Shown here: in pieces, positions 1-61,396 of the stretch
How the letters are laid out: every line of letters begins with the position of its first letter
Numbering within the stretch: the stretch's first letter is position 1
DNA from: Nitrospiraceae bacterium
GTDB taxonomy: Bacteria; Nitrospirota; Thermodesulfovibrionia; Thermodesulfovibrionales; UBA1546
Length of the DNA: 61,396 nt
Direction of reading: 5' to 3'
NCBI GenBank assembly: GCA_021373015.1
Contig: JAJFTJ010000014.1
Coordinates: 74,927-136,322, forward strand
Notes under the pieces: generated by a model
Seen by the model: the letters and a program-made list of their open reading frames with translations, nothing else
Database searches by the model: none
What the model was told of the DNA's origin: nothing
Program-made: the position numbers and the translations under genes

Positions 1-1630
1 TTGCAAGCTGTTTTGGCGAGTTTATATTGAATTCCTCTCCGGCAAGAAAATAAATTCTTTTCTGGATAGAATCAAGTTCTTTTTCCAGTTCCTTGGATAT
101 GCCGCTTAGCTTATCAATGTCAACTTTTATGCCTCTTTCTTCCATATCAGCAAGCACATATATAAGAGGCATTTCTATGTCAAAGTAAATATTCTCCAAT
201 CCTTCTTCTTTTAGTTTAGTGAACAATACATTTTTCAGTTCATATGCAAGGACTGAATCATCTGCTGAATACGCTGTTGCCTCTTCAATTGGAACCTCTG
301 CAAATGAGTTTCTCTTTGCTAAAACCTCTTTAAAAGTCTTTTTCCTGCGTGAAAGATTCTCGAAAGAAACATCATTAAGGCTATGATTTGATTTGTTTGG
401 ATTAAGAAGATATGACGCTATCATTGTATCGTAAAGAGCGCCATGAGTATTTATGCCTTCTTGTTTTAACATCATCATGTCATATTTTAGATTGTGTCCT
501 ATCTTTGGAATATCCGTGTTCTCAAAAAGGACAGCGAATTTACCGAGTGCAGTCTTGGCATCTATCTGTTTCGGAGCATCTGGATATGAATGCCTTAGAG
601 GAATATAGTATCCTGTTTCTTTTGAATTGCTTACTGAAAATCCAATTAAAGTGTCCTTCATTGGACTTGTTCCGGTTGCCTCTACATCAAATGCAAACTC
701 TTCTTGTGTTCTCTGAATTTCAGATATAATCTCATTCAGCTTTTCGGTCGAAAGTAAAGTTTCATAATTCTTATCTGATGTTGAAACCGATGGTACGAGC
801 TTCAAAAGAGAGCTGAACTCAAACTCCTTAAACAAAACAAAAAGTTTACTCCAGTCAGGCTCTTTTAAGCTGAATTCATTAACATCAAAATCAACAGGAA
901 CATCTTTGTCTATTGTTGCCAGTTTCTGACTGAGCCTTGCAATATCTGCATTTTCTTCAACAAGTTTTCTCAATCTGTCTTTTTTAATTTTTTCTGTATT
1001 ACTAAGAAGATCTTCCAGGCTTTTAAAATCTGTAAATAGTTCTTTTGCTGTTTTTTCGCCAATTCCTTTTATGCCTGGAATATTGTCAGATACATCTCCT
1101 GTTAAAGCCATAACATCAGGAACCACTTCCGGAGGAACCCCAAACTTCTCCATTACATATTCTTTATCCAGAATTCTGTCTTTCACAGGATCATATATCC
1201 TTATCCTGTCATCAACCAGCTGATGCATGTCCTTGTCGCCGCTTACAATAAATACTTCCATTCCTTGTTCAGCTGTCTTTTTTGCAATTGTGCCTAAAAG
1301 ATCATCCGCCTCATATCCCGGGACCTCAAATATGGGGATATTGAACGCCCTTACTATCTCTCTTATGTAAGGTTTCTGCTGTACAAGCTCATTGGGTGTC
1401 TCAGGTCTGTGCGCCTTGTAATCCTCAAAAATTTTGTGCCTTTCAGTTGGAGCAGCAGAGTCAAAAGAGATAACAACCGCATCAGGTTTTTTTTCGCGTA
1501 TTATCTTTAGCAGTGTGTTTGTAAAACCATATATAGCATTCGTTGGAAAGCCCTTTGAATTCGTGAGCCCTCTTATTGCAAAAAAAGCCCTGTACACATA
1601 TGAATTACCGTCTATAAGATAGAGATTCAT
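1..1630 (-). CDS. polA: DNA polymerase I, 5' part (runs off the window start)
   Basis: Reading from ATG at 1630 gives MNLYLIDGNSYVYRAFFAIR, the start of a PolA 5'-nuclease domain, then the helix-hairpin-helix stretch GIKGIGEKTAKEL. A 3'-5' exonuclease domain follows at about residues 300-500. It keeps the proofreading residues: D and E in FDVEATG, D in HNLKYD, and Y and D in YSADD, so proofreading looks intact, unlike in many PolA proteins. The frame stays open to base 1 at GEEFNINSPKQLA, the beginning of the polymerase domain, so about 543 codons are visible and the 3' part lies outside. The enzyme fills gaps in repair and removes Okazaki primers. The start has no Shine-Dalgarno site; a 22-codon ORF ends 6 bases before it. 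It is divergent from tig. Confidence 0.96.
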   Translation of the reverse strand, partial: MNLYLIDGNSYVYRAFFAIRGLTNSKGFPTNAIYGFTNTLLKIIREKKPDAVVISFDSAAPTERHKIFEDYKAHRPETPNELVQQKPYIREIVRAFNIPIFEVPGYEADDLLGTIAKKTAEQGMEVFIVSGDKDMHQLVDDRIRIYDPVKDRILDKEYVMEKFGVPPEVVPDVMALTGDVSDNIPGIKGIGEKTAKELFTDFKSLEDLLSNTEKIKKDRLRKLVEENADIARLSQKLATIDKDVPVDFDVNEFSLKEPDWSKLFVLFKEFEFSSLLKLVPSVSTSDKNYETLLSTEKLNEIISEIQRTQEEFAFDVEATGTSPMKDTLIGFSVSNSKETGYYIPLRHSYPDAPKQIDAKTALGKFAVLFENTDIPKIGHNLKYDMMMLKQEGINTHGALYDTMIASYLLNPNKSNHSLNDVSFENLSRRKKTFKEVLAKRNSFAEVPIEEATAYSADDSVLAYELKNVLFTKLKEEGLENIYFDIEMPLIYVLADMEERGIKVDIDKLSGISKELEKELDSIQKRIYFLAGEEFNINSPKQLA

Positions 1631-1636
1631 TGGAGG

Positions 1637-1705
1637 TTATTTTTTCATAAGATCTTCAAATATTTTCAAAAATTCATTTACCATTTGATTTTTCACGAAG
1701 TACAT
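1637..1705 (-). CDS. possible 22-residue upstream ORF before polA
   Basis: An ATG at 1705 opens a 22-codon frame (MYFVKNQMVNEFLKIFEDLMKK) ending with TAA at 1639-1637. The polA ATG follows in the same frame after the six bases CCTCCA. That spacer is itself anti-Shine-Dalgarno-like, so polA has no ribosome binding site and might be translated by reinitiation after this ORF. An AAGG 8 bases upstream could serve the small ORF. No homology is recognised, and a chance ORF is a real possibility. Confidence 0.25.
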   Translation of the reverse strand: MYFVKNQMVNEFLKIFEDLMKK

Positions 1706-1720
1706 ACATTCTACCTTAAA

Positions 1721-1749
1721 TTGACAAAGTTTCTATATTATTTTAGAGT
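1721..1749 (+). promoter_or_regulatory. sigma70-type promoter of tig-clpP-clpX
   Basis: A perfect -35 TTGACA (1721-1726), a 17-base spacer and TAGAGT (1744-1749, 4 of 6 matches) lie 36 bases before the tig start. AGGAGG at 1775-1780 provides the ribosome binding site. This is the only good promoter in the polA/tig divergent gap. TTGTCA on the opposite strand overlaps the same bases, but no convincing -10 for polA goes with it. Confidence 0.65.
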
Positions 1750-1785
1750 AAAACACTTACCAGAATTAACTATTAGGAGGTTTTC

Positions 1786-3048
1786 TTGTTAAAATCAGTA
1801 GAAGATATAAGCCCGACTAAGAAAAGGCTTACGATAGAGATTCCAATTGATGCTATCGAAGAAAAAATTAAAGGCTGCTTAGAGAATTTTAAACAGAAGG
1901 CAACGATATCTGGGTTCAGGCCTGGAAAGGCTCCGCTCAACATTGTCGAAAAGTATTACGGCAAAAAAGCTGAAGATGAAGCTTTAGAGAAAATAGTTCC
2001 TGAATTCTATCAAAAGTCATTGAAAGAAGCTGGCATCATGCCGGTTTCACAGCCCGCCTTTGATGGCGCTATTGACTTTAAGAGGAATAATCCTCTTTTT
2101 TTCTCTCTCACCGTTGAGATCAGACCTAAGATCGCTGATCTGAATTACAAAGGACTGAAAATAAAAGATACTCCTTCAGATGTAGCTGAATCAGATATAG
2201 ATGCGGCATTAAAACATCTTCAGGATACACGAGCTGTTTATGAACCTACAGACAAGGCTGTCGAAGATGGAGATCTTGTAACGCTGGATTATGAGATCGT
2301 CTACGGAGAAAGTGAAAATGAAAAAATAGCAGCAAAAGATCAGACAGTACAGGCTGGTCATAAAGGTCTGATAAAAGAAATATCTGAAAGCCTCAAGGGG
2401 AAAAATGCAGGAGATACATTAGAGGTTGATGTAACTATGCCGGCTAATTTTCACATGAAAGAGCTCGCCGGGAAAAAAGTACAAGCAAAAAACACTATCA
2501 AGACCGTAAAGAAAAAAATTCTGCCAAAAATAGATGAAGATTTTGCCAAAGATACAGGCTATGACAGCCTTTCTTCTCTCCGTGAAGCGCTGAAAAAACA
2601 GCTGGAGCTGGCAAAAAAAGATAACACTAAAATAATACAAAAAAACGAATTATTATCAAAACTTGTCGAGTCTCATGATTTCGAGGTCCCTGAGATAGTA
2701 TTGCGGAGAGAACTAAATGCGCTGGCTCATGAAAAAAAGTTTTCTGAAGAAACAAACAGTAAAGATGAGCTGGAACTTGAAGAAGAATTGAAGCCGATCG
2801 CCACAAAAAACGCTAAAGCGCTCATGCTTATTTCCACAATTGGAGACGAAGAAAATATTGATGTTACAGAAGAGGAAATGAAAAATCAAATAATAGAAAT
2901 GTCTGAGAAACTCTCAATGTCTCCTGATGACCTTATCAGGACATATCTAAATCGCGAGGGATCTATTGAGGGGCTAAGAAACGCCCTGTACAGACAGAAA
3001 GTGTTAGACCTTGTGCTTTCCAATGCTATTATAGAGAGAGGAGATTAA
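1786..3048 (+). CDS. tig: trigger factor, ribosome-bound chaperone and prolyl isomerase
   Basis: 420 residues, close to the family's usual 430. The N-terminal ribosome-binding domain carries the signature [17 protein letters not shown] near residue 45, which docks on ribosomal protein L23. An FKBP-type domain follows at about 150-240 ([16 protein letters not shown]), then a long helical C-terminal chaperone domain. The start is TTG at 1786, chosen because AGGAGG ends 5 bases upstream and no ATG is nearby. It is the first gene of tig-clpP-clpX, a conserved order linking nascent-chain folding with regulated proteolysis. clpP starts one base after its stop. Confidence 0.97.
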
Positions 3049-3049
3049 C

Positions 3050-3637
3050 GTGCTGGTACCAATAGTCATAGAACAAACAGGAAGATCAGAGCGTGCCTAT
3101 GATATTTATTCAAGGCTTCTGAAAGACAGGATAATATTTTTAGGAACAGCTATTGATGATATCGTTGCCAATACAGTAATAGCACAGCTTCTTTTCCTTC
3201 AGTCAGAAGATCCGGAGAAAGATATACACATATATATAAATTCACCAGGAGGCGCTGTCTCCTCAGGTCTTGCGATATATGACACAATGCAATATGTGAA
3301 GTCTGATATTGCGACTTATTGCATAGGACAGGCAGCAAGTATGGGTGCGCTGCTTCTGGCTGCTGGAACAAAAGGCAAAAGATTTGCACTTCCCCATTCA
3401 AGGGTAATGATCCATCAGCCTATGGGCGGTTTTCATGGACAGGCAACCGACATTGAAATCCACGCAAGGGAGATACTCAAGATAAAAGAAAATCTGAATA
3501 AGATACTCGCAAAGCATACTGAACAGCCATTGGAAAAAATACAGACAGACACTGACAGAGACTTTTTCATGTCGGGAGATGAAGCAAAAGAATACGGTAT
3601 TGTTGATGAGGTAATATACACTATTAAGAACAAATGA
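3050..3637 (+). CDS. clpP: ATP-dependent Clp protease proteolytic subunit
   Basis: 195 residues, the normal ClpP length. The catalytic triad falls at the classical positions: Ser97 in GQAASMGA, His122 in HSRVMIHQP and Asp171 in the DRDFF stretch. The N-terminal [24 protein letters not shown] matches the usual start, including the axial loop. The start is GTG at 3050, one base after the tig stop, so translation is probably coupled. ClpP forms a tetradecameric barrel that degrades substrates fed by ClpX, encoded immediately downstream. Confidence 0.98.
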
Positions 3638-3718
3638 GAAGTTCTAAGTTAGAAGATGAAAAATAAATTAAATATTTTTATCTTTTAGAAACTTAACTTT
3701 TAACTTCCCAACTATCTA
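3638..3718. repeat. long AT-rich imperfect inverted repeat between clpP and clpX
   Basis: The clpP-clpX gap is almost filled by one inverted repeat. GAAGTT at 3638 pairs with AACTTC near 3704, and an inner AAGATGAAAAATA pairs with TATTTTTATCTT with a single bulge around a short AT loop. The RNA could fold into a stem of about 25 base pairs with a few mismatches. It could be an attenuator, an mRNA-processing site or a dispersed intergenic repeat. No second copy was noticed in this window. Confidence 0.5.
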
Positions 3719-3734
3719 TAAATTCGGAGGATTG

Positions 3735-4976
3735 ATGGTAAAAAAAGAAGAAACTGCTCTAAGATGTTCATTCTGCGGCAAGGAGCAAAAAGAGGTTAAA
3801 AAACTCATTGCAGGTCCTGCTGTTTATATATGTAATGAATGCGTAGAGCTTTGTAATGAAATAATGGCTGATGAGCTTGCTTTTGTTCCAGACGGTTCAG
3901 CAATGCCAAAACTGCCGACGCCAAAAGAGATTTATCATTTTCTCGATGATTATGTCATAGGACAGGAAAAGGCAAAAAAAATTCTCTCTGTTGCAGTGCA
4001 TAATCATTATAAGAGAATCTATTCTAATCAAAAATCAGATGTCGAGCTTCAGAAATCCAATATACTCCTCATAGGATCGACAGGAACAGGAAAAACACTT
4101 CTTGCGCAGACACTTGCGAAACTTCTGGATGTGCCTTTTACGATCGCAGATGCAACAACTCTGACAGAGGCCGGCTATGTTGGAGAAGATGTCGAGAATA
4201 TAATTCTCAAGCTTATTCAGGCGGCAAACTATGATATTGAAAAGGCACAGAGGGGAATCGTCTATATAGATGAGATCGACAAGATAAGCAGAAAATCAGA
4301 AAATCCCTCGATAACAAGGGATGTATCCGGCGAGGGAGTCCAGCAGGCTCTGCTTAAAATAACAGAAGGCACAACTGCGAATATCCCTCCGCAGGGCGGA
4401 AGAAAACATCCTCAGCAGGAATTTATCCAGGTAAACACAACAAACATACTTTTCATATGCGGTGGTGCATTCATAGGTCTGGATGATATCATCAAGCAAA
4501 GACTTGGCAAGAAAACCGTTGGGTTCGGCGCATCACTCACAACAAGTAAAATTAAAAAATCTGATGATGCATTGAGCCATATTGAACCTCAAGACCTTAT
4601 AAAATATGGTTTGATACCTGAATTTGTAGGAAGGCTTCCTGTTGTTGCAACTCTTGATGTGCTTGATGAACCAACATTAATAAAGATTCTCACAGAACCT
4701 AAGAACTCTCTGATAAAACAGTATCAGAAACTGCTTTCATTCGATAATGTAAGGCTTCGTTTTACAGATGGAGCTCTTAAGGCAATTGCGCAAAAAGCAA
4801 TGCACAGAAAATCAGGCGCTCGCGGTCTCAGGGCAATTCTTGAAGAGACAATGCTTGATGTTATGTACGAAATTCCTTCACAGAAAACCATAAGAGAATG
4901 TCTTATAAATGAAGAGACTATAACAAAAAAAGAGAAGCCTATTCTCATCTATGAAAAGCAGGCAGAGTCTGCATAA
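3735..4976 (+). CDS. clpX: ClpX, AAA+ unfoldase of ClpXP
   Basis: 413 residues. The N-terminal zinc-binding domain has paired cysteines (CSFCGKEQ, then CNECVELC). It recruits substrates and adaptors. The AAA+ core has Walker A GSTGTGKT near residue 116, Walker [11 protein letters not shown] near 177 and a sensor-2 arginine in [10 protein letters not shown]. The start is ATG 3735, four bases after GGAGG; an in-frame TTG three bases earlier would be too close to that site. The unfoldase feeds ssrA-tagged and regulatory proteins into ClpP. The gap from clpP holds a large hairpin that may set relative expression. Confidence 0.98.
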
Positions 4977-5005
4977 ATAGAATTATCTTATCTGGGAGGT
5001 AATCT

Positions 5006-6466
5006 ATGAAACTGAGAAAAAAGACGCTTATTATTTCCACTATTTTCATTTCCGTTGGAATCATAATCGGCATAGGGATCTCGTCAAACTTCAATCTGCT
5101 TTCAACAGCTCATACTGATGAACAGATGATATCGAAAGATACGATTGATTTGTTGTCAAAAATCGATCAGGCTATGTCAGAGATCGCATCCGCGGTAAAA
5201 CCAGCTGTAGTAAATATCTCTTCATCTAAAACAATAAAACAAAGACAGCTTGCATTTCCCTTTGATGATCCATTTTTGAAAAGATTTTTTGGAGATGAAT
5301 TCGGAGCGCCCAATAAACCAAAGGAACGAAAAGAATTCGGACTCGGCTCCGGAGTCATAGTCGATAAAAACGGCTATATACTCACAAACAGTCATGTTGT
5401 TCAGGGCGCTGATGAGATAAAGGTAAGACTTTCTGACAAAAGAGAATTTAAGGGCAAGATTATAGGCGCAGATCCCAAAACAGATATTGCCGTTGTAAAA
5501 ATAGATGCCAATAATCTTCCTGTGCTCAAACTTGGCGACTCTGAAAAATTAAAAGTGGGGCAGACTGTTATAGCAATAGGAAACCCATTTGGTCTTAACC
5601 AGACTGTCACCTCCGGAATAATCAGCGCCACAGGAAGGGCAAATGTCGGAATTACAGATTACGAGGATTTCATTCAGACAGATGCAGCCATTAATCCCGG
5701 TAATTCAGGCGGTGCGCTTGTAAATATCAGAGGCGAACTCATTGGAATCAATACAGCAATATTCAGCACATCAGGCGGTTATCAGGGAATTGGGTTTGCG
5801 ATCCCTATCAACATGGCAAAAAATGTGATGGAGACACTGATTAAATCAGGAAAGGTTACAAGAGGATGGCTTGGTGTAAGCATCCAGCCGATAACCCCTG
5901 AACTCGCTAAACAATTCAATCTTAAGGACGACAAAGGCGCGCTTGTTGGCGGTATAACAGAAGACAGCCCTGCTGAAAAAGCAGGACTGCAGAATGGAGA
6001 TGTTATTATAGAATATGACGGCAAGCAGATAACTGATCCTGTAAATCTCAGGAATCTGGTTGCAGCAACACCTCCAAATAAAGAGGTAAAGCTCAAGATT
6101 CTGAGAAATGGAAATACTCAAACTATTTCAATTACAATCGGCGAACTTCCAGCAGAACAAAAAATTGCAGGCAAGTTTGATAACCTGCTTAAAGGTGTTA
6201 TTGTCCAGAACCTTACATCTGAGATAAGACAACAGCTGGAGATACCGGGAAAAGTGCGTGGAGTTGTGATTGTTGACTTTGCAGATGACAGTATTTCTGA
6301 AGGAATACTTGGAAGAGGCGACGTTATTCTTGAGATAAACAAAAAGAGAGTAACAAACATGAAAGAATATGAGACAATTGTTTCGAAGATTAAAGGTAAT
6401 CAGGACATACTGCTTCGTATTTACAGAGAAGGTTCAGCAATATATCTGACTTTATCTGTAAAATAA
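5006..6466 (+). CDS. HtrA/DegP-type periplasmic serine protease (first of two in the window)
   Basis: 486 residues. There is an N-terminal signal anchor (about residues 7-29), then a trypsin-like domain with His130 (TNSHVV), Asp160 (DPKTDIAVV) and Ser234 (NPGNSGG). Two PDZ domains follow, at about 275-375 (RGWLGVSIQPITPELAKQF) and 390-480. It degrades or refolds damaged envelope proteins. GGGAGG sits 7 bases before ATG 5006. It lies 29 bases after clpX, so it may belong to the same quality-control operon. A terminator hairpin follows. Whether it is DegP, DegQ or MucD-like cannot be told from sequence alone. Confidence 0.95.
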   Translation: MKLRKKTLIISTIFISVGIIIGIGISSNFNLLSTAHTDEQMISKDTIDLLSKIDQAMSEIASAVKPAVVNISSSKTIKQRQLAFPFDDPFLKRFFGDEFGAPNKPKERKEFGLGSGVIVDKNGYILTNSHVVQGADEIKVRLSDKREFKGKIIGADPKTDIAVVKIDANNLPVLKLGDSEKLKVGQTVIAIGNPFGLNQTVTSGIISATGRANVGITDYEDFIQTDAAINPGNSGGALVNIRGELIGINTAIFSTSGGYQGIGFAIPINMAKNVMETLIKSGKVTRGWLGVSIQPITPELAKQFNLKDDKGALVGGITEDSPAEKAGLQNGDVIIEYDGKQITDPVNLRNLVAATPPNKEVKLKILRNGNTQTISITIGELPAEQKIAGKFDNLLKGVIVQNLTSEIRQQLEIPGKVRGVVIVDFADDSISEGILGRGDVILEINKKRVTNMKEYETIVSKIKGNQDILLRIYREGSAIYLTLSVK

Positions 6467-6483
6467 TTACTGATAGATAAATC

Positions 6484-6516
6484 AAGGGGGAACAGTTTGT
6501 CTGCTGTTCTCCTTTT
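6484..6516 (+). terminator. intrinsic terminator after htrA
   Basis: The arm AAGGGGGAACAG (6484-6495) pairs with CTGTTCTCCTTTT (6504-6516), leaving an 8-base loop and ending in a T run. It lies 18 bases after the htrA stop and before the comM promoter, so it separates the clpX-htrA unit from comM. Confidence 0.75.
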
Positions 6517-6523
6517 CATTTTC

Positions 6524-6552
6524 TTGCAATTCAGTCTTTTTCAAAATATAAT
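6524..6552 (+). promoter_or_regulatory. comM promoter, predicted leaderless
   Basis: TTGCAA (6524-6529), a 17-base spacer and a perfect TATAAT (6547-6552). Only six bases separate the -10 from ATG 6559, so transcription should start at or next to the A of the start codon. No Shine-Dalgarno sequence is present. Confidence 0.6.
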
Positions 6553-6558
6553 CTATCC

Positions 6559-8091
6559 ATGCTCTCTAAGATACTAAGCTCTGCAGTTGTGGGAATCAAT
6601 GCGTATCCTGTCGATGTAGAAGTTGACATAACATCAAGAGGCCTTCCTCATTTCTCGATGGTGGGTCTTCCTGACGCCGCAGTAAAAGAAAGCCGCGATA
6701 GGGTAAGGGCTGCATTAAAAAATATCGGATTCAATTTTCCGCTGAAACAGATAACCGTAAATCTGGCGCCAGCGGATATTAAAAAAGAAGGCTCGTCATT
6801 TGATCTTCCAATAGCAATAGGAATAATAACAGCAGAAGGAGTCGTTGATCCGGGTTTAATCAACGGCTATATGTTCACAGGCGAACTTTCTCTTGACGGA
6901 AGAATAAAACCTGTGCGCGGAGCCCTCCCGATGGCTGTTGCCGCAAAGACGCTTGGATTAAAAGGCCTGATACTTCCGGAGGAAAACGCTCCCGAAGCCG
7001 CAGTTGTAAAAAACATTTCTGTTTTTGGGATCAAGAGCCTGCCCGAGGTAATAGAATTTATGAGAGATAGCACCAAGCAGAATTCATATCTCATAGACCT
7101 CGATAGAGCAGTAAAAGAAAATTCTCTTTATGAAGATGATTTTTCTGATGTAAAAGGACAGGAACACGCAAAAAGGGCTCTGGAGATCTCGGCGTCCGGA
7201 GGTCATAATGTGCTGATGATAGGTCCGCCGGGTTCCGGAAAAACAATGCTCTCAAAAAGACTTCCGACAATACTTCCTGATATGACATTTGACGAAGCGC
7301 TAGAGACAACAAAAATATACAGCGTTGCAGGACTTCTGAAACCAGGCCAGCCCTTGCTTGCAGTCAGAACTTTCCGCTCTCCTCATCACACCATCTCTGA
7401 TGTTGCGTTAATCGGCGGCGGACAGATCCCCAAGCCCGGCGAAGTAAGTCTGGCGCATCACGGTGTTTTGTTCCTCGATGAACTTCCCGAATTCAAGAGA
7501 AATGTTCTTGAGGTCTTAAGACAGCCTCTGGAAAACGGTGATGTCACTGTATCGCGCGCTGTTGCATCCATAACTTATCCCGCTAATTTTATGCTCGTTG
7601 CCGCAATGAACCCATGTCCCTGCGGATATTTAGGGGATTCACGGCATCAGTGCACATGCACAACAGGACAGATCCACCGTTACAGAACAAAAGTCTCAGG
7701 TCCTTTGCTCGACAGGATAGATATTCATATAGAGGTTCCTGCTGTTCCTTACAAAGAACTCTCAACAGAGCATTCTGGAGAAAGATCAGAGAGCATAAGA
7801 GAACGCGTAATCAAAGCAAGAAACATTCAGCTTGAGAGATTCAAAGCCGACAAGATTTATTCTAACGGTCAGATGAAGACAAGACATATTAAAAAATACT
7901 GCAGATTAACTTCCGATGCGCAGTCTCTGCTCGAAGCAGCTATGCAGAAACTCGGACTCTCTGCAAGAGCCTATACCAGAATTCTCAAGGTATCAAGAAC
8001 GATAGCTGATCTTGAGTTGTCTGAAATGATCCAGCCTCAGCATGTATCAGAAGCAATACAATACAGAACTCTCGACAGAGGCGCTTTTTAA
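6559..8091 (+). CDS. comM: ComM/YifB-type Mg-chelatase-like AAA+ ATPase
   Basis: 510 residues, the usual ComM length. The N-terminal LonC-like domain begins [20 protein letters not shown] and includes [12 protein letters not shown]. The AAA+ core has Walker [10 protein letters not shown] near residue 220 and Walker [11 protein letters not shown] near 305. The zinc-ribbon-like [11 protein letters not shown] and the C-terminal chelatase-like helices [16 protein letters not shown] complete it. ComM is a hexameric helicase that drives branch migration during natural transformation, which fits the pilMNOPQ genes elsewhere in the window. It has its own promoter with a -10 six bases before the ATG. 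Confidence 0.95.
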
Positions 8092-8120
8092 AAATTTTTA
8101 AAAAAAAAATTCGCATTTTG

Positions 8121-8149
8121 TTGACGCATGAAGGATTTCATGATATTGT
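8121..8149 (+). promoter_or_regulatory. promoter of the TonB-receptor operon with an operator-like palindrome
   Basis: TTGACG (8121-8126), 17 bases, TATTGT (8144-8149). The spacer contains a perfect inverted repeat, CATGAA then GGAT then TTCATG (8127-8142). A repressor bound there would cover the space between -35 and -10. The repeat does not match the Fur consensus by eye. The start codon lies 38 bases downstream with AGGAGA before it. Confidence 0.55.
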
Positions 8150-8187
8150 TTAAACATAATCTTTAAAAAATATTTTCAGGAGAATGG

Positions 8188-10296
8188 ATGGCAGAAAAAA
8201 AATGGATGCTGTCATTAGTCTTTGTCTCACTTTTAGTCTCAGCCTTAAATTATGCAGATGATGTAAATGCAGAAAACAAAAACAGCAAGATAGACCTTGC
8301 GCAGAATGCTACTACAAAAGAAGAACTCCTTCTCTTCTACGAAGAAAAAGACCTTATAATCGCAACTAAAAAACCTACTCCATTAAGAAAAGCCCCTGCC
8401 ATCGCAACAGTCATCACAGCAGAAGAAATACGCAATATGGGCGCAAGAAATTTGCTCGATATCTTAAAAAGAATACCAGGAATAGGTGTAGGAATCGCAG
8501 ATCAGCCAACTATGAATTCCATAGAAGTACGTGGGATAAAAACAAGAAATTCAGAAAAGGTTCTTATCATGATAGACGGGATGAGAATGAACAATCTTGT
8601 TCTTGGCGAAGCTATGTATACTGCTACTGATATTTCAGTAGAAAATATTAAAAGGGTTGAAGTTATAAGGGGTCCTGGCTCTGCATTATATGGAGCCAAT
8701 GCTTTCATCGCTGTGATCAATATAGTAACAAAAACAGCTTCTGACATTAAAAAAGCAGAGATCACAGCAGGAGGAGGAAGTTATGGAACGCAGCATTACA
8801 ATCTCCAGTCAGGCTATGACGGCGACAACTTAAAGATTGCAGGTGTTTTTGATTATTTTTCTACAAAAGGAGCGAAATCTTTTATTGAAAGCGATGCCCA
8901 AACATTAAATGATATTGCCCACGGCACACATGCTTCTATGGCTCCCGGTTATACCAGTGAATGGAATAGAAGATATGATACAGGTATCAATATGTCTTAC
9001 GGCGACTTAAGTATAAAAGGCAGATTAATAGAAAAAAAGAAAGGTTCTTTTACGGGAGTAGCTTATGCTCTTAATGATGAGAGTTATCAGGAATTTAAGC
9101 AGTTTTTTATTGACCTCAGCTATCTGATAAAAGCAAATAGCAATCTAGACATAACAGCAAGAGCTTATGTTAATCAAATTAATATGAATTTTTACTGGGA
9201 AATATTTCCTGAAGGTTATGCAGGACTATTTCCTGATGGACTTCTTGGGAGTCCAAGCACAAAAAACAGGACTACGGGCGTAGAATTAACAGGTGATTAT
9301 ACAATAAAAAATCATACTCTGACTGTTGGAACAGTAGCAGAATACGCGGAACAGTTTGGAACAAAACATTTTACTAATTTTAATCCTAACACTTATGCTC
9401 CCTTAGGCTCTTTTCAGGATATCACCTCGTGGGGCAACTGGAATAAGAATGTTGACAGAACAATATTAGCATTATATCTTCAGGATATATGGAAAATTTC
9501 TAACAGCATATCTTTTACAGCAGGAATTCGCTATGACAATTATTCTGATTTCGGAGACACCATTAATCCGCGCCTTGGTTTTGTCTGGGAATTCGCAGAA
9601 GACCTTTCATTAAAACTTCTTTATGGAACTGCTTTCAGGACTCCGACTTTTACAGAACTTTATTCGATAAATAATCCTGTTGAAGGAGGCAATCCGGATC
9701 TCAAGCCTGAAAAAATAAAAACATACGAAGTTGGAATAGAATACCGCTTTCTGCAAAAATTCACATCACGAATCAATTACTTCCATAATGAAATAAAAGA
9801 CCTAATAGTCCTAGGGGAAAAACCTTCACCTGCAGATCCTGCTCCATACATAAACAAAAATAAGGCAAAGGTTGACGGAGTAGAAACTGAGTTAATATAT
9901 AACTACAGCAAAAACATTTATGGTTATCTAAATTATACTTATCAGCATCCAATAGATGCTGACACAGGGAAAAAACTTCTTGCTGTTCCTTCTCACAGGG
10001 CTAATGCAGGCATAAATTTTCTTATACTGCAACATCTCAATACAAACCTGAATCTTAACTGGGTCGGAGAAAGATCAAGGGCAGCAGGAGACACCAGATA
10101 TCCCCTGCCTTCGACTTATACTGTTGATCTAACGATGATATTAAAAAGATTATACAAAGATTTTGAGATACGAGGTTCTGTGTATAATATTTTCGATAAA
10201 GAATATAAGGACCCAAGCCCATACCCTGTTAAAGTCCAGTATGATTATCCAACTAATCACAGATCATTCATATTTGATCTCCAATATAAATTCTGA
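8188..10296 (+). CDS. TonB-dependent outer-membrane receptor
   Basis: 702 residues. A signal peptide (cleavage likely after VNA near residue 29) is followed by a TonB-box-like DLIIATKKP, then a plug domain at about 60-175 (VITAEEIRNMGARNLLDILKRI; VEVIRGPGSALYGANAF). A 22-strand-type barrel extends to the terminal aromatic residue in FDLQYKF. It should import a scarce ligand (metal chelate, cobalamin or similar) across the outer membrane with TonB energy. The ligand is not evident. The start ATG 8188 follows AGGAGA. Its TGA overlaps the next gene's ATG by one base (TGATG), so it is translationally coupled to the citrate-synthase-fold pair. No TonB, ExbB/D or ABC permease is nearby. Confidence 0.92.
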   Translation: MAEKKWMLSLVFVSLLVSALNYADDVNAENKNSKIDLAQNATTKEELLLFYEEKDLIIATKKPTPLRKAPAIATVITAEEIRNMGARNLLDILKRIPGIGVGIADQPTMNSIEVRGIKTRNSEKVLIMIDGMRMNNLVLGEAMYTATDISVENIKRVEVIRGPGSALYGANAFIAVINIVTKTASDIKKAEITAGGGSYGTQHYNLQSGYDGDNLKIAGVFDYFSTKGAKSFIESDAQTLNDIAHGTHASMAPGYTSEWNRRYDTGINMSYGDLSIKGRLIEKKKGSFTGVAYALNDESYQEFKQFFIDLSYLIKANSNLDITARAYVNQINMNFYWEIFPEGYAGLFPDGLLGSPSTKNRTTGVELTGDYTIKNHTLTVGTVAEYAEQFGTKHFTNFNPNTYAPLGSFQDITSWGNWNKNVDRTILALYLQDIWKISNSISFTAGIRYDNYSDFGDTINPRLGFVWEFAEDLSLKLLYGTAFRTPTFTELYSINNPVEGGNPDLKPEKIKTYEVGIEYRFLQKFTSRINYFHNEIKDLIVLGEKPSPADPAPYINKNKAKVDGVETELIYNYSKNIYGYLNYTYQHPIDADTGKKLLAVPSHRANAGINFLILQHLNTNLNLNWVGERSRAAGDTRYPLPSTYTVDLTMILKRLYKDFEIRGSVYNIFDKEYKDPSPYPVKVQYDYPTNHRSFIFDLQYKF

Positions 10297-11126
10297 TGAA
10301 CAAACAAAAAACAAGCAGGCTTGTTGCAGAAAAGATAAAGACGAGAATATGGTTTGACATCCCGGCAGACAAGATCGATCGCTTTTACAGCAAGAAAAGC
10401 CTATGCCATGGTTATGATTTTTATAATGACCTTCTTGGCAAGCTTTCATGGACTGAACTGTTTTTTCTGCTGTTAAAAGGAGAGCTTCCTTCAAAAAAAC
10501 AGTCTGCTGTTCTAGATCTTGTTATGACCAGCATAATCAATCCCGGGCCCAGAGACTGGTCAACTCAGGCTGCAATGACATCTGGAGTAACTAAGACCAC
10601 TGTTGGGAATGCTCTGCTCACAGGTCTTGCAGTTCTGCAGGGAAGATATAATGGAGCTCTGCATGTAGAAAAAGCAATGGAAATGTTATCCGAAGGACTG
10701 GATATACTTAAGAAAACCAATCTTAAAAACTTATATAAAATACTGGGGAAAAAACATCCTGATTTCCCGGGTTACGGACTTTATTATACAAAGCAGGATG
10801 CAAGGGCAAAGAGACTGATCCAATTGATAAAAAAAGATCATTCTACAGGCAAGCATCTAATCCTTGCCATTAAGCTTGAACCACTTCTGGCAAAAAACAA
10901 AAAAATCCGGCTCACTCTGCAGGGAGTTGTAAGCGCAGTATTTCTGGATCTGGGATTTTCTCCTCAAGAAGGGCACGGGATATTCCTGATTGCTTCTGCT
11001 CCGGGATTGTTAGCCCATCTCATAGAACAACGGCAGAAAAACTGGAACGAATATCCTTTTTATGATCCTCCTGAATATAAAAATCCTGTAAAAAAAACCC
11101 TTAAGAAAGACCAGAGAGTGTATTGA
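10296..11126 (+). CDS. citrate synthase / citryl-CoA lyase fold protein, copy 1
   Basis: 276 residues, about two thirds of a citrate synthase and close to citryl-CoA lyase. The conserved early region (HGYDFYNDLLGKLSWTELFFL, then KGELPS) is typical of the citryl-CoA lyase branch. GALH near residue 127 could keep the first active-site histidine. The usual GFGHRVY..DPRA motif appears as PGYGLYYTKQDARA, with no histidine. The aspartate expected in the late DFYSG motif is replaced in LQGVVSAVF. Activity is therefore uncertain. It is coupled to the receptor upstream and overlaps copy 2 by four bases. A role in synthesis or breakdown of a carboxylate ligand for the receptor is only inference. Confidence 0.72.
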   Translation: MNKQKTSRLVAEKIKTRIWFDIPADKIDRFYSKKSLCHGYDFYNDLLGKLSWTELFFLLLKGELPSKKQSAVLDLVMTSIINPGPRDWSTQAAMTSGVTKTTVGNALLTGLAVLQGRYNGALHVEKAMEMLSEGLDILKKTNLKNLYKILGKKHPDFPGYGLYYTKQDARAKRLIQLIKKDHSTGKHLILAIKLEPLLAKNKKIRLTLQGVVSAVFLDLGFSPQEGHGIFLIASAPGLLAHLIEQRQKNWNEYPFYDPPEYKNPVKKTLKKDQRVY

Positions 11127-11992
11127 TCATGTTTAAGATATGGGAAGACAAGCTCTATCCTCAAAATGCCAAGAATAAAACAGACCTCAAAACATGGCAA
11201 GGCCGAAGAAAGAAAATAATAACAGAAGTAGGCGGACTGGCATCAGGTTTCAGGAGCGAGATGCTCTTAAGAGGATACCCGATGATAAAAGAGATGACAG
11301 GAAAGATAACCTTTATTCAGGGATGGGTTCTTGCAATAACAGGCAGACTTCCAAACAAAAAAGAAGACAGATTATTAAATGCAATGTTTATTAATACTGC
11401 GCTTGCTGATCCAAGATTCTGGTTTAACAGGGTTGCGCGTCTTGGCGCAACTGTGAAGACTTCTCCTGCAGCATGTATGGCAGCAGGAATTTTGACTGAT
11501 GAATCTGAATTTTTTGCAACTGGAGCTTTTTATGATGCTTCAAAATTTTTTGAAGCTACTTTAACTGAAATAAAAAAAAAAGCAAACCTGGAGAATATTA
11601 TAAAATCAAAACTCAATAATAGAGAAATTATTAGCGGTTTTGGAAGAATGTTTGCAAGAGGAAAGGATGAGAGAAATTCATCTCTCTTAAAAGTCTCAAG
11701 AAAATGTAATTTCCATAGAGGTAAATATCTAAAGTTGGCTTTTGAAATAGAACATCTTCTTCAAAAAAATAAAAATTCGCAAATATATTTAAATTATGGC
11801 GGATTAGCATCTGCTATTCTTTTAGATTTGGGATTTAATCCTGTTCAAATAATGTTATTCATTACTTTTTTACCAATCATAGGAAGAGTTGCAAATATCG
11901 CAGAAGCTTATGAGAGACCACCCGGAGAATTTCTTCCATTATCATGCGATGACATAGAATATATTGGTCATTCATTCAGAGTGTTTAGATGA
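11123..11992 (+). CDS. citrate synthase / citryl-CoA lyase fold protein, copy 2 (degenerate)
   Basis: 289 residues. It shares the fold signature of copy 1 (FIQGWVLAITGRLPNKKEDRL; LASAILLDLGFNPVQ) but is more diverged. The first active-site histidine region reads GAFYDASKFF. The GFGH motif reads GFGRMFARGKDERN, with Arg for His, and the late Asp is not evident. The two copies lose different residues, which would fit a heteromer with one active or shared site. The start is TTG 11123, giving a TTGA overlap with copy 1 and an AGAGAG site 4 bases upstream. ATG 11129 is the alternative. The last third is more AT-rich than its neighbours. Confidence 0.6.
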   Translation: MIMFKIWEDKLYPQNAKNKTDLKTWQGRRKKIITEVGGLASGFRSEMLLRGYPMIKEMTGKITFIQGWVLAITGRLPNKKEDRLLNAMFINTALADPRFWFNRVARLGATVKTSPAACMAAGILTDESEFFATGAFYDASKFFEATLTEIKKKANLENIIKSKLNNREIISGFGRMFARGKDERNSSLLKVSRKCNFHRGKYLKLAFEIEHLLQKNKNSQIYLNYGGLASAILLDLGFNPVQIMLFITFLPIIGRVANIAEAYERPPGEFLPLSCDDIEYIGHSFRVFR

Positions 11993-12007
11993 ATAAATAT
12001 AAATTTT

Positions 12008-12036
12008 TTGATTCTTGAAGAAACACTTAATATTTT
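12008..12036 (+). promoter_or_regulatory. possible promoter of the ilvB-like operon
   Basis: TTGATT (12008-12013), 17 bases, TATTTT (12031-12036), 24 bases before the ATG. The match is moderate and no Shine-Dalgarno site follows. Readthrough from the TonB-receptor operon is possible because no terminator separates them. Confidence 0.35.
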
Positions 12037-12060
12037 ATAACTTTTACCGAGCTTGTTATT

Positions 12061-13758
12061 ATGACTTCTGCGGAACTTATAATTAAGTGTCTCGAAAATC
12101 ACGGAGTAGAATATATTTTTGGTGTTCCGGGCGGGGCTTTGGTAGGTCTTAATAATGCGTTATATAAAAGCGCGATGAATGTAATTGTTACAAAACATGA
12201 ACAAGGCGCGGCTTTTATTGCCGACGGCTATGCGCGTGTAAGCGGTAATGTAGGAGTATGTTTTGGAACATCAGGTCCCGGAGCTACGAATCTCATGACT
12301 GGCGTTGCTTCTGCGTATGCCGACTCTATTCCATTGGTAGTTCTTACAGGACAGGTAGCAACCACTGTATTTGGAAAGGGAGCAACTCAGGAATTTGAAA
12401 ATGAAAGTTTATGCGTAGTGGATATGTTTAGAAAAATAACTAAATACAGCGATGTGCTTTTGTGTGATAAAAAAGCGAATGATATGGTATCAAGAGCATT
12501 AAGGTCAGCATTGAGCGGAAGACCCGGCCCTGTTCACCTTAATATGCCAAGCGACATAATGAAACATGAGATAGAAGAAAAATATGAGCATATAAACAAT
12601 ATTAACAAAACAATGGTGTTTGACAGGGACGGCGTAAAGAGTGCGGCACAACTTCTTCTTAAATCAAAAAATCCTGCGATAATTGCAGGATGGGGAACAA
12701 CTCTTTCAAAAGCTCATCAAGAGCTTCTGGAGATCGCAGAACTTATGGACATTCCTGTAGCGACAACACCCAAAGGAAAGGGAATTTTCAATGAACATCA
12801 TCCGCTTTCACTCGGAGTTTTTGGCTTGGCAGGCTCTCCTGTTGCAAAGGAATACATGACCGAAAATGTAGATTTAATGATTGCTGTGGGCACGAGCTTT
12901 AATGAAGAAGCTACATTGGGCTGGAATGAGGAGTTGTGCTCACATAAAGAGATTATACAAATAGATATAGATCCTGATGAGATAGGGAAAAATTACGAGG
13001 TAACAGTTGGGATCCCGGGAGATGCAAAAATTGTTTTGAGAGAACTAATATATGAGCTTAAAAGAAATTTGAACGGCAGCTTGGGACATAACGGACGTTC
13101 AAAGCAAAAACAAATAGCGGAATTGAAAGAATTACTTAAAGAAAATGAATGGCTGAAAGAAAATAATAGCGATATTTATAAACCTCAGGAACTTATTGAG
13201 GATATTGTGCGTTTTTTCCCTGAAGACTCCATATATTTTGTCGAGATAGGCAATGCAATGACATGGGCAATACATCACATGAAAATAAAGATACCATATT
13301 CTTTTTACGTTTCACTTGGGTTTGGTTCAATGGGTTATGCCACAGCCGCTGCAATAGGCGGCAAATTGGCAGCTCCTGACAAGCCCGTTATTTCGATCGC
13401 TGGCGACGGTGCATTCCAGATGAACGGGATGGAAATAGCCACTGCTGTTAATTATGATATCCCTGTAATATGGGTTGTTATGAATAATGCAATGCTCGGT
13501 ACGGTTCATTATGGGTGGAAACTTCTTTCCTGTAACGAAGGCATCCCGTCAAGATTTAAGCGTGTAGACTTTGCAAAAATAGCTGAAGGGCTTGGCGCAA
13601 GAGGAATGAGAATAGAAAAACCCTGCGAACTAAATAAAGAACTTATTGATGACATAATTTCATCGAAAAAGCCTACAGTGCTTGATGTAATTATAGATGA
13701 AAAGGAAATACCGCCCATTCATGGACGCATCGAAACGCTTAAAAAACACTACAAATAA
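12061..13758 (+). CDS. acetolactate synthase large-subunit-like ThDP enzyme
   Basis: 565 residues with the three-domain layout of the IlvB family. The N-terminal PYR domain has the cofactor-activating Glu in TKHEQGAAF (about residue 46). A central domain follows (NPAIIAGWGT). The C-terminal PP domain has the metal and diphosphate motif running from GDGAFQMNG to MNN. The best guess is condensation of pyruvate or a related 2-oxo acid. No small regulatory subunit (ilvN), ilvC or ilvD is adjacent, and a binding-protein gene overlaps its 3' end. A catabolic or other decarboxylase/carboligase role is therefore as likely as branched-chain amino-acid synthesis. No Shine-Dalgarno sequence is seen. Confidence 0.82.
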   Translation: MTSAELIIKCLENHGVEYIFGVPGGALVGLNNALYKSAMNVIVTKHEQGAAFIADGYARVSGNVGVCFGTSGPGATNLMTGVASAYADSIPLVVLTGQVATTVFGKGATQEFENESLCVVDMFRKITKYSDVLLCDKKANDMVSRALRSALSGRPGPVHLNMPSDIMKHEIEEKYEHINNINKTMVFDRDGVKSAAQLLLKSKNPAIIAGWGTTLSKAHQELLEIAELMDIPVATTPKGKGIFNEHHPLSLGVFGLAGSPVAKEYMTENVDLMIAVGTSFNEEATLGWNEELCSHKEIIQIDIDPDEIGKNYEVTVGIPGDAKIVLRELIYELKRNLNGSLGHNGRSKQKQIAELKELLKENEWLKENNSDIYKPQELIEDIVRFFPEDSIYFVEIGNAMTWAIHHMKIKIPYSFYVSLGFGSMGYATAAAIGGKLAAPDKPVISIAGDGAFQMNGMEIATAVNYDIPVIWVVMNNAMLGTVHYGWKLLSCNEGIPSRFKRVDFAKIAEGLGARGMRIEKPCELNKELIDDIISSKKPTVLDVIIDEKEIPPIHGRIETLKKHYK

Positions 13759-14644
13759 AATTCCGCTCAGTCTTAGCAAGCTCTGTTTAATTATAGCTTG
13801 TTCATGCGTATTGTTTGTTTCTGTATCTTTATCTGAATCTGCTGAAGTAATAATTCTTGGCGATACTCAGCTGAGACCTGTAAATATCATTGTTTCTGAA
13901 ATAAAAGACATTCTTGATTCGCCTGTGAAAATATATTCGCCTAATGATGCCAAGGGAGTTTTAAAAAACATTGCGGAAAGAGAAAACGCCAAGGTTGTTA
14001 TTGCATTGGGCAGAGATGCCCTTGAAGAAGCGCTGCAGCTTCCCTCCTCTATTGCCGTTGTTTATGCTCTTGTAATAACTCCTCCATCGACTAACAGGCC
14101 GAATATAACAGGCGTTTATATGGCTACTCCTGTTAACAAGTATGTGGATATAGTTGAAAAACATTTTACATCAATAGAAAAGATTGCAGTGATAGGAAGC
14201 AGCGAACTGATAAAAACATTAAACAATGCTAATAACAATCTGGTTATTCCTTCTGTTGTAAAAACTTCATTTGAGTTTGTGGCTGTTGCAAAAAAGCTTG
14301 ATTCTTCACACGCGATTCTTATACTGCCGAACACTGCAATGCTGACAGAAACAGCATTGCAGGAAGTTTATTTAATTTCCTTCAGGAAAAAAATTCCTTT
14401 ATTGGGAATTTCTGAAAAATATGTAAAACAAGGCTCTTTGCTGGCGCTGGTTTTCAGACCTGAAAGCGTAGGCCGACAGTTGGGCGAATTGGCACTAAAA
14501 GCTATTAATGGAATGGACATTAGAAATATCTCTGCGTCTCCACCAAATAATTTTGACCTGTATATAAATACGGATACCGCAAAGAAAATGGGCATCCAAA
14601 TATCTCCTGAACTTCTGAATAAAGCCAAGGGAGTTTACCCATGA
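13721..14644 (+). CDS. orphan periplasmic binding protein, ABC_sub_bind type
   Basis: About 307 residues from ATG 13721 (an in-frame ATG at 13697 is possible). There is a polar N-terminus, then the hydrophobic segment LCLIIACSCVLFVSVSLSESA, a signal peptide. The rest resembles the YtrB-neighbour/TrpX-like ABC_sub_bind family (PF04392), with a two-lobed layout: VVIALGRDALEEAL, ITGVYMATPVNKYVDIVEKH, IPLLGISEKYVKQGSLLALVF. No permease or ATPase gene is next to it. Instead it overlaps the ilvB-like gene by 38 bases and the histidine kinase by 4 bases. It may deliver a ligand signal to that kinase rather than take part in transport. Confidence 0.75.
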   Translation: MDASKRLKNTTNKIPLSLSKLCLIIACSCVLFVSVSLSESAEVIILGDTQLRPVNIIVSEIKDILDSPVKIYSPNDAKGVLKNIAERENAKVVIALGRDALEEALQLPSSIAVVYALVITPPSTNRPNITGVYMATPVNKYVDIVEKHFTSIEKIAVIGSSELIKTLNNANNNLVIPSVVKTSFEFVAVAKKLDSSHAILILPNTAMLTETALQEVYLISFRKKIPLLGISEKYVKQGSLLALVFRPESVGRQLGELALKAINGMDIRNISASPPNNFDLYINTDTAKKMGIQISPELLNKAKGVYP

Positions 14645-16875
14645 GACTTACACTAAGAACAAAAACCTTAATTTTTATCATACCTGTTCTGATAATAGTC
14701 TCGTCTATATATACGTATAATTCTATAAATAGTGAAAAAGAAATACTCAAACAAGAGATTATAAAAAGAGGTGAAACTGTAACAACTCTTGCAACAAGAA
14801 CGAGTGAACTGCCTATTGTGTCAGGGAATAATAATCTTCTTAAGAACGCTGCAATATCAATTGCAGAGACCCCTGATGTAAATTTCATCTCTCTGTATGA
14901 TAAAAAGTTTAAGCAGCTTATTCATTATGGAGCAGCATTTGATATGTCTATGCCTCAGCTGTCTTTATCCGAACCATTGGTTTTTCATGAAAGACCGGAT
15001 TTATTTATTTTCTATGCTCCTGTTTTTACAGTCAGGACCGGAGAAGATATTGAAATATTTGAAGCTGTTCCCAAAAAAATCAGAGAAAATATAGGATGGA
15101 TAAGAATTGGCTTCTCAAAATCCTCAATGAAAGAAGCCGAAAACAAAATAGTAGTAAGAGGAATGATCCTTGCCCTTATATTTACATTGTTGAGCAGTAT
15201 CATTGCCTATATCTTGATGACCATAGCGATCAAACCGCTTACGACACTTTTAAAGGCGGTAAAAAAGCTCAGGGAAGGAAAGTATCAGGAAATAAAAGAC
15301 ATTAAGTCATCCGTAGAGATTGCAGAACTCACTATAGAGTTTAATAAAATGAGTCATGCTATAAAAGAAAGAGAAGATAAGCTTATAGAATCCGAGCGTA
15401 AAATAAGCAATTTATTTGAAAGAACAGAACATGCAATTTTCAGGCTTAATAAAGATAGCATCATCATAGAGAGCAATAGGAAATTTGACGAGTTTTGCAG
15501 AGAAACTAAAAAATTTCATGAACTATTGGCAGGCGGTCAAAGTTTAGGACAGCTTAAAAATGCAGCTGCAGGAGAATTCAAAAATGTAGAGGTAAGAATC
15601 ATAGGCAAAAATAATGCATTGTTCATCGTATTGATGTCATTATATCCTGAATTTACCAAAGACAATAATCTTGCAGGTTTTGATGGATACTTTATTGATA
15701 TAACAGAAAAAAGAAGACTTGAAGAAACAATTGTCCAAGCGCAAAAAATGGAAAGTCTTGGACTGTTTGCTGGAGGCGTTGCACATGATTTTAATAATAT
15801 ACTCACAGCAATTGTGGGATATGGGAATTTATTGCTCGCAAAACTAAATCCTGCTGATCAGCAGCTGCATACCTATGTTAGCAGGATACTTACTTCATCG
15901 GAAAGAGCAGCAAATCTGACAAAAAATCTCCTTGCATTCAGTAGGAAACAGGTTATGCAGACAAAACCATTGGATCTTAATGATTCGATAAAAAATGTCC
16001 TGAGACTTATTGAAAGAATAATCGGAGAAGATGTTGAGATCAACATCAAACTCACAGACCAAGCTTTCACAATTATGTTTGATCCTACACAGCTTGAGCA
16101 GATAATAATGAATTTGTCTACTAATGCACGTGATGCGCTGCCGAAGGGAGGCCTTCTTTCAATATCAACATCAGCTACAACTATTGGAGCTGATTTTATC
16201 CTTGCTCATGGATATGGTGTGCCTGGCGAATATGCTCTTTTGACCATTTCAGATAATGGATCAGGAATGGATAAAACCACAAGGGACAGAATTTTTGAAC
16301 CTTTCTTCACTACAAAACAGCTTGGCAAGGGAACAGGACTAGGGTTATCAATAGTTTATGGCATAATCAAGCAGAACAAAAGCTTTATAAATGTATACAG
16401 CGAAATTGGTATTGGAACTACTTTCAGAATATATATACCTTTAATAGAAAGCGCGTTTGATACAAAAAGTCCAGCGGCTATAGATACGCCAAAAGGCGGC
16501 AATGAAACAATTCTACTCGCTGAAGATGAAGAAACCCTTCGGACAATTTTTAAAGATATATTGGAGAAATCAGGTTATACCGTCATCTCTGCAAAAGACG
16601 GAGAAGATGCAATCCATAAATTTCAAAAACATAAAGAAAATATTAAACTCCTTATTCTTGATGTATTAATGCCAAAATTAAACGGCAAGGAAGTCCATGA
16701 CAAAGCAAGGGAATTAAAACCTGATATTGAAGCGCTTTTTATAAGCGGATATCCTATGGATGTTTTAGAAAGGGCAGGCTTTTCAGAAAAAGATTTTTCT
16801 TATATCTCAAAACCTTTTTCCCCGAATGTGCTTCTAATGAAAGTGCGCGATATTCTGGACAAGAAAAAAAGCTAA
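14641..16875 (+). CDS. membrane hybrid histidine kinase with C-terminal receiver
   Basis: 744 residues. TM1 is at about 8-26, a periplasmic sensor at about 27-173, TM2 at about 176-199 and a HAMP linker at about 200-250. A PAS-like segment follows at about 260-360. The HisKA domain has His382 in VAHDFNNILTA. The HATPase domain has an N box in NLSTNARDAL and G boxes in DNGSGM and GKGTGLGLS. The C-terminal receiver begins TILLAEDEE, with phospho-acceptor Asp674 in LLILDVLMP. It has no output domain, so it must pass phosphate to an unlinked regulator. The start ATG overlaps the binding-protein stop, with AAGGGAG upstream. The stop lies in a bidirectional terminator. Confidence 0.93.
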   Translation: MRLTLRTKTLIFIIPVLIIVSSIYTYNSINSEKEILKQEIIKRGETVTTLATRTSELPIVSGNNNLLKNAAISIAETPDVNFISLYDKKFKQLIHYGAAFDMSMPQLSLSEPLVFHERPDLFIFYAPVFTVRTGEDIEIFEAVPKKIRENIGWIRIGFSKSSMKEAENKIVVRGMILALIFTLLSSIIAYILMTIAIKPLTTLLKAVKKLREGKYQEIKDIKSSVEIAELTIEFNKMSHAIKEREDKLIESERKISNLFERTEHAIFRLNKDSIIIESNRKFDEFCRETKKFHELLAGGQSLGQLKNAAAGEFKNVEVRIIGKNNALFIVLMSLYPEFTKDNNLAGFDGYFIDITEKRRLEETIVQAQKMESLGLFAGGVAHDFNNILTAIVGYGNLLLAKLNPADQQLHTYVSRILTSSERAANLTKNLLAFSRKQVMQTKPLDLNDSIKNVLRLIERIIGEDVEINIKLTDQAFTIMFDPTQLEQIIMNLSTNARDALPKGGLLSISTSATTIGADFILAHGYGVPGEYALLTISDNGSGMDKTTRDRIFEPFFTTKQLGKGTGLGLSIVYGIIKQNKSFINVYSEIGIGTTFRIYIPLIESAFDTKSPAAIDTPKGGNETILLAEDEETLRTIFKDILEKSGYTVISAKDGEDAIHKFQKHKENIKLLILDVLMPKLNGKEVHDKARELKPDIEALFISGYPMDVLERAGFSEKDFSYISKPFSPNVLLMKVRDILDKKKS

Positions 16876-16925
16876 CATAAATAGCAGTATGGTTTTTTAT
16901 CCTGCTGCTTTAGCTGTTAGCTTTT
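16867..16925. terminator. bidirectional terminator between the histidine kinase gene and gyrB
   Basis: AAAAGCTAACA (16867-16877) pairs with TGTTAGCTTTT (16915-16925), with an inner AGCAG/CTGCT stem. Each strand reads out into a T run, as expected between converging genes. The kinase stop codon (16873-16875) is inside the left arm. Confidence 0.75.
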
Positions 16926-16951
16926 CACAGCATGAGAGCAAGGTCTTGTTT

Positions 16952-19396
<2,445 letters not shown>

Positions 19397-19418
19397 TTAG
19401 ATTGAACTATAAATATCC

Positions 19419-20522
19419 CTAAACCCTCATAGGCATTATTACGCATCTGTAATTTTCATTGCCTTCTTCTTTAAGCAGAGTTGGGCTCAAAGGATCTTGA
19501 AGCTCAAATACAACTTTTTCTGCAGCCATTGCGGTTAGTGAATCTATAAGATATTTTGCATTAAATCCAAGCGACAACTCTTCTCCTTTATAATCAATCT
19601 TTACCTCATCTTTTGCCTCTCCAAGGTCAGGGTTTGATGCAGATATTGCCATTAATCCATCAGCAACATCCACTTTTACAGCATTGCTTTTTTCCCTGCT
19701 CATTACAGAAACTCTGCGCAGAGCTTTTATGAACTCGCTTCTGTTGATTTTTGCCTTTTTTTCGTTATTAGAAGGAATTACCTGTTCATAATTGGGATAT
19801 GTTCCTTCTATCAGTCTTGTAAGAAGCTGCAGGCCTTCTATCTGAAACATCATATGGCTTGAACCTATGACAACTGTAAGTTTATCTACATCTTTGTCAA
19901 GAAATTTTCTTACCTCTGATGCTGCCTTTCTTGGAACAATTACTTTTTTATCTTCTTTTAGATTAGTGCTCAGCTTTTTTGTAATACATGCCAGTCTATG
20001 TCCGTCAGTGCCAACTACGGTAATATCAGCCTGCTTTGCGCGCACATGAAAAAGAATGCCGTTCAATGTATATCTTGTATCGCTTTCTCCTGCAGCATAA
20101 ATGCTCTTTTCTATCATTTCTGTAAAGCCCTTTGTCTCAATCTGCATCTCTTCGCTGTTTTCCATGCCGGGCCATGCAGGAAAATCGTCTGCGGTAAGGC
20201 ATGCAAGCTTAAACTTGCTCATGCCTGCCTGTACTTTCATCCATTGGCCATCTTCTGAATCCATTTTTATTTCTCCGTCCACTTCACGGACGATTTCGAA
20301 CATTTTTCGGGCAGGGATGCATAGCCTTCCTTCTTTTTCTACTTTTATCTCTATAGGCTCTTTTATGGCTGTCTCAAGGTCTGTTGCAATAATGTAAGAA
20401 CCCTTCTTTCCTGCATCCAGGAGAAAATGGCTTAATATCGGCATTGTATTTCTTTTTTCAACAATATTCTGAATATCAGAAAGTTTCTCCTGCAGCTCCT
20501 CCTTTAAAACGCTCAGCTTCAT
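19419..20522 (-). CDS. dnaN: DNA polymerase III beta sliding clamp
   Basis: 367 residues, the standard clamp length, with three topologically similar domains. It starts MKLSVLKEELQEKLSDIQNI and ends in the family-typical PMRV (CVIMPMRV). FLLDAGKKGSYIIATDLETAI and TRLIEGTYPNYEQVIP are characteristic. The dimeric ring tethers polymerase III and repair proteins to DNA. GGAGG lies 4 bases before ATG 20522. dnaA ends 9 bases upstream, giving the usual dnaA-dnaN operon. Confidence 0.98.
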   Translation of the reverse strand: MKLSVLKEELQEKLSDIQNIVEKRNTMPILSHFLLDAGKKGSYIIATDLETAIKEPIEIKVEKEGRLCIPARKMFEIVREVDGEIKMDSEDGQWMKVQAGMSKFKLACLTADDFPAWPGMENSEEMQIETKGFTEMIEKSIYAAGESDTRYTLNGILFHVRAKQADITVVGTDGHRLACITKKLSTNLKEDKKVIVPRKAASEVRKFLDKDVDKLTVVIGSSHMMFQIEGLQLLTRLIEGTYPNYEQVIPSNNEKKAKINRSEFIKALRRVSVMSREKSNAVKVDVADGLMAISASNPDLGEAKDEVKIDYKGEELSLGFNAKYLIDSLTAMAAEKVVFELQDPLSPTLLKEEGNENYRCVIMPMRV

Positions 20523-20531
20523 AAAGCCTCC

Positions 20532-21887
20532 TTACGGTTTTATTTTATGCAACAGGGTTTCAATCATCCTGTTAAAGTTATCGTCTTTTGTACGTTTTTC
20601 GTCCACCTGTTTGCAGGCATATATAACTGTCGAATGATCTTTTCCGCCCATGCTCTTGCCGATGTCGCTTAATGACGCCTGTGTTATTTGTTTGCATAGA
20701 TACATTGCAATCTGTCTGGGAAGCGCTATCTCTTTTGTTCTTTTTCTGGCCTTGAGATCCTGCATCTTCAGTCCAAAATATTCGCAGATTGTTTTTTGTA
20801 TCTGTTCAATATTGACAGGCCTTTCATCATAATGAATAAAATCTTTTAGTGTGCTTTTGGCCATTTCTACATCTATTGGGCTTCCTGTTAGCGCCGCCTG
20901 TGCGCCTAATCTTATTAGGCTGCCTTCCAGCTCCCTAATGTTTGTTTTTACTTTCGATGCTATAAAATGCACAACTTCTTCTGACAGATTTATTCTCTCC
21001 ATTGCGCTCTTTTTGTATATTATTGCCACCCTTGTCTCAAACTCAGGGGGCTGTATATCCGCAATCAGACCCATACTGAAACGTGAACGCAGCCTGTCTG
21101 TAATATTCTTGATATCCTTTGGGGGTCTATCGCTGGATATCACAATTTGTTTCTGTTTTTCATAAAGAGTGTTAATCGTATAAAAAAGTTCTTCCTGCGT
21201 TGCTGCTTTATTTTCTACAAACTGGATATCATCGATCAGCAGTAAATCAAGGTTACGGTATTTTTTTTTCAAATCTTCTGTTTTTCCATGTCTTACTGCC
21301 GAGACAACTTCATTTGTAAATTGTTCTGCTGGTACATAAAGGACATTAACATCTTTTTTTGTATCTATAGTATCGTTTCCTATCGCACTGATAAGGTGTG
21401 TTTTTCCCAAGCCAACACCGCCATAGATGAAAAGCGGATTGTATACCTTTCCTGGCGCATCGGCAACTGCTTTTGCTGCTGCTTGAGCGAACTGATTACT
21501 TTGTCCGCTTACAAAATTTTCAAAAGTGTATTTTGGATTAAGATAGATTCCCTTGCTAGCAAGCTTTGTCTTCCTGTTTTCAAGCTTTGCCTCCATCCGT
21601 TTTATTTCAATGTTTTTCTCTTTCTCTGCGATCTTTAACTTTATATTTATGGGATTACCAAGCATTCCTTCTAAAACATCCGAGATCAACACTGGGTACG
21701 AATCCTCTATCCATTCTTTGAAAAATCTATTTGGAACTTCTACAGTAATTAGCTGTTCTTTGTCGCCCTTTCGGAAATCAGAGAGCTGCAATGGCTTAAT
21801 CGGTTTAAACCACAGTTCAAAAAGGTTATTTCCAACCTTTTCTTCGATTGTAGTGAGGCATTTTTCCCAAAGTTCATCTATATTCAT
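20532..21887 (-). CDS. dnaA: replication initiator DnaA
   Basis: 451 residues from ATG 21887, giving MNIDELWEKCLTTIEEKVG, the normal start. A TTG eight codons earlier (21911) lacks family support. Domain I is at residues 1-85 and a linker follows. The AAA+ domain III begins YTFENFVSGQSNQFA, with Walker A GGVGLGKTH and Walker B LLLIDDIQF. Domain IV has the DnaA-box-reading helix-turn-helix signature GGKDHSTVIYACKQV. The 5' untranslated region contains two DnaA-box-like sites, consistent with autorepression. The adjacent intergenic region is the likely origin. Confidence 0.98.
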   Translation of the reverse strand: MNIDELWEKCLTTIEEKVGNNLFELWFKPIKPLQLSDFRKGDKEQLITVEVPNRFFKEWIEDSYPVLISDVLEGMLGNPINIKLKIAEKEKNIEIKRMEAKLENRKTKLASKGIYLNPKYTFENFVSGQSNQFAQAAAKAVADAPGKVYNPLFIYGGVGLGKTHLISAIGNDTIDTKKDVNVLYVPAEQFTNEVVSAVRHGKTEDLKKKYRNLDLLLIDDIQFVENKAATQEELFYTINTLYEKQKQIVISSDRPPKDIKNITDRLRSRFSMGLIADIQPPEFETRVAIIYKKSAMERINLSEEVVHFIASKVKTNIRELEGSLIRLGAQAALTGSPIDVEMAKSTLKDFIHYDERPVNIEQIQKTICEYFGLKMQDLKARKRTKEIALPRQIAMYLCKQITQASLSDIGKSMGGKDHSTVIYACKQVDEKRTKDDNFNRMIETLLHKIKP

Positions 21888-21901
21888 TTTCAATTTAGTG
21901 T

Positions 21902-22150
21902 TTATCAACAAATTATTAACAAGTGTTAGTATTTCCCTACGGTTGGTGCCATATTATATCCGATACGTTTGCACATAAGCAAGGATGCTGTCGGTACATT
22001 TGTTAATATTTTGTGTGTTTCTTGGAAAGTGTTTTAACTCGACATTTCCTTAAGACTTCCTCATAATACTACCAACACCTTTATATGGTTTAACTTCTTG
22101 ATATTAAATGTTTTTTTAGTTATTAACAAACTCTACTTCTACTACTATTA
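21902..22150. other. oriC: chromosomal replication origin, oriC
   Basis: The gap between dnaA and prfB holds DnaA-box-like nonamers of type TTATYAACA: TTATCAACA at 21902-21910, TTATTAACA at 21913-21921, an inverted ATATTAACA at 22001-22009 and TTATTAACA at 22120-22128. Directly after the last box come six DnaA-trio triplets (CTA CTT CTA CTA CTA TTA, 22133-22150), then AT-rich DNA (to about 22165). This matches the basal unwinding layout described for Bacillus subtilis: box, trios, AT-rich melting zone. The boxes have TA or CA where the E. coli consensus TTATCCACA has CC. The region continues to 22180 without a gene. Confidence 0.82.
21953..21982 (-). promoter_or_regulatory. putative dnaA promoter
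   Basis: On the minus strand TTGCTT (21982-21977), an 18-base spacer and a perfect TATAAT (21958-21953). The transcript would begin near 21946 and carry about 60 untranslated bases containing two DnaA-box-like sites, a layout suited to DnaA autoregulation. The -35 match is weak. Confidence 0.5.
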
Positions 22151-22180
22151 AAGTATATTTATATAGAAAGAAGTATAAGT

Positions 22181-23291
22181 CTAAGGCTTATTTTTTTTAT
22201 TTTTAAGATACCCTGTTATGAAACTATCAATTTCACCGTCCAAAACAGCGCTGACATTTCCTATTTCTAACCCAATCCTATGGTCTTTTATAAGACAATA
22301 TGGATTAAGAACGTAAGATCTTATCTGACTGCCCCATGCTATGTCTTTTTTATCTCCAACGATGCCTTTAATTTTGGATTCCTTATCTTTAATGGAAATA
22401 TCGTATAGCCTTGACCTAAGAATCTTAAATGCAGAAGCCTTATTCTTATGTTGAGACCGCTCATTCTGGCATGTAACAACAATGCCAGTTGGGATATGGG
22501 TGAGTCTTACAGCAGAAGAAGTTTTATTTACATGCTGCCCTCCAGCGCCTGATGCACGAAATGTATCAATACGGATGTCGTCCTCATTTATCTCTATATC
22601 AATATTATCCTCTATCTCTGGATATACAAGCACAGCGGCAAAAGAGGTATGACGCCTCTTATTGGCATCATAAGGAGATATTCTGACAAGCCTGTGAACA
22701 CCGACCTCTCCCTTCAAAAATCCATAAGCATAGGAGCCAGTGAACATGATCGTTGCACTCTTAATCCCTGCTTCTTCACCAGGCTGCAGATCAGTAATTT
22801 CAGTCTTAACTCCGTGCTTTTCAGCCCACCTAAGATACATTCTCATCAACATCTGCGCCCAATCCTGGCTCTCGGTTCCCCCAGCTCCAGGATGGATCGT
22901 AAGGATGGCATTATTAGGATCCATTTCCTCAGAAAGCAGATGCTTTATCTCGAGTTCTTCTATTGTTGTTCTGAGAGTCTGAAGTTCCTGATTAATTTCA
23001 GCAAGAAAAACAGCTCCCTCTTCCTCTTCCAATATTTTCATGGATTCTTCAAGGTAAGAAAATTTTTCCGCTACAGCTGCAAAAGGATTGAGAAGGATTT
23101 CTATATATGCCTTACGTTTTTGCAGTTCCTTCATCTTCTGAAGCGAAGACCATGAAGCGGAATCCGAAAGCGCTTTATTTATATCTTCAATTTCCTGTTT
23201 AAGTTTAGGTATGTCAAAGATAACCTCTGAGTGCTTCGATCTTTGCCTTAAGATTTGAAAGATCTTCTTTTAGTTCTGCTGGTATTAACAT
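22181..23291 (-). CDS. prfB: peptide chain release factor 2, with programmed +1 frameshift
   Basis: The gene starts at ATG 23291 (GGAGG upstream). It reads 25 codons to LRGYL and meets TGA at 23216-23214 in the context CTT TGA C. Shifting +1 gives GAC and the continuous frame [16 protein letters not shown] down to 22181. This is the classical RF2 autoregulatory frameshift: low RF2 lets the ribosome slip at CUU U, with AGAGGT just upstream as the stimulatory site. The catalytic GGQ is in [11 protein letters not shown]. The codon-reading tripeptide is SPY ([12 protein letters not shown]), not the usual SPF. RF2 releases peptides at UAA and UGA. It starts one base after the lnt stop. Confidence 0.96.
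23213..23225 (-). promoter_or_regulatory. prfB programmed frameshift site
   Basis: The minus strand reads AGAGGT TAT CTT TGA C. It has the slippery CUU, the in-frame UGA stop (23216-23214) followed by C (weak termination), and an internal Shine-Dalgarno-like AGAGGT just upstream. The arrangement matches the known RF2 site, with AGAGGT replacing the usual AGGGGG. Confidence 0.93.
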
Positions 23292-23292
23292 A

Positions 23293-24843
23293 CTACCTCC
23301 GTTTCGACGAGTTTGTTATTAATAAAATAGCAATTACAATAAAAATGTAAGAAAATAGATCACCAAACCTCGAATAAAAACTATTTGTTTTGTCTGTTGC
23401 TATATTCATAGTCATAACTGCTGGTTTAAAAAGTTGTGAAGTCGCAAGTATCTGACCATTGCTGTCAATAAAACCGGAGATTCCAGCATTGGCTGCTCTT
23501 ATAACAGGTTTTCTGTTCTCAACAGCACGGAAAACAGCCATGCTGAAATGCTGGTGAGGTCCTGCCGTACTTCCAAACCAGGCATCATTTGTTATAGCGA
23601 CCATAAAGTCGCCGCCCTTTGCAAAAAACTTTCTTATCAGTCCGGGGAAAACCATTTCGTAGCAGATGCTTATGCCGAAACTTCCATAAGCTGTCTCAGC
23701 TCTAAGTGTATGATCTCCCGGAACAAAATCTCCGATGCTTACGACTAATTTATCTACAAAAAACAGAAAATTTCTTAACGGAACATATTCCCCAAAAGGA
23801 ACCAGATGTATTTTATCGTAGATGAAACTGGGCTTGCCATCAGGCGCAAGCAGTACAGCACTGTTTGATAAAGCAGGCTTAAAAGAGACAGAAGACTGTT
23901 CTTTCATCAGTACACTGCCAAATAGCAGATAGGCATTTAAAGTTTTTTGAAAATCGATAAGTTCCTGGGTTAATGTGACGTCATAATTAAAATAAAAAGG
24001 GATGGAAGATTCTGGCCAGACGATAATATTAGGCGATTCTGCCGCAGCAGTCAGGGACATATTTTTGTATGTGTCCAAGACATTACGCTGATATGCAGCA
24101 TCCCATTTCCTGTCCTGCTCTATATTACCCTGAACAATGCTTACACGAACCGATTTATCAGTACGGTTTTCTGCAAGACGGAAATAACCATAAAAAAATA
24201 CAAAAAAAACACAAAATGACAATATAAAAACTCCGGCAGTTGTCTGAGATAAGGAAAACAACGGCATCTGGCGAAGCCGTTTTTTAACAATAAATATGTC
24301 TGCAATAGCGCCATTTACAGCCAATATCAAGAAAGAGATGCCATAAACACCTGTTATGTCAGCAATCTGTATCACTTCAAGAAATCTGTACTGCGAATAT
24401 CCAATGATGGACCATGGGAAACCAGTTATTGCGTATGTGCGAAGATATTCAAGCGAAACCCAGAACACAGGCCCAAGAAGAAGAGCAGGATATCTGGTTG
24501 TTGATATCTTCCAGGAGAAAAATACTGCAAAGAGCGCTGGATATAAGCTCAGGTAAAGACACAAGAGCAGGACTATTCCAAGGCTTGGTATTAACGATAT
24601 CCCGCCATAATGATTTATAGAATGAGAGATCCAATACAGCGTGCCGAAGAAATAAAATATTCCAAGAACAAAGCCGGACCGAAATGCCTCAGAAGAATTT
24701 TTGTTAAGAAGCGAGACAAGAAAAGGGACCAGCGCTATCCACGCCAAGTATGAAAGATTAAATAATGGGAAGCAGAATATCAGCGCTGTGCCTGATATTG
24801 CAGCAGAAGCATAGTTATTGAAAATTTCTTTAATAGTTCTCAT
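23293..24843 (-). CDS. lnt: apolipoprotein N-acyltransferase
   Basis: 516 residues. Six or more membrane helices fill the first 215 residues and one more lies at the C-terminus (YIFIVIAILLI). Between them is a nitrilase domain with the expected catalytic triad: Glu278 in IVWPESSIPF, Lys344 in YDKIHLVPFGEY and Cys394 in GISICYEMVFP. It adds the third acyl chain to lipoproteins in the inner membrane, so the cell makes triacylated lipoproteins. PilP and apparently PilQ in this window are candidates. It overlaps closely with prfB downstream. Its 5' end abuts the tRNA-Phe promoter on the opposite strand. Confidence 0.95.
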   Translation of the reverse strand: MRTIKEIFNNYASAAISGTALIFCFPLFNLSYLAWIALVPFLVSLLNKNSSEAFRSGFVLGIFYFFGTLYWISHSINHYGGISLIPSLGIVLLLCLYLSLYPALFAVFFSWKISTTRYPALLLGPVFWVSLEYLRTYAITGFPWSIIGYSQYRFLEVIQIADITGVYGISFLILAVNGAIADIFIVKKRLRQMPLFSLSQTTAGVFILSFCVFFVFFYGYFRLAENRTDKSVRVSIVQGNIEQDRKWDAAYQRNVLDTYKNMSLTAAAESPNIIVWPESSIPFYFNYDVTLTQELIDFQKTLNAYLLFGSVLMKEQSSVSFKPALSNSAVLLAPDGKPSFIYDKIHLVPFGEYVPLRNFLFFVDKLVVSIGDFVPGDHTLRAETAYGSFGISICYEMVFPGLIRKFFAKGGDFMVAITNDAWFGSTAGPHQHFSMAVFRAVENRKPVIRAANAGISGFIDSNGQILATSQLFKPAVMTMNIATDKTNSFYSRFGDLFSYIFIVIAILLITNSSKRR

Positions 24844-24846
24844 AAC

Positions 24847-24876
24847 TTGACAATGAAAAGAACAAGAGTTTATAGT
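24847..24876 (+). promoter_or_regulatory. tRNA-Phe promoter
   Basis: A perfect TTGACA (24847-24852), an 18-base spacer and TATAGT (24871-24876) lie 10 bases before the mature 5' end of tRNA-Phe. It is a strong sigma70-like stable-RNA promoter. It begins four bases from the lnt start on the other strand. Confidence 0.75.
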
Positions 24877-24886
24877 TTATATCCAT

Positions 24887-24962
24887 GGGCAGTTAGCTCA
24901 GTCGGTAGAGCAGAGGCCTGAAAAGCCTCGTGTCCGCAGTTCGATTCTGCGACTGCCCACCA
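24887..24962 (+). tRNA. tRNA-Phe (GAA)
   Basis: 76 bases with the CCA encoded. The acceptor GGGCAGT pairs with ACTGCCC. The D arm has AGCTCAGTCGGTAGAGC. The anticodon stem GAGGC/GCCTC encloses loop CTGAAAA with anticodon GAA. The T arm is CGCAG TTCGATT CTGCG. All stems pair fully. It has its own promoter upstream. The 92 bases to the next gene (end of the GGDEF gene at 25055) show no clear feature. Confidence 0.97.
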
Positions 24963-25054
24963 TGAATTTTATTCTTCTGCCTGTCTTAGAGTCAAGGACA
25001 TTCAAATAAGCTCAGAATAATATTCAATACTGATAACAAAATATTCTTTCTGAA

Positions 25055-26284
25055 TTAATCGGCATTTTCAGGAGAAGAAAATTGAAAAGGTTCGTATTTT
25101 GTTATGCGGTTCCTGCCTGCTTTTTTGGATTCATAAAGAGCCTGATCAGCCTTTGTAATTATTGCTTCTATTGTTTTGCCGTCAGACGGAAACTCCGCAA
25201 TCCCGCCGCTTATCGATATGAAACCTGAAAACTGTTTTTCTCTATGGGCAAAAGGGTATGATTCAATTATTTTTCTGAGTTTTTCCGCATATAACATAGC
25301 GTTTATTTTTCCTGTATTTGAGAGCAGAGCAATGAATTCTTCACCGCCATAGCGCGCAACAATATCAGTTCCCCGGGTATTTTCTTTTAAGATAACTCCA
25401 AGCTGCTTTAGCAGTTTATCTCCTTCGACATGACCATTTTGGTCGTTATAATTTTTGAAATAATCGATATCAAAAATAAGCACGGATAAAACTGAATTAT
25501 AGCTCAATGATTTTTGCGCGATTTCAGCGGCTCTTTCCAAAAAGAAATGTTTGTTATAAAGACCTGTCAGCGAATCTGTTATGGCCTCTTTCTTTGCGGT
25601 TGTCAGATAATCGCAGTTTTGCAATGCAACAGCAGCAAGATCTGATATCATTGCAAGAAAACGTTTTTCGTTCCCTGTCTGGGATGCAGCCTTAATTTTA
25701 CCAATGCCAAGCACGCCTATAACACCAAGAAGAGTATTTTTATAGATTATCGGTATGCTTAGTTCCAGGTTTTCATCAGGGAGGGGCTTGTGAATCTGTT
25801 CTTTTGATGTTATCAACTTGCTTGCTGCTGCTTCTCCGATTACTCCTTCGCCTAAATCTACGGATATGCTTTTTTTCTTGTTAGATCCAAAAGCAGCAAC
25901 AAGGTCGAGCTTCTCGCTCGATTTATTGAATATATAGAGTTCCACAGCATCGGTATCAACAAGATTTTTTGTTAGTCTGAGTATTGAAGAAATTATTTCG
26001 TCAAAAGTAAGATTTGAATTTAAATGTTTTACAGCCTCGGGAAGTTTAATAAGAAAATCCAGATATTTTTCTGCTTTCTGCTTTAGGTCCTCGACTTCTC
26101 TCTGGAGACCTTTTCTGTGGTGTTCAGAAAGCATTAGCTCGCGCTGCATCCGTTTTTGGTCTGAAGCAAAACTTTCTTTTTCAATAAAAGAACCGATTTT
26201 TTTACCTGAGAAAAAAGCTATCGAAGCGATTACTGCTAAGATTCCGATGAAAACAAGTAAAAGTTCAAAGTCCAGTTCGTTCAT
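25055..26284 (-). CDS. membrane-anchored GAF-GGDEF diguanylate cyclase
   Basis: 409 residues. One N-terminal membrane helix (about 8-25) is followed by a coiled coil (about 40-75), a GAF domain (about 85-230, VDTDAVELYIFNKSSEKLDL) and a GGDEF domain (about 240-400). The active-site signature is RYGGEEF, with an inhibitory RxxD (RGTD) five residues before it, so it should make c-di-GMP under product inhibition. AGGGG lies 6 bases before ATG 26284 and a good promoter lies further upstream. It is divergent from the DsbC-like gene and close to another cyclase and an HD-GYP phosphodiesterase. Confidence 0.93.
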   Translation of the reverse strand: MNELDFELLLVFIGILAVIASIAFFSGKKIGSFIEKESFASDQKRMQRELMLSEHHRKGLQREVEDLKQKAEKYLDFLIKLPEAVKHLNSNLTFDEIISSILRLTKNLVDTDAVELYIFNKSSEKLDLVAAFGSNKKKSISVDLGEGVIGEAAASKLITSKEQIHKPLPDENLELSIPIIYKNTLLGVIGVLGIGKIKAASQTGNEKRFLAMISDLAAVALQNCDYLTTAKKEAITDSLTGLYNKHFFLERAAEIAQKSLSYNSVLSVLIFDIDYFKNYNDQNGHVEGDKLLKQLGVILKENTRGTDIVARYGGEEFIALLSNTGKINAMLYAEKLRKIIESYPFAHREKQFSGFISISGGIAEFPSDGKTIEAIITKADQALYESKKAGRNRITKYEPFQFSSPENAD

Positions 26285-26300
26285 ATTTATCCCCTAAAAA

Positions 26301-26328
26301 ATTATATAATATTAAACAAATAATTCAA
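26301..26328 (-). promoter_or_regulatory. promoter of the GAF-GGDEF gene
   Basis: On the minus strand TTGAAT (26328-26323), 16 bases, TATAAT (26306-26301), followed by an AGGGG ribosome site and the ATG at 26284. It shares the intergenic gap with the divergent DsbC-like promoter. Confidence 0.55.
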
Positions 26329-26360
26329 CTTTTATTTTGATAGAAAAATAAAGACAAAAA

Positions 26361-26369
26361 TGCTATAGT
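26361..26369 (+). promoter_or_regulatory. extended -10 before the DsbC-like gene, predicted leaderless
   Basis: TGC TATAGT (26361-26369) is an extended -10 element. The ATG at 26376 is six bases after it and no Shine-Dalgarno sequence is present, so the mRNA would start at the initiation codon. No convincing -35 is seen, as allowed for extended -10 promoters. Confidence 0.45.
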
Positions 26370-26375
26370 TACAAA

Positions 26376-27152
26376 ATGCGAAAAACTAGAATAATTATAA
26401 CGCTGGCTGTATTGTTAAATCTTGCAGTAATCTCGTATGCATTCAGCGCCGAAATCGCAGGACATGAATGCACAAAGTGCCATGTTTTAACCAAAGAAGA
26501 AGCAAAAAATGCTCTGAAAAATCCATTCCCGGATGCAAAGATAATCGAAGTTTTGGCGTCTCCAATAAAAGGCGTTTGGGAGGTTGATTTCGAGTCTAAC
26601 GGGAAAAAAGGATTAATCTACCTTGATTATTCAAAGATGCTGGCAACCCCTGCAATATATGATTTGAAAGCAGGAACTAATCTGACAGCAGAGAGAAATT
26701 ATCAGCTGAATAAGATCGATATGTCGAAAATCCCTCTTAATAAAGCGCTTGTGATGGGGCAAAAGAATGCCAAAAATAAAATAATTGTTTTTACTGATCC
26801 TGATTGTCCTTTTTGCGGAAAACTTCATCAGGAAATAAAAAAAGTTATAGAGAAAAGAAAGGACATTGCGTTTTATCTAAAGCTTTATCCTTTGGTAAAA
26901 ATACATCCTGACTCATATAAGAAATCAAAAACAATTATATGCCAGAAATCAATAGCGCTTCTTGAAGATAATTTTGAAGGCAAAAGCATCCCTGAAAAAG
27001 AATGTAATACTAGTGAGGTAGATGACAATATAAAGCTTGCAGAACAATACGGAATAACAGGCACTCCAGCTATAATTCTTCCTGACGGCGGGATTCTCCC
27101 AGGGTATAAAGACGCAGAAACATTAATAAAAATTATTGACAGTAAAATCTGA
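26376..27152 (+). CDS. DsbC/DsbG-like thiol-disulfide protein with an N-terminal CXXCH
   Basis: 258 residues. The signal peptide (about 1-25) is followed by HECTKCHVL, with C32-x-x-C35-H36, a form identical to a c-type haem attachment site. A dimerisation-like domain (about 40-115) and a thioredoxin-fold catalytic domain with C144-P-F-C147 (DPDCPFCGKL) follow. The cis-proline is in TGTPAIIL. It should isomerise or reduce disulfides in the periplasm. The CXXCH may bind haem or be a second redox pair. Two more cysteines (IICQK and KECN) could form a structural disulfide. It stands alone, divergent from a GGDEF gene. The predicted mRNA is leaderless. Confidence 0.88.
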   Translation: MRKTRIIITLAVLLNLAVISYAFSAEIAGHECTKCHVLTKEEAKNALKNPFPDAKIIEVLASPIKGVWEVDFESNGKKGLIYLDYSKMLATPAIYDLKAGTNLTAERNYQLNKIDMSKIPLNKALVMGQKNAKNKIIVFTDPDCPFCGKLHQEIKKVIEKRKDIAFYLKLYPLVKIHPDSYKKSKTIICQKSIALLEDNFEGKSIPEKECNTSEVDDNIKLAEQYGITGTPAIILPDGGILPGYKDAETLIKIIDSKI

Positions 27153-27205
27153 TTGAACTTAAAACATTCAAGCGATTTTAATAAACTTTACCCACCAAGG
27201 GCAAA

Positions 27206-29206
27206 ATGTTTGGAGCCGATAAGCTAGATTATCTCCAAAATTTATTTCTTTCAGCGCGCTGGAAGGGGCGCTTCAAAACACTTACCGATACTACTGGTTT
27301 TAATCTCAGCATCATGTCAGAACAAGGCACATCTATTTTTTCCACAGAAGGTCATCCCTCAATATGCAGGGCATTGCTTGCAAATGATGGTTTTAGAACA
27401 AAATGTAATTCTTACTGCAACAGCAATGTATCTGAGGCAATCAGCAAAAACAGCAGTATAATTTATAAGTGTTATGCAGGAGTGATGAGTTTTGTTCTTC
27501 CTCTGGAATATATGCAGGAGCGGGCAGTAATTCTCGGTCAGGGATCATTTTCTGATTACGAAGATTTTAAGGAATTTACAAAGCAACTCTCATCTTTTGT
27601 CAATGAAATGCCGATAGTTGGTCCTATAAAATTCACCAGCTCCGAGCATGCTACAAATGTATGCAAACTGGTGGACAGCTCTATAAACCATCTTCTTAAG
27701 AGCAGCCAGGAAACTATTATTTTGAAAAAAAAGATAGATGTTCTAAAAGAAGTCCTTGGGATGTGGGACACGGGCTTAAAAGATAAATCAGAAACAATTT
27801 TTAAACACATAGTAACCAATCTTTTTTCTCTGCTTGACTTAGAGCATGCTACTATTTTCCTCCTCGATTATGAAAGGGGAGAATTTATTAGCCAGCATAC
27901 TATTAAAAAAGATAAAAAAACAGAGATTTTCCATATAAAAAGCAATGATATTATAGTTCAAGAATTCAAAAGAGGTAAGACACATATTTCCTCAACAGAA
28001 GCTTCAATCGCTGCAAGAATACATTTCCTTAAAGGAATAAAAACATACTATTTTTTTCCGATAACTATAGGTCACAGGCTCGAAGCAATTCTTGGAATTT
28101 TTGATTTGCATTTGAAAGAGAGCGACATTAACATTATAACCGGCTTTTGCAGACAGGCCGCGCTGCGGATAGAAAATCACAAATTGCGAGGCGAGCTTAA
28201 CAGCAAGCTTGCGAAATTCACCAGTATTTCAACTGCAAAAAAAGATATAGAATTAGTTCTTAGTTATGAAAAACTTCTGGAAATCCTGCTGGATAAATCA
28301 GCAGAACTTCTTAAGGCAGAGCAGGGATCATTAATGCTGGTAGAGCGTGAGACCGAAAATCTTTTGTTAATATCAAATAAAGGTTTTAAAAATGGAATTC
28401 CAGTGCAGCACAGTATTCCAAAGGGAAAGGGGATAGCAGGAAGAGTTGCTCAGTACGGGGAGCCTTTTCTTGTAAGAGATCTTGAGAATGACCCGCGCAT
28501 AATGCAAAAAAACAGAGACAATTACAAAACAAAATCATTCATAAGCGTGCCTATTAAAGTAGGCAATCGCATAATCGGCGTGCTTAATCTTTCTGACAAG
28601 ACAACAGGTGAAGTGTTTAATGAAGAAGATCTTGAATTAATACAGTCTTTCACATCTCATGCTGCTATTGTTATTGAACGGAATGTTTTCTACAAGCAGA
28701 CAGAGGAGCTCAAGACACTTGCGATAACAGATTCTCTGACAGGACTGTTAAATCGCAGATATCTGGATGAAAGACTTGAAGAAGAACTATCACGCGCCAA
28801 TAGATACAAACGGCCGTTAAGCATATTGCTATTGGATATTGACGGCTTTAAAGATTATAATGATAAACTTGGACATTATATTGGCGATATGGTACTTAAG
28901 GGTATTTCGGATATACTCTGCAACAATGTAAGAACGATGGATATCGTAGCCAGATATGGGGGCGATGAATTTGTTGTAATACTACCTGAGACAGACAGTG
29001 CGCTGGCGCTAACAATAGGAGAGAGAATAAGAAGTGATGTTGCAGAAACAAAAATAGAGCCGGAAAATTTATCGCTGACAGTAAGTATTGGGATCGCATC
29101 TTTCTCAGAAAATAATAATACTGCAGACCAGCTTCTTAAAAATGCAGATAAAGCTCTTTATCGTTCTAAAGGGAAAGGAGGGAATAGAGTAGAGTTGAGC
29201 TCATAA
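27206..29206 (+). CDS. PocR-GAF-GAF-GGDEF diguanylate cyclase
   Basis: 666 residues, soluble. Residues about 10-160 match the PocR sensory domain: several Cys (SICRALL, TKCNSYCNS, YKCYAG) may bind a metal or small hydrocarbon-type ligand. A first GAF-like region is at about 190-330. A canonical GAF domain is at about 350-490 (GIAGRVAQYGEPFLVRDLENDP). The C-terminal GGDEF domain has active-site RYGGDEF and the inhibitory RTMD five residues earlier. It should make c-di-GMP in response to a cytoplasmic ligand. AAGGG precedes ATG 27206. The next gene starts 4 bases after its stop, making it the head of a four-gene signalling operon. Confidence 0.93.
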   Translation: MFGADKLDYLQNLFLSARWKGRFKTLTDTTGFNLSIMSEQGTSIFSTEGHPSICRALLANDGFRTKCNSYCNSNVSEAISKNSSIIYKCYAGVMSFVLPLEYMQERAVILGQGSFSDYEDFKEFTKQLSSFVNEMPIVGPIKFTSSEHATNVCKLVDSSINHLLKSSQETIILKKKIDVLKEVLGMWDTGLKDKSETIFKHIVTNLFSLLDLEHATIFLLDYERGEFISQHTIKKDKKTEIFHIKSNDIIVQEFKRGKTHISSTEASIAARIHFLKGIKTYYFFPITIGHRLEAILGIFDLHLKESDINIITGFCRQAALRIENHKLRGELNSKLAKFTSISTAKKDIELVLSYEKLLEILLDKSAELLKAEQGSLMLVERETENLLLISNKGFKNGIPVQHSIPKGKGIAGRVAQYGEPFLVRDLENDPRIMQKNRDNYKTKSFISVPIKVGNRIIGVLNLSDKTTGEVFNEEDLELIQSFTSHAAIVIERNVFYKQTEELKTLAITDSLTGLLNRRYLDERLEEELSRANRYKRPLSILLLDIDGFKDYNDKLGHYIGDMVLKGISDILCNNVRTMDIVARYGGDEFVVILPETDSALALTIGERIRSDVAETKIEPENLSLTVSIGIASFSENNNTADQLLKNADKALYRSKGKGGNRVELSS

Positions 29207-29210
29207 CAGT

Positions 29211-30887
29211 ATGCCATTGAGGATACTTCAGGAAAAAGATTTTTTTGGCAGAGAAAACGAGCTGTCAGCCTTATACCGTAAAGCGCTTGATACTGAAAAA
29301 GGCAAGGCTCAGAGTATATGCCTTTCCGGATACAGCGGAACAGGCAAGACAGAGATACTAAAACAGCTTTTTAATTATTTGTTTTGGAAACAGGACAGAA
29401 TAGCTCCATTTTATTATGCGGTAAATAATGCACTCTTAGCAGTTTCAGATTTTTCACGCGATTATCTGATGCGTTTCATATGCCAGCGAATTGCCTTTGA
29501 AGACAAGGAATCAGAATTAATAAATATTGAAGGACTTTCGTTTGAAGGTCTTACGTCGGTTTTAGAAAGAAAAAAAGCAACTTGGGCAGTCGAGATTATT
29601 GACAGGTACAGCCAGTGTAAGGAGCCTGTTGATCTTCTCAGGGTAGCATTAGGAGCTCCTCTATATGCAGCTCTTGCAACAGGTGTTTCTGCTGTTGTTA
29701 TGCTCGATGAATTTCAGAGATTCAGAAACCTTCACATCGATGCTCATGCCGAACCAATGCTGGTGTCGCTATTTGAGCCTCAAATGTCTTTTGGAAAAAC
29801 ACTATACGTTGTTACAGGAAGACAGGCTGAGATACAAGAAATGCCTGTAATAAGCAGTCAATCCAGGATCAATGTGCGTCCGCTTATGTTAAGAGATACA
29901 CAGGCAATGTTTGCCTCGATTCTTTCAGAATATGAGCTAAGATCTGATTCCTTGCCGGGCAATCTTTTGAATCATCTTGGCGGAAATCCTTTTTACATAA
30001 AATGTGTTGCCAGAGAAGCAGGATTCAGCAAAAAATCCGGGAGCAAGGATTTATGGAAGGCGTACATAACTGAAATAACAAAAGGCAGTATCTGTCGTTA
30101 TTGGGAAGCTGTTTTGAAAAACTATTTTCCAGAACTAGATGACAGGAAAAGAGCGCTCGAAATAATAAACAAAATTTATCATACAGGAGAACAGCTTAAT
30201 TCTCTGCGTTTGGCAAAGGCCTTTTCTCTTGATAATAGGGAAATAGACACAATAATGAGACAGCTGTATCTCTCAGGATTTGTAAACGGGGAATTTGGCG
30301 TTCTCAAAGTACCAGATGACAGAGTTCTCATAGATTTCGTCGACTGCATCTACAAAAGAGAGATAACAGGGAAAACCTATAATGACATCGAAACACAATT
30401 ATTATTAAAAGCAATTGACGGAGAAGCAAAAAAATTATCCTATGAGATAACGATTCCCATGCAAAAAGAGGCAGAACTCGTTGCTGCCCAGTGCCTTGAG
30501 CAGATAGGAAAGAACCTGCTTTTGGATCAGGAACTCATAGGGCAGCTACAATTAGCCGTAATAGAGGCGTGCATCAATGCAATCGAACACAGTAAAGGAC
30601 AAGAGAAAAAGATATTTATTACTTTTGACATGTATGAACGTTATCTCGAGATGGGGATAGAAAGCTCTGGAAGAGATTTTATATCCCAAGAAACTGGAGA
30701 GCCATTCAGCGGCAAGCCGCCGACTGGAAAAACAGAAAGGGGGTGGGGAATAAAATTAATGAAGAATTTTGCAGATTCAGTGCGGTTTGAGAAAACTGAC
30801 AGAGGCACCAAAGTTGTGCTCGTAAAAAATCTTCCAAGCGGGATAAAAATCAATATCAATCAGGAGGCGGATAAATCAGGTGAATAA
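29211..30887 (+). CDS. AAA/STAND-like ATPase fused to an RsbW-type anti-sigma kinase domain
   Basis: 558 residues. The N-terminal part (about 10-300) is an ORC/STAND-like P-loop ATPase: GRENEL at 13-18, Walker A GYSGTGKT at 40-47, Walker B VVMLDEF around D166. A winged-helix-like region follows at about 300-390. The C-terminal part (about 405-550) is a HATPase_c_2 domain as in RsbW/SpoIIAB, with N box EACINAIEH near 450 and G box ERGWGIKLM. Such domains bind and phosphorylate STAS antagonists, and the next gene is one, overlapping by 8 bases. No sigma factor is adjacent. The ATPase may act as the input or a molecular switch for the kinase. The fusion is not one I recognise as standard. Confidence 0.85.
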   Translation: MPLRILQEKDFFGRENELSALYRKALDTEKGKAQSICLSGYSGTGKTEILKQLFNYLFWKQDRIAPFYYAVNNALLAVSDFSRDYLMRFICQRIAFEDKESELINIEGLSFEGLTSVLERKKATWAVEIIDRYSQCKEPVDLLRVALGAPLYAALATGVSAVVMLDEFQRFRNLHIDAHAEPMLVSLFEPQMSFGKTLYVVTGRQAEIQEMPVISSQSRINVRPLMLRDTQAMFASILSEYELRSDSLPGNLLNHLGGNPFYIKCVAREAGFSKKSGSKDLWKAYITEITKGSICRYWEAVLKNYFPELDDRKRALEIINKIYHTGEQLNSLRLAKAFSLDNREIDTIMRQLYLSGFVNGEFGVLKVPDDRVLIDFVDCIYKREITGKTYNDIETQLLLKAIDGEAKKLSYEITIPMQKEAELVAAQCLEQIGKNLLLDQELIGQLQLAVIEACINAIEHSKGQEKKIFITFDMYERYLEMGIESSGRDFISQETGEPFSGKPPTGKTERGWGIKLMKNFADSVRFEKTDRGTKVVLVKNLPSGIKININQEADKSGE

Positions 30888-31230
30888 TTTTTCAGTAGTT
30901 GTAAAAAACCTCAAAAACGCAGTGATTATTCTGCCAAAAGGCTATGTGAATGATCTTGGAGCCGAACGACTAGAAGACACATGTGATAGATATCTGGAGA
31001 AAGGAATTAACAGGATTATTATAAATTTTTCAGAAATGCAATTTATTAACAGTATTGGCGCATCAATATTTACAGGAATAATAAAAAAAACTTTGGATAA
31101 CAATATAAAGATTTGTTTTACCAATATGAAAAAAATACATAATGATGTTTTTCATATGCTTGGAATAACAAAACATGTAAAAGTGTTCAAGGATGAACAT
31201 GAAGCAATTAATTTTTTGAACGGAGACTAA
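30880..31230 (+). CDS. STAS-domain anti-sigma factor antagonist (RsbV/SpoIIAA type)
   Basis: 116 residues, a single STAS domain. The switch serine is Ser58 in FINSIGASIF, the usual position for phosphorylation by an RsbW-type kinase. The start is GTG 30880, with CAGGAGG upstream inside the end of the preceding kinase-domain gene; the 8-base overlap suggests coupled, stoichiometric synthesis. Unphosphorylated protein would sequester the kinase domain of its neighbour. The HD-GYP gene starts one base after its stop. Confidence 0.92.
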   Translation: MNNFSVVVKNLKNAVIILPKGYVNDLGAERLEDTCDRYLEKGINRIIINFSEMQFINSIGASIFTGIIKKTLDNNIKICFTNMKKIHNDVFHMLGITKHVKVFKDEHEAINFLNGD

Positions 31231-31231
31231 A

Positions 31232-32479
31232 GTGCTCGAAAAACTAGGACTACAAAGGCTTTTTTTCAACATATCATCTTTAGTTGATCTTAGTCAGGAG
31301 GTTACGTCATCCAAGGGGTTTGATGACAAAATGAAAAGCTCTCTCTATGTAGTGACAGGCATGTTTTCAGTGCCTGAGGCAGCGCTTCTGGTTTATAATG
31401 CGAATAAAAGCGATCTGGAACTGCATTCATCAAAAGGATTAAAAGAGGCAAAAAACGTTTTTTTAAAAATAAAACTAGGGCAGATAAAGAAATTTGCGAA
31501 GAATGAGGCAGTAAATTTAAACGGTTATTCTGGAAACGGATTTTATAAAGAGAATGAAAATAACTTTAAAAAACTTAAAACAAAAATATTCATACCTCTT
31601 TTCGCAAAAGGCGAATTTGTCGGAGCACTAAGCCTTGGCAAGAGACTTTCAAGAACAACATTTCTTAAGAGTGAAAAAACTGCTCTTAAGGTTGTTGTGA
31701 ACCAGATGGCAATAGCGCTGTATAATTTATCTCTTTTCAAGAAACTCACCGTCAAAGTGCAGGAAAACGAAAAAATGTATGAAAACATGCGCCTGATATA
31801 CCATGACACAATACAGGCATTTGCAGCTGCAATTGATGCAAAAGATCCATATACGAGAAATCACTCATACAGAGTCGCAACATATTCAGTTGCAGTGGCA
31901 AAAGAACTTAGATGGAAAGAAAGAGATGTGGAAGGGATATATATTGCTGGACTTCTTCATGACATTGGCAAAATAGTAATTGATAAGAAAGTAATAAACA
32001 AGGATCACAATCTTACTGAATTCGAAATAGAGGAGATTAAAAAACACCCTGGGTTTTCTTTTGATATTCTCTCAAAGATCAAACTGCCGTGGGAGGATGT
32101 GATATATTTTGTTAAACATCATCATGAAAGGATTGACGGCAACGGATATCCTGATCACCTGAATGGCGCAGGGCTGAATGATGGGATGAAAATATTGGCG
32201 CTTGCTGATGCGTTTGATGCAATGACAACTGACAGACCATATAGAAAAAAACTAACGCTTTTGGAGACACTGGAAGAAGTAAAAAATTGTCTTGGAACAC
32301 AGTTCGATAGAAAAATATCAAAGGTTTTTTTCAAGGTGCTCCAAAAAGAATTAAACGGACACGCAAAAGAGGCTCAAATTATTCCGCATCTTGATAAGAA
32401 CTTTGATCCAAAGGTCATTACAGCGCTTCTTGAAAGCCTTATTGAGCAGTTAAGAATGCCATTACCTGAAAAGTTATGA
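31232..32479 (+). CDS. GAF-HD-GYP c-di-GMP phosphodiesterase
   Basis: 415 residues. A GAF-like domain lies at about 20-170, a short coiled coil follows, then an HD-GYP domain at about 190-365. The metal and signature residues are present: NHSYRVA, GLLHDIGK, HHHERIDGNGYP and LALADAFDAMT. It should hydrolyse c-di-GMP, opposing the cyclase at the head of this operon. The start is GTG 31232, one base after the STAS stop. A small tail (about 370-415) is unassigned. Together with the kinase/STAS pair it suggests c-di-GMP turnover gated by partner switching. Confidence 0.93.
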   Translation: MLEKLGLQRLFFNISSLVDLSQEVTSSKGFDDKMKSSLYVVTGMFSVPEAALLVYNANKSDLELHSSKGLKEAKNVFLKIKLGQIKKFAKNEAVNLNGYSGNGFYKENENNFKKLKTKIFIPLFAKGEFVGALSLGKRLSRTTFLKSEKTALKVVVNQMAIALYNLSLFKKLTVKVQENEKMYENMRLIYHDTIQAFAAAIDAKDPYTRNHSYRVATYSVAVAKELRWKERDVEGIYIAGLLHDIGKIVIDKKVINKDHNLTEFEIEEIKKHPGFSFDILSKIKLPWEDVIYFVKHHHERIDGNGYPDHLNGAGLNDGMKILALADAFDAMTTDRPYRKKLTLLETLEEVKNCLGTQFDRKISKVFFKVLQKELNGHAKEAQIIPHLDKNFDPKVITALLESLIEQLRMPLPEKL

Positions 32480-32543
32480 TGAACAGATTCCAGAGATATA
32501 AATATGGATGCACAGAAATATTCGAAACAGTTAGGAGGGAAAG

Positions 32544-32765
32544 ATGAGCATATTTAACATCTTTAAAAGGAAAAAAACCATCGGAGTTTTCACTTCAATC
32601 GCAATCGCAGTTTTCTCGGTTATTTCTATTCTACATCTGATAAGATTTATTTTCTGTTGGGAAATAACGGTCAATAGCATCAATATCCCTGTATGGCTCA
32701 GCGCCCTGGGATTCATAATTGCAGGCGGACTTGCGTTTATGCTCTGGAAAGAGGGACGCAGATAG
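32544..32765 (+). CDS. small two-helix membrane protein, unknown function
   Basis: 73 residues, not recognised. A basic N-terminus (IFKRKK) precedes two membrane helices at about 12-33 and 47-66. The charged tail is EGRR. It is probably real because AGGAGG (32533-32538) sits 5 bases before ATG 32544 and hydrophobic segments are well defined. It lies 64 bases after the HD-GYP gene on the same strand and may be the last gene of that operon. Confidence 0.7.
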   Translation: MSIFNIFKRKKTIGVFTSIAIAVFSVISILHLIRFIFCWEITVNSINIPVWLSALGFIIAGGLAFMLWKEGRR

Positions 32766-32779
32766 CAAAATGATAAATA

Positions 32780-32866
32780 TGGTGCCGGTGGGGAGAATCG
32801 AACTCCCACGGGGTTGCCCCCACCGGATTTTGAGTCCGGCGCGTCTGCCAGTTCCACCACACCGGC
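32780..32866 (-). tRNA. tRNA-Leu (CAA)
   Basis: 87 bases including encoded CCA. The acceptor GCCGGTG pairs with CACCGGC. The anticodon stem CCGGA/TCCGG encloses loop CTCAAAA with anticodon CAA. The long variable arm TGGGGGCAACCCCG marks a class II tRNA. The T arm reads GGGAG TTCGATT CTCCC. It lies 10 bases downstream of accA on the same strand and may be cotranscribed with it. Confidence 0.96.
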
Positions 32867-32876
32867 TGTTTATTAA

Positions 32877-33851
32877 CTAAGAATTTTCAAAAAAACCAAT
32901 TCTGCGAATGCGTTTATAACGGTCTTCAATTAAATCTTCTGCGGATTTTGCGCTTAATTCTCCGATTGAATTAATGATTATATCTGATATATTTTTCGCG
33001 ACTATAGCAGGGTCTTTATGCGCTCCGCCAAGAGGCTCGGGAATTATACTGTCAATGATATTAAATTTAAGCAGATCCTGAGCAGTAAGTTTTAAGGCAT
33101 CAGCAGCTTTTGAATACGACTCTGTTTTCAGATCTCCGTTCTTTTTCCACAATATCGCTGCACAGCCCTCAGGGGATATAACAGAATATACAGAGTGTTC
33201 CAGCATATAAAGCCTGTCAGCGACTCCAAGCGCTATTGCTCCGCCGCTTCCTCCTTCGCCGATTACGAACGAAACAACAGGGGTCTTCAGCTTTGACATT
33301 TCCATTAAATTAGTTGCAATTGCCTCAGACTGTCCTCTTTCTTCAGCGCCAATACCGGGATAAGCGCCCGGAGTATCAATCAGCGTTATAACAGGTTTTT
33401 TGAATCTTTCGGCAAGCTGCATAAGGCGCAGGGCTTTTCTGTATCCTTCAGGATTGGGCTGTCCGAAATTTCTGTAGATTCTTTCCTTTGTTGTGCCCCT
33501 TCCTTTTTGATGGCCGATAATCATTACAGACATCCCTTTTATTTTTGCAATTCCACCGACTATTGCTGGATCATCATAAAATCTTTTATCACCATGAAGC
33601 TCTACAAAGTCTTCGCAGAAAGAATTTATATAGTCAAAAGTGTAGGGGCGGTCAGGATGTCTTGCAATAAGGGTTTTCTGCCATGGAGTGAGCCTTGAAA
33701 AAATTTCTGTGCGCATCTCCTCTGCTTTTTGTTCAAGCTTTCTTACAGCAGAGGCTATATTGATATCTTTTTTTGCAGATAGATGCCTGAGCTCTTCTAT
33801 CTTCAGTTCAAGCTCTTCTATTGGTTTTTCAAATTCTAGATAGTATTTCAT
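32877..33851 (-). CDS. accA: acetyl-CoA carboxylase carboxyltransferase subunit alpha
   Basis: 324 residues, the usual AccA length. An N-terminal coiled coil (about 1-50: [20 protein letters not shown]) precedes the crotonase-fold carboxyltransferase domain with [19 protein letters not shown] and [12 protein letters not shown]. It transfers carboxyl from biotin to acetyl-CoA with AccD, the first step of fatty-acid synthesis. accD, accB and accC are not in the window. It follows dnaE by 47 bases, a pairing also seen in E. coli. No clear Shine-Dalgarno sequence precedes ATG 33851. Confidence 0.97.
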
Positions 33852-33898
33852 AGAAAAAAATTTTGGTGCTCAATAACCAGAACAGCCAGCGCTCTGGT

Positions 33899-36800
33899 TT
33901 AAAAACCATTTACTATTTTGACAGCTCCTTTCCCGAGAATCCCTTCAAGTTTACTTATAAATACCTTGCTGGGATCGATCTGGAATTCTGTTGCTACTAA
34001 GATCTGAGAATTATTGCTGTCCAATTTCAGATACAAAGGACATGTTCCTCGATTTTGTGAAAGAAGTCCTTTAATCTGTTCAAGATTCAATCTTTCAGCA
34101 ACAGGATATTTTATACTAATCTCACATTTTAAGCCATTTCTTGCATAGAGTTTTTCTATTTCTGAGACTTCCTTGAGGATAAGCTTTATCCCTTTTTCTG
34201 TTTTATCAATACTCCCCTTGAAGATCAGCGGGAGGTCTTTTTTCAGAAGTCCGATATTGTTTTTATATAGATCGGAAAATACGATGCCCTCTATATGCCC
34301 CATTTCATCCTCAATGGTTAAATATGCCATTGTATCTTTTGTGCCTCTTTTCTGAAATTTTTTTATGCTTGTTATAACGCCGGCTATCTGCACTTCCTGC
34401 CTGTCAGAAAGATCAATCAGCTCTGAAACTTTTTTTATATTCAATGAAGATAAACTCTTTCTGTATTTAGTCAAAGGGTGGCCTGTGATATAAAATCCAA
34501 GAGCATCTTTTTCGTTGCTCAATAGTTCCAGTTCATCCCATTCTTTAAATGTTCCCTCTTCTTCTGAACTGCCAAAGATTGTCTGTTGTCCAAATCCTTT
34601 TGAATTCCCGTTGTTCAATACATCCTGCACAACTGACATTGTCTTAGCTCTTGTTGTTCCAATAGAATCAAAAGCTCCAGCCTTGATAAGGTTTTCCATA
34701 ACTTTTTTATTAACTTTTCGCGCATCTATTTTTTTGCAGAAATCTTCTATTGATGTAAATGAACCAAACTTTTCTTTTGATTCCAGAATTGACTCTATGG
34801 CAGCGGAGCCTACGCCTTTTACTGCCTCAAGTCCGAATCTTATGGAATGGCCGATGACTTTGAACTCTCTTCCGCTTTCATTAATATCAGGCGGCAGGAT
34901 TTCGATGGACATGTTCCTGCATTCGTTTATCATATGAACTATCTTGTCTATATTATCCATGTCAGCGCTCAGGGTTGCTGCCATGAACTCAACAGGGAAA
35001 TGAGTTTTTAGATAAGCGGTCTGATATGCAACATATGCATATGCAGCGGAGTGTGATTTGTTAAATCCGTATTCTGCAAAAAGCGCCATAAGGTCAAAAA
35101 GTCTTGTTGCCTTTTTCTCTGAAATATTATTTGACACAGCGCCTTTGATAAATGCTTCTTTAAGTTTTTCCATCTCTTCAGGTTTTTTCTTACCCATTGC
35201 TTTTCTGAGAATATCCGCCTGCCCGAGACTGAAATTAGCAAGTTTATTGGCAATGCGCATAACCTGTTCCTGATAGAGTATTACTCCGTATGTTTCATCA
35301 AGCATTTCTTTTAACTGAGGGAGCTCATACTTAACTTTTATCTGACCTTTTTTCCCTTTAATAAAGTCGTCTATCATTCCGCTTCCAATAGGGCCGGGTC
35401 TGTAGAGAGCGACTAAAGCTATCAGATCTTCAAACCTGTTAGGCTCCATTTTTACAAGAATATCTTTCATCCCTGAACTTTCAAGCTGGAATATTCCTGT
35501 TGTCTGGCCGGAAGAAAGAAGTTTATAAGTTTCCTTATCTTCAAGCGGAATAGTGCTTAAAGATAAATCTTTGCCGCTTTCTTTAATGTACTTGAGTGTT
35601 TTATCTATTACGGTTAGTGTTTTCAGACCAAGGAAATCGAATTTAAGCAGACCAATGTTCTCAACTGCATTCATGTCAAACTGCGTTGTGATGCTTTCGT
35701 CAGTAGGGTTTTTATACAGTGGAGTGTAATTTGTGAGCGGAGCAGGCGATATTACCACGCCTGCAGCGTGGGTTGAGGCGTGTCTGCAAAGACCTTCAAG
35801 CCTCTTTGCTACATCAATAAGATCTTTTATAGGAGGATTATTGTCATAGAGAATTTTCAGCTGCGGTTCTGCTTTTAGAGCATCATCTATCGTGATATTT
35901 ATTGTATTGGGAACAAGTTTGGCAATCTTATCAACTTCAGCATAAGGCATGTCCAGCGCTCTGCCAACGTCCCTGATTGCTGCCTTTGCAGCCATGGTGC
36001 CAAAGGTTATGATCTGCGCAACATGTTCTTTACCATATCTTTCTGAAACATATGATATGACCTCCGGCCGTCTGTCCTTGCAGAAGTCGACATCAATATC
36101 AGGCATGTTTATTCTTTCCGGATTCAAAAATCTCTCGAAAAGAAGACCATATTTAAGAGGGTCTAAGGCTGTTATGTCCAGCGCATAAGAAACAAGACTT
36201 CCTGCGGCAGAGCCTCTGCCCGGGCCTACAGGAATGCCTTTTTCTCTGGCATGACTTATAAAATCCCAGACTATAAGAAAATAAGACGAATAACCCATTC
36301 TTTTTATAACATCCAGTTCCAGATTAAGTCGTTCCTCATATATATCTGGTATATCAATCCCTATTTTTTTCTTTAAGCCTTTTCTGGCAAGTTCTTCAAG
36401 AAAGGCATCAGGAGTTTTACCTGTTTCGATCGTATATTCCGGCAGAAGTGTTGTTCCAAGCTTAAAATCAACATTGCATTTTTCCGCGATCAGGCGTGTA
36501 TTTGTGACCGCCTCTGGAATATCCTTAAAGTATTTTTTCATTTCATCGGGGGATTTGAAATAAAAACCTTCTGAACTGAATTTTAATCTGTTAATCTCAG
36601 TGACTGTTTTACCTGTCTGGATGCATATTAGTATGTCATGAGCCCTTGAATCCTCTTTTTTAAGATAATGGCAGTCATTTGTTGCAACCACTCCGATATT
36701 AAGTTCTTTGGCAAGCGCAACAAGCTTTATATTCACATTCTCCTGCTCAGAAAGATCATTGTTTTGGATCTCTATGTAAAAATTTTCAGGACCCAAAATA

Positions 36801-37303
36801 TTCTTATATTCTATTGCGATTTCTTTAGCTCTCTCAGGCATATTTTTCTGGATGTAATACGGAACCTCGCCTTTGAGGCATGATGTAAGACCGATCAATC
36901 CAGCGCTGTGCTGTTTAAGCAGTTCCTTGTCTATTCTTGGTTTGTAATAAAATCCTTCGAGGTATGCCTTTGTTACAAGAGTCACAAGATTTTTATAGCC
37001 GTTATTGTCTTTTGCAAGAAGAATAAGATGAAAAGAAGACTCTTGGTCGGCTGATTTCTCTTTTTCCAACCTGCTGTTAGGAGCAACATAGACCTCGCAG
37101 CCGATTATTGGCTTTATCCCTGCCTTGGACACCTTTTTGTAGAATTCAACTGCTCCAAAAAGGTTGCCGTGGTCAGTAATAGCAAGCGCAGGCATCCTGT
37201 AAGCCGATGCCAGTTCGATCAACTCATTTATCTTCAGCGCCCCGTCTAAAAGGCTGTATTCAGTATGAAGATGCAGGGGAACATAATCTGAATGTGAATG
37301 CAT
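33899..37303 (-). CDS. dnaE: DNA polymerase III alpha subunit
   Basis: 1134 residues, DnaE1 size. The PHP domain is at 1-280 (LHLHTEYSLLDGALKINELIELA, ITDHGNLFG). The polymerase core has PGRGSAAGSLVSYAL and the catalytic aspartates in NMPDIDVDFCKDRR. The region ELYGVILYQEQVMRIANKLA-like (YGVILYQEQVM) leads to the helix-hairpin-helix and an OB domain (VQIAGVITSIKKFQKRGT). It is the main replicative polymerase. A -10 lies 5 bases before ATG 37303 and no ribosome site is seen, suggesting a leaderless message. It is divergent from the second htrA. Confidence 0.98.
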   Translation of the reverse strand: MHSHSDYVPLHLHTEYSLLDGALKINELIELASAYRMPALAITDHGNLFGAVEFYKKVSKAGIKPIIGCEVYVAPNSRLEKEKSADQESSFHLILLAKDNNGYKNLVTLVTKAYLEGFYYKPRIDKELLKQHSAGLIGLTSCLKGEVPYYIQKNMPERAKEIAIEYKNILGPENFYIEIQNNDLSEQENVNIKLVALAKELNIGVVATNDCHYLKKEDSRAHDILICIQTGKTVTEINRLKFSSEGFYFKSPDEMKKYFKDIPEAVTNTRLIAEKCNVDFKLGTTLLPEYTIETGKTPDAFLEELARKGLKKKIGIDIPDIYEERLNLELDVIKRMGYSSYFLIVWDFISHAREKGIPVGPGRGSAAGSLVSYALDITALDPLKYGLLFERFLNPERINMPDIDVDFCKDRRPEVISYVSERYGKEHVAQIITFGTMAAKAAIRDVGRALDMPYAEVDKIAKLVPNTINITIDDALKAEPQLKILYDNNPPIKDLIDVAKRLEGLCRHASTHAAGVVISPAPLTNYTPLYKNPTDESITTQFDMNAVENIGLLKFDFLGLKTLTVIDKTLKYIKESGKDLSLSTIPLEDKETYKLLSSGQTTGIFQLESSGMKDILVKMEPNRFEDLIALVALYRPGPIGSGMIDDFIKGKKGQIKVKYELPQLKEMLDETYGVILYQEQVMRIANKLANFSLGQADILRKAMGKKKPEEMEKLKEAFIKGAVSNNISEKKATRLFDLMALFAEYGFNKSHSAAYAYVAYQTAYLKTHFPVEFMAATLSADMDNIDKIVHMINECRNMSIEILPPDINESGREFKVIGHSIRFGLEAVKGVGSAAIESILESKEKFGSFTSIEDFCKKIDARKVNKKVMENLIKAGAFDSIGTTRAKTMSVVQDVLNNGNSKGFGQQTIFGSSEEEGTFKEWDELELLSNEKDALGFYITGHPLTKYRKSLSSLNIKKVSELIDLSDRQEVQIAGVITSIKKFQKRGTKDTMAYLTIEDEMGHIEGIVFSDLYKNNIGLLKKDLPLIFKGSIDKTEKGIKLILKEVSEIEKLYARNGLKCEISIKYPVAERLNLEQIKGLLSQNRGTCPLYLKLDSNNSQILVATEFQIDPSKVFISKLEGILGKGAVKIVNGF

Positions 37304-37308
37304 AGAAA

Positions 37309-37338
37309 ATTTTAACCCTATGAATCAAGGCAAGTCAA
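37309..37338 (-). promoter_or_regulatory. dnaE promoter, predicted leaderless
   Basis: On the minus strand TTGACT (37338-37333), 18 bases, TAAAAT (37314-37309), each 5 of 6 matches. The ATG at 37303 is 5 bases past the -10. Confidence 0.6.
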
Positions 37339-37441
37339 CAAAGTTATTTTAAGCCTTTTTTTTAGAAAAAAACAAAAGCTAAGAAAATTAATCAAAGATA
37401 AAGGTTAGATAAGAAATTTGTTTTAACTTTAGTTATGAGCC

Positions 37442-37470
37442 TTTACAATGCAGAAATTCGAGATTATAAT
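37442..37470 (+). promoter_or_regulatory. promoter of the second htrA, predicted leaderless
   Basis: TTTACA (37442-37447), exactly 17 bases, and a perfect TATAAT (37465-37470). Six bases (TAGAAG) separate it from ATG 37477. It is among the clearest promoters in the window. The 173-base gap to the divergent dnaE holds nothing else obvious. Confidence 0.72.
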
Positions 37471-37476
37471 TAGAAG

Positions 37477-38940
37477 ATGAAAAAGCGCATTCTTATTGGA
37501 TTTTTTATATTATTCATAGGTTTTTTTCTTGGCTGGCTTATATTTTCTCTGTTAGGCATAACCGCAGGCATAGGCCGCTCATCTGTTATGGTAGCGCCGC
37601 GCGTGCCAAGCCAGATAATAGAAACATCAAAGGCATTTTCAGAGATAGCAAATGCAGTATCTCCTGTTGTTGTTAATATTTCAACAACAAAGGTTGTAAA
37701 AAAAAATTATCAATTTGAAGATCCTTTCTATAATCTCTTTGATCCTTCTTTAAATGAGCCTGGTGCGCCAAAAAAATGGAGAGAGCAAAGTCTGGGCTCT
37801 GGAGTAATAGTGTCAGAAGACGGCTATATTGTTACTAATAATCATGTTGTCGAAAAAGCTGATGAGATAAAAGTGCTTCTTTTTGACAAGAGAAGTTTTA
37901 CCGGTAAAGTCGTTGGCTCAGACCCAAAGACTGATATTGCATTGGTAAAAATCAATGCAAAAGACCTTATAACTGCAAGATGGGGAAATTCGGAGAAATT
38001 AGAGGTCGGCGAATTTGTGCTTGCGATAGGCAGTCCATTCGGGCTCAGCCATACTGTTACAATGGGAATCATAAGCGCTATCGGAAGGGTGAGCGTTGGA
38101 ATTGCAGATTATGAAGATTTTATCCAGACAGATGCAGCAATCAACCCGGGCAATTCAGGAGGCCCTCTTGTAAATATAAAGGGTGAAATTATTGGCATCA
38201 ATACGGCAATATTTTCAAAAACAGGCGGCTATCAAGGAATAGGGTTTGCAGTACCAAGCAACCTTGTGCGTTTTGTAATCGATGAACTTATTAAGTATGG
38301 AAGAGTTATAAGGGGATGGCTTGGTGTATCGATTCAGAAACTTACACCGGAGCTTTCGCAGAAATTTGGGCTTAAAGATATGACAGGCGCTTTAGTTGGC
38401 GAGGTTCTAAAAGAAAGCCCTGCTGAAAAGGCTGGGATTATGCGAGGGGATATAATTATTGAATATAATGGTAAAAAAGTTAATAATGCTGATGCGTTAA
38501 AAAACATAGTTGCACAGAGCAAGGCGGGCTCAAAAGTGCAGGCCAAGATTTTGAGAAAAGGCAAAGAATATGATATTGCAGTTTCAGTCACTGAATACCC
38601 AAAAGAACCGAGTGATTCGGCAGCTGAGCCTTCAGATGCAGTTGCAAAGCGCGAGGCATTAGCAGGGCTTGAAGTAGCCGATCTCACAAAAGACATTGCG
38701 CAGCAGTTAGGAATAAAAAGAGATGAAAAAGGAGTTGTTATAGAAAAAGTTGCTGCAGGAAGCGCTGCGGATGAGGCAAAGCTGAAAAGAGGAGATGTGA
38801 TTCAGGAAATAGACAATAAGAAAATAAACAACACTTCTGATTATAAAAAGGCAGCATCAAACATAAAATCTGGAGACACAGTTCTACTTTTTATTAACAG
38901 AGGAGGTCATAAATTTTATGCTGTAATCAAAGCATCATAA
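37477..38940 (+). CDS. HtrA/DegP-type periplasmic serine protease (second copy)
   Basis: 487 residues, collinear with the copy at 5 kb but clearly diverged. The N-terminal signal anchor is at about 5-28. The protease domain has His123 (NNHVV), Asp153 (DPKTDIALV) and Ser227 (NPGNSGG). PDZ1 is at about 270-365 (RGWLGVSIQKLTPELSQKF) and PDZ2 at about 385-480. An acidic Ser/Pro-rich linker (EPSDSAAEPSD) joins the PDZ domains and is absent from the first copy. It has its own promoter with a -10 six bases before the ATG. Two paralogues may respond to different envelope stresses. Confidence 0.95.
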   Translation: MKKRILIGFFILFIGFFLGWLIFSLLGITAGIGRSSVMVAPRVPSQIIETSKAFSEIANAVSPVVVNISTTKVVKKNYQFEDPFYNLFDPSLNEPGAPKKWREQSLGSGVIVSEDGYIVTNNHVVEKADEIKVLLFDKRSFTGKVVGSDPKTDIALVKINAKDLITARWGNSEKLEVGEFVLAIGSPFGLSHTVTMGIISAIGRVSVGIADYEDFIQTDAAINPGNSGGPLVNIKGEIIGINTAIFSKTGGYQGIGFAVPSNLVRFVIDELIKYGRVIRGWLGVSIQKLTPELSQKFGLKDMTGALVGEVLKESPAEKAGIMRGDIIIEYNGKKVNNADALKNIVAQSKAGSKVQAKILRKGKEYDIAVSVTEYPKEPSDSAAEPSDAVAKREALAGLEVADLTKDIAQQLGIKRDEKGVVIEKVAAGSAADEAKLKRGDVIQEIDNKKINNTSDYKKAASNIKSGDTVLLFINRGGHKFYAVIKAS

Positions 38941-38964
38941 TAATTTTTTAAAGGGGGTATTTAT

Positions 38965-39951
38965 ATGTTTTTTATTATTAGAGTTGCAATTTTCCTTGTT
39001 TTTATATCCGGAGGTTATTTACTAGGCAGCAAATACAATGCAGAAATGACAGGCGCGGCATGGGGTGCGCTTGTAGGCGGGCTGGCGTTTTTTATCGAAG
39101 AGATACTAAGAAAAGTTTCACTGGGAATGATTATTGGCGGGATATTAGGGTTAACAATTGGAATACTGTTCGCAAATCTTTTGTTATTTCCCTTGAGCAT
39201 TCTTGTTTCACAGAATATTACGGCTTTAACATTTGTACTTAATGCATTATTTGGATATGCTGGACTGCTTGTAGGACTGAAACGCGGCAAGGGGCTTACG
39301 GTCTACGGAATAATAAAGATGTTCAAGGGACAAGGATTTGACGAAAATCTTAAGCTCCTTGATACCAGTGTGATCATAGACGGCAGAATTGCAGATGTGT
39401 GTGAAGCAGGATTTATTGAAGGGACATTTATCCTTCCGCAATTCATACTTCAGGAGCTTCAGTATATTGCAGACTCGCCTGATGTGCTTAAAAGGGCAAG
39501 GGGAAGGAGAGGACTTGATGTCCTCCATAAACTCCAGAAGATGTCAAATGTTAACGTAAGAATTGTTGATGAGGATTTTCCAAAGATAAAAGAGGTTGAT
39601 GCAAAACTTGTTGCACTCGGAAGACTGCTTGATGCAAAGGTCATTACTAATGATTTCAATCTCAACAAGATTGCTGAGCTGCAGGGAGTTTCTGTGCTTA
39701 ACATACATGAACTCGCCAACGCGTTGAAGCCTGTTGTGCTGCCCGGAGAAACAATAAAGGTCTTTATCATTAAAGAGGGGAAAGAGCACAATCAGGGAGT
39801 AGCATATCTGGACGACGGAACAATGATAGTCATAGAAAACGCAAAGAGACTTATTGGCAAAAATGTTGATGTGACTGTGACAAGCGTACTGCAGACAACA
39901 GCAGGCAGAATGATTTTTGCAAAACTTAAAGAGGAGTATGATAGGGAGTAG
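38965..39951 (+). CDS. YacL-like membrane PIN-TRAM domain protein
   Basis: 328 residues. Four hydrophobic helices (about 3-105) are followed by a PIN ribonuclease domain at about 125-240. The acidic residues are in LLDTSVIIDGR, LQELQYIADS, DAKLVALGRLLDA and VITNDFNLNKIA. A C-terminal TRAM RNA-binding domain (about 260-325, GKEHNQGVAYLDDGTMIVIE) completes it. The family resembles Bacillus YacL, a putative membrane-attached nuclease. GGGGG precedes ATG 38965. It sits next to ispD as in many Firmicutes and related genomes. Its RNA target is unknown. Confidence 0.9.
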   Translation: MFFIIRVAIFLVFISGGYLLGSKYNAEMTGAAWGALVGGLAFFIEEILRKVSLGMIIGGILGLTIGILFANLLLFPLSILVSQNITALTFVLNALFGYAGLLVGLKRGKGLTVYGIIKMFKGQGFDENLKLLDTSVIIDGRIADVCEAGFIEGTFILPQFILQELQYIADSPDVLKRARGRRGLDVLHKLQKMSNVNVRIVDEDFPKIKEVDAKLVALGRLLDAKVITNDFNLNKIAELQGVSVLNIHELANALKPVVLPGETIKVFIIKEGKEHNQGVAYLDDGTMIVIENAKRLIGKNVDVTVTSVLQTTAGRMIFAKLKEEYDRE

Positions 39952-39966
39952 GGATATAAATCCCTA
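39949..39966. terminator. small hairpin between the PIN-TRAM gene and ispD
   Basis: TAGGGAT and ATCCCTA form a 7-base-pair stem around ATAA, overlapping the PIN-TRAM stop codon. The following TAAAAAATTT is AT-rich but not a clean T run, so it may attenuate rather than terminate. Confidence 0.35.
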
Positions 39967-39992
39967 TAAAAAATTTAATTAAAATTTTTCTG

Positions 39993-40700
39993 ATGAGTGG
40001 AAAAAAAATAATAGCGATTGTGCCAGCTGCCGGACTAGGACAAAGGTTTGGGGCTGGCATAAACAAGACATTTAATGAATTTAATGGTCAACCTCTGATA
40101 CTAACTACACTAATGGTTTTTGAGAATATTCATGAGATATCGGAGGTGATCCCGGTTTTCAAAAAAGAAGATGTGGAAGACGGATTGAGAATAATTAAGG
40201 GATCTGCTCTAACTAAAGTAAAGAGAGCTGCCCTTGGCGGAAAAGAAAGACAGGATTCTGTTTTTAACGGCCTCACATTAATTGAAGGCAATACAGACAT
40301 TGTATTGATACACGACGGAGCAAGACCGTTGGCAGATGAATCAATAATTAAAAATTTAATGAAAGAATTTTCTGATTGCGACGGAGCTGTTTTAGGAGTT
40401 CCCTTGAAAGACACCATAAAAGAGGCAGAAGGATGTTTTGTTAAAAAAACTTTGAACAGGGAGATTCTCTGGGCGGTGCAGACACCGCAGATTTTTAACT
40501 TCTCTGTATTAATGAATGCATATAAAAAGGCGATGAAAAAGAAATTATATTTTACTGATGATGCGGCAATTGTTGAAAATTACGGCGGAAAAATAAAAAT
40601 AATAATGGGTTCATACAAGAACATAAAAATAACAACACCTGAAGATATCAAGATAGCAAAGCTTTTTTTAAAAAAGGGCTGCAAGGGAGAAGCGATTTGA
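39993..40700 (+). CDS. ispD: 2-C-methyl-D-erythritol 4-phosphate cytidylyltransferase
   Basis: 235 residues. The nucleotide-binding N-terminus has AIVPAAGLGQRFGAGINKTF. The conserved GGKERQDSVFNGL, HDGARPL and TDDAAIVE are present. It makes CDP-methylerythritol in the MEP isoprenoid pathway. ispF follows with a four-base overlap, so the two enzymes are coupled although they catalyse non-consecutive steps. No Shine-Dalgarno site precedes ATG 39993. TAAAAT lies 7 bases upstream, but without a good -35. Confidence 0.95.
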   Translation: MSGKKIIAIVPAAGLGQRFGAGINKTFNEFNGQPLILTTLMVFENIHEISEVIPVFKKEDVEDGLRIIKGSALTKVKRAALGGKERQDSVFNGLTLIEGNTDIVLIHDGARPLADESIIKNLMKEFSDCDGAVLGVPLKDTIKEAEGCFVKKTLNREILWAVQTPQIFNFSVLMNAYKKAMKKKLYFTDDAAIVENYGGKIKIIMGSYKNIKITTPEDIKIAKLFLKKGCKGEAI

Positions 40701-41170
40701 TAAGAATGGGTTTTGGATATGATTCTCACAGGCTTGTTGAGGGGCGAAAACTTATAATAGGCGGTGTTGAGATCCCTTTTGAGAAAGGTCTGCTTGGACA
40801 TTCGGACGCAGATGTGCTTTGCCACGCAATAATTGATGCTATACTGGGAGCCATTGGGCTTGGAGATATTGGCAGGCATTTTCCTGATACAGACAATAAA
40901 TGGAAAGGCGCTTCAAGCCTCAGCCTATTAAAATATACAGTTGAACTTTGTAGGGAAGATGGTTTTAAAATTTCATGGATTGACACAACTATAATTATGG
41001 AAAAACCGAAACTCCTTCTTTACATAGAAAATATGAAAGCTAATATTCACAGCGCGGGTATTCCAAGCGGAATGATTAATATCAAGGCAAAAACAAATGA
41101 AGGGATGGGGTTTGTCGGCAAAGGAGAAGGCGCCGCAGCTTATGCCGTCTGTGTTTTAGAGAAACTGTAA
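40697..41170 (+). CDS. ispF: 2-C-methyl-D-erythritol 2,4-cyclodiphosphate synthase
   Basis: 157 residues, the usual length. Metal ligands lie in GYDSHRLVEG and LGHSDADVLCHAI. TDNKWKGASSL, IINIKA-like NIKAKTNEGMGFVGKGEG and AAYAVCVLEKL are characteristic. The start is TTG 40697, overlapping the ispD stop as TTGA with GGGAGA 7 bases upstream. ATG 40706 would be too far from that site and would remove conserved residues. It forms the cyclic diphosphate in the MEP pathway. Confidence 0.95.
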   Translation: MIRMGFGYDSHRLVEGRKLIIGGVEIPFEKGLLGHSDADVLCHAIIDAILGAIGLGDIGRHFPDTDNKWKGASSLSLLKYTVELCREDGFKISWIDTTIIMEKPKLLLYIENMKANIHSAGIPSGMINIKAKTNEGMGFVGKGEGAAAYAVCVLEKL

Positions 41171-41201
41171 ATCACAAAATCTAATCATAACTCTTAATCT
41201 A

Positions 41202-42104
41202 ATGACTGACAATAACCTGGTTATAAATATAAATAAGCCAAAAGGAATAACGTCGCAGCAGACGGTTACAAAGGTCAAAAAAATTCTTTCTGTAAAAAAA
41301 GCGGGCCACGCAGGAACTCTTGATCCACTGGCAACAGGAGTGCTGCTGGTATGCGTCAATGAAGCGACCAAAATTTCAAAACTTCTTACAGATGCAAATA
41401 AAGAATACACTGCAGTGATGAAACTTGGCGAAAGAACAGATACATTTGATGCTGAGGGCAAAATAATTAAAAAAGTGGATAATTTTTCTATTGGCGAGAA
41501 AATGATTATAGAGGTTTTACGGAAATTTACAGGAACAATTGAACAAGTTCCCCCTATGTATTCAGCAGTAAAGATGAATGGCGAGCCGATTTATAAACTT
41601 GCCCGTAAGGGAATTGAGATTGAGAGAATTCCAAGACAGGTAACGATATACAGCTTAGATATTATTAAGTACGAACCACCATTTTTAAAAATAAAAGTCT
41701 TATGTTCTAAAGGAACATATATAAGAACATTGTGTGATGATATTGGGAATATCCTAGGAGTAGGCGCTCATATAGTTGAACTTACGAGAACAAGATCAGG
41801 AGATTTCAACATAGAGAACACAGTTGAATTGAATCAGCTTTCAGATCATTCTAAGGGTTTTTATTCTATAGATGCAGCATTGAAAAATCTGACATCAATC
41901 ACCCTGAACGCTCCGAACTTTCAGAGAGCTAAACATGGCAGAACAGTAATGAATAATCTTTCCGATATTACCGAGAATTCATACATTAAAATCAATGACC
42001 CTGATGGAAGAATTTTTGCAATCGGAAGGATTAAAGGTAAAAAGATTTGCATTGATAGAATGCTTAATCGCATTCCATACAACACTGACAAGACAAAATC
42101 TTAA
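41202..42104 (+). CDS. truB: tRNA pseudouridine-55 synthase
   Basis: 300 residues. The N-terminal INKPKGITSQQTV and catalytic Asp in HAGTLDPLATGVLLV mark TruB. YSAVKMNGEPIYKLARKG and CSKGTYIRTLCDDIG follow, then a short C-terminal PUA-like region. It makes the universal pseudouridine in the T loop. It starts 31 bases after ispF. No ribosome site is obvious before ATG 41202. The usual partners rbfA and infB are not adjacent. Confidence 0.96.
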   Translation: MTDNNLVININKPKGITSQQTVTKVKKILSVKKAGHAGTLDPLATGVLLVCVNEATKISKLLTDANKEYTAVMKLGERTDTFDAEGKIIKKVDNFSIGEKMIIEVLRKFTGTIEQVPPMYSAVKMNGEPIYKLARKGIEIERIPRQVTIYSLDIIKYEPPFLKIKVLCSKGTYIRTLCDDIGNILGVGAHIVELTRTRSGDFNIENTVELNQLSDHSKGFYSIDAALKNLTSITLNAPNFQRAKHGRTVMNNLSDITENSYIKINDPDGRIFAIGRIKGKKICIDRMLNRIPYNTDKTKS

Positions 42105-42155
42105 ACCAATATATTAAATTTTTCAGGGAAGCGTTTGATAAATCTAAAAAAAGGC

Positions 42156-42184
42156 TTGACAAGTTTTCTTTTTTTTGGTATTTA
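42156..42184 (+). promoter_or_regulatory. promoter of the pil-aro operon, predicted leaderless
   Basis: A perfect TTGACA (42156-42161), 17 T-rich bases, TATTTA (42179-42184, weak). ATG 42192 is 7 bases past the -10 and has no Shine-Dalgarno sequence. Confidence 0.55.
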
Positions 42185-42191
42185 ATAATAT

Positions 42192-43244
42192 ATGATTTTT
42201 GGTGATAGGAGTTCTATAGGCTTAGATATAGGCTCTAACTATTTTAAGGCGGTTCAGCTTAAAGAAGTCCGCAGAGGCTATGAGCTTGAACTTCTGGATA
42301 TTCTACCTGTTCCCACTGAGATAATAGTTGATGGAGCGATAATTGACTCCCTCAGATTAGCCGAAGCGCTAAAAGAATTAATCGAAAGATCCCGGATAAA
42401 ATCAAAAGATGCAGTTGTAGGAATCTCAGGACATGCATCAGTAATTATAAAACGCATATCACTTCCTGAGATGTCAGAAGAAGACCTTGCAGAATCAATC
42501 AAATTTGAAGCAGAGCAATACATACCATTTGATATTGAAGATGTTAACCTTGATTTCCAGATATTAGGTCCAAGAGAAGAACAGGGACAGATGGATGTTC
42601 TTCTTGTTGCAGTAAAAAAAGACATAATCAACGAATATGTTACTGTTGTGAAAGAGGCGGGGCTTAACCCTGTAATTGTTGATGTTGACGCCTTTTCTCT
42701 TGAAAATATGTATGAAGTAAATTACGAAATCGAGCCTAATAAAAATGTTGCTTTAGTTAATATTGGCGCAAGCACAATCAACATGAATATTCTTAAAGGC
42801 GGAATTTCTGTATTTACAAGAGACAGTGCTACAGGAAGCAATCTTCATTCTGAGGCCATTCAGAAGGCTTTTTCAGTTTCATATGAAATCGCAGAAAGAT
42901 TGAAAAAAGGCGAAACTGTTGAAGGAGTCACACCTAATGATGCCTATGCAGCAATGGCATCTGCTACGGAAGATATAATCAATGAGATAGCGAGATCTTT
43001 GGACTACTATAAAAGCACTACAGTGCATGAGGAGATAAATGAGGTTATATTAAGCGGAGGCGGTGCGCTTGTAAGGGATTTCTCGAAACATCTGTCAGAG
43101 AAAATTGGCGTGGAATCAAGAGTTGTAGAGCCATTCAGGAACATATCCATCCCTAAAAAATTTGATATCTCATATATACAGGAGATAGCTCCTATAGCTG
43201 CTGTTGCTGTAGGGCTTGCCCTCAGGAGGCCTGGGGACAGATGA
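42192..43244 (+). CDS. pilM: type IV pilus assembly protein PilM (actin-like ATPase)
   Basis: 350 residues. The FtsA/actin-like fold shows IGLDIGSNYFKAVQL at the phosphate-1 loop, VALVNIGASTINMNIL at phosphate 2 and EVILSGGGALVRDF in the adenosine motif. PilM is cytoplasmic and binds the N-terminal tail of PilN to link the inner-membrane platform with the motor. It heads an operon pilM-N-O-P-Q whose genes all overlap by 1-4 bases. Confidence 0.96.
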   Translation: MIFGDRSSIGLDIGSNYFKAVQLKEVRRGYELELLDILPVPTEIIVDGAIIDSLRLAEALKELIERSRIKSKDAVVGISGHASVIIKRISLPEMSEEDLAESIKFEAEQYIPFDIEDVNLDFQILGPREEQGQMDVLLVAVKKDIINEYVTVVKEAGLNPVIVDVDAFSLENMYEVNYEIEPNKNVALVNIGASTINMNILKGGISVFTRDSATGSNLHSEAIQKAFSVSYEIAERLKKGETVEGVTPNDAYAAMASATEDIINEIARSLDYYKSTTVHEEINEVILSGGGALVRDFSKHLSEKIGVESRVVEPFRNISIPKKFDISYIQEIAPIAAVAVGLALRRPGDR

Positions 43245-43786
43245 TAAGAGTAAATCTTCTATCTGTGAAGCGCAAAAAGAAAGCTCAAGCCCTGCCTTCA
43301 TTTATTATTTATGGTGCATTACTTTTGGTTGCAGCAATTATTGTGGCTGGTTACAGTGTATGGTATTTAAATTCTCAAGTGTCCAGACTTAGCGATCAGA
43401 AAAAATCAAATGAAGTTCAGATTGCTGAATTAAAGAAAAAGATAAAAGAAGTTGAGAATTACGAGAGCCAGAAAAAACTACTCGAGCAAAAAACTAATGT
43501 AATAAAAGATTTAAAGAAGAATCAAAGTCTGCCTGCAAAGATACTCTCAGAGATAAACAATACGATACCTCAAGGTGTCTGGATTACAGCTTTGTCTATC
43601 TCAGGAGCAAACATTAACATAAGCGGAGCGGGTTTTACGAATGATGATATTATTAACTATGTAGATAATCTTAAAAAATCGCAGCTTTTTACAGACATAT
43701 ATTTACAGGGATCTCAAAAGGATAAAGGCGCAGCAGGCAAGACAGCATCATATCAATTTACATTGACCTGTAAGGTAAAAATATAA
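43241..43786 (+). CDS. pilN: type IV pilus assembly protein PilN
   Basis: 181 residues. The N-terminal IRVNLLSVKRKK is the PilM-binding motif (INLLP type). One membrane helix is at about 23-44, followed by a periplasmic coiled coil (about 45-95) and a small alpha/beta domain. It pairs with PilO in the inner-membrane alignment complex. The start overlaps the pilM stop (ATGA). Confidence 0.94.
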   Translation: MIRVNLLSVKRKKKAQALPSFIIYGALLLVAAIIVAGYSVWYLNSQVSRLSDQKKSNEVQIAELKKKIKEVENYESQKKLLEQKTNVIKDLKKNQSLPAKILSEINNTIPQGVWITALSISGANINISGAGFTNDDIINYVDNLKKSQLFTDIYLQGSQKDKGAAGKTASYQFTLTCKVKI

Positions 43787-44403
43787 TGGCTATTAATCTA
43801 AAACTTGACCTAAAAAACTTATCCCAGAGCGCTAGAACAGTCGTAGCAATAGTGCCGGCTGTTATTATTGTAATCCTTGCTCTATTATTGGCAGTTATCC
43901 CTAAATCAAAGGAAATAAAAAAACTTAATGGTGAAATACTTGCGCAACAGGCAGAGATTGCAAAGAACCAGGCGCTTGCAGCCAAGTTGGATGTATTGAA
44001 ACTTGAAAATGAAAGACTCCAAAAAGAATTTGCAAAGCTTCAGGAGCAGCTTCCTGAAGAAAAAGAAGTATCAAGTCTTTTAAAACAGATATCAGATATT
44101 GCATATAAATCAGAAATAGAAATTTTATCATGGAAACCAGAAACAAAAAAAGCACATTCAAGCGGCATAGTGGAAGAAGTGCCGTTTTCTTTAAGTCTTT
44201 CGGGAACTTACCATAATCTCGGTTATTTTTTTAGCAATCTTACTAAATTAAACAGACTGGTTAATATAGCAGATATAAAACTTGGCAATCCAAAAATAAA
44301 GAAAGACGAAGCAATGCTTGACATAAGCTTCAAAGCCTCAACCTTCACAGCAGTAAAGGAGGGAGATATAAAGAAGGACGCAAAAGAGGCAAAGAAAAAA
44401 TGA
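43786..44403 (+). CDS. pilO: type IV pilus assembly protein PilO
   Basis: 205 residues. A short cytoplasmic N-terminus and a helix at about 18-40 (VVAIVPAVIIVILALLLAVI) precede a coiled coil (about 45-95) and a ferredoxin-like periplasmic domain (SGTYHNLGYFFSNLTKL). It forms heterodimers with PilN. The start overlaps the pilN stop by one base (TAATG). The lysine-rich tail is typical of the family. Confidence 0.94.
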   Translation: MAINLKLDLKNLSQSARTVVAIVPAVIIVILALLLAVIPKSKEIKKLNGEILAQQAEIAKNQALAAKLDVLKLENERLQKEFAKLQEQLPEEKEVSSLLKQISDIAYKSEIEILSWKPETKKAHSSGIVEEVPFSLSLSGTYHNLGYFFSNLTKLNRLVNIADIKLGNPKIKKDEAMLDISFKASTFTAVKEGDIKKDAKEAKKK

Positions 44404-44900
44404 ACAGATCAATCTTAATACTTCTGTTTTTTATAAGCAGCGTTATCTTCATGCTGTCCTGCGATCAAAAACCCCCTGTTTCTAAGGCTGCTGCATCAAA
44501 ACCTTATCAGAGTGCAGCAAAAACTGTAGAGGTCAAAGAAGAGCAGAAACAGGAAGAAGTTTTTATTTATGATAAAAAAGGCAGAAAAGATCCTTTTGTT
44601 TCTCTTGCTATTAAATCAGAAGAAAAACCAAAGAAAGGACAGACGCCGCTTGAAAGCTATGATGTTGCCTCGATTAAAATCCTGGGTATTGTATGGAATC
44701 AAAAAGGAAATTTTGCATCAATAGTTCTCCCTGACGGGAAAGCTTACACACTTAGAGAAGGAATGACAATCGGACTCCATAATGGAAAAGTTCAAAAGAT
44801 AACTAAAAACGCTGTTATAATTAGGGAACAGATAAAAGACTATAAGGGAGTTCTCAAACCAAAGGAAACAACTTTGAAGCTCCGCGATGAGGAGGAGTAA
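44400..44900 (+). CDS. pilP: type IV pilus lipoprotein PilP
   Basis: 166 residues. The lipoprotein signal peptide ends in FMLSC, with Cys21 the lipidation site, so Lnt in this window should act on it. A disordered Lys/Glu-rich linker is followed by the beta domain (GRKDPFVSL, then GIVWNQKGNFASIVLPDGKAY). PilP connects PilNO to the secretin PilQ. It overlaps pilO by 4 bases and pilQ by 1 base. Confidence 0.93.
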   Translation: MNRSILILLFFISSVIFMLSCDQKPPVSKAAASKPYQSAAKTVEVKEEQKQEEVFIYDKKGRKDPFVSLAIKSEEKPKKGQTPLESYDVASIKILGIVWNQKGNFASIVLPDGKAYTLREGMTIGLHNGKVQKITKNAVIIREQIKDYKGVLKPKETTLKLRDEEE

Positions 44901-47050
44901 TGAAAATAATGAATCAGAAATGGACAATTTATCTGATATCAACAGTTTTAATATTTGTTGCAGGATGTGCAACAACAGGAGAAGGCAACAAAGCTGTTCA
45001 ATCTTCACAGCTGCCTGTTATAACTGCTATAAATATAGCTGACAATCAGATTGTTATTAATGCTGATAAGCAGTTTACTTATACGATTTACAAAGCAACT
45101 GATCCGTACAAGGTAATTGCAGAACTGCCGAATGTGCGATTAGGAATTAAACCGGAGAAGATTAAGTCTTCTGACAAAGCAGGCATAACTGAGGTCTCTC
45201 CATCACAGACAGAAGAACCAATTTTAACAAAAATTGAAATTCTACTTGCATCCCCATCAGCTGTGGAATCATCTTATAAAGATAATATTTTGATAATAAA
45301 AGTAAAAGAGCCTGATACCAAGACGGCTGAGATAACAAAACCCGAAGACAAGGAAATAAAGAAAGAAGAACCTGTACCTGTAAAAGAAGAAACGGTTGCT
45401 GAAACTCAAAAACCCGCATACAACAGAGATGCAGTAAAGGAGTTTCCTTCTGCGACTTCAATTACAGATCTGAATATCGAAAAAGTAGAAAATATTTTGA
45501 AAGTTAAGATCAAGGGCAATGGAGCGCTTAGTCCAAATGTTTTCAGGCTTGATAACAGGGCTGTTTTGGATATACCTGGTGTTGAAATGATAGCATCTGT
45601 GCCTGCAAAAGTGCCGGCACCGCTTAAAAGTATAAGGGTGGGCAAATACAAGGACAAGACAAGGCTTGTTATAGATATGATAAAAGACACACAATTTGAT
45701 GTTGCGGCAGTTGAAGATTATGTAATGATCTCCTTCCATGTTGAGGATAAAGCTGCAGATGAACAGGTTGTATCTAAAGCGGAAGCCCCTGCTGTAGAGA
45801 AGAAAACCGTTACAAAAACAGACGAGATAATTCCTGAAGGGAAATACAAAGGACAGAAGATATCTCTTGATTTTCAGGATGCTGATATAGGCCCTATATT
45901 CAGGCTGCTTGCAGATATCAGCGGATATAATTTTGTTATAGACCCTGGGGTAAAAGGCAAGATCACGATGAAGCTTATGAATGTGCCATGGGATCAGTCT
46001 CTTGATATAATACTCCAGACTTTCAGCCTTGGGAAGTCAATGGACGGCAATATTATCTGGATCGCTCCTGTTACAACATTTGCGAAAATGGCTGATGAAA
46101 AAGCAAAGGCAAAAGACGCTGAAGAAAAATCTGAAGATATAATTCAAAAAGTCATAAGAATAAATTATGCTATGGCAAGCGAGATAAGCACAGCAATTAC
46201 ACAAGGGAAACTGCTTAGTTCAAGAGGAAGCATCACTGTTGACGGGAGAATGAACACACTGATAGTTAAAGATACGCCTACAAGCATAGAGAAAATCAAA
46301 GGGCTTGTAGCGATAATGGATGTTTCGAAACCCCAAGTAATGATAGAAGCAAAGATGGTAGAAGTGAGTAGTACATATAGCGAGCAGCTAGGAATAAAAT
46401 GGGGAGGCACATTTGCAGGAACAGGCATAAAAAGTATTGGACAACAGGTCAGTGGTGGTTTTTCTGTGAATACACCAGTAGTATCTGCAGGTGCAGGTGC
46501 TACAAATCCTGGTGGTGTTTTGAATCTATTACTTGGTAGTGCTAATACTCTACAGGTTAATCTTTCACTATCAGCATTGGAGGATGTGGGTAAATCAAGG
46601 AAACTCTCAAACCCCAAAATTTTAACAATTGATAATGAGTCAGCAACTATCCAGCAAGGCACAGCTATTCCAGTTCAGACAGTAAGCGCTGAAGGCACAA
46701 AGACAGAATATGTAAACGCGACGCTTAAACTTACAGTTACACCTAAGATTACACCTGACGGATATGTGCAGTTAAAAATAAATGCAACTAATGACTCACT
46801 TGGGATACTCACACCACAGGGGTATGCTATAGAGAAAAAAGAAGTTACAACACAGGCTCTTGTGAAAAACGGCGAGACATTAGTTCTTGGCGGAATTTAC
46901 ACAACAAGCACAGTAGAAAGCGAAGAAGGGATACCTTTATTAGGTAGAATTCCTATTCTTGGGTGGTTATTTAAAACAAAGACAGCGGCAGGCCCTAATA
47001 TAACAGAACTCCTAATTTTCATAACCCCTAATATTGTAAGTAAACAGTAG
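44900..47050 (+). CDS. pilQ: type IV pilus secretin PilQ, apparently a lipoprotein
   Basis: 716 residues. The signal peptide ends VAGC (Cys23) followed by ATT, a lipobox. AMIN domains are at about 35-120 and 185-285. STN/N0 is at about 310-370 (ISLDFQDADIGPIFRLLADI). An N1 domain follows at about 410-475, and the secretin core lies at about 480-712 with VMIEAKMVEVSSTYSEQLGI and the terminal GGIYTTSTVESEEGIPLLGR. It forms the outer-membrane pore through which the pilus passes. It is the last pil gene; aroC follows 19 bases later without a terminator. Confidence 0.95.
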   Translation: MKIMNQKWTIYLISTVLIFVAGCATTGEGNKAVQSSQLPVITAINIADNQIVINADKQFTYTIYKATDPYKVIAELPNVRLGIKPEKIKSSDKAGITEVSPSQTEEPILTKIEILLASPSAVESSYKDNILIIKVKEPDTKTAEITKPEDKEIKKEEPVPVKEETVAETQKPAYNRDAVKEFPSATSITDLNIEKVENILKVKIKGNGALSPNVFRLDNRAVLDIPGVEMIASVPAKVPAPLKSIRVGKYKDKTRLVIDMIKDTQFDVAAVEDYVMISFHVEDKAADEQVVSKAEAPAVEKKTVTKTDEIIPEGKYKGQKISLDFQDADIGPIFRLLADISGYNFVIDPGVKGKITMKLMNVPWDQSLDIILQTFSLGKSMDGNIIWIAPVTTFAKMADEKAKAKDAEEKSEDIIQKVIRINYAMASEISTAITQGKLLSSRGSITVDGRMNTLIVKDTPTSIEKIKGLVAIMDVSKPQVMIEAKMVEVSSTYSEQLGIKWGGTFAGTGIKSIGQQVSGGFSVNTPVVSAGAGATNPGGVLNLLLGSANTLQVNLSLSALEDVGKSRKLSNPKILTIDNESATIQQGTAIPVQTVSAEGTKTEYVNATLKLTVTPKITPDGYVQLKINATNDSLGILTPQGYAIEKKEVTTQALVKNGETLVLGGIYTTSTVESEEGIPLLGRIPILGWLFKTKTAAGPNITELLIFITPNIVSKQ

Positions 47051-47069
47051 AGAAATAATTAGTATATAG

Positions 47070-48248
47070 ATGCATATAAGATTTCTCACTGCAGGTGAAT
47101 CGCACGGTCAAGCCCTGGCTGGAATAATAGAAGGTATTCCAGCAGGGCTTTCTATTTCAGCAATTGATATTGACACAGACCTGAGGCGAAGACAGCTTGG
47201 GTATGGCCGCGGAAACAGGATGAAAATAGAATCAGACCGCGTAAAAATTCTATCAGGTGTTCGTTTTGGGAGAACAATAGGCTCACCAATCACAATTCTC
47301 ATACAAAATAAAGACTGGCCAAACTGGCAGGATACTATGAGTTCTGAGATAACTTCAGTCAGTCAAAAAACAAAGAAACTTACAAGGCCAAGACCTGGAC
47401 ATGCCGACCTTTCAGGAGCGCTTAAGTTTGATACACACGATATAAGAGATATTCTTGAGCGTTCAAGCGCAAGAGAAACAGCAATGCGTACAGCGCTTGG
47501 AGCAATTGCAAAAAAGTTTCTGTCTGAATTTGACGTAAATATTGGCAGCTATGTAACTCAGATAGGCGGAATTAAAATAAAAGAAACAAAGATTGCAGCA
47601 TCAGAAAGAGAATTGTCAGAAACATTTAAAAAAGCAGAAAAATCAGAATTAAGATGTGCTGACAAAAAAATCTCAAAAGAAATGATAAAGTTGATAGACA
47701 AAGCAGAAAAAGAAGGCAATACTCTTGGCGGGATTTTTGAAGTATTTGTTACAAACCTGCCTCCGGGCATTGGAAACCACACACAATGGGATAAGAAGCT
47801 GGATGGACGGCTTGCTCAGGCATTGATGTCAGTACAGGCTGTCAAGGGGGTTGAGATAGGCAAAGGATTTATGATGAGTTCAGAGATGGGTTCTGAAGTT
47901 ATGGACGAGATTTTTTACAGTAAGAAAAAATTTTACAGAAAAACAAACAATGCCGGCGGCATAGAAGGCGGGATGACAAACGGCATGTCTTTAATCATAA
48001 GAGCTGCTATGAAGCCTATTCCAACCCTGAGAAAACCTCTAAGCTCGGTTGATATTATCACTAAAAAAACCTTTAAAGCAGCTTATGAGCGATCTGATGT
48101 ATGCGCTGTGCCTGCTGCAGGAGTTGTTAGCGAGGCAATGACAGCGCTGGTTATCGCTGATGCTTTTTTAGAAAAATTCGGCGGCGACAGTCTCTCAGAA
48201 GTGAAAAGAAATTATAATTCTTATCTTAAACAGCTTTCAAATTTTTAG
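47070..48248 (+). CDS. aroC: chorismate synthase
   Basis: 392 residues. The N-terminal IRFLTAGESHGQALAGIIEG and the FMN-binding RRQLGYGRGNRMKIE are characteristic. RPGHADLSGALKFD, RSSARETAMRTALGA and the late GGIEGGMTNG complete the signature. It removes phosphate from EPSP to form chorismate, using reduced FMN. It is placed between pilQ and aroK-aroB, the frequent pil-aro arrangement of Gram-negatives. No strong ribosome site precedes ATG 47070. Confidence 0.97.
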   Translation: MHIRFLTAGESHGQALAGIIEGIPAGLSISAIDIDTDLRRRQLGYGRGNRMKIESDRVKILSGVRFGRTIGSPITILIQNKDWPNWQDTMSSEITSVSQKTKKLTRPRPGHADLSGALKFDTHDIRDILERSSARETAMRTALGAIAKKFLSEFDVNIGSYVTQIGGIKIKETKIAASERELSETFKKAEKSELRCADKKISKEMIKLIDKAEKEGNTLGGIFEVFVTNLPPGIGNHTQWDKKLDGRLAQALMSVQAVKGVEIGKGFMMSSEMGSEVMDEIFYSKKKFYRKTNNAGGIEGGMTNGMSLIIRAAMKPIPTLRKPLSSVDIITKKTFKAAYERSDVCAVPAAGVVSEAMTALVIADAFLEKFGGDSLSEVKRNYNSYLKQLSNF

Positions 48249-48315
48249 TTTATTTTTTACTTGAAGTCCATCCACTAAAAAATTCAATCATAAGGTATAA
48301 TTTATAAAACACAAT

Positions 48316-48825
48316 ATGAGAAATATTGTTCTTACAGGTTTTATGGGCACGGGAAAATCTGAGGTGAGCAAAATGCTTATAAAAATCCTCGGTTGCAGCG
48401 CTATCGATGTTGACACTAAGATTGAACAGTCACAGAAAATGACTATAGCGGATATCTTTAAAAAACTTGGCGAATCCAGATTCAGGGAAATTGAAACAGA
48501 AATGATAAAATTCATCTCAAAAAATAAAAATTCTATTATCTCGACAGGCGGGGGCGCGCCATTAAAAGAGGAAAACATGAGAGCGCTGAGAGAAAATGGA
48601 ATTATTGTTTGTCTGACAGCAGAACCAGAAACTATTCTCAAAAGAACAGCAAAAGATAATCAAAGACCGCTGCTTCAGGTGGATAATCCCTTAGAAAAAA
48701 TTAAGGAACTGATGCAAGCAAGAGAACCTTACTATGAAAAAGCGGATATTGTAATAAGCACAGAAAATAAAACACCGTTAGAAATTGCAAATGAGATTGT
48801 CAGGAAAGTTAAAAATGAAAAATAA
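48316..48825 (+). CDS. aroK: shikimate kinase
   Basis: 169 residues. Walker A is GFMGTGKSEVSK near residue 7. The shikimate-binding DVDTKIE, FREIE and STGGGAPL follow. A lid arginine lies in the DNQRPLLQ region. It phosphorylates shikimate. TATAAT (48296-48301) and TATAAA (48303-48308, 7 bases before the ATG) lie upstream without a good -35, and no Shine-Dalgarno sequence is present. A separate, possibly leaderless start for aroK-aroB is therefore possible. It overlaps aroB by 11 bases. Confidence 0.96.
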   Translation: MRNIVLTGFMGTGKSEVSKMLIKILGCSAIDVDTKIEQSQKMTIADIFKKLGESRFREIETEMIKFISKNKNSIISTGGGAPLKEENMRALRENGIIVCLTAEPETILKRTAKDNQRPLLQVDNPLEKIKELMQAREPYYEKADIVISTENKTPLEIANEIVRKVKNEK

Positions 48826-49915
48826 AATCAAGAAGGTAGAACATTTAAAAGTCAAACTTGGCGCAAGAAGTTATGAGATATGCATTGGAAGCAAGATCAT
48901 TGCAAGCATTGGCAGCAAACTAAAATCCTTCAAGTTAAGTTCGCGAATCGGACTTATAAGTAACAATACAGTTAATGCCATATATGGAAAAACTGTGCTG
49001 AATTCTTTAAAAACAGCAGGCTTTGATGTTATTTCAGTAATAATTCCTGATGGAGAACAATATAAAAACCTCAAGACAATGCAGGGAATTTATGACCGGC
49101 TTTTAAGTCATAAGCTTGACAGGAAATCAGCGATAGTTGCTCTAGGCGGAGGAGTTATCGGTGATATAACAGGTTTTGCAGCCTCAACTTATATGAGAGG
49201 CGTTCCTTACATTCAAATACCTACGACCCTTTTGTCGCAGGTGGACAGTTCAGTCGGCGGGAAAACAGGAGTGAATCATAAGCTTGGAAAAAATATGATC
49301 GGTACTTTTTATCAGCCCAAACTCGTATGGATAGATATAGATACATTAAATACCCTGCCTAAAAGAGAACTTTTTGCCGGACTTGCAGAAGTAATAAAAT
49401 ACGGCGTAATAAAAAATAAAGAACTCTTCAGGTTTTTAGAGGATAAAAAAGGCAAAATTCTTAATCTTGATAAAAATGCATTGAGTTATATTATTAAACG
49501 TTCTTGTGAACTAAAAGCAGATGTAGTTTCAAAAGATGAGAGAGAATCAGGGGTAAGGGTAATCTTAAATTACGGCCATACAATTGGACATGCAATTGAA
49601 ACAGCAACAGACTACAAACAATTTCTTCATGGTGAAGCAGTAGCAATAGGAATGCATGTTGAGGCAAGACTATCCCATATACTAGGTTTTTTCAGCGAAA
49701 AAGCAGTGTCGAGACTTAAAAACTTAATCGACTCTTATGGTCTTAAATCAGAAATACCAGCAGGTATAGATACGCGAACCCTTTTATCCTCAATGCAGCT
49801 TGATAAAAAAACTGTTGGAGGAAAGCTAAAATTCATTCTGCCTGAGAAGATCGGAAAAGTTAAGATTTATAAAGGGGCAGACAATGAAATCATTAAAAAA
49901 GCCTTGCTGTCTTGA
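48815..49915 (+). CDS. aroB: 3-dehydroquinate synthase
   Basis: 366 residues from ATG 48815, giving MKNKIKKVEHLKVKLGARSYEI. CAGGAAAG lies about 8 bases upstream; an in-frame ATG at 48785 would add ten residues without family support. NAD and metal motifs are VALGGGVIGDITGFAAS, QIPTTLLSQVDSSVGGKTGVNH and GHTIGHAIETA. It closes the first carbocycle of the shikimate pathway. It converges with selB 32 bases downstream. Confidence 0.97.
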   Translation: MKNKIKKVEHLKVKLGARSYEICIGSKIIASIGSKLKSFKLSSRIGLISNNTVNAIYGKTVLNSLKTAGFDVISVIIPDGEQYKNLKTMQGIYDRLLSHKLDRKSAIVALGGGVIGDITGFAASTYMRGVPYIQIPTTLLSQVDSSVGGKTGVNHKLGKNMIGTFYQPKLVWIDIDTLNTLPKRELFAGLAEVIKYGVIKNKELFRFLEDKKGKILNLDKNALSYIIKRSCELKADVVSKDERESGVRVILNYGHTIGHAIETATDYKQFLHGEAVAIGMHVEARLSHILGFFSEKAVSRLKNLIDSYGLKSEIPAGIDTRTLLSSMQLDKKTVGGKLKFILPEKIGKVKIYKGADNEIIKKALLS

Positions 49916-49947
49916 ATCTTAATACTGCTGCAAATAAAAAACAATTC

Positions 49948-51831
49948 TCAGTTCTTTATCAACAAAAACTTTCTCACATCCCCTATCCGCAAAGTAACCT
50001 TGCTTGAATCAAGATATTCGACAAATGGAACTGCATATTTTCTGGTTGTCCCGAGAATATCTCTGAACTCTGCAAGAGTCATTTCCTTTTTCTTGCTGTA
50101 GAAATCTTTTAATGCATCAAGCATTTTGTTGTAAGCATCTGCTGTTATATAAAAAGAATCATTGATTCTAACAACGCTTTTTTCTTTTGTCATAAGTTTC
50201 AAAATATCGTCAAGCTGCTTAAGTGGAAGCAAGAGATTTTTTGAAAGTTCGTCTTTGGACGGCGGCTGAAAACCGCTTTGTTCTAAAGCAGCAAGAATTT
50301 TTTTCTTTGTCTTTACTTCGGCATCTGATAAAGAAACATTAAATGATCCTATACGGAGGATATCTTTTTCTATTGCAATTTCAGGCATCGAGCTTAGAAT
50401 TGCGTTGAATGTCTTTTGCTCAACCTTCAGCTGAAGCCTTACTTCTTCTTTTGATATGCCCTGCCTTAGAGGATTCTTTTTATGAAACTGGTCGAGTGCT
50501 TTTTTAATTTTTTCTTTGACAGAAGAAATTTCATTTGCATGTATAAGCATATTGTCAACTTGTTTAATAAGAGACTTTTCTTTTGAAAGGGAGATTGCAT
50601 CTTTTATCTTTTGAAGATCTGTGTTTATCCAGCCCTCTATGCTTGCAGAAAGAATTCCATGAATGCCAGCTTTTTTAAGCTTTGCTTCGATCTTTTCATC
50701 AAGGCTTCCTTTTTCAAAAACATCCAGGTCTTCAATGCCTTCAGACTTTTTTCTTTTAATAGGATATGGATCAAGGATTTCACCGCCTCCAATTGTTTCT
50801 ACAGGTGAAAATCTTCTTATGATATATCTGTCTCCGCACATACAGATAACAGGCTCTTTGAGTCTAAACTGACAGAAGCAGCTCTCACCCTGTTTTAACT
50901 CATCTCTGTCGTACATTATGATTCGTGCAATTATCTCTGATGTGCCTGTATGAAAATGAACAAGGCTTTTTGTTTTCAATGAAGGGGTTTTTCCCAAAAG
51001 ATTAATTTTTGCATCAATGAGCTTTGTTGGGAATATTTTGTCTGGAGTTATTACCACATCTCCGCGTGATAATGTTTCCTTATCAACTCCGGATAGATTG
51101 ATGGCTGTTCTCTGACCTGCATATGAGGTTTTAAGTGCAGCCCCATGGCTATGCAGTCCGCGTACCTTACTTTTGATATTTGTTGGAAGTATCTGCACTT
51201 CGTCGTCGACCGATATACTGCCCGATACCGCTGTTCCAGTGATTACAGTGCCAAATCCTTTTAATGTGAATACTCTGTCTATTGGCAGACGGAATATACT
51301 GTTAGTGAGTTTTGGTGAAACCTTTAACCCAATTTCTTTTATCTTTTCTTTAAGTAATTCAAGATTTTCCCCTGTTTTTGCTGATACTGGAATAATATCT
51401 GTGCCTTCGAGGAATGTGTCTTTCACAAATGTTTTTATTTCTTCTGAAATAAGTCTAATCCAGTCATCTTCAACAAGGTCAGTTTTTGTTAGGACGATCA
51501 ACCCGGATTTAATATTTAATAAATTGCATATTGCCAGATGCTCTCTGGTCTGCGGCATTATTCCCTCATCTGCAGCTATTACAAGAAGAACAATGTCAAT
51601 TCCACCTGCGCCTGCAAGCATATTTCTTACAAGTTTTTCATGTCCCGGAACATCTATTATCCCAACTGTCAATCCATCAGGATATTTTAGATCTGCAAAC
51701 CCGAGGTCTATAGTTATCCCGCGTTCTTTTTCTTCTTTAAGCCTGTCGGGGTCGGTCCCTGTCAAGGCTTTCACTAAAGCGCTTTTGCCGTGGTCTATAT
51801 GTCCTGCTGTGCCCAATATTACATAGTGCAT
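49948..51831 (-). CDS. selB: selenocysteine-specific elongation factor SelB
   Basis: 627 residues from ATG 51831 ([19 protein letters not shown]). An upstream in-frame extension is not conserved. The G domain has [26 protein letters not shown] and TKTD. Domains II-III follow to about residue 380. The C-terminal half has the winged-helix repeats that bind the SECIS hairpin. It delivers selenocysteyl-tRNA to recoded UGA codons. The selD gene in this window needs it. selA and the tRNA-Sec gene are not in the window. The promoter's -10 is 7 bases before the ATG, and the -35 overlaps that of the divergent NIF3-like gene. Confidence 0.96.
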
Positions 51832-51838
51832 GAATAAT

Positions 51839-51867
51839 AGTTTACTTATCAGATGAATAATTGACAA
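51839..51867 (-). promoter_or_regulatory. selB promoter, predicted leaderless
   Basis: On the minus strand TTGTCA (51867-51862), exactly 17 bases, TAAACT (51844-51839), then 7 bases to ATG 51831. There is no Shine-Dalgarno site. The -35 is the complement of the -35 used by the divergent gene. Confidence 0.55.
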
Positions 51868-51889
51868 ATAAAAATACAAACAATAAAAT
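51861..51889 (+). promoter_or_regulatory. promoter of the NIF3-like gene, possibly also dnaG-rpoD
   Basis: A perfect TTGACA (51861-51866), 17 bases, TAAAAT (51884-51889, 5 of 6). The start codon at 51918 lies 28 bases beyond. The -35 overlaps the selB -35 by 5 bases on the other strand, so only one polymerase could bind at a time. Confidence 0.65.
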
Positions 51890-51917
51890 AGAAAAACTCT
51901 ATAAAAAGGATTCTAAA

Positions 51918-52877
51918 ATGACTCTAAAAGAACTGTATAGCAAGGCAATATCTAAAGGCATAGAAAATGATCCCAGAGGCAAAGAATTTGTTCTAAAAGA
52001 GCTTGAATCAAGAAAAAAGGCTCACGAAAAATTATCCAAAGAAGATAAAGAATTTTTTGACGAAGAAAGCTTATCCAATCCGTATTCTGATTCAAGAATT
52101 TTGAATGGAACAGGCGATGAGAAAGTAAAATCAGCGCTTGTTGGAGTTGATATAGAAGCCGGGGAATTGCTTCTCGCTGATGCGCTTAAGTCAAAAGGCA
52201 AAAATATTGATCTTGTAATAGCCCATCATCCTGAAGGAAGGGCTTATGCAAACCTCTATTCCGTTATGCAGATGCAGTCGGATATTCTTAACAGATTCGG
52301 GGTGCCTATAAACATAGCAGAAGGACTGATGGAGGCAAGGATAAAAGAAGTTGAGAGGAGATTGATGCCTGTTAATCACACCAGGGCTGTAGATGCAGCA
52401 AGACTTCTCAACATCCCTTTCATATGTCTTCATACCCCTGCTGACAACATGGTTGCAACCTATCTTCAGAGACTATTTGATGACAAGAAACCTTATAAAA
52501 TTGAAGAAGTCGTTAATATGCTCAAAGAGATACCTGAATATAAAACAGCAGCCTATAACGGCGCAGGCCCAAAAATTCTAATAGGTTCAAAAGAAAGGAA
52601 GACGGGCAAGATATTTGTTGATATGACTGGAGGAACAGAAGGTGCAAAGGAAATATTCAGCAGCCTTGCTGCAGGAGGAGTGAATACTATCGTTGCCATG
52701 CATCTTAGCGAAGAACACAAGAAAGAGGCAGAAAAAAGCCATCTGAATGTTGTTATTGCCGGTCATATAGCAAGTGATACTCTTGGTCTCAATCTTCTAC
52801 TGGACGAACTGTCTAAAGGCATATCAATTGACATACTTGAGTGCTCAGGCTTTAAAAGAACTAGCAGGAATAGTTAG
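51918..52877 (+). CDS. NIF3-like (DUF34) metal-binding family protein
   Basis: 319 residues from ATG 51918 (MTLKELYSKAISKGIENDP), with AAAAGGA upstream. A 19-residue upstream extension of low complexity is discounted because it would begin inside the promoter. VIAHHPEGRAY and the later HTPADNMVATYLQ and VIAGHIASDTLG carry the spaced histidines expected of NIF3-type dinuclear metal sites. The reaction is unknown; a GTP cyclohydrolase I type 2 name is sometimes attached without strong support. It precedes dnaG by 45 bases, so it may be cotranscribed with dnaG-rpoD. Confidence 0.7.
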   Translation: MTLKELYSKAISKGIENDPRGKEFVLKELESRKKAHEKLSKEDKEFFDEESLSNPYSDSRILNGTGDEKVKSALVGVDIEAGELLLADALKSKGKNIDLVIAHHPEGRAYANLYSVMQMQSDILNRFGVPINIAEGLMEARIKEVERRLMPVNHTRAVDAARLLNIPFICLHTPADNMVATYLQRLFDDKKPYKIEEVVNMLKEIPEYKTAAYNGAGPKILIGSKERKTGKIFVDMTGGTEGAKEIFSSLAAGGVNTIVAMHLSEEHKKEAEKSHLNVVIAGHIASDTLGLNLLLDELSKGISIDILECSGFKRTSRNS

Positions 52878-52922
52878 TTAGATAAAAAAAAGCGGCACAA
52901 ATAGTACTTGCGCTCATAATTT

Positions 52923-54608
52923 ATGAGGTCAGATAAACTTCTTGAAGACATAAAGTCTCGACTGGACATAATAGATGTCATAGGAGATTATATTGAGCTT
53001 AAGAAGTCAGGACAGAACTATAAGGCAAATTGTCCCTTCCATTCAGAAAAAACTCCTTCATTCATGGCAAGCCCTGGCAAGCAGATATACCACTGTTTCG
53101 GCTGTAATGCAGGAGGTGATGTCATAGGATTTGTCATGCGCTACGAGAATATGACATTTCAGGAAGCTGTTAAAACGCTTGCCAAAAAAGCAGGGATACA
53201 ACTTTCCGAATACAAATTCGAGACAGGGCTCACAGAGAAAAAAGACAAATTGCATGAGATCCAGAATGAGGCACTCAGATATTTTCCGGAAAAACTTAAA
53301 AAATCCAAGACAGTTCTCTCTTATCTGGACAAGAGAGAGATCAACAAAGAAATGGTACAAAATTTCAGTCTTGGTTATGCGGATAAGGATTGGAAAACCT
53401 TGTATGAACATCTCAGAAAAAAGGAATATGAAGACGCACTGATTGCACAATCAGGTCTTGTTTTTAGCGGGGAAAAAGGTTTTTATGATGTGTTCAGAAA
53501 CCGGTTGATGTTCCCGATTTTTAATATAAATGCAGATGTAATAGCTTTTGGAGGAAGGGCAATTGATAATGATATGCCAAAATATCTCAACTCTCCCGAG
53601 ACAATGCTTTTTAAAAAAGGCGAAACTCTTTATGCACTTAATGTGGCAAAGGATGAGATCAGGAAAAAAGATTATGCAATTGTTGTGGAGGGATATATAG
53701 ATGTCATAATATGCCATCAGCATGGGTTCAGGAATGTTATTGCACCGCTTGGTACAGCCCTTACGTCAGGACATCTCCAGAAAATAGGAAGACTTACAAA
53801 AAAGATTGTTCTTGTTTTTGACAGTGACGCAGCAGGTATTGCTGCTGCAAAAAGATCTCTTAGTCTGCTATATGAGCATGGTTTTAAGTCAAAGATACTG
53901 CTCCTTCCAGAAGGAGACGACCCTGACAGCTTCCTTCGCAAAAAAGGAAGCGCTGCTTTTCAGACAGCACTTGCGAGGTCAAAATCCATGATTGATTTTA
54001 TTCTAGGGCTCAAAGGAGAAAAGACAGATAACATCAGAACTGCGATCAGCATAATAAACAATGTCAAAGACATGATTCTAAAGGAAGAACTTTTAAAGGA
54101 ACTCTCAGAGAGATCAGGGGTCAGCGAGACGGCTATAAGAAAAGAAACCAATAAAGATTCGCAAGCTCTAAAAAAATATGAACGAGGCAGACAGGGAAAG
54201 AATGAGGCTAAGACATCAGATCTTTTATATAGCGAAGATGTATTGCTCCTGAGCGCTATTATTGCTTTTCAGGATAAGGCCTCGTATATCTTCGAAAACA
54301 TAGATATAGACGAGATTGAAAATACAACGGTAAAAGAAATTTTTAAAAAAATCAAGCCTTTAACCGATAAATTAGATATGAATTCAATATTAGCTGGGCT
54401 GGAGGATGAGGAGAAAGCAATTGTAACACGATTATCTTTAAGCCCGGGTTTTGACCTTGAGAACGTGGACATAAATATCAGGGACTGTTTTAAGAAGATG
54501 GCAAACTCGAAGCTGGATGAGAAGATCCAAAAAGCAAAAACAGCAGGTGATTTACAGCTCTTAAAATCATTGCTGGCAGAAAAACACAAAAGATTGGGTC
54601 ATGACTAA
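52923..54608 (+). CDS. dnaG: DNA primase
   Basis: 561 residues. The CHC2 zinc-binding domain is at about 37-65 ([21 protein letters not shown]). The RNA polymerase domain has the TOPRIM acidic motifs [22 protein letters not shown] and [10 protein letters not shown]. The C-terminal helicase-binding region is short and diverged. It primes each Okazaki fragment. It overlaps the possible upstream start of rpoD. Together they form the macromolecular-synthesis operon, here without rpsU. Confidence 0.97.
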
Positions 54609-54624
54609 AACAAGGGAGGAGCAC

Positions 54625-56190
54625 ATGAGAGAGCAGCCCGAGTACTTTGGAAATGAAGAACAGGAGCTAGAAGGATTTGACTTGTTAAAAGGGATTGAAG
54701 ATGTTGAAAATGAATTCATTGAAGAAGTAAAAGGTCAGCCGGTTTCAGAGCCTGAGTATGATCCTTTAAAAATTTATCTCAAGGAGATGAGCAGCGTTCC
54801 GCTTCTTACAAAAGACGGAGAAGTAACAATAGCAAAGAGGATTAAAGAAGGCAGGAAAAAAATAGCAGAGATTGTTTTCATGCTTCCATTTACCATGACG
54901 AAACTGATAGAACTAGGCGAGCTGATTGAAAAGGGCGAAGCGCCTCTTGGAGAGATAATTCATAATGAAGAAACTGAATCAGAGGATAACCATAAAGAAA
55001 GAAAGCGGTTTTTTGCAATAACAGCGCAGCTTAAGGATTTATATGAAAAAAGAAAAAACTATCTAAGCAAACTCAAAGCAAAAGATACAAGTTCTAGCAG
55101 TAAAATAAACAAACAGCTTGAAGATAACATGAGCAGCATACTTCATAAAATTGATGATCTTAAACTAAGAGATGATGCGCTAATGATTTTTGCTGAAGAG
55201 ATCAGGGAAACAATAAATAAAGCAGAAGACATAGACAAGCATATGTTGTTTCTTAAGAAAAAGCTCAGACAACTGGGATATTACGCTGAAAAACTTCTGA
55301 AAAAGAAAAATACGAAAAAACTTAATAAAAATGCACAATCATTGCTTGATGATTATTTGTACTGCAGAACAGAGATATCAAAGAAGGAGAAGTTTGTGGG
55401 GCTTAAGTATGATGAGATGAAGAAGACCCTGAAGTTCCTAAATGAAGGTGAAGCGGGAGTGCTTGAATCAAAAAGAATGCTAATAGAGGCTAATCTCAGA
55501 CTAGTAATAAGCATAGCAAAAAAATATATGGGGAAAGGGCTGAGTTTTTCAGACCTGATACAAGAAGGCAACATCGGCCTGATGCGCGCATGTGACAAGT
55601 TTGAGTATGAGAGGGGCTATAAGTTCAGCACATACGCTACATGGTGGATAAGGCAGGCTGTAACAAGAGCACTTGCAGACCAGTCAAGAACAATCAGGAT
55701 ACCTGTGCACATGGTCGAAACAATGAACCGCATTACAAAGACAACAAGGGAACTTGTGCAGGAACTTGGCAGAGAACCTGTTCATGAAGAGATATCTTAC
55801 AGAGTGGGACTGTCTGTAGAAAAAGTAAGAAATATTCTAAAGATAGCAAAAGAACCCATCTCTCTGGAGACACCAATAGGAGAAGAGGAAAACAGCCACC
55901 TGAGCGATTTCATTGAGGATAAGGGTGCAGTTTCTCCTCTTGATTCCGCAATTCTTGATGACCTCAAAGATCAGATAGACAAGGCGCTCTTGACGCTTAA
56001 TCCAAAAGAGGAAAAGATTTTAAGAAAGAGATTTGGAATAGGAGAAGACACTCCTCAGACACTGGAAGAAGTTGGCAAGGAATTTGAGGTTACAAGAGAG
56101 AGAATAAGGCAGATAGAAGTAAGCGCAATACGAAAATTAAGACATCCCATGCGTCACAAGTGGCTCAGAGCCTTTATTCAAAGGGCTTGA
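54625..56190 (+). CDS. rpoD: primary sigma factor RpoD (sigma-70)
   Basis: 521 residues from ATG 54625, chosen for the strong AGGGAGGAG 5 bases upstream. ATG 54601 inside dnaG lacks a ribosome site. Region 1.2 begins [17 protein letters not shown] near residue 44, so the long acidic region 1.1 is nearly missing. A 180-residue non-conserved insert follows. Regions 2.1-2.4 include [28 protein letters not shown] and [16 protein letters not shown]. Regions 3 and 4 end in [20 protein letters not shown]. It directs housekeeping transcription, consistent with the TTGACA/TATAAT promoters seen here. Confidence 0.97.
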
Positions 56191-56216
56191 CCAAATCATA
56201 CCTTTAAATTTACAAT
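56187..56216 (+). promoter_or_regulatory. promoter of the CAU tRNA
   Basis: TTGACC (56187-56192), an 18-base spacer, TACAAT (56211-56216), each 5 of 6 matches, 12 bases before the tRNA. The -35 overlaps the rpoD stop codon. Confidence 0.6.
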
Positions 56217-56228
56217 TATACCCTTAAC

Positions 56229-56304
56229 GGGCCCATAGCTCAGTTGGTAGAGCTACCGGCTCATAACCGGTTGGTCCCAGGTTCGAGTCCTGGTGGGCCC
56301 ACCA
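56229..56304 (+). tRNA. tRNA with anticodon CAU (elongator Met or Ile2)
   Basis: 76 bases with CCA encoded. GGGCCCA pairs with TGGGCCC in the acceptor. The anticodon stem ACCGG/CCGGT encloses loop CTCATAA. The T arm is CCCAG GTTCGAGT CTGGT-like with TTCGA present. The paired first position rules out the initiator tRNA. Elongator Met and lysidine-modified Ile(AUA) tRNAs cannot be separated with certainty. The GGTTGGTC downstream of the anticodon resembles Ile2. Confidence 0.9.
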
Positions 56305-56338
56305 AGAAAAAGAAAAGCCCGTTATTAGCGGAGGTGGC

Positions 56339-57067
56339 GTGCAAGAGACGATAAAACTTCTCATTGAGCTTCAGGTTATAGATACTACAATAATCAGAGA
56401 AAAGAAGATCATTGATTTAATGCCCCTAAAACTCAATGAAGTAGAGAATTCATTCAAAGAAATGCAGATAAATTTTGATAAGCAGAAACAGAAATATCTT
56501 GATTTAGAAAAAAAGAGAAAAGACAAGGAAAGGGCAGTAGAAGATATCAATGACAAGATCAAAAAGATTAAAGCTCACACAACAGATATAAAAACCAATA
56601 AGGAATATCAGGCCCACCTAAAAGAAATAGAAACAATAGAAAAAGAACGCTATGGAGTTGAAGATGGTATTCTATTAATTATGGAAGAAATAGATGCTGA
56701 AGGTAAAAAGCTGGAAGCTGAAGAAAAAAAACTCAAAGAAGAAAAAGAAAAAACAGATGTTCTTAAAAAAGAAGTTGATAAAGAAATAGCTGAGGCAAAA
56801 AAACTATTCGAAGAATTTAAGGCAAAAAGAGATGAGGCAGCAAAAAAAATAGATGCCGATGCATATAAAGACTACATGACAGTATTCAAGGCATGCGCAG
56901 GCCTTGCAGTAGTAGAGATAAGAGATGAGATATGCCTTGGCTGTAACATGAATATTCCTCCCCAGATGTGCGTTGAAATAAAAAAGAATGAAGAGATAAT
57001 TCAGTGTCCTCAGTGCAGGAGAATCCTATACTGGGTTCAGATTCCTGGGGAAAGCAATGCAGTATGA
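56339..57067 (+). CDS. coiled-coil protein with C-terminal C4 zinc ribbon
   Basis: 242 residues. A long charged coiled coil runs from about residue 10 to 175, rich in Lys and Glu. The C-terminal zinc ribbon has CLGCNMNIPPQ and CPQCRRILYW. This matches the zf-RING_7/DUF164 family, of unproven role (suggested nucleic-acid or envelope functions). The start is GTG 56339, with GGAGG 4 bases upstream. It overlaps the RNase H gene by 4 bases, a common pairing. Confidence 0.88.
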   Translation: MQETIKLLIELQVIDTTIIREKKIIDLMPLKLNEVENSFKEMQINFDKQKQKYLDLEKKRKDKERAVEDINDKIKKIKAHTTDIKTNKEYQAHLKEIETIEKERYGVEDGILLIMEEIDAEGKKLEAEEKKLKEEKEKTDVLKKEVDKEIAEAKKLFEEFKAKRDEAAKKIDADAYKDYMTVFKACAGLAVVEIRDEICLGCNMNIPPQMCVEIKKNEEIIQCPQCRRILYWVQIPGESNAV

Positions 57068-57462
57068 AAGAAGGCACTCTTTACAGCGACGGAGGATCCA
57101 GCGGAAATCCTGGCACATCAGGCATTGGCGTAGTTCTCATCTATGATACTGCAAAATTAGAACTCTCTGAGTATATAGGCATTAGCACAAATAATATCGC
57201 AGAGTATACGGCCCTTATTAGGGGACTTACAAAGGCAAAAGAATTAAATATAGAGAAACTTACCATTTTTTTAGACTCAGAGTTGGTAGTAAGACAGATA
57301 AAAGGCATTTATAAGGTAAAAAATGAGAATCTAGCAAAACTCTATCAAAAAACAGTGGCTCTACTGGCTTCTTTTTCTGCATACACAATAGATCATATAC
57401 CCAGAGAAGAGAATGCCGAAGCAGACAAGCTTGCAAAAAAGGCAATAAAAGCATTAAAGTAA
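57064..57462 (+). CDS. ribonuclease HI-family protein
   Basis: 132 residues from ATG 57064, which overlaps the preceding stop (ATGA). Catalytic acids are Asp9 (YSDGGSSGNPG), Glu47 (NNIAEYTALI), Asp71 (FLDSELVV) and Asp121 (NAEADKLA). The basic protrusion of E. coli RnhA is missing, as in the short RnhA-like (RHase_like/YpeP-type) branch. It cleaves RNA in RNA-DNA hybrids. The LysR gene starts 3 bases after its stop. Confidence 0.92.
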   Translation: MKEGTLYSDGGSSGNPGTSGIGVVLIYDTAKLELSEYIGISTNNIAEYTALIRGLTKAKELNIEKLTIFLDSELVVRQIKGIYKVKNENLAKLYQKTVALLASFSAYTIDHIPREENAEADKLAKKAIKALK

Positions 57463-57465
57463 AAC

Positions 57466-58383
57466 ATGGATGACCATAAACTTAAAGTATTTTGTACCGT
57501 AGCCGAGACAAAAAGTTTTTCAAAGGCTTCTGAAAGGATTCACATTACCCAGCCTGCAGTCAGTCTGCTTGTCCAGTCAATTGAAGAGCTCTATGAAACC
57601 AAGCTTTTTGAAAGGGCAAGCAACACAGTAACACTAACCCCTGCCGGCGAAACCCTGTACAGATATGCAAAGGAGATACTGGGACTCTATTCTAATGCTG
57701 AAAAAGAGATAGGCGAGATTACAGGACTTGTGAAGGGCAGTATAAGAATCGGCTCAAGCACAACAATAGGCAATTACCTTCTCCCTAGCGTAATAGCAGA
57801 CTTCAGGAAAAAACATCCAACCATAAAAGTTCATCTGCTTGTTGGAAATACAAAGAGGATAATAGAGTTTTTAAATGCAGGGAATATTGATATAGCACTT
57901 GTAGAGAGTGATGTTGAGAAACAAAAACTGGTTGTGGAAAAATTGCTTAGCGATGAACTCATCCTTATTGTCCCTCCGTTACATCCATGGGCAAAGAAAA
58001 AGACAGTTTCCATTCTTGAAATTACAGAAGAACCTTTTATCATGAGAGAGGAAGGCTCAGGGACAAGACAGGTTATAGAGAAATACCTTGCAAAGCACAG
58101 CATCACACCGCAGGAAATGAAAGTTACTGTGGTACTCGGTTGCACAGAGGCAATAAAAGGAGCTGTTGAAGACGGAGTTGGAATGTCGATAGTTTCACGC
58201 TGGGCAATAAGAAAAGAGATGAAATACGGCACACTGAAATTACTCCATTTCAAGGAAGAAAAACTGCTGAGAGACTTAGCGCTAGTAATGCAAAAAACAG
58301 CAATTTCATCTCATGCAGTAGATGAGTTTCTTACATACTTGAAAGCTTATCCTTTTGATAAACTATTGAATTGGGTTGAATAA
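57466..58383 (+). CDS. LysR-family transcriptional regulator (CysL/CbbR-like)
   Basis: 305 residues. The winged helix-turn-helix is at 1-60 (LKVFCTVAETKSFSKASERI, TQPAVS, LFERA, LTPAGETLY). The two-lobe effector domain runs from about 90 to 300 (GSIRIGSSTTIGNYLLPSVI, EEGSGTRQVIEKYLA). The effector pattern resembles CysL/YeiE-type regulators. The target genes are unknown; LysR genes usually control a divergent neighbour, but here the downstream neighbour is convergent. Its last 37 bases overlap the GH57 gene on the other strand. Confidence 0.92.
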   Translation: MDDHKLKVFCTVAETKSFSKASERIHITQPAVSLLVQSIEELYETKLFERASNTVTLTPAGETLYRYAKEILGLYSNAEKEIGEITGLVKGSIRIGSSTTIGNYLLPSVIADFRKKHPTIKVHLLVGNTKRIIEFLNAGNIDIALVESDVEKQKLVVEKLLSDELILIVPPLHPWAKKKTVSILEITEEPFIMREEGSGTRQVIEKYLAKHSITPQEMKVTVVLGCTEAIKGAVEDGVGMSIVSRWAIRKEMKYGTLKLLHFKEEKLLRDLALVMQKTAISSHAVDEFLTYLKAYPFDKLLNWVE

Positions 58384-59960
58384 ACCCTATAATCAATCTC
58401 AGAAAATATCATATCCTTTTTTTCAATCTTTTCCAGCCATTCCGCGGTAACCGAATCTGATTTCATTCTGCTATAAATATCTTTAAATTTCTCAATATGC
58501 CCATTAATTCTTTTAGTTGCATATTCAGCTGCAACTCCTGTCTTCAGTATGAACGGCCAGTCGCTGTGCTGTGAGAGCAGAATCTCTCTGGCTGCCTGTT
58601 TCAGCGCTCTTTTTTTGATGCCGACTGCTTTTGGAAAAGAATCTGCCAGTTCAGTCATTTTATCCGCTATTTCATGAAGGGGTCTGTAAATCCATTTATT
58701 TGAATCATTAATCCAGACATCATGATATCCTCTGTGTCCCCAGCTTGAAGCTGAGGGATTCACACGTTGCAGCTTGTTTTTTTTAAGTTCAAGATATTGT
58801 GAAGAAGTGATTGTTGTTAGATCCTTTTCTTTTGTCTTATCTATTTTTCTAAATAAAAAATTCAGCCATTCCGGACCTTCAAACCACCAGTGACCAAACA
58901 GCTCTGTATCATAAGGCGCTGTAATCACTGGATTGAACTTCATTGTTGAGTTCAGACATTCTACAGAGAGCTTCCTGTTTTTTACAAAATCTTCAGCATG
59001 CTCTTCTGCCTTTAATAATGCCTTTTCTCTTATATAGGGATTTTTTTCAGAGTTTGGACCTGTTATTGAATGGTATTTTATTCCTGTGTATGTTTTTATA
59101 TTGTCATGGTTAATTTGTGGTTTTATATAATCGGCTGGCAGGTCAAACCCTATATCCCTATAAAAATCCCTATAATCAAAATCTCCAGGATAACCTTCTA
59201 TGGAGCTCCAGACTTGCCTCGAAGAATCAATATCTCTTGGAAAAACTATAACTCCTGAAGGACATGAAACAGGACTATACAATCCGTATCTTGGCACAGG
59301 GGTTCCATTTAATACTCCGTGCGCTTCGAGAAAAGTGACTTTTATCCTTGTTTCTTTAAGCAGCTTATCCAGACCTGTAAAGTATCCGCATTCAGGAAGC
59401 CATATCCCATTTGGTCTTTTTCCAAAGTTTTTGGCATGAGTGTCTGCTGCAACTTTTATTTGAGCTCTTACAGAAGAGAGATGACTGCTGAATGCTGGAA
59501 GATATGCATGAGTTGCAGCAGTTGTTATGATCTCTATATTTCCTGTTTCAGCAAGTTTTCTGAAAGCTGATGTAAGGTCTTTTTTGTAGATATCCTCATA
59601 CAAAAACCGTATTCTTCTAAAGCGCTCGTTATACATTCTTGCCAAAGGCTCAAAAGAGGAATCTCCCTTAGTTCTTAGAATTTCTTTTTCTGAAAGCTCG
59701 ATAAGATTATTTATATGTCTAAGACATCTTTCTCTTAAAAGAGGATCATTAAACATTTCAACGAGCGATGGACTGAATGATAATGTAACATTGAAATTAA
59801 CCCTGTCATCGAGCAGAGAATTAAAAACATCGATAAGGGGGATATAGCTTTCGATGACAGCTTCGTAGAACCAGTTTTCCTCAAGAAAGAATTCGTGTTC
59901 TGGGTGTCTTATATAAGGCAGGTGTGCGTGAAGAACAAGATTAAGGTATCCTTTATACAT
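58347..59960 (-). CDS. GH57 1,4-alpha-glucan branching enzyme
   Basis: 537 residues, the family's normal length. It starts YLNLVLHAHLPYIRHP, with the GH57 His motif. The nucleophile Glu is in NGIWLPECGYF and the acid/base Asp in ITAPYDTELFGHWW. WLNFLFRK and a C-terminal helical domain (about 420-530) match the branching-enzyme type rather than amylopullulanase. It introduces alpha-1,6 branches in glycogen, although no glgA or glgC is nearby. The start overlaps the selD stop by one base (TGATG), so the two are cotranscribed. Confidence 0.9.
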   Translation of the reverse strand: MYKGYLNLVLHAHLPYIRHPEHEFFLEENWFYEAVIESYIPLIDVFNSLLDDRVNFNVTLSFSPSLVEMFNDPLLRERCLRHINNLIELSEKEILRTKGDSSFEPLARMYNERFRRIRFLYEDIYKKDLTSAFRKLAETGNIEIITTAATHAYLPAFSSHLSSVRAQIKVAADTHAKNFGKRPNGIWLPECGYFTGLDKLLKETRIKVTFLEAHGVLNGTPVPRYGLYSPVSCPSGVIVFPRDIDSSRQVWSSIEGYPGDFDYRDFYRDIGFDLPADYIKPQINHDNIKTYTGIKYHSITGPNSEKNPYIREKALLKAEEHAEDFVKNRKLSVECLNSTMKFNPVITAPYDTELFGHWWFEGPEWLNFLFRKIDKTKEKDLTTITSSQYLELKKNKLQRVNPSASSWGHRGYHDVWINDSNKWIYRPLHEIADKMTELADSFPKAVGIKKRALKQAAREILLSQHSDWPFILKTGVAAEYATKRINGHIEKFKDIYSRMKSDSVTAEWLEKIEKKDMIFSEIDYRVYSTQFNSLSKG

Positions 59961-60973
59961 CAGATGATTTTGATTTTTCCATTACCTCGCTCAACCCTGC
60001 CGATAACATTGAAGGGCACGTTCATTTTTTTAAAAAAGTCTGTTTTTTCAGGCTTCAAGGCTATGAGCAGTCCTCCTGATGTTTGAGGGTCAGTGAGTAT
60101 AAGCTTTTCCTCTTCTTTAATTTCCTGATTAAATTCCACTTTTTCTTTAATGAACAGAAGATTCTTATATGCCCCGCCGGGAACCATTCCTGATACAACC
60201 ATATCCCTTACTCTTTCCAAGACTGGCACTTTTTTGTTTTCAATAACAATATCCAATTTTGAATCTGCAACCATATTATATGCATGACCAAGCAGCCCGA
60301 ATCCTGTTACATCAGTTGCAGAGCTTGCATCAGCATTAAGCGCAGCTTCAGATGCCTTGTCATTCAAGGTAAGCATCCATTTTACAGCATGCTCAATCTC
60401 ATCATTACTTAGCGCCCTGCCTTTTAAAGAGGTTGTGAGTATGCCAATTCCAAGCGGTTTCGTAAGTATGATTATGTCTCCTGCTTGAGCGCCTGTAACT
60501 CTGAGAATTTTATTTTTATCAATAGTACCTGTCACTGAAAGACCAAATCTGATTTCAGGATCCTCAAAACTATGACCTCCAAGCAAATATGTTCCCGACC
60601 TATTCAGAGTATCCAAAGCGCCTTTTAAAATCTCTGAGATCAGGGTTGTCTCAAAATCACATATAGGGAATCCTGCCAAAGCAAGTGCAGTCAATGGTTT
60701 TCCTCCCATAGCATAGATATCGCTAAGGGAATTTACAGCGCTTATTGCTCCAAATGTGAAAGGATCATTAACAACAGGAGTTATTATGTCGGCAGTCTCG
60801 ACAAGCGCAGTATTGCCTGAGAGCAAAAAAATCCCTGCGTCGTCACCCGGCCCGACAAGCACATTTCTACTCGCAGGCTGTTTGATAGAGTGAATAATCT
60901 TTTCGAGGTCCGCCGGACCTACTTTACCGGCTCAACCGGCAGCTTTAACTTTTTCTGTCAGTCTATAGTCCAT
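59960..60973 (-). CDS. selD: selenide, water dikinase with in-frame selenocysteine UGA
   Basis: 337 residues from ATG 60973. The frame runs MDYRLTEKVKAAG, then TGA at 60934-60932, then AGKVGPADLEKI and on through GPGDDAGIF to the stop. Position 14 is where SelD proteins have Cys or Sec in the AAG(C/U)AAK motif, so TGA encodes selenocysteine. ATP-binding GPGDDAGIF and DPQTSGGLLIAL are intact. It makes selenophosphate for selenocysteine synthesis. An in-frame TAA upstream leaves ATG 60973 as the only start. The -10 TATCAT lies 7 bases before it. A caller stopping at TGA would start wrongly at GTG 60862. Confidence 0.95.
60912..60934 (-). promoter_or_regulatory. selD selenocysteine codon and SECIS-like hairpin
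   Basis: Directly after the TGA the RNA can pair GCCGG with CCGGC around a 10-base loop containing GGU. An alternative stem, GGTCC/GGACC with loop GGC, begins 12 bases after TGA, near the spacing of the E. coli fdhF element. Either could be the SelB-binding hairpin; they are mutually exclusive. Confidence 0.65.
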
Positions 60974-60980
60974 GTAAAAG

Positions 60981-61009
60981 ATGATACACGATTAGAATCA
61001 AGGATACAA
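60981..61009 (-). promoter_or_regulatory. putative selD promoter, leaderless type
   Basis: On the minus strand TTGTAT (61009-61004, weak), 17 bases, TATCAT (60986-60981, 5 of 6), then 7 bases to ATG 60973. It begins right after the mutL stop. No ribosome binding site is present. Confidence 0.4.
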
Positions 61010-61396
61010 CTATTTACGTTTAAAAAACTTCTTGAGATCATCAAGAGAAAAGAAAATTCTGGTTGGTCTTCCATGAGGACATTGGTCAGGGAAATCTGTT
61101 TTATCGAGGTCAGCAATGAGGCTTGAGAATTCTTCCTGATTAAGGATTTCTTTGCCGCGAACAGAACTATGACATGCGATACTCGCTGCAATTTTCTCCT
61201 TTAAGGATCTTTCAGGCGATAGTCCTTCAATAAGTGAAGATGCGATATCAGAGAGAATCCCCCTGATATCAGAATTCATCAACTCATCCGGCAGAGATCG
61301 GATAATTATTGTGTCATGTCCAAAATCATCAATGTCAATTCCGAATTCATCGAGAAGATTTTCATTCTCAAGGATAATTTTATATTCTTTGGCAGA
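61010..61396 (-). CDS. mutL: DNA mismatch repair protein MutL, C-terminal part (runs off the window end)
   Basis: About 128 codons are visible, ending at TAG 61012-61010. ACHSSVRGKEILN, then LIADLDKTDFPDQCPHGRPT and FFSLDDLKKFF are the C-terminal dimerisation domain of MutL. The CPHGRP box is the zinc-site motif of nicking-type MutL, so this MutL probably has endonuclease activity and the cell need not use MutH. The N-terminal ATPase lies outside. selD follows 36 bases downstream on the same strand. Confidence 0.95.
   Translation of the reverse strand, partial: SAKEYKIILENENLLDEFGIDIDDFGHDTIIIRSLPDELMNSDIRGILSDIASSLIEGLSPERSLKEKIAASIACHSSVRGKEILNQEEFSSLIADLDKTDFPDQCPHGRPTRIFFSLDDLKKFFKRK

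Follow-up and report, generated by a model that had tools for sequence, protein, structure and literature searches.

Partner switches that control diguanylate cyclases are already known (HsbRAD, SiaABCD and BgrR). In Pseudomonas aeruginosa, phosphorylated HsbA, a STAS protein, binds the cyclase HsbD; the kinase domain is part of HsbR, a response regulator that acts both as a phosphatase and as a kinase, and the targets of the system are FlgM and RpoS in addition to the cyclase (PMC5085249). SiaABCD from the same species is a linked partner switch that controls a cyclase without a sigma factor; SiaC belongs to DUF1987, and the module includes no phosphodiesterase (PMC8457831). In the part of the same source drawn on here, SiaC and BgrV are both described as acting on cyclases, BgrV according to phosphorylation, and BgrSTUWV-BgrR from Sinorhizobium meliloti appears as an RsbW/STAS-type switch on a cyclase with more components than the locus described below, that part mentioning neither an ATPase-kinase fusion nor an HD-GYP enzyme (PMC8457831). 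The RsbW-RsbV and SpoIIAB-SpoIIAA pairs of Bacillus share with this locus the kinase fold and catalytic residues, the STAS fold, and the position of the Ser acceptor, whereas RsbW and SpoIIAB are free-standing, have a sigma partner, and carry the canonical G1 Asp.

Analysis of a 61,396-nucleotide stretch (the window) of a 1.69-Mb Nitrospirota genome revealed four closely packed genes (intergenic distances of 4 bases for DGC/KIN, -8 for KIN/STAS, and 1 for STAS/HD-GYP). The initial annotation had described them as a cassette joining c-di-GMP turnover to a partner-switching module, and the coordinates, the Pfam domains, and Ser58 were all confirmed. As in Hsb/Sia/Bgr-type systems, kinase and STAS genes are linked to a c-di-GMP enzyme; a dedicated PP2C/SpoIIE phosphatase was not found, no SpoIIE-type/PP2C gene being linked in the window cassette. 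The locus resembles Hsb in pairing a STAS protein that has a phosphorylatable Ser with a c-di-GMP enzyme, on which it would act, and in placing the kinase domain inside a larger regulator, but HsbR is a response regulator and Hsb has no ATPase fusion or HD-GYP enzyme (PMC5085249). Compared with Hsb, Sia, and Bgr, the cassette lacks a linked phosphatase, combines its kinase with an ATPase in one protein, and is associated with an HD-GYP enzyme. The ATPase-kinase fusion and the tie to HD-GYP appear to be the new elements; a word search of mainly open-access literature, with few subscription papers covered, found no report of an ATPase-RsbW fusion, of a STAS-HD-GYP switch, or of a partner switch built on either.

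Features of the cassette and of its fusion protein KIN (positions in the window)
Feature	Position	Strand	Description and basis
Diguanylate cyclase (DGC), 666 aa	27206..29206	+	GGDEF domain with a PocR sensory domain and two GAF-like regions
KIN, 558 aa	29211..30887	+	N-terminal STAND/AAA-like P-loop ATPase and C-terminal RsbW/SpoIIAB-type kinase domain; Pfam, phylum profile, motifs
KIN Walker A region, about residues 36-47	29316..29351	+	Motifs
KIN RsbW-type HATPase domain, about residues 406-544	30426..30842	+	Motifs; domain model best matches RsbW and SpoIIAB
STAS protein, 116 aa	30880..31230	+	GTG start; Pfam; predicted acceptor Ser58; 8-base overlap with KIN gene
HD-GYP phosphodiesterase, 415 aa	31232..32479	+	GTG start; N-terminal GAF-like region; Pfam, catalytic motifs

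Both c-di-GMP enzymes have intact catalytic motifs. Pfam assigned PocR, GAF(s), and GGDEF to the DGC, the GGDEF domain of which contains an RxxD I-site; GGDEF and I-site are retained by the orthologues. The phosphodiesterase matched GAF weakly and HD_5 with 103 bits, and the window protein shows the HD and HHExxDGxGYP signatures of HD-GYP phosphodiesterases as HDIGK and HHERIDGNGYP; these catalytic motifs are intact in every orthologue scored. The STAS protein (53.7 bits) carries its predicted phospho-acceptor Ser58 within NSIG, which profile alignment places on the FMDSSG motif of SpoIIAA. Every aligned STAS sequence has Ser as the acceptor apart from those of four f25 loci, which have Thr, a pattern that a requirement for a hydroxyl would explain. 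With its STAS fold and conserved phosphorylatable Ser/Thr, the protein has the sequence features of an anti-sigma antagonist. One genome (G111) encodes a second close STAS relative (NSVG; L164:1495-1848), away from KIN and directly after a 320-aa ORF resembling a response regulator. Around the window cassette, a second GAF-GGDEF cyclase lies a short distance upstream (25055-26284, minus strand), and a tRNA-Leu gene (32780-32866) stands between the cassette and a 324-aa ORF at 32877; the window also contains genes for tRNA-Phe (24887-24962) and tRNA-Met (56229-56304). A DsbC-like gene found upstream in several f1 loci was considered as a cassette member and rejected, as it does not lie upstream at L010.

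The KIN protein is a fusion, unlike the RsbW/SpoIIAB-type kinases of about 140-160 aa. It matched AAA_16 with 37.4 bits, over the cut-off of that family, and HATPase_c_2 with 59.8 bits. A P-loop, an acidic Walker B, a downstream GNP motif, and the AAA_16/ATPase_2 matches point to a STAND-type ATPase; this part was assigned from sequence profiles and motifs because the full-length structure model (pLDDT 47) was too poor for use. Modelled alone, the kinase domain reached a pLDDT of 73 and best matched RsbW, SpoIIAB, and related anti-sigma factors, and RsbW and SpoIIAB are its closest PDB structures both by sequence and by fold. The NCBIfam equivalog models for RsbW and SpoIIAB score KIN far under cut-off. 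The SiaB-SiaC structure matches the domain weakly. In SiaABCD, SiaA is a linked phosphatase and SiaB a free-standing kinase. The N box of KIN comprises E452, N456, and H460, and G2 reads RGWG (510-513); N456 and both G2 glycines are kept in all KIN members that retain STAS. In the G1 box, Ser485 occupies the position where Asp is usual, and Ser or Thr stands there throughout the family, so that D-x-G is not found. The G1 Asp of such kinases usually contacts adenine, and its replacement across the KIN family might leave ATP binding weak or absent. Within the phylum, some RsbW-like kinases that are free-standing proteins lack the G1 Asp as well, for example three of family f2 (L026, L031, and L033, with ESHG, QSRG, and QSYG).

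To study the distribution of the cassette, KIN and STAS profiles were searched against 396 genomes of the phylum, both at E <= 1e-20. KIN was matched in 44 genomes, one of which (G180) gave a weak match that by score and alignment is a different ATPase protein. The fusion that the initial annotation had found unusual is thus a conserved family. STAS was matched in 25 genomes, all of them among the 44 with KIN, and in none of the other 352. It is adjacent to KIN in every case, usually with overlapping genes, and every KIN that has STAS has an intact kinase domain. In the STAS-less genomes among the 44, a search at E <= 0.001 gave only weaker matches, in G278 and G307 off the KIN contig, or in G180. 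HD-GYP follows STAS in 23 of the 24 assessable loci. The complete order DGC-KIN-STAS-HD-GYP characterizes most of family f1, f16, f18, and six of the seven f25 loci; this recurrence across the phylum indicates that the cassette is not a chance arrangement. A pattern scan of genome contigs revealed six loci (five titled Nitrospirae, one Nitrospinota), and a scan of plasmids gave only two short partial matches.

Other loci depart from the complete order. At 11 loci (families f8, f12, and f13), KIN-STAS occurs without an adjacent DGC, although in two of them the contig ends nearby, toward the DGC or HD-GYP position; the 11 include G055, which also has no HD-GYP, and G231, where the contig stops before the HD-GYP position. 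At 15 loci (families f15 and f21), DGC-KIN occurs alone, without STAS or HD-GYP; a sixteenth (G170) is interrupted where its contig stops. The KIN of G219 is truncated by the end of its own contig. Most f15 DGC-KIN loci have conserved housekeeping surroundings, with genes resembling fumarase, alanine racemase, and hisS. In f1, the adjacent DGC is missing from L011, which retains the orthologue of the second upstream cyclase. The DGC is shortened to 113 aa at L007:1567-1908 and to 508 aa at L008:4473-5999, apparently through internal deletions, which may be genuine or may reflect collapse of GAF repeats in the assembly.

Loss of STAS coincides with decay of the kinase domain. In the f15/f21 KIN proteins, Asn and His have disappeared from the N box, together with the greater part of G1, the lid, and G2, while Walker A/B is kept. 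In family f25, the KIN of G097 carries H460Y and G511R and likewise retains Walker A/B; this genome, including the contig sequence that follows KIN, has no STAS of the cassette family, a case that lies close to a contig edge. On a tree of the KIN ATPase part, two changes are required for the presence of STAS and two for the integrity of the kinase, and both times they coincide. A sign test on the two independent losses (2/2 in agreement, p = 0.5) cannot reach significance with only two events, so this is a clear pattern and not a statistical test. The fused kinase, which had been proposed as the partner of this STAS protein, thus behaves as an exclusive pair with it by co-occurrence and kinase integrity, and from this co-occurrence and co-decay the two are very probably a cognate kinase-substrate pair. 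The further proposal that phosphorylation of STAS gates both c-di-GMP enzymes is supported in part. The STAS-HD-GYP linkage is nearly invariant, and control of the HD-GYP enzyme by STAS is the most likely reading of it. Gating of the cyclase through STAS is unsupported, because STAS and a usable kinase pocket are both missing at 15 DGC-KIN loci, and the DGC is missing at 11 KIN-STAS loci. Since the DGC accompanies KIN with or without STAS, the cyclase tracks the fusion protein and the phosphodiesterase tracks STAS; within KIN, the retained motifs make the ATPase part the more likely object of this association.

The simplest model places STAS and HD-GYP on one axis, the ATPase and the DGC on another, and KIN as the hub between them. 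The STAND/AAA-like ATPase would act as a nucleotide-dependent switch coupled to the adjoining PocR-GAF-GGDEF cyclase, and the RsbW-type domain would phosphorylate STAS on Ser58. Depending on its phosphorylation state, STAS would stay with KIN or engage the phosphodiesterase, probably through the GAF-containing N-terminal half of that enzyme. Breakdown of c-di-GMP would thereby be kept in step with its synthesis, the direction of each effect being our inference. For such a sigma-free partner switch, we consider the chances about even.

The main rival is a classical anti-sigma switch with its target elsewhere, in which KIN would sequester an unlinked sigma factor (FliA/WhiG-like or RpoD-like), STAS would free it, and the c-di-GMP enzymes would be input sensors or co-transcribed passengers. 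The nearest relatives of the kinase domain, RsbW and SpoIIAB, are both anti-sigma factors, and HsbA/HsbR act on sigma factors and a cyclase alike. Three sigma-70 proteins are encoded in the host genome, a FliA/WhiG-like one of 247 aa and two that are RpoD-like. The latter form an RpoD-like pair in a 1.69-Mb genome, one member lying in the window (54601-56190) right after a 561-aa ORF and the other, of 471 aa, at G000:C19 (L069). Against this reading stand the HD-GYP linkage in 23 of 24 loci, the fact that no SigB/SigF-type sigma was recognised in the host genome, and the fact that no linked sigma gene was recognised in the cassettes examined, which bears out the absence of a sigma factor reported in the initial annotation. 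We regard an unlinked sigma target as rather unlikely.

Alternatively, the c-di-GMP enzymes could be inputs, the ligand or c-di-GMP state sensed by PocR, GAF, or HD-GYP setting KIN activity and the KIN-STAS output being directed at an unlinked target. Sensory domains on both enzymes, and a DGC that remains beside KIN even with the kinase pocket gone, are consistent with this, but gene order points to no unlinked target, and in known cyclase-linked switches the STAS proteins act on the enzyme; we judge the arrangement unlikely. It is improbable that the HATPase domain is a pseudokinase merely binding STAS, with control exerted by the nucleotide state of the ATPase part and no STAS phosphorylation: every intact KIN member has Ser/Thr where the G1 Asp would stand, but the catalytic N-box Glu and Asn are conserved, the acceptor Ser is replaced only by Thr, and the sharing of the G1 change by some other RsbW-like kinases of the phylum weakens the argument.

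In the host, KIN is the only protein over the HATPase_c_2 cut-off, and the cassette STAS is the sole STAS protein. The single SpoIIE match is located elsewhere in the genome, and its motifs read as those of a Stp1/PrpC-type PP2C. Ten GGDEF domains, about a dozen HD-GYP domains, and seven PilZ matches form a general c-di-GMP network, and with so many GGDEF and HD-GYP domains a private c-di-GMP pool is probably absent.

The sigma-free switch with KIN as hub might, as a tentative suggestion, be the first partner switch in which STAS controls a c-di-GMP phosphodiesterase while a STAND-type ATPase in the same polypeptide as the kinase separately controls a cyclase, one protein setting both arms. 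Evolution has already split the two halves, KIN-STAS-HD-GYP occurring without the cyclase and DGC-KIN with a decayed kinase, so that each link can be tested on its own. If the model is true, a single hub protein would govern both synthesis and breakdown of c-di-GMP via two different domains.
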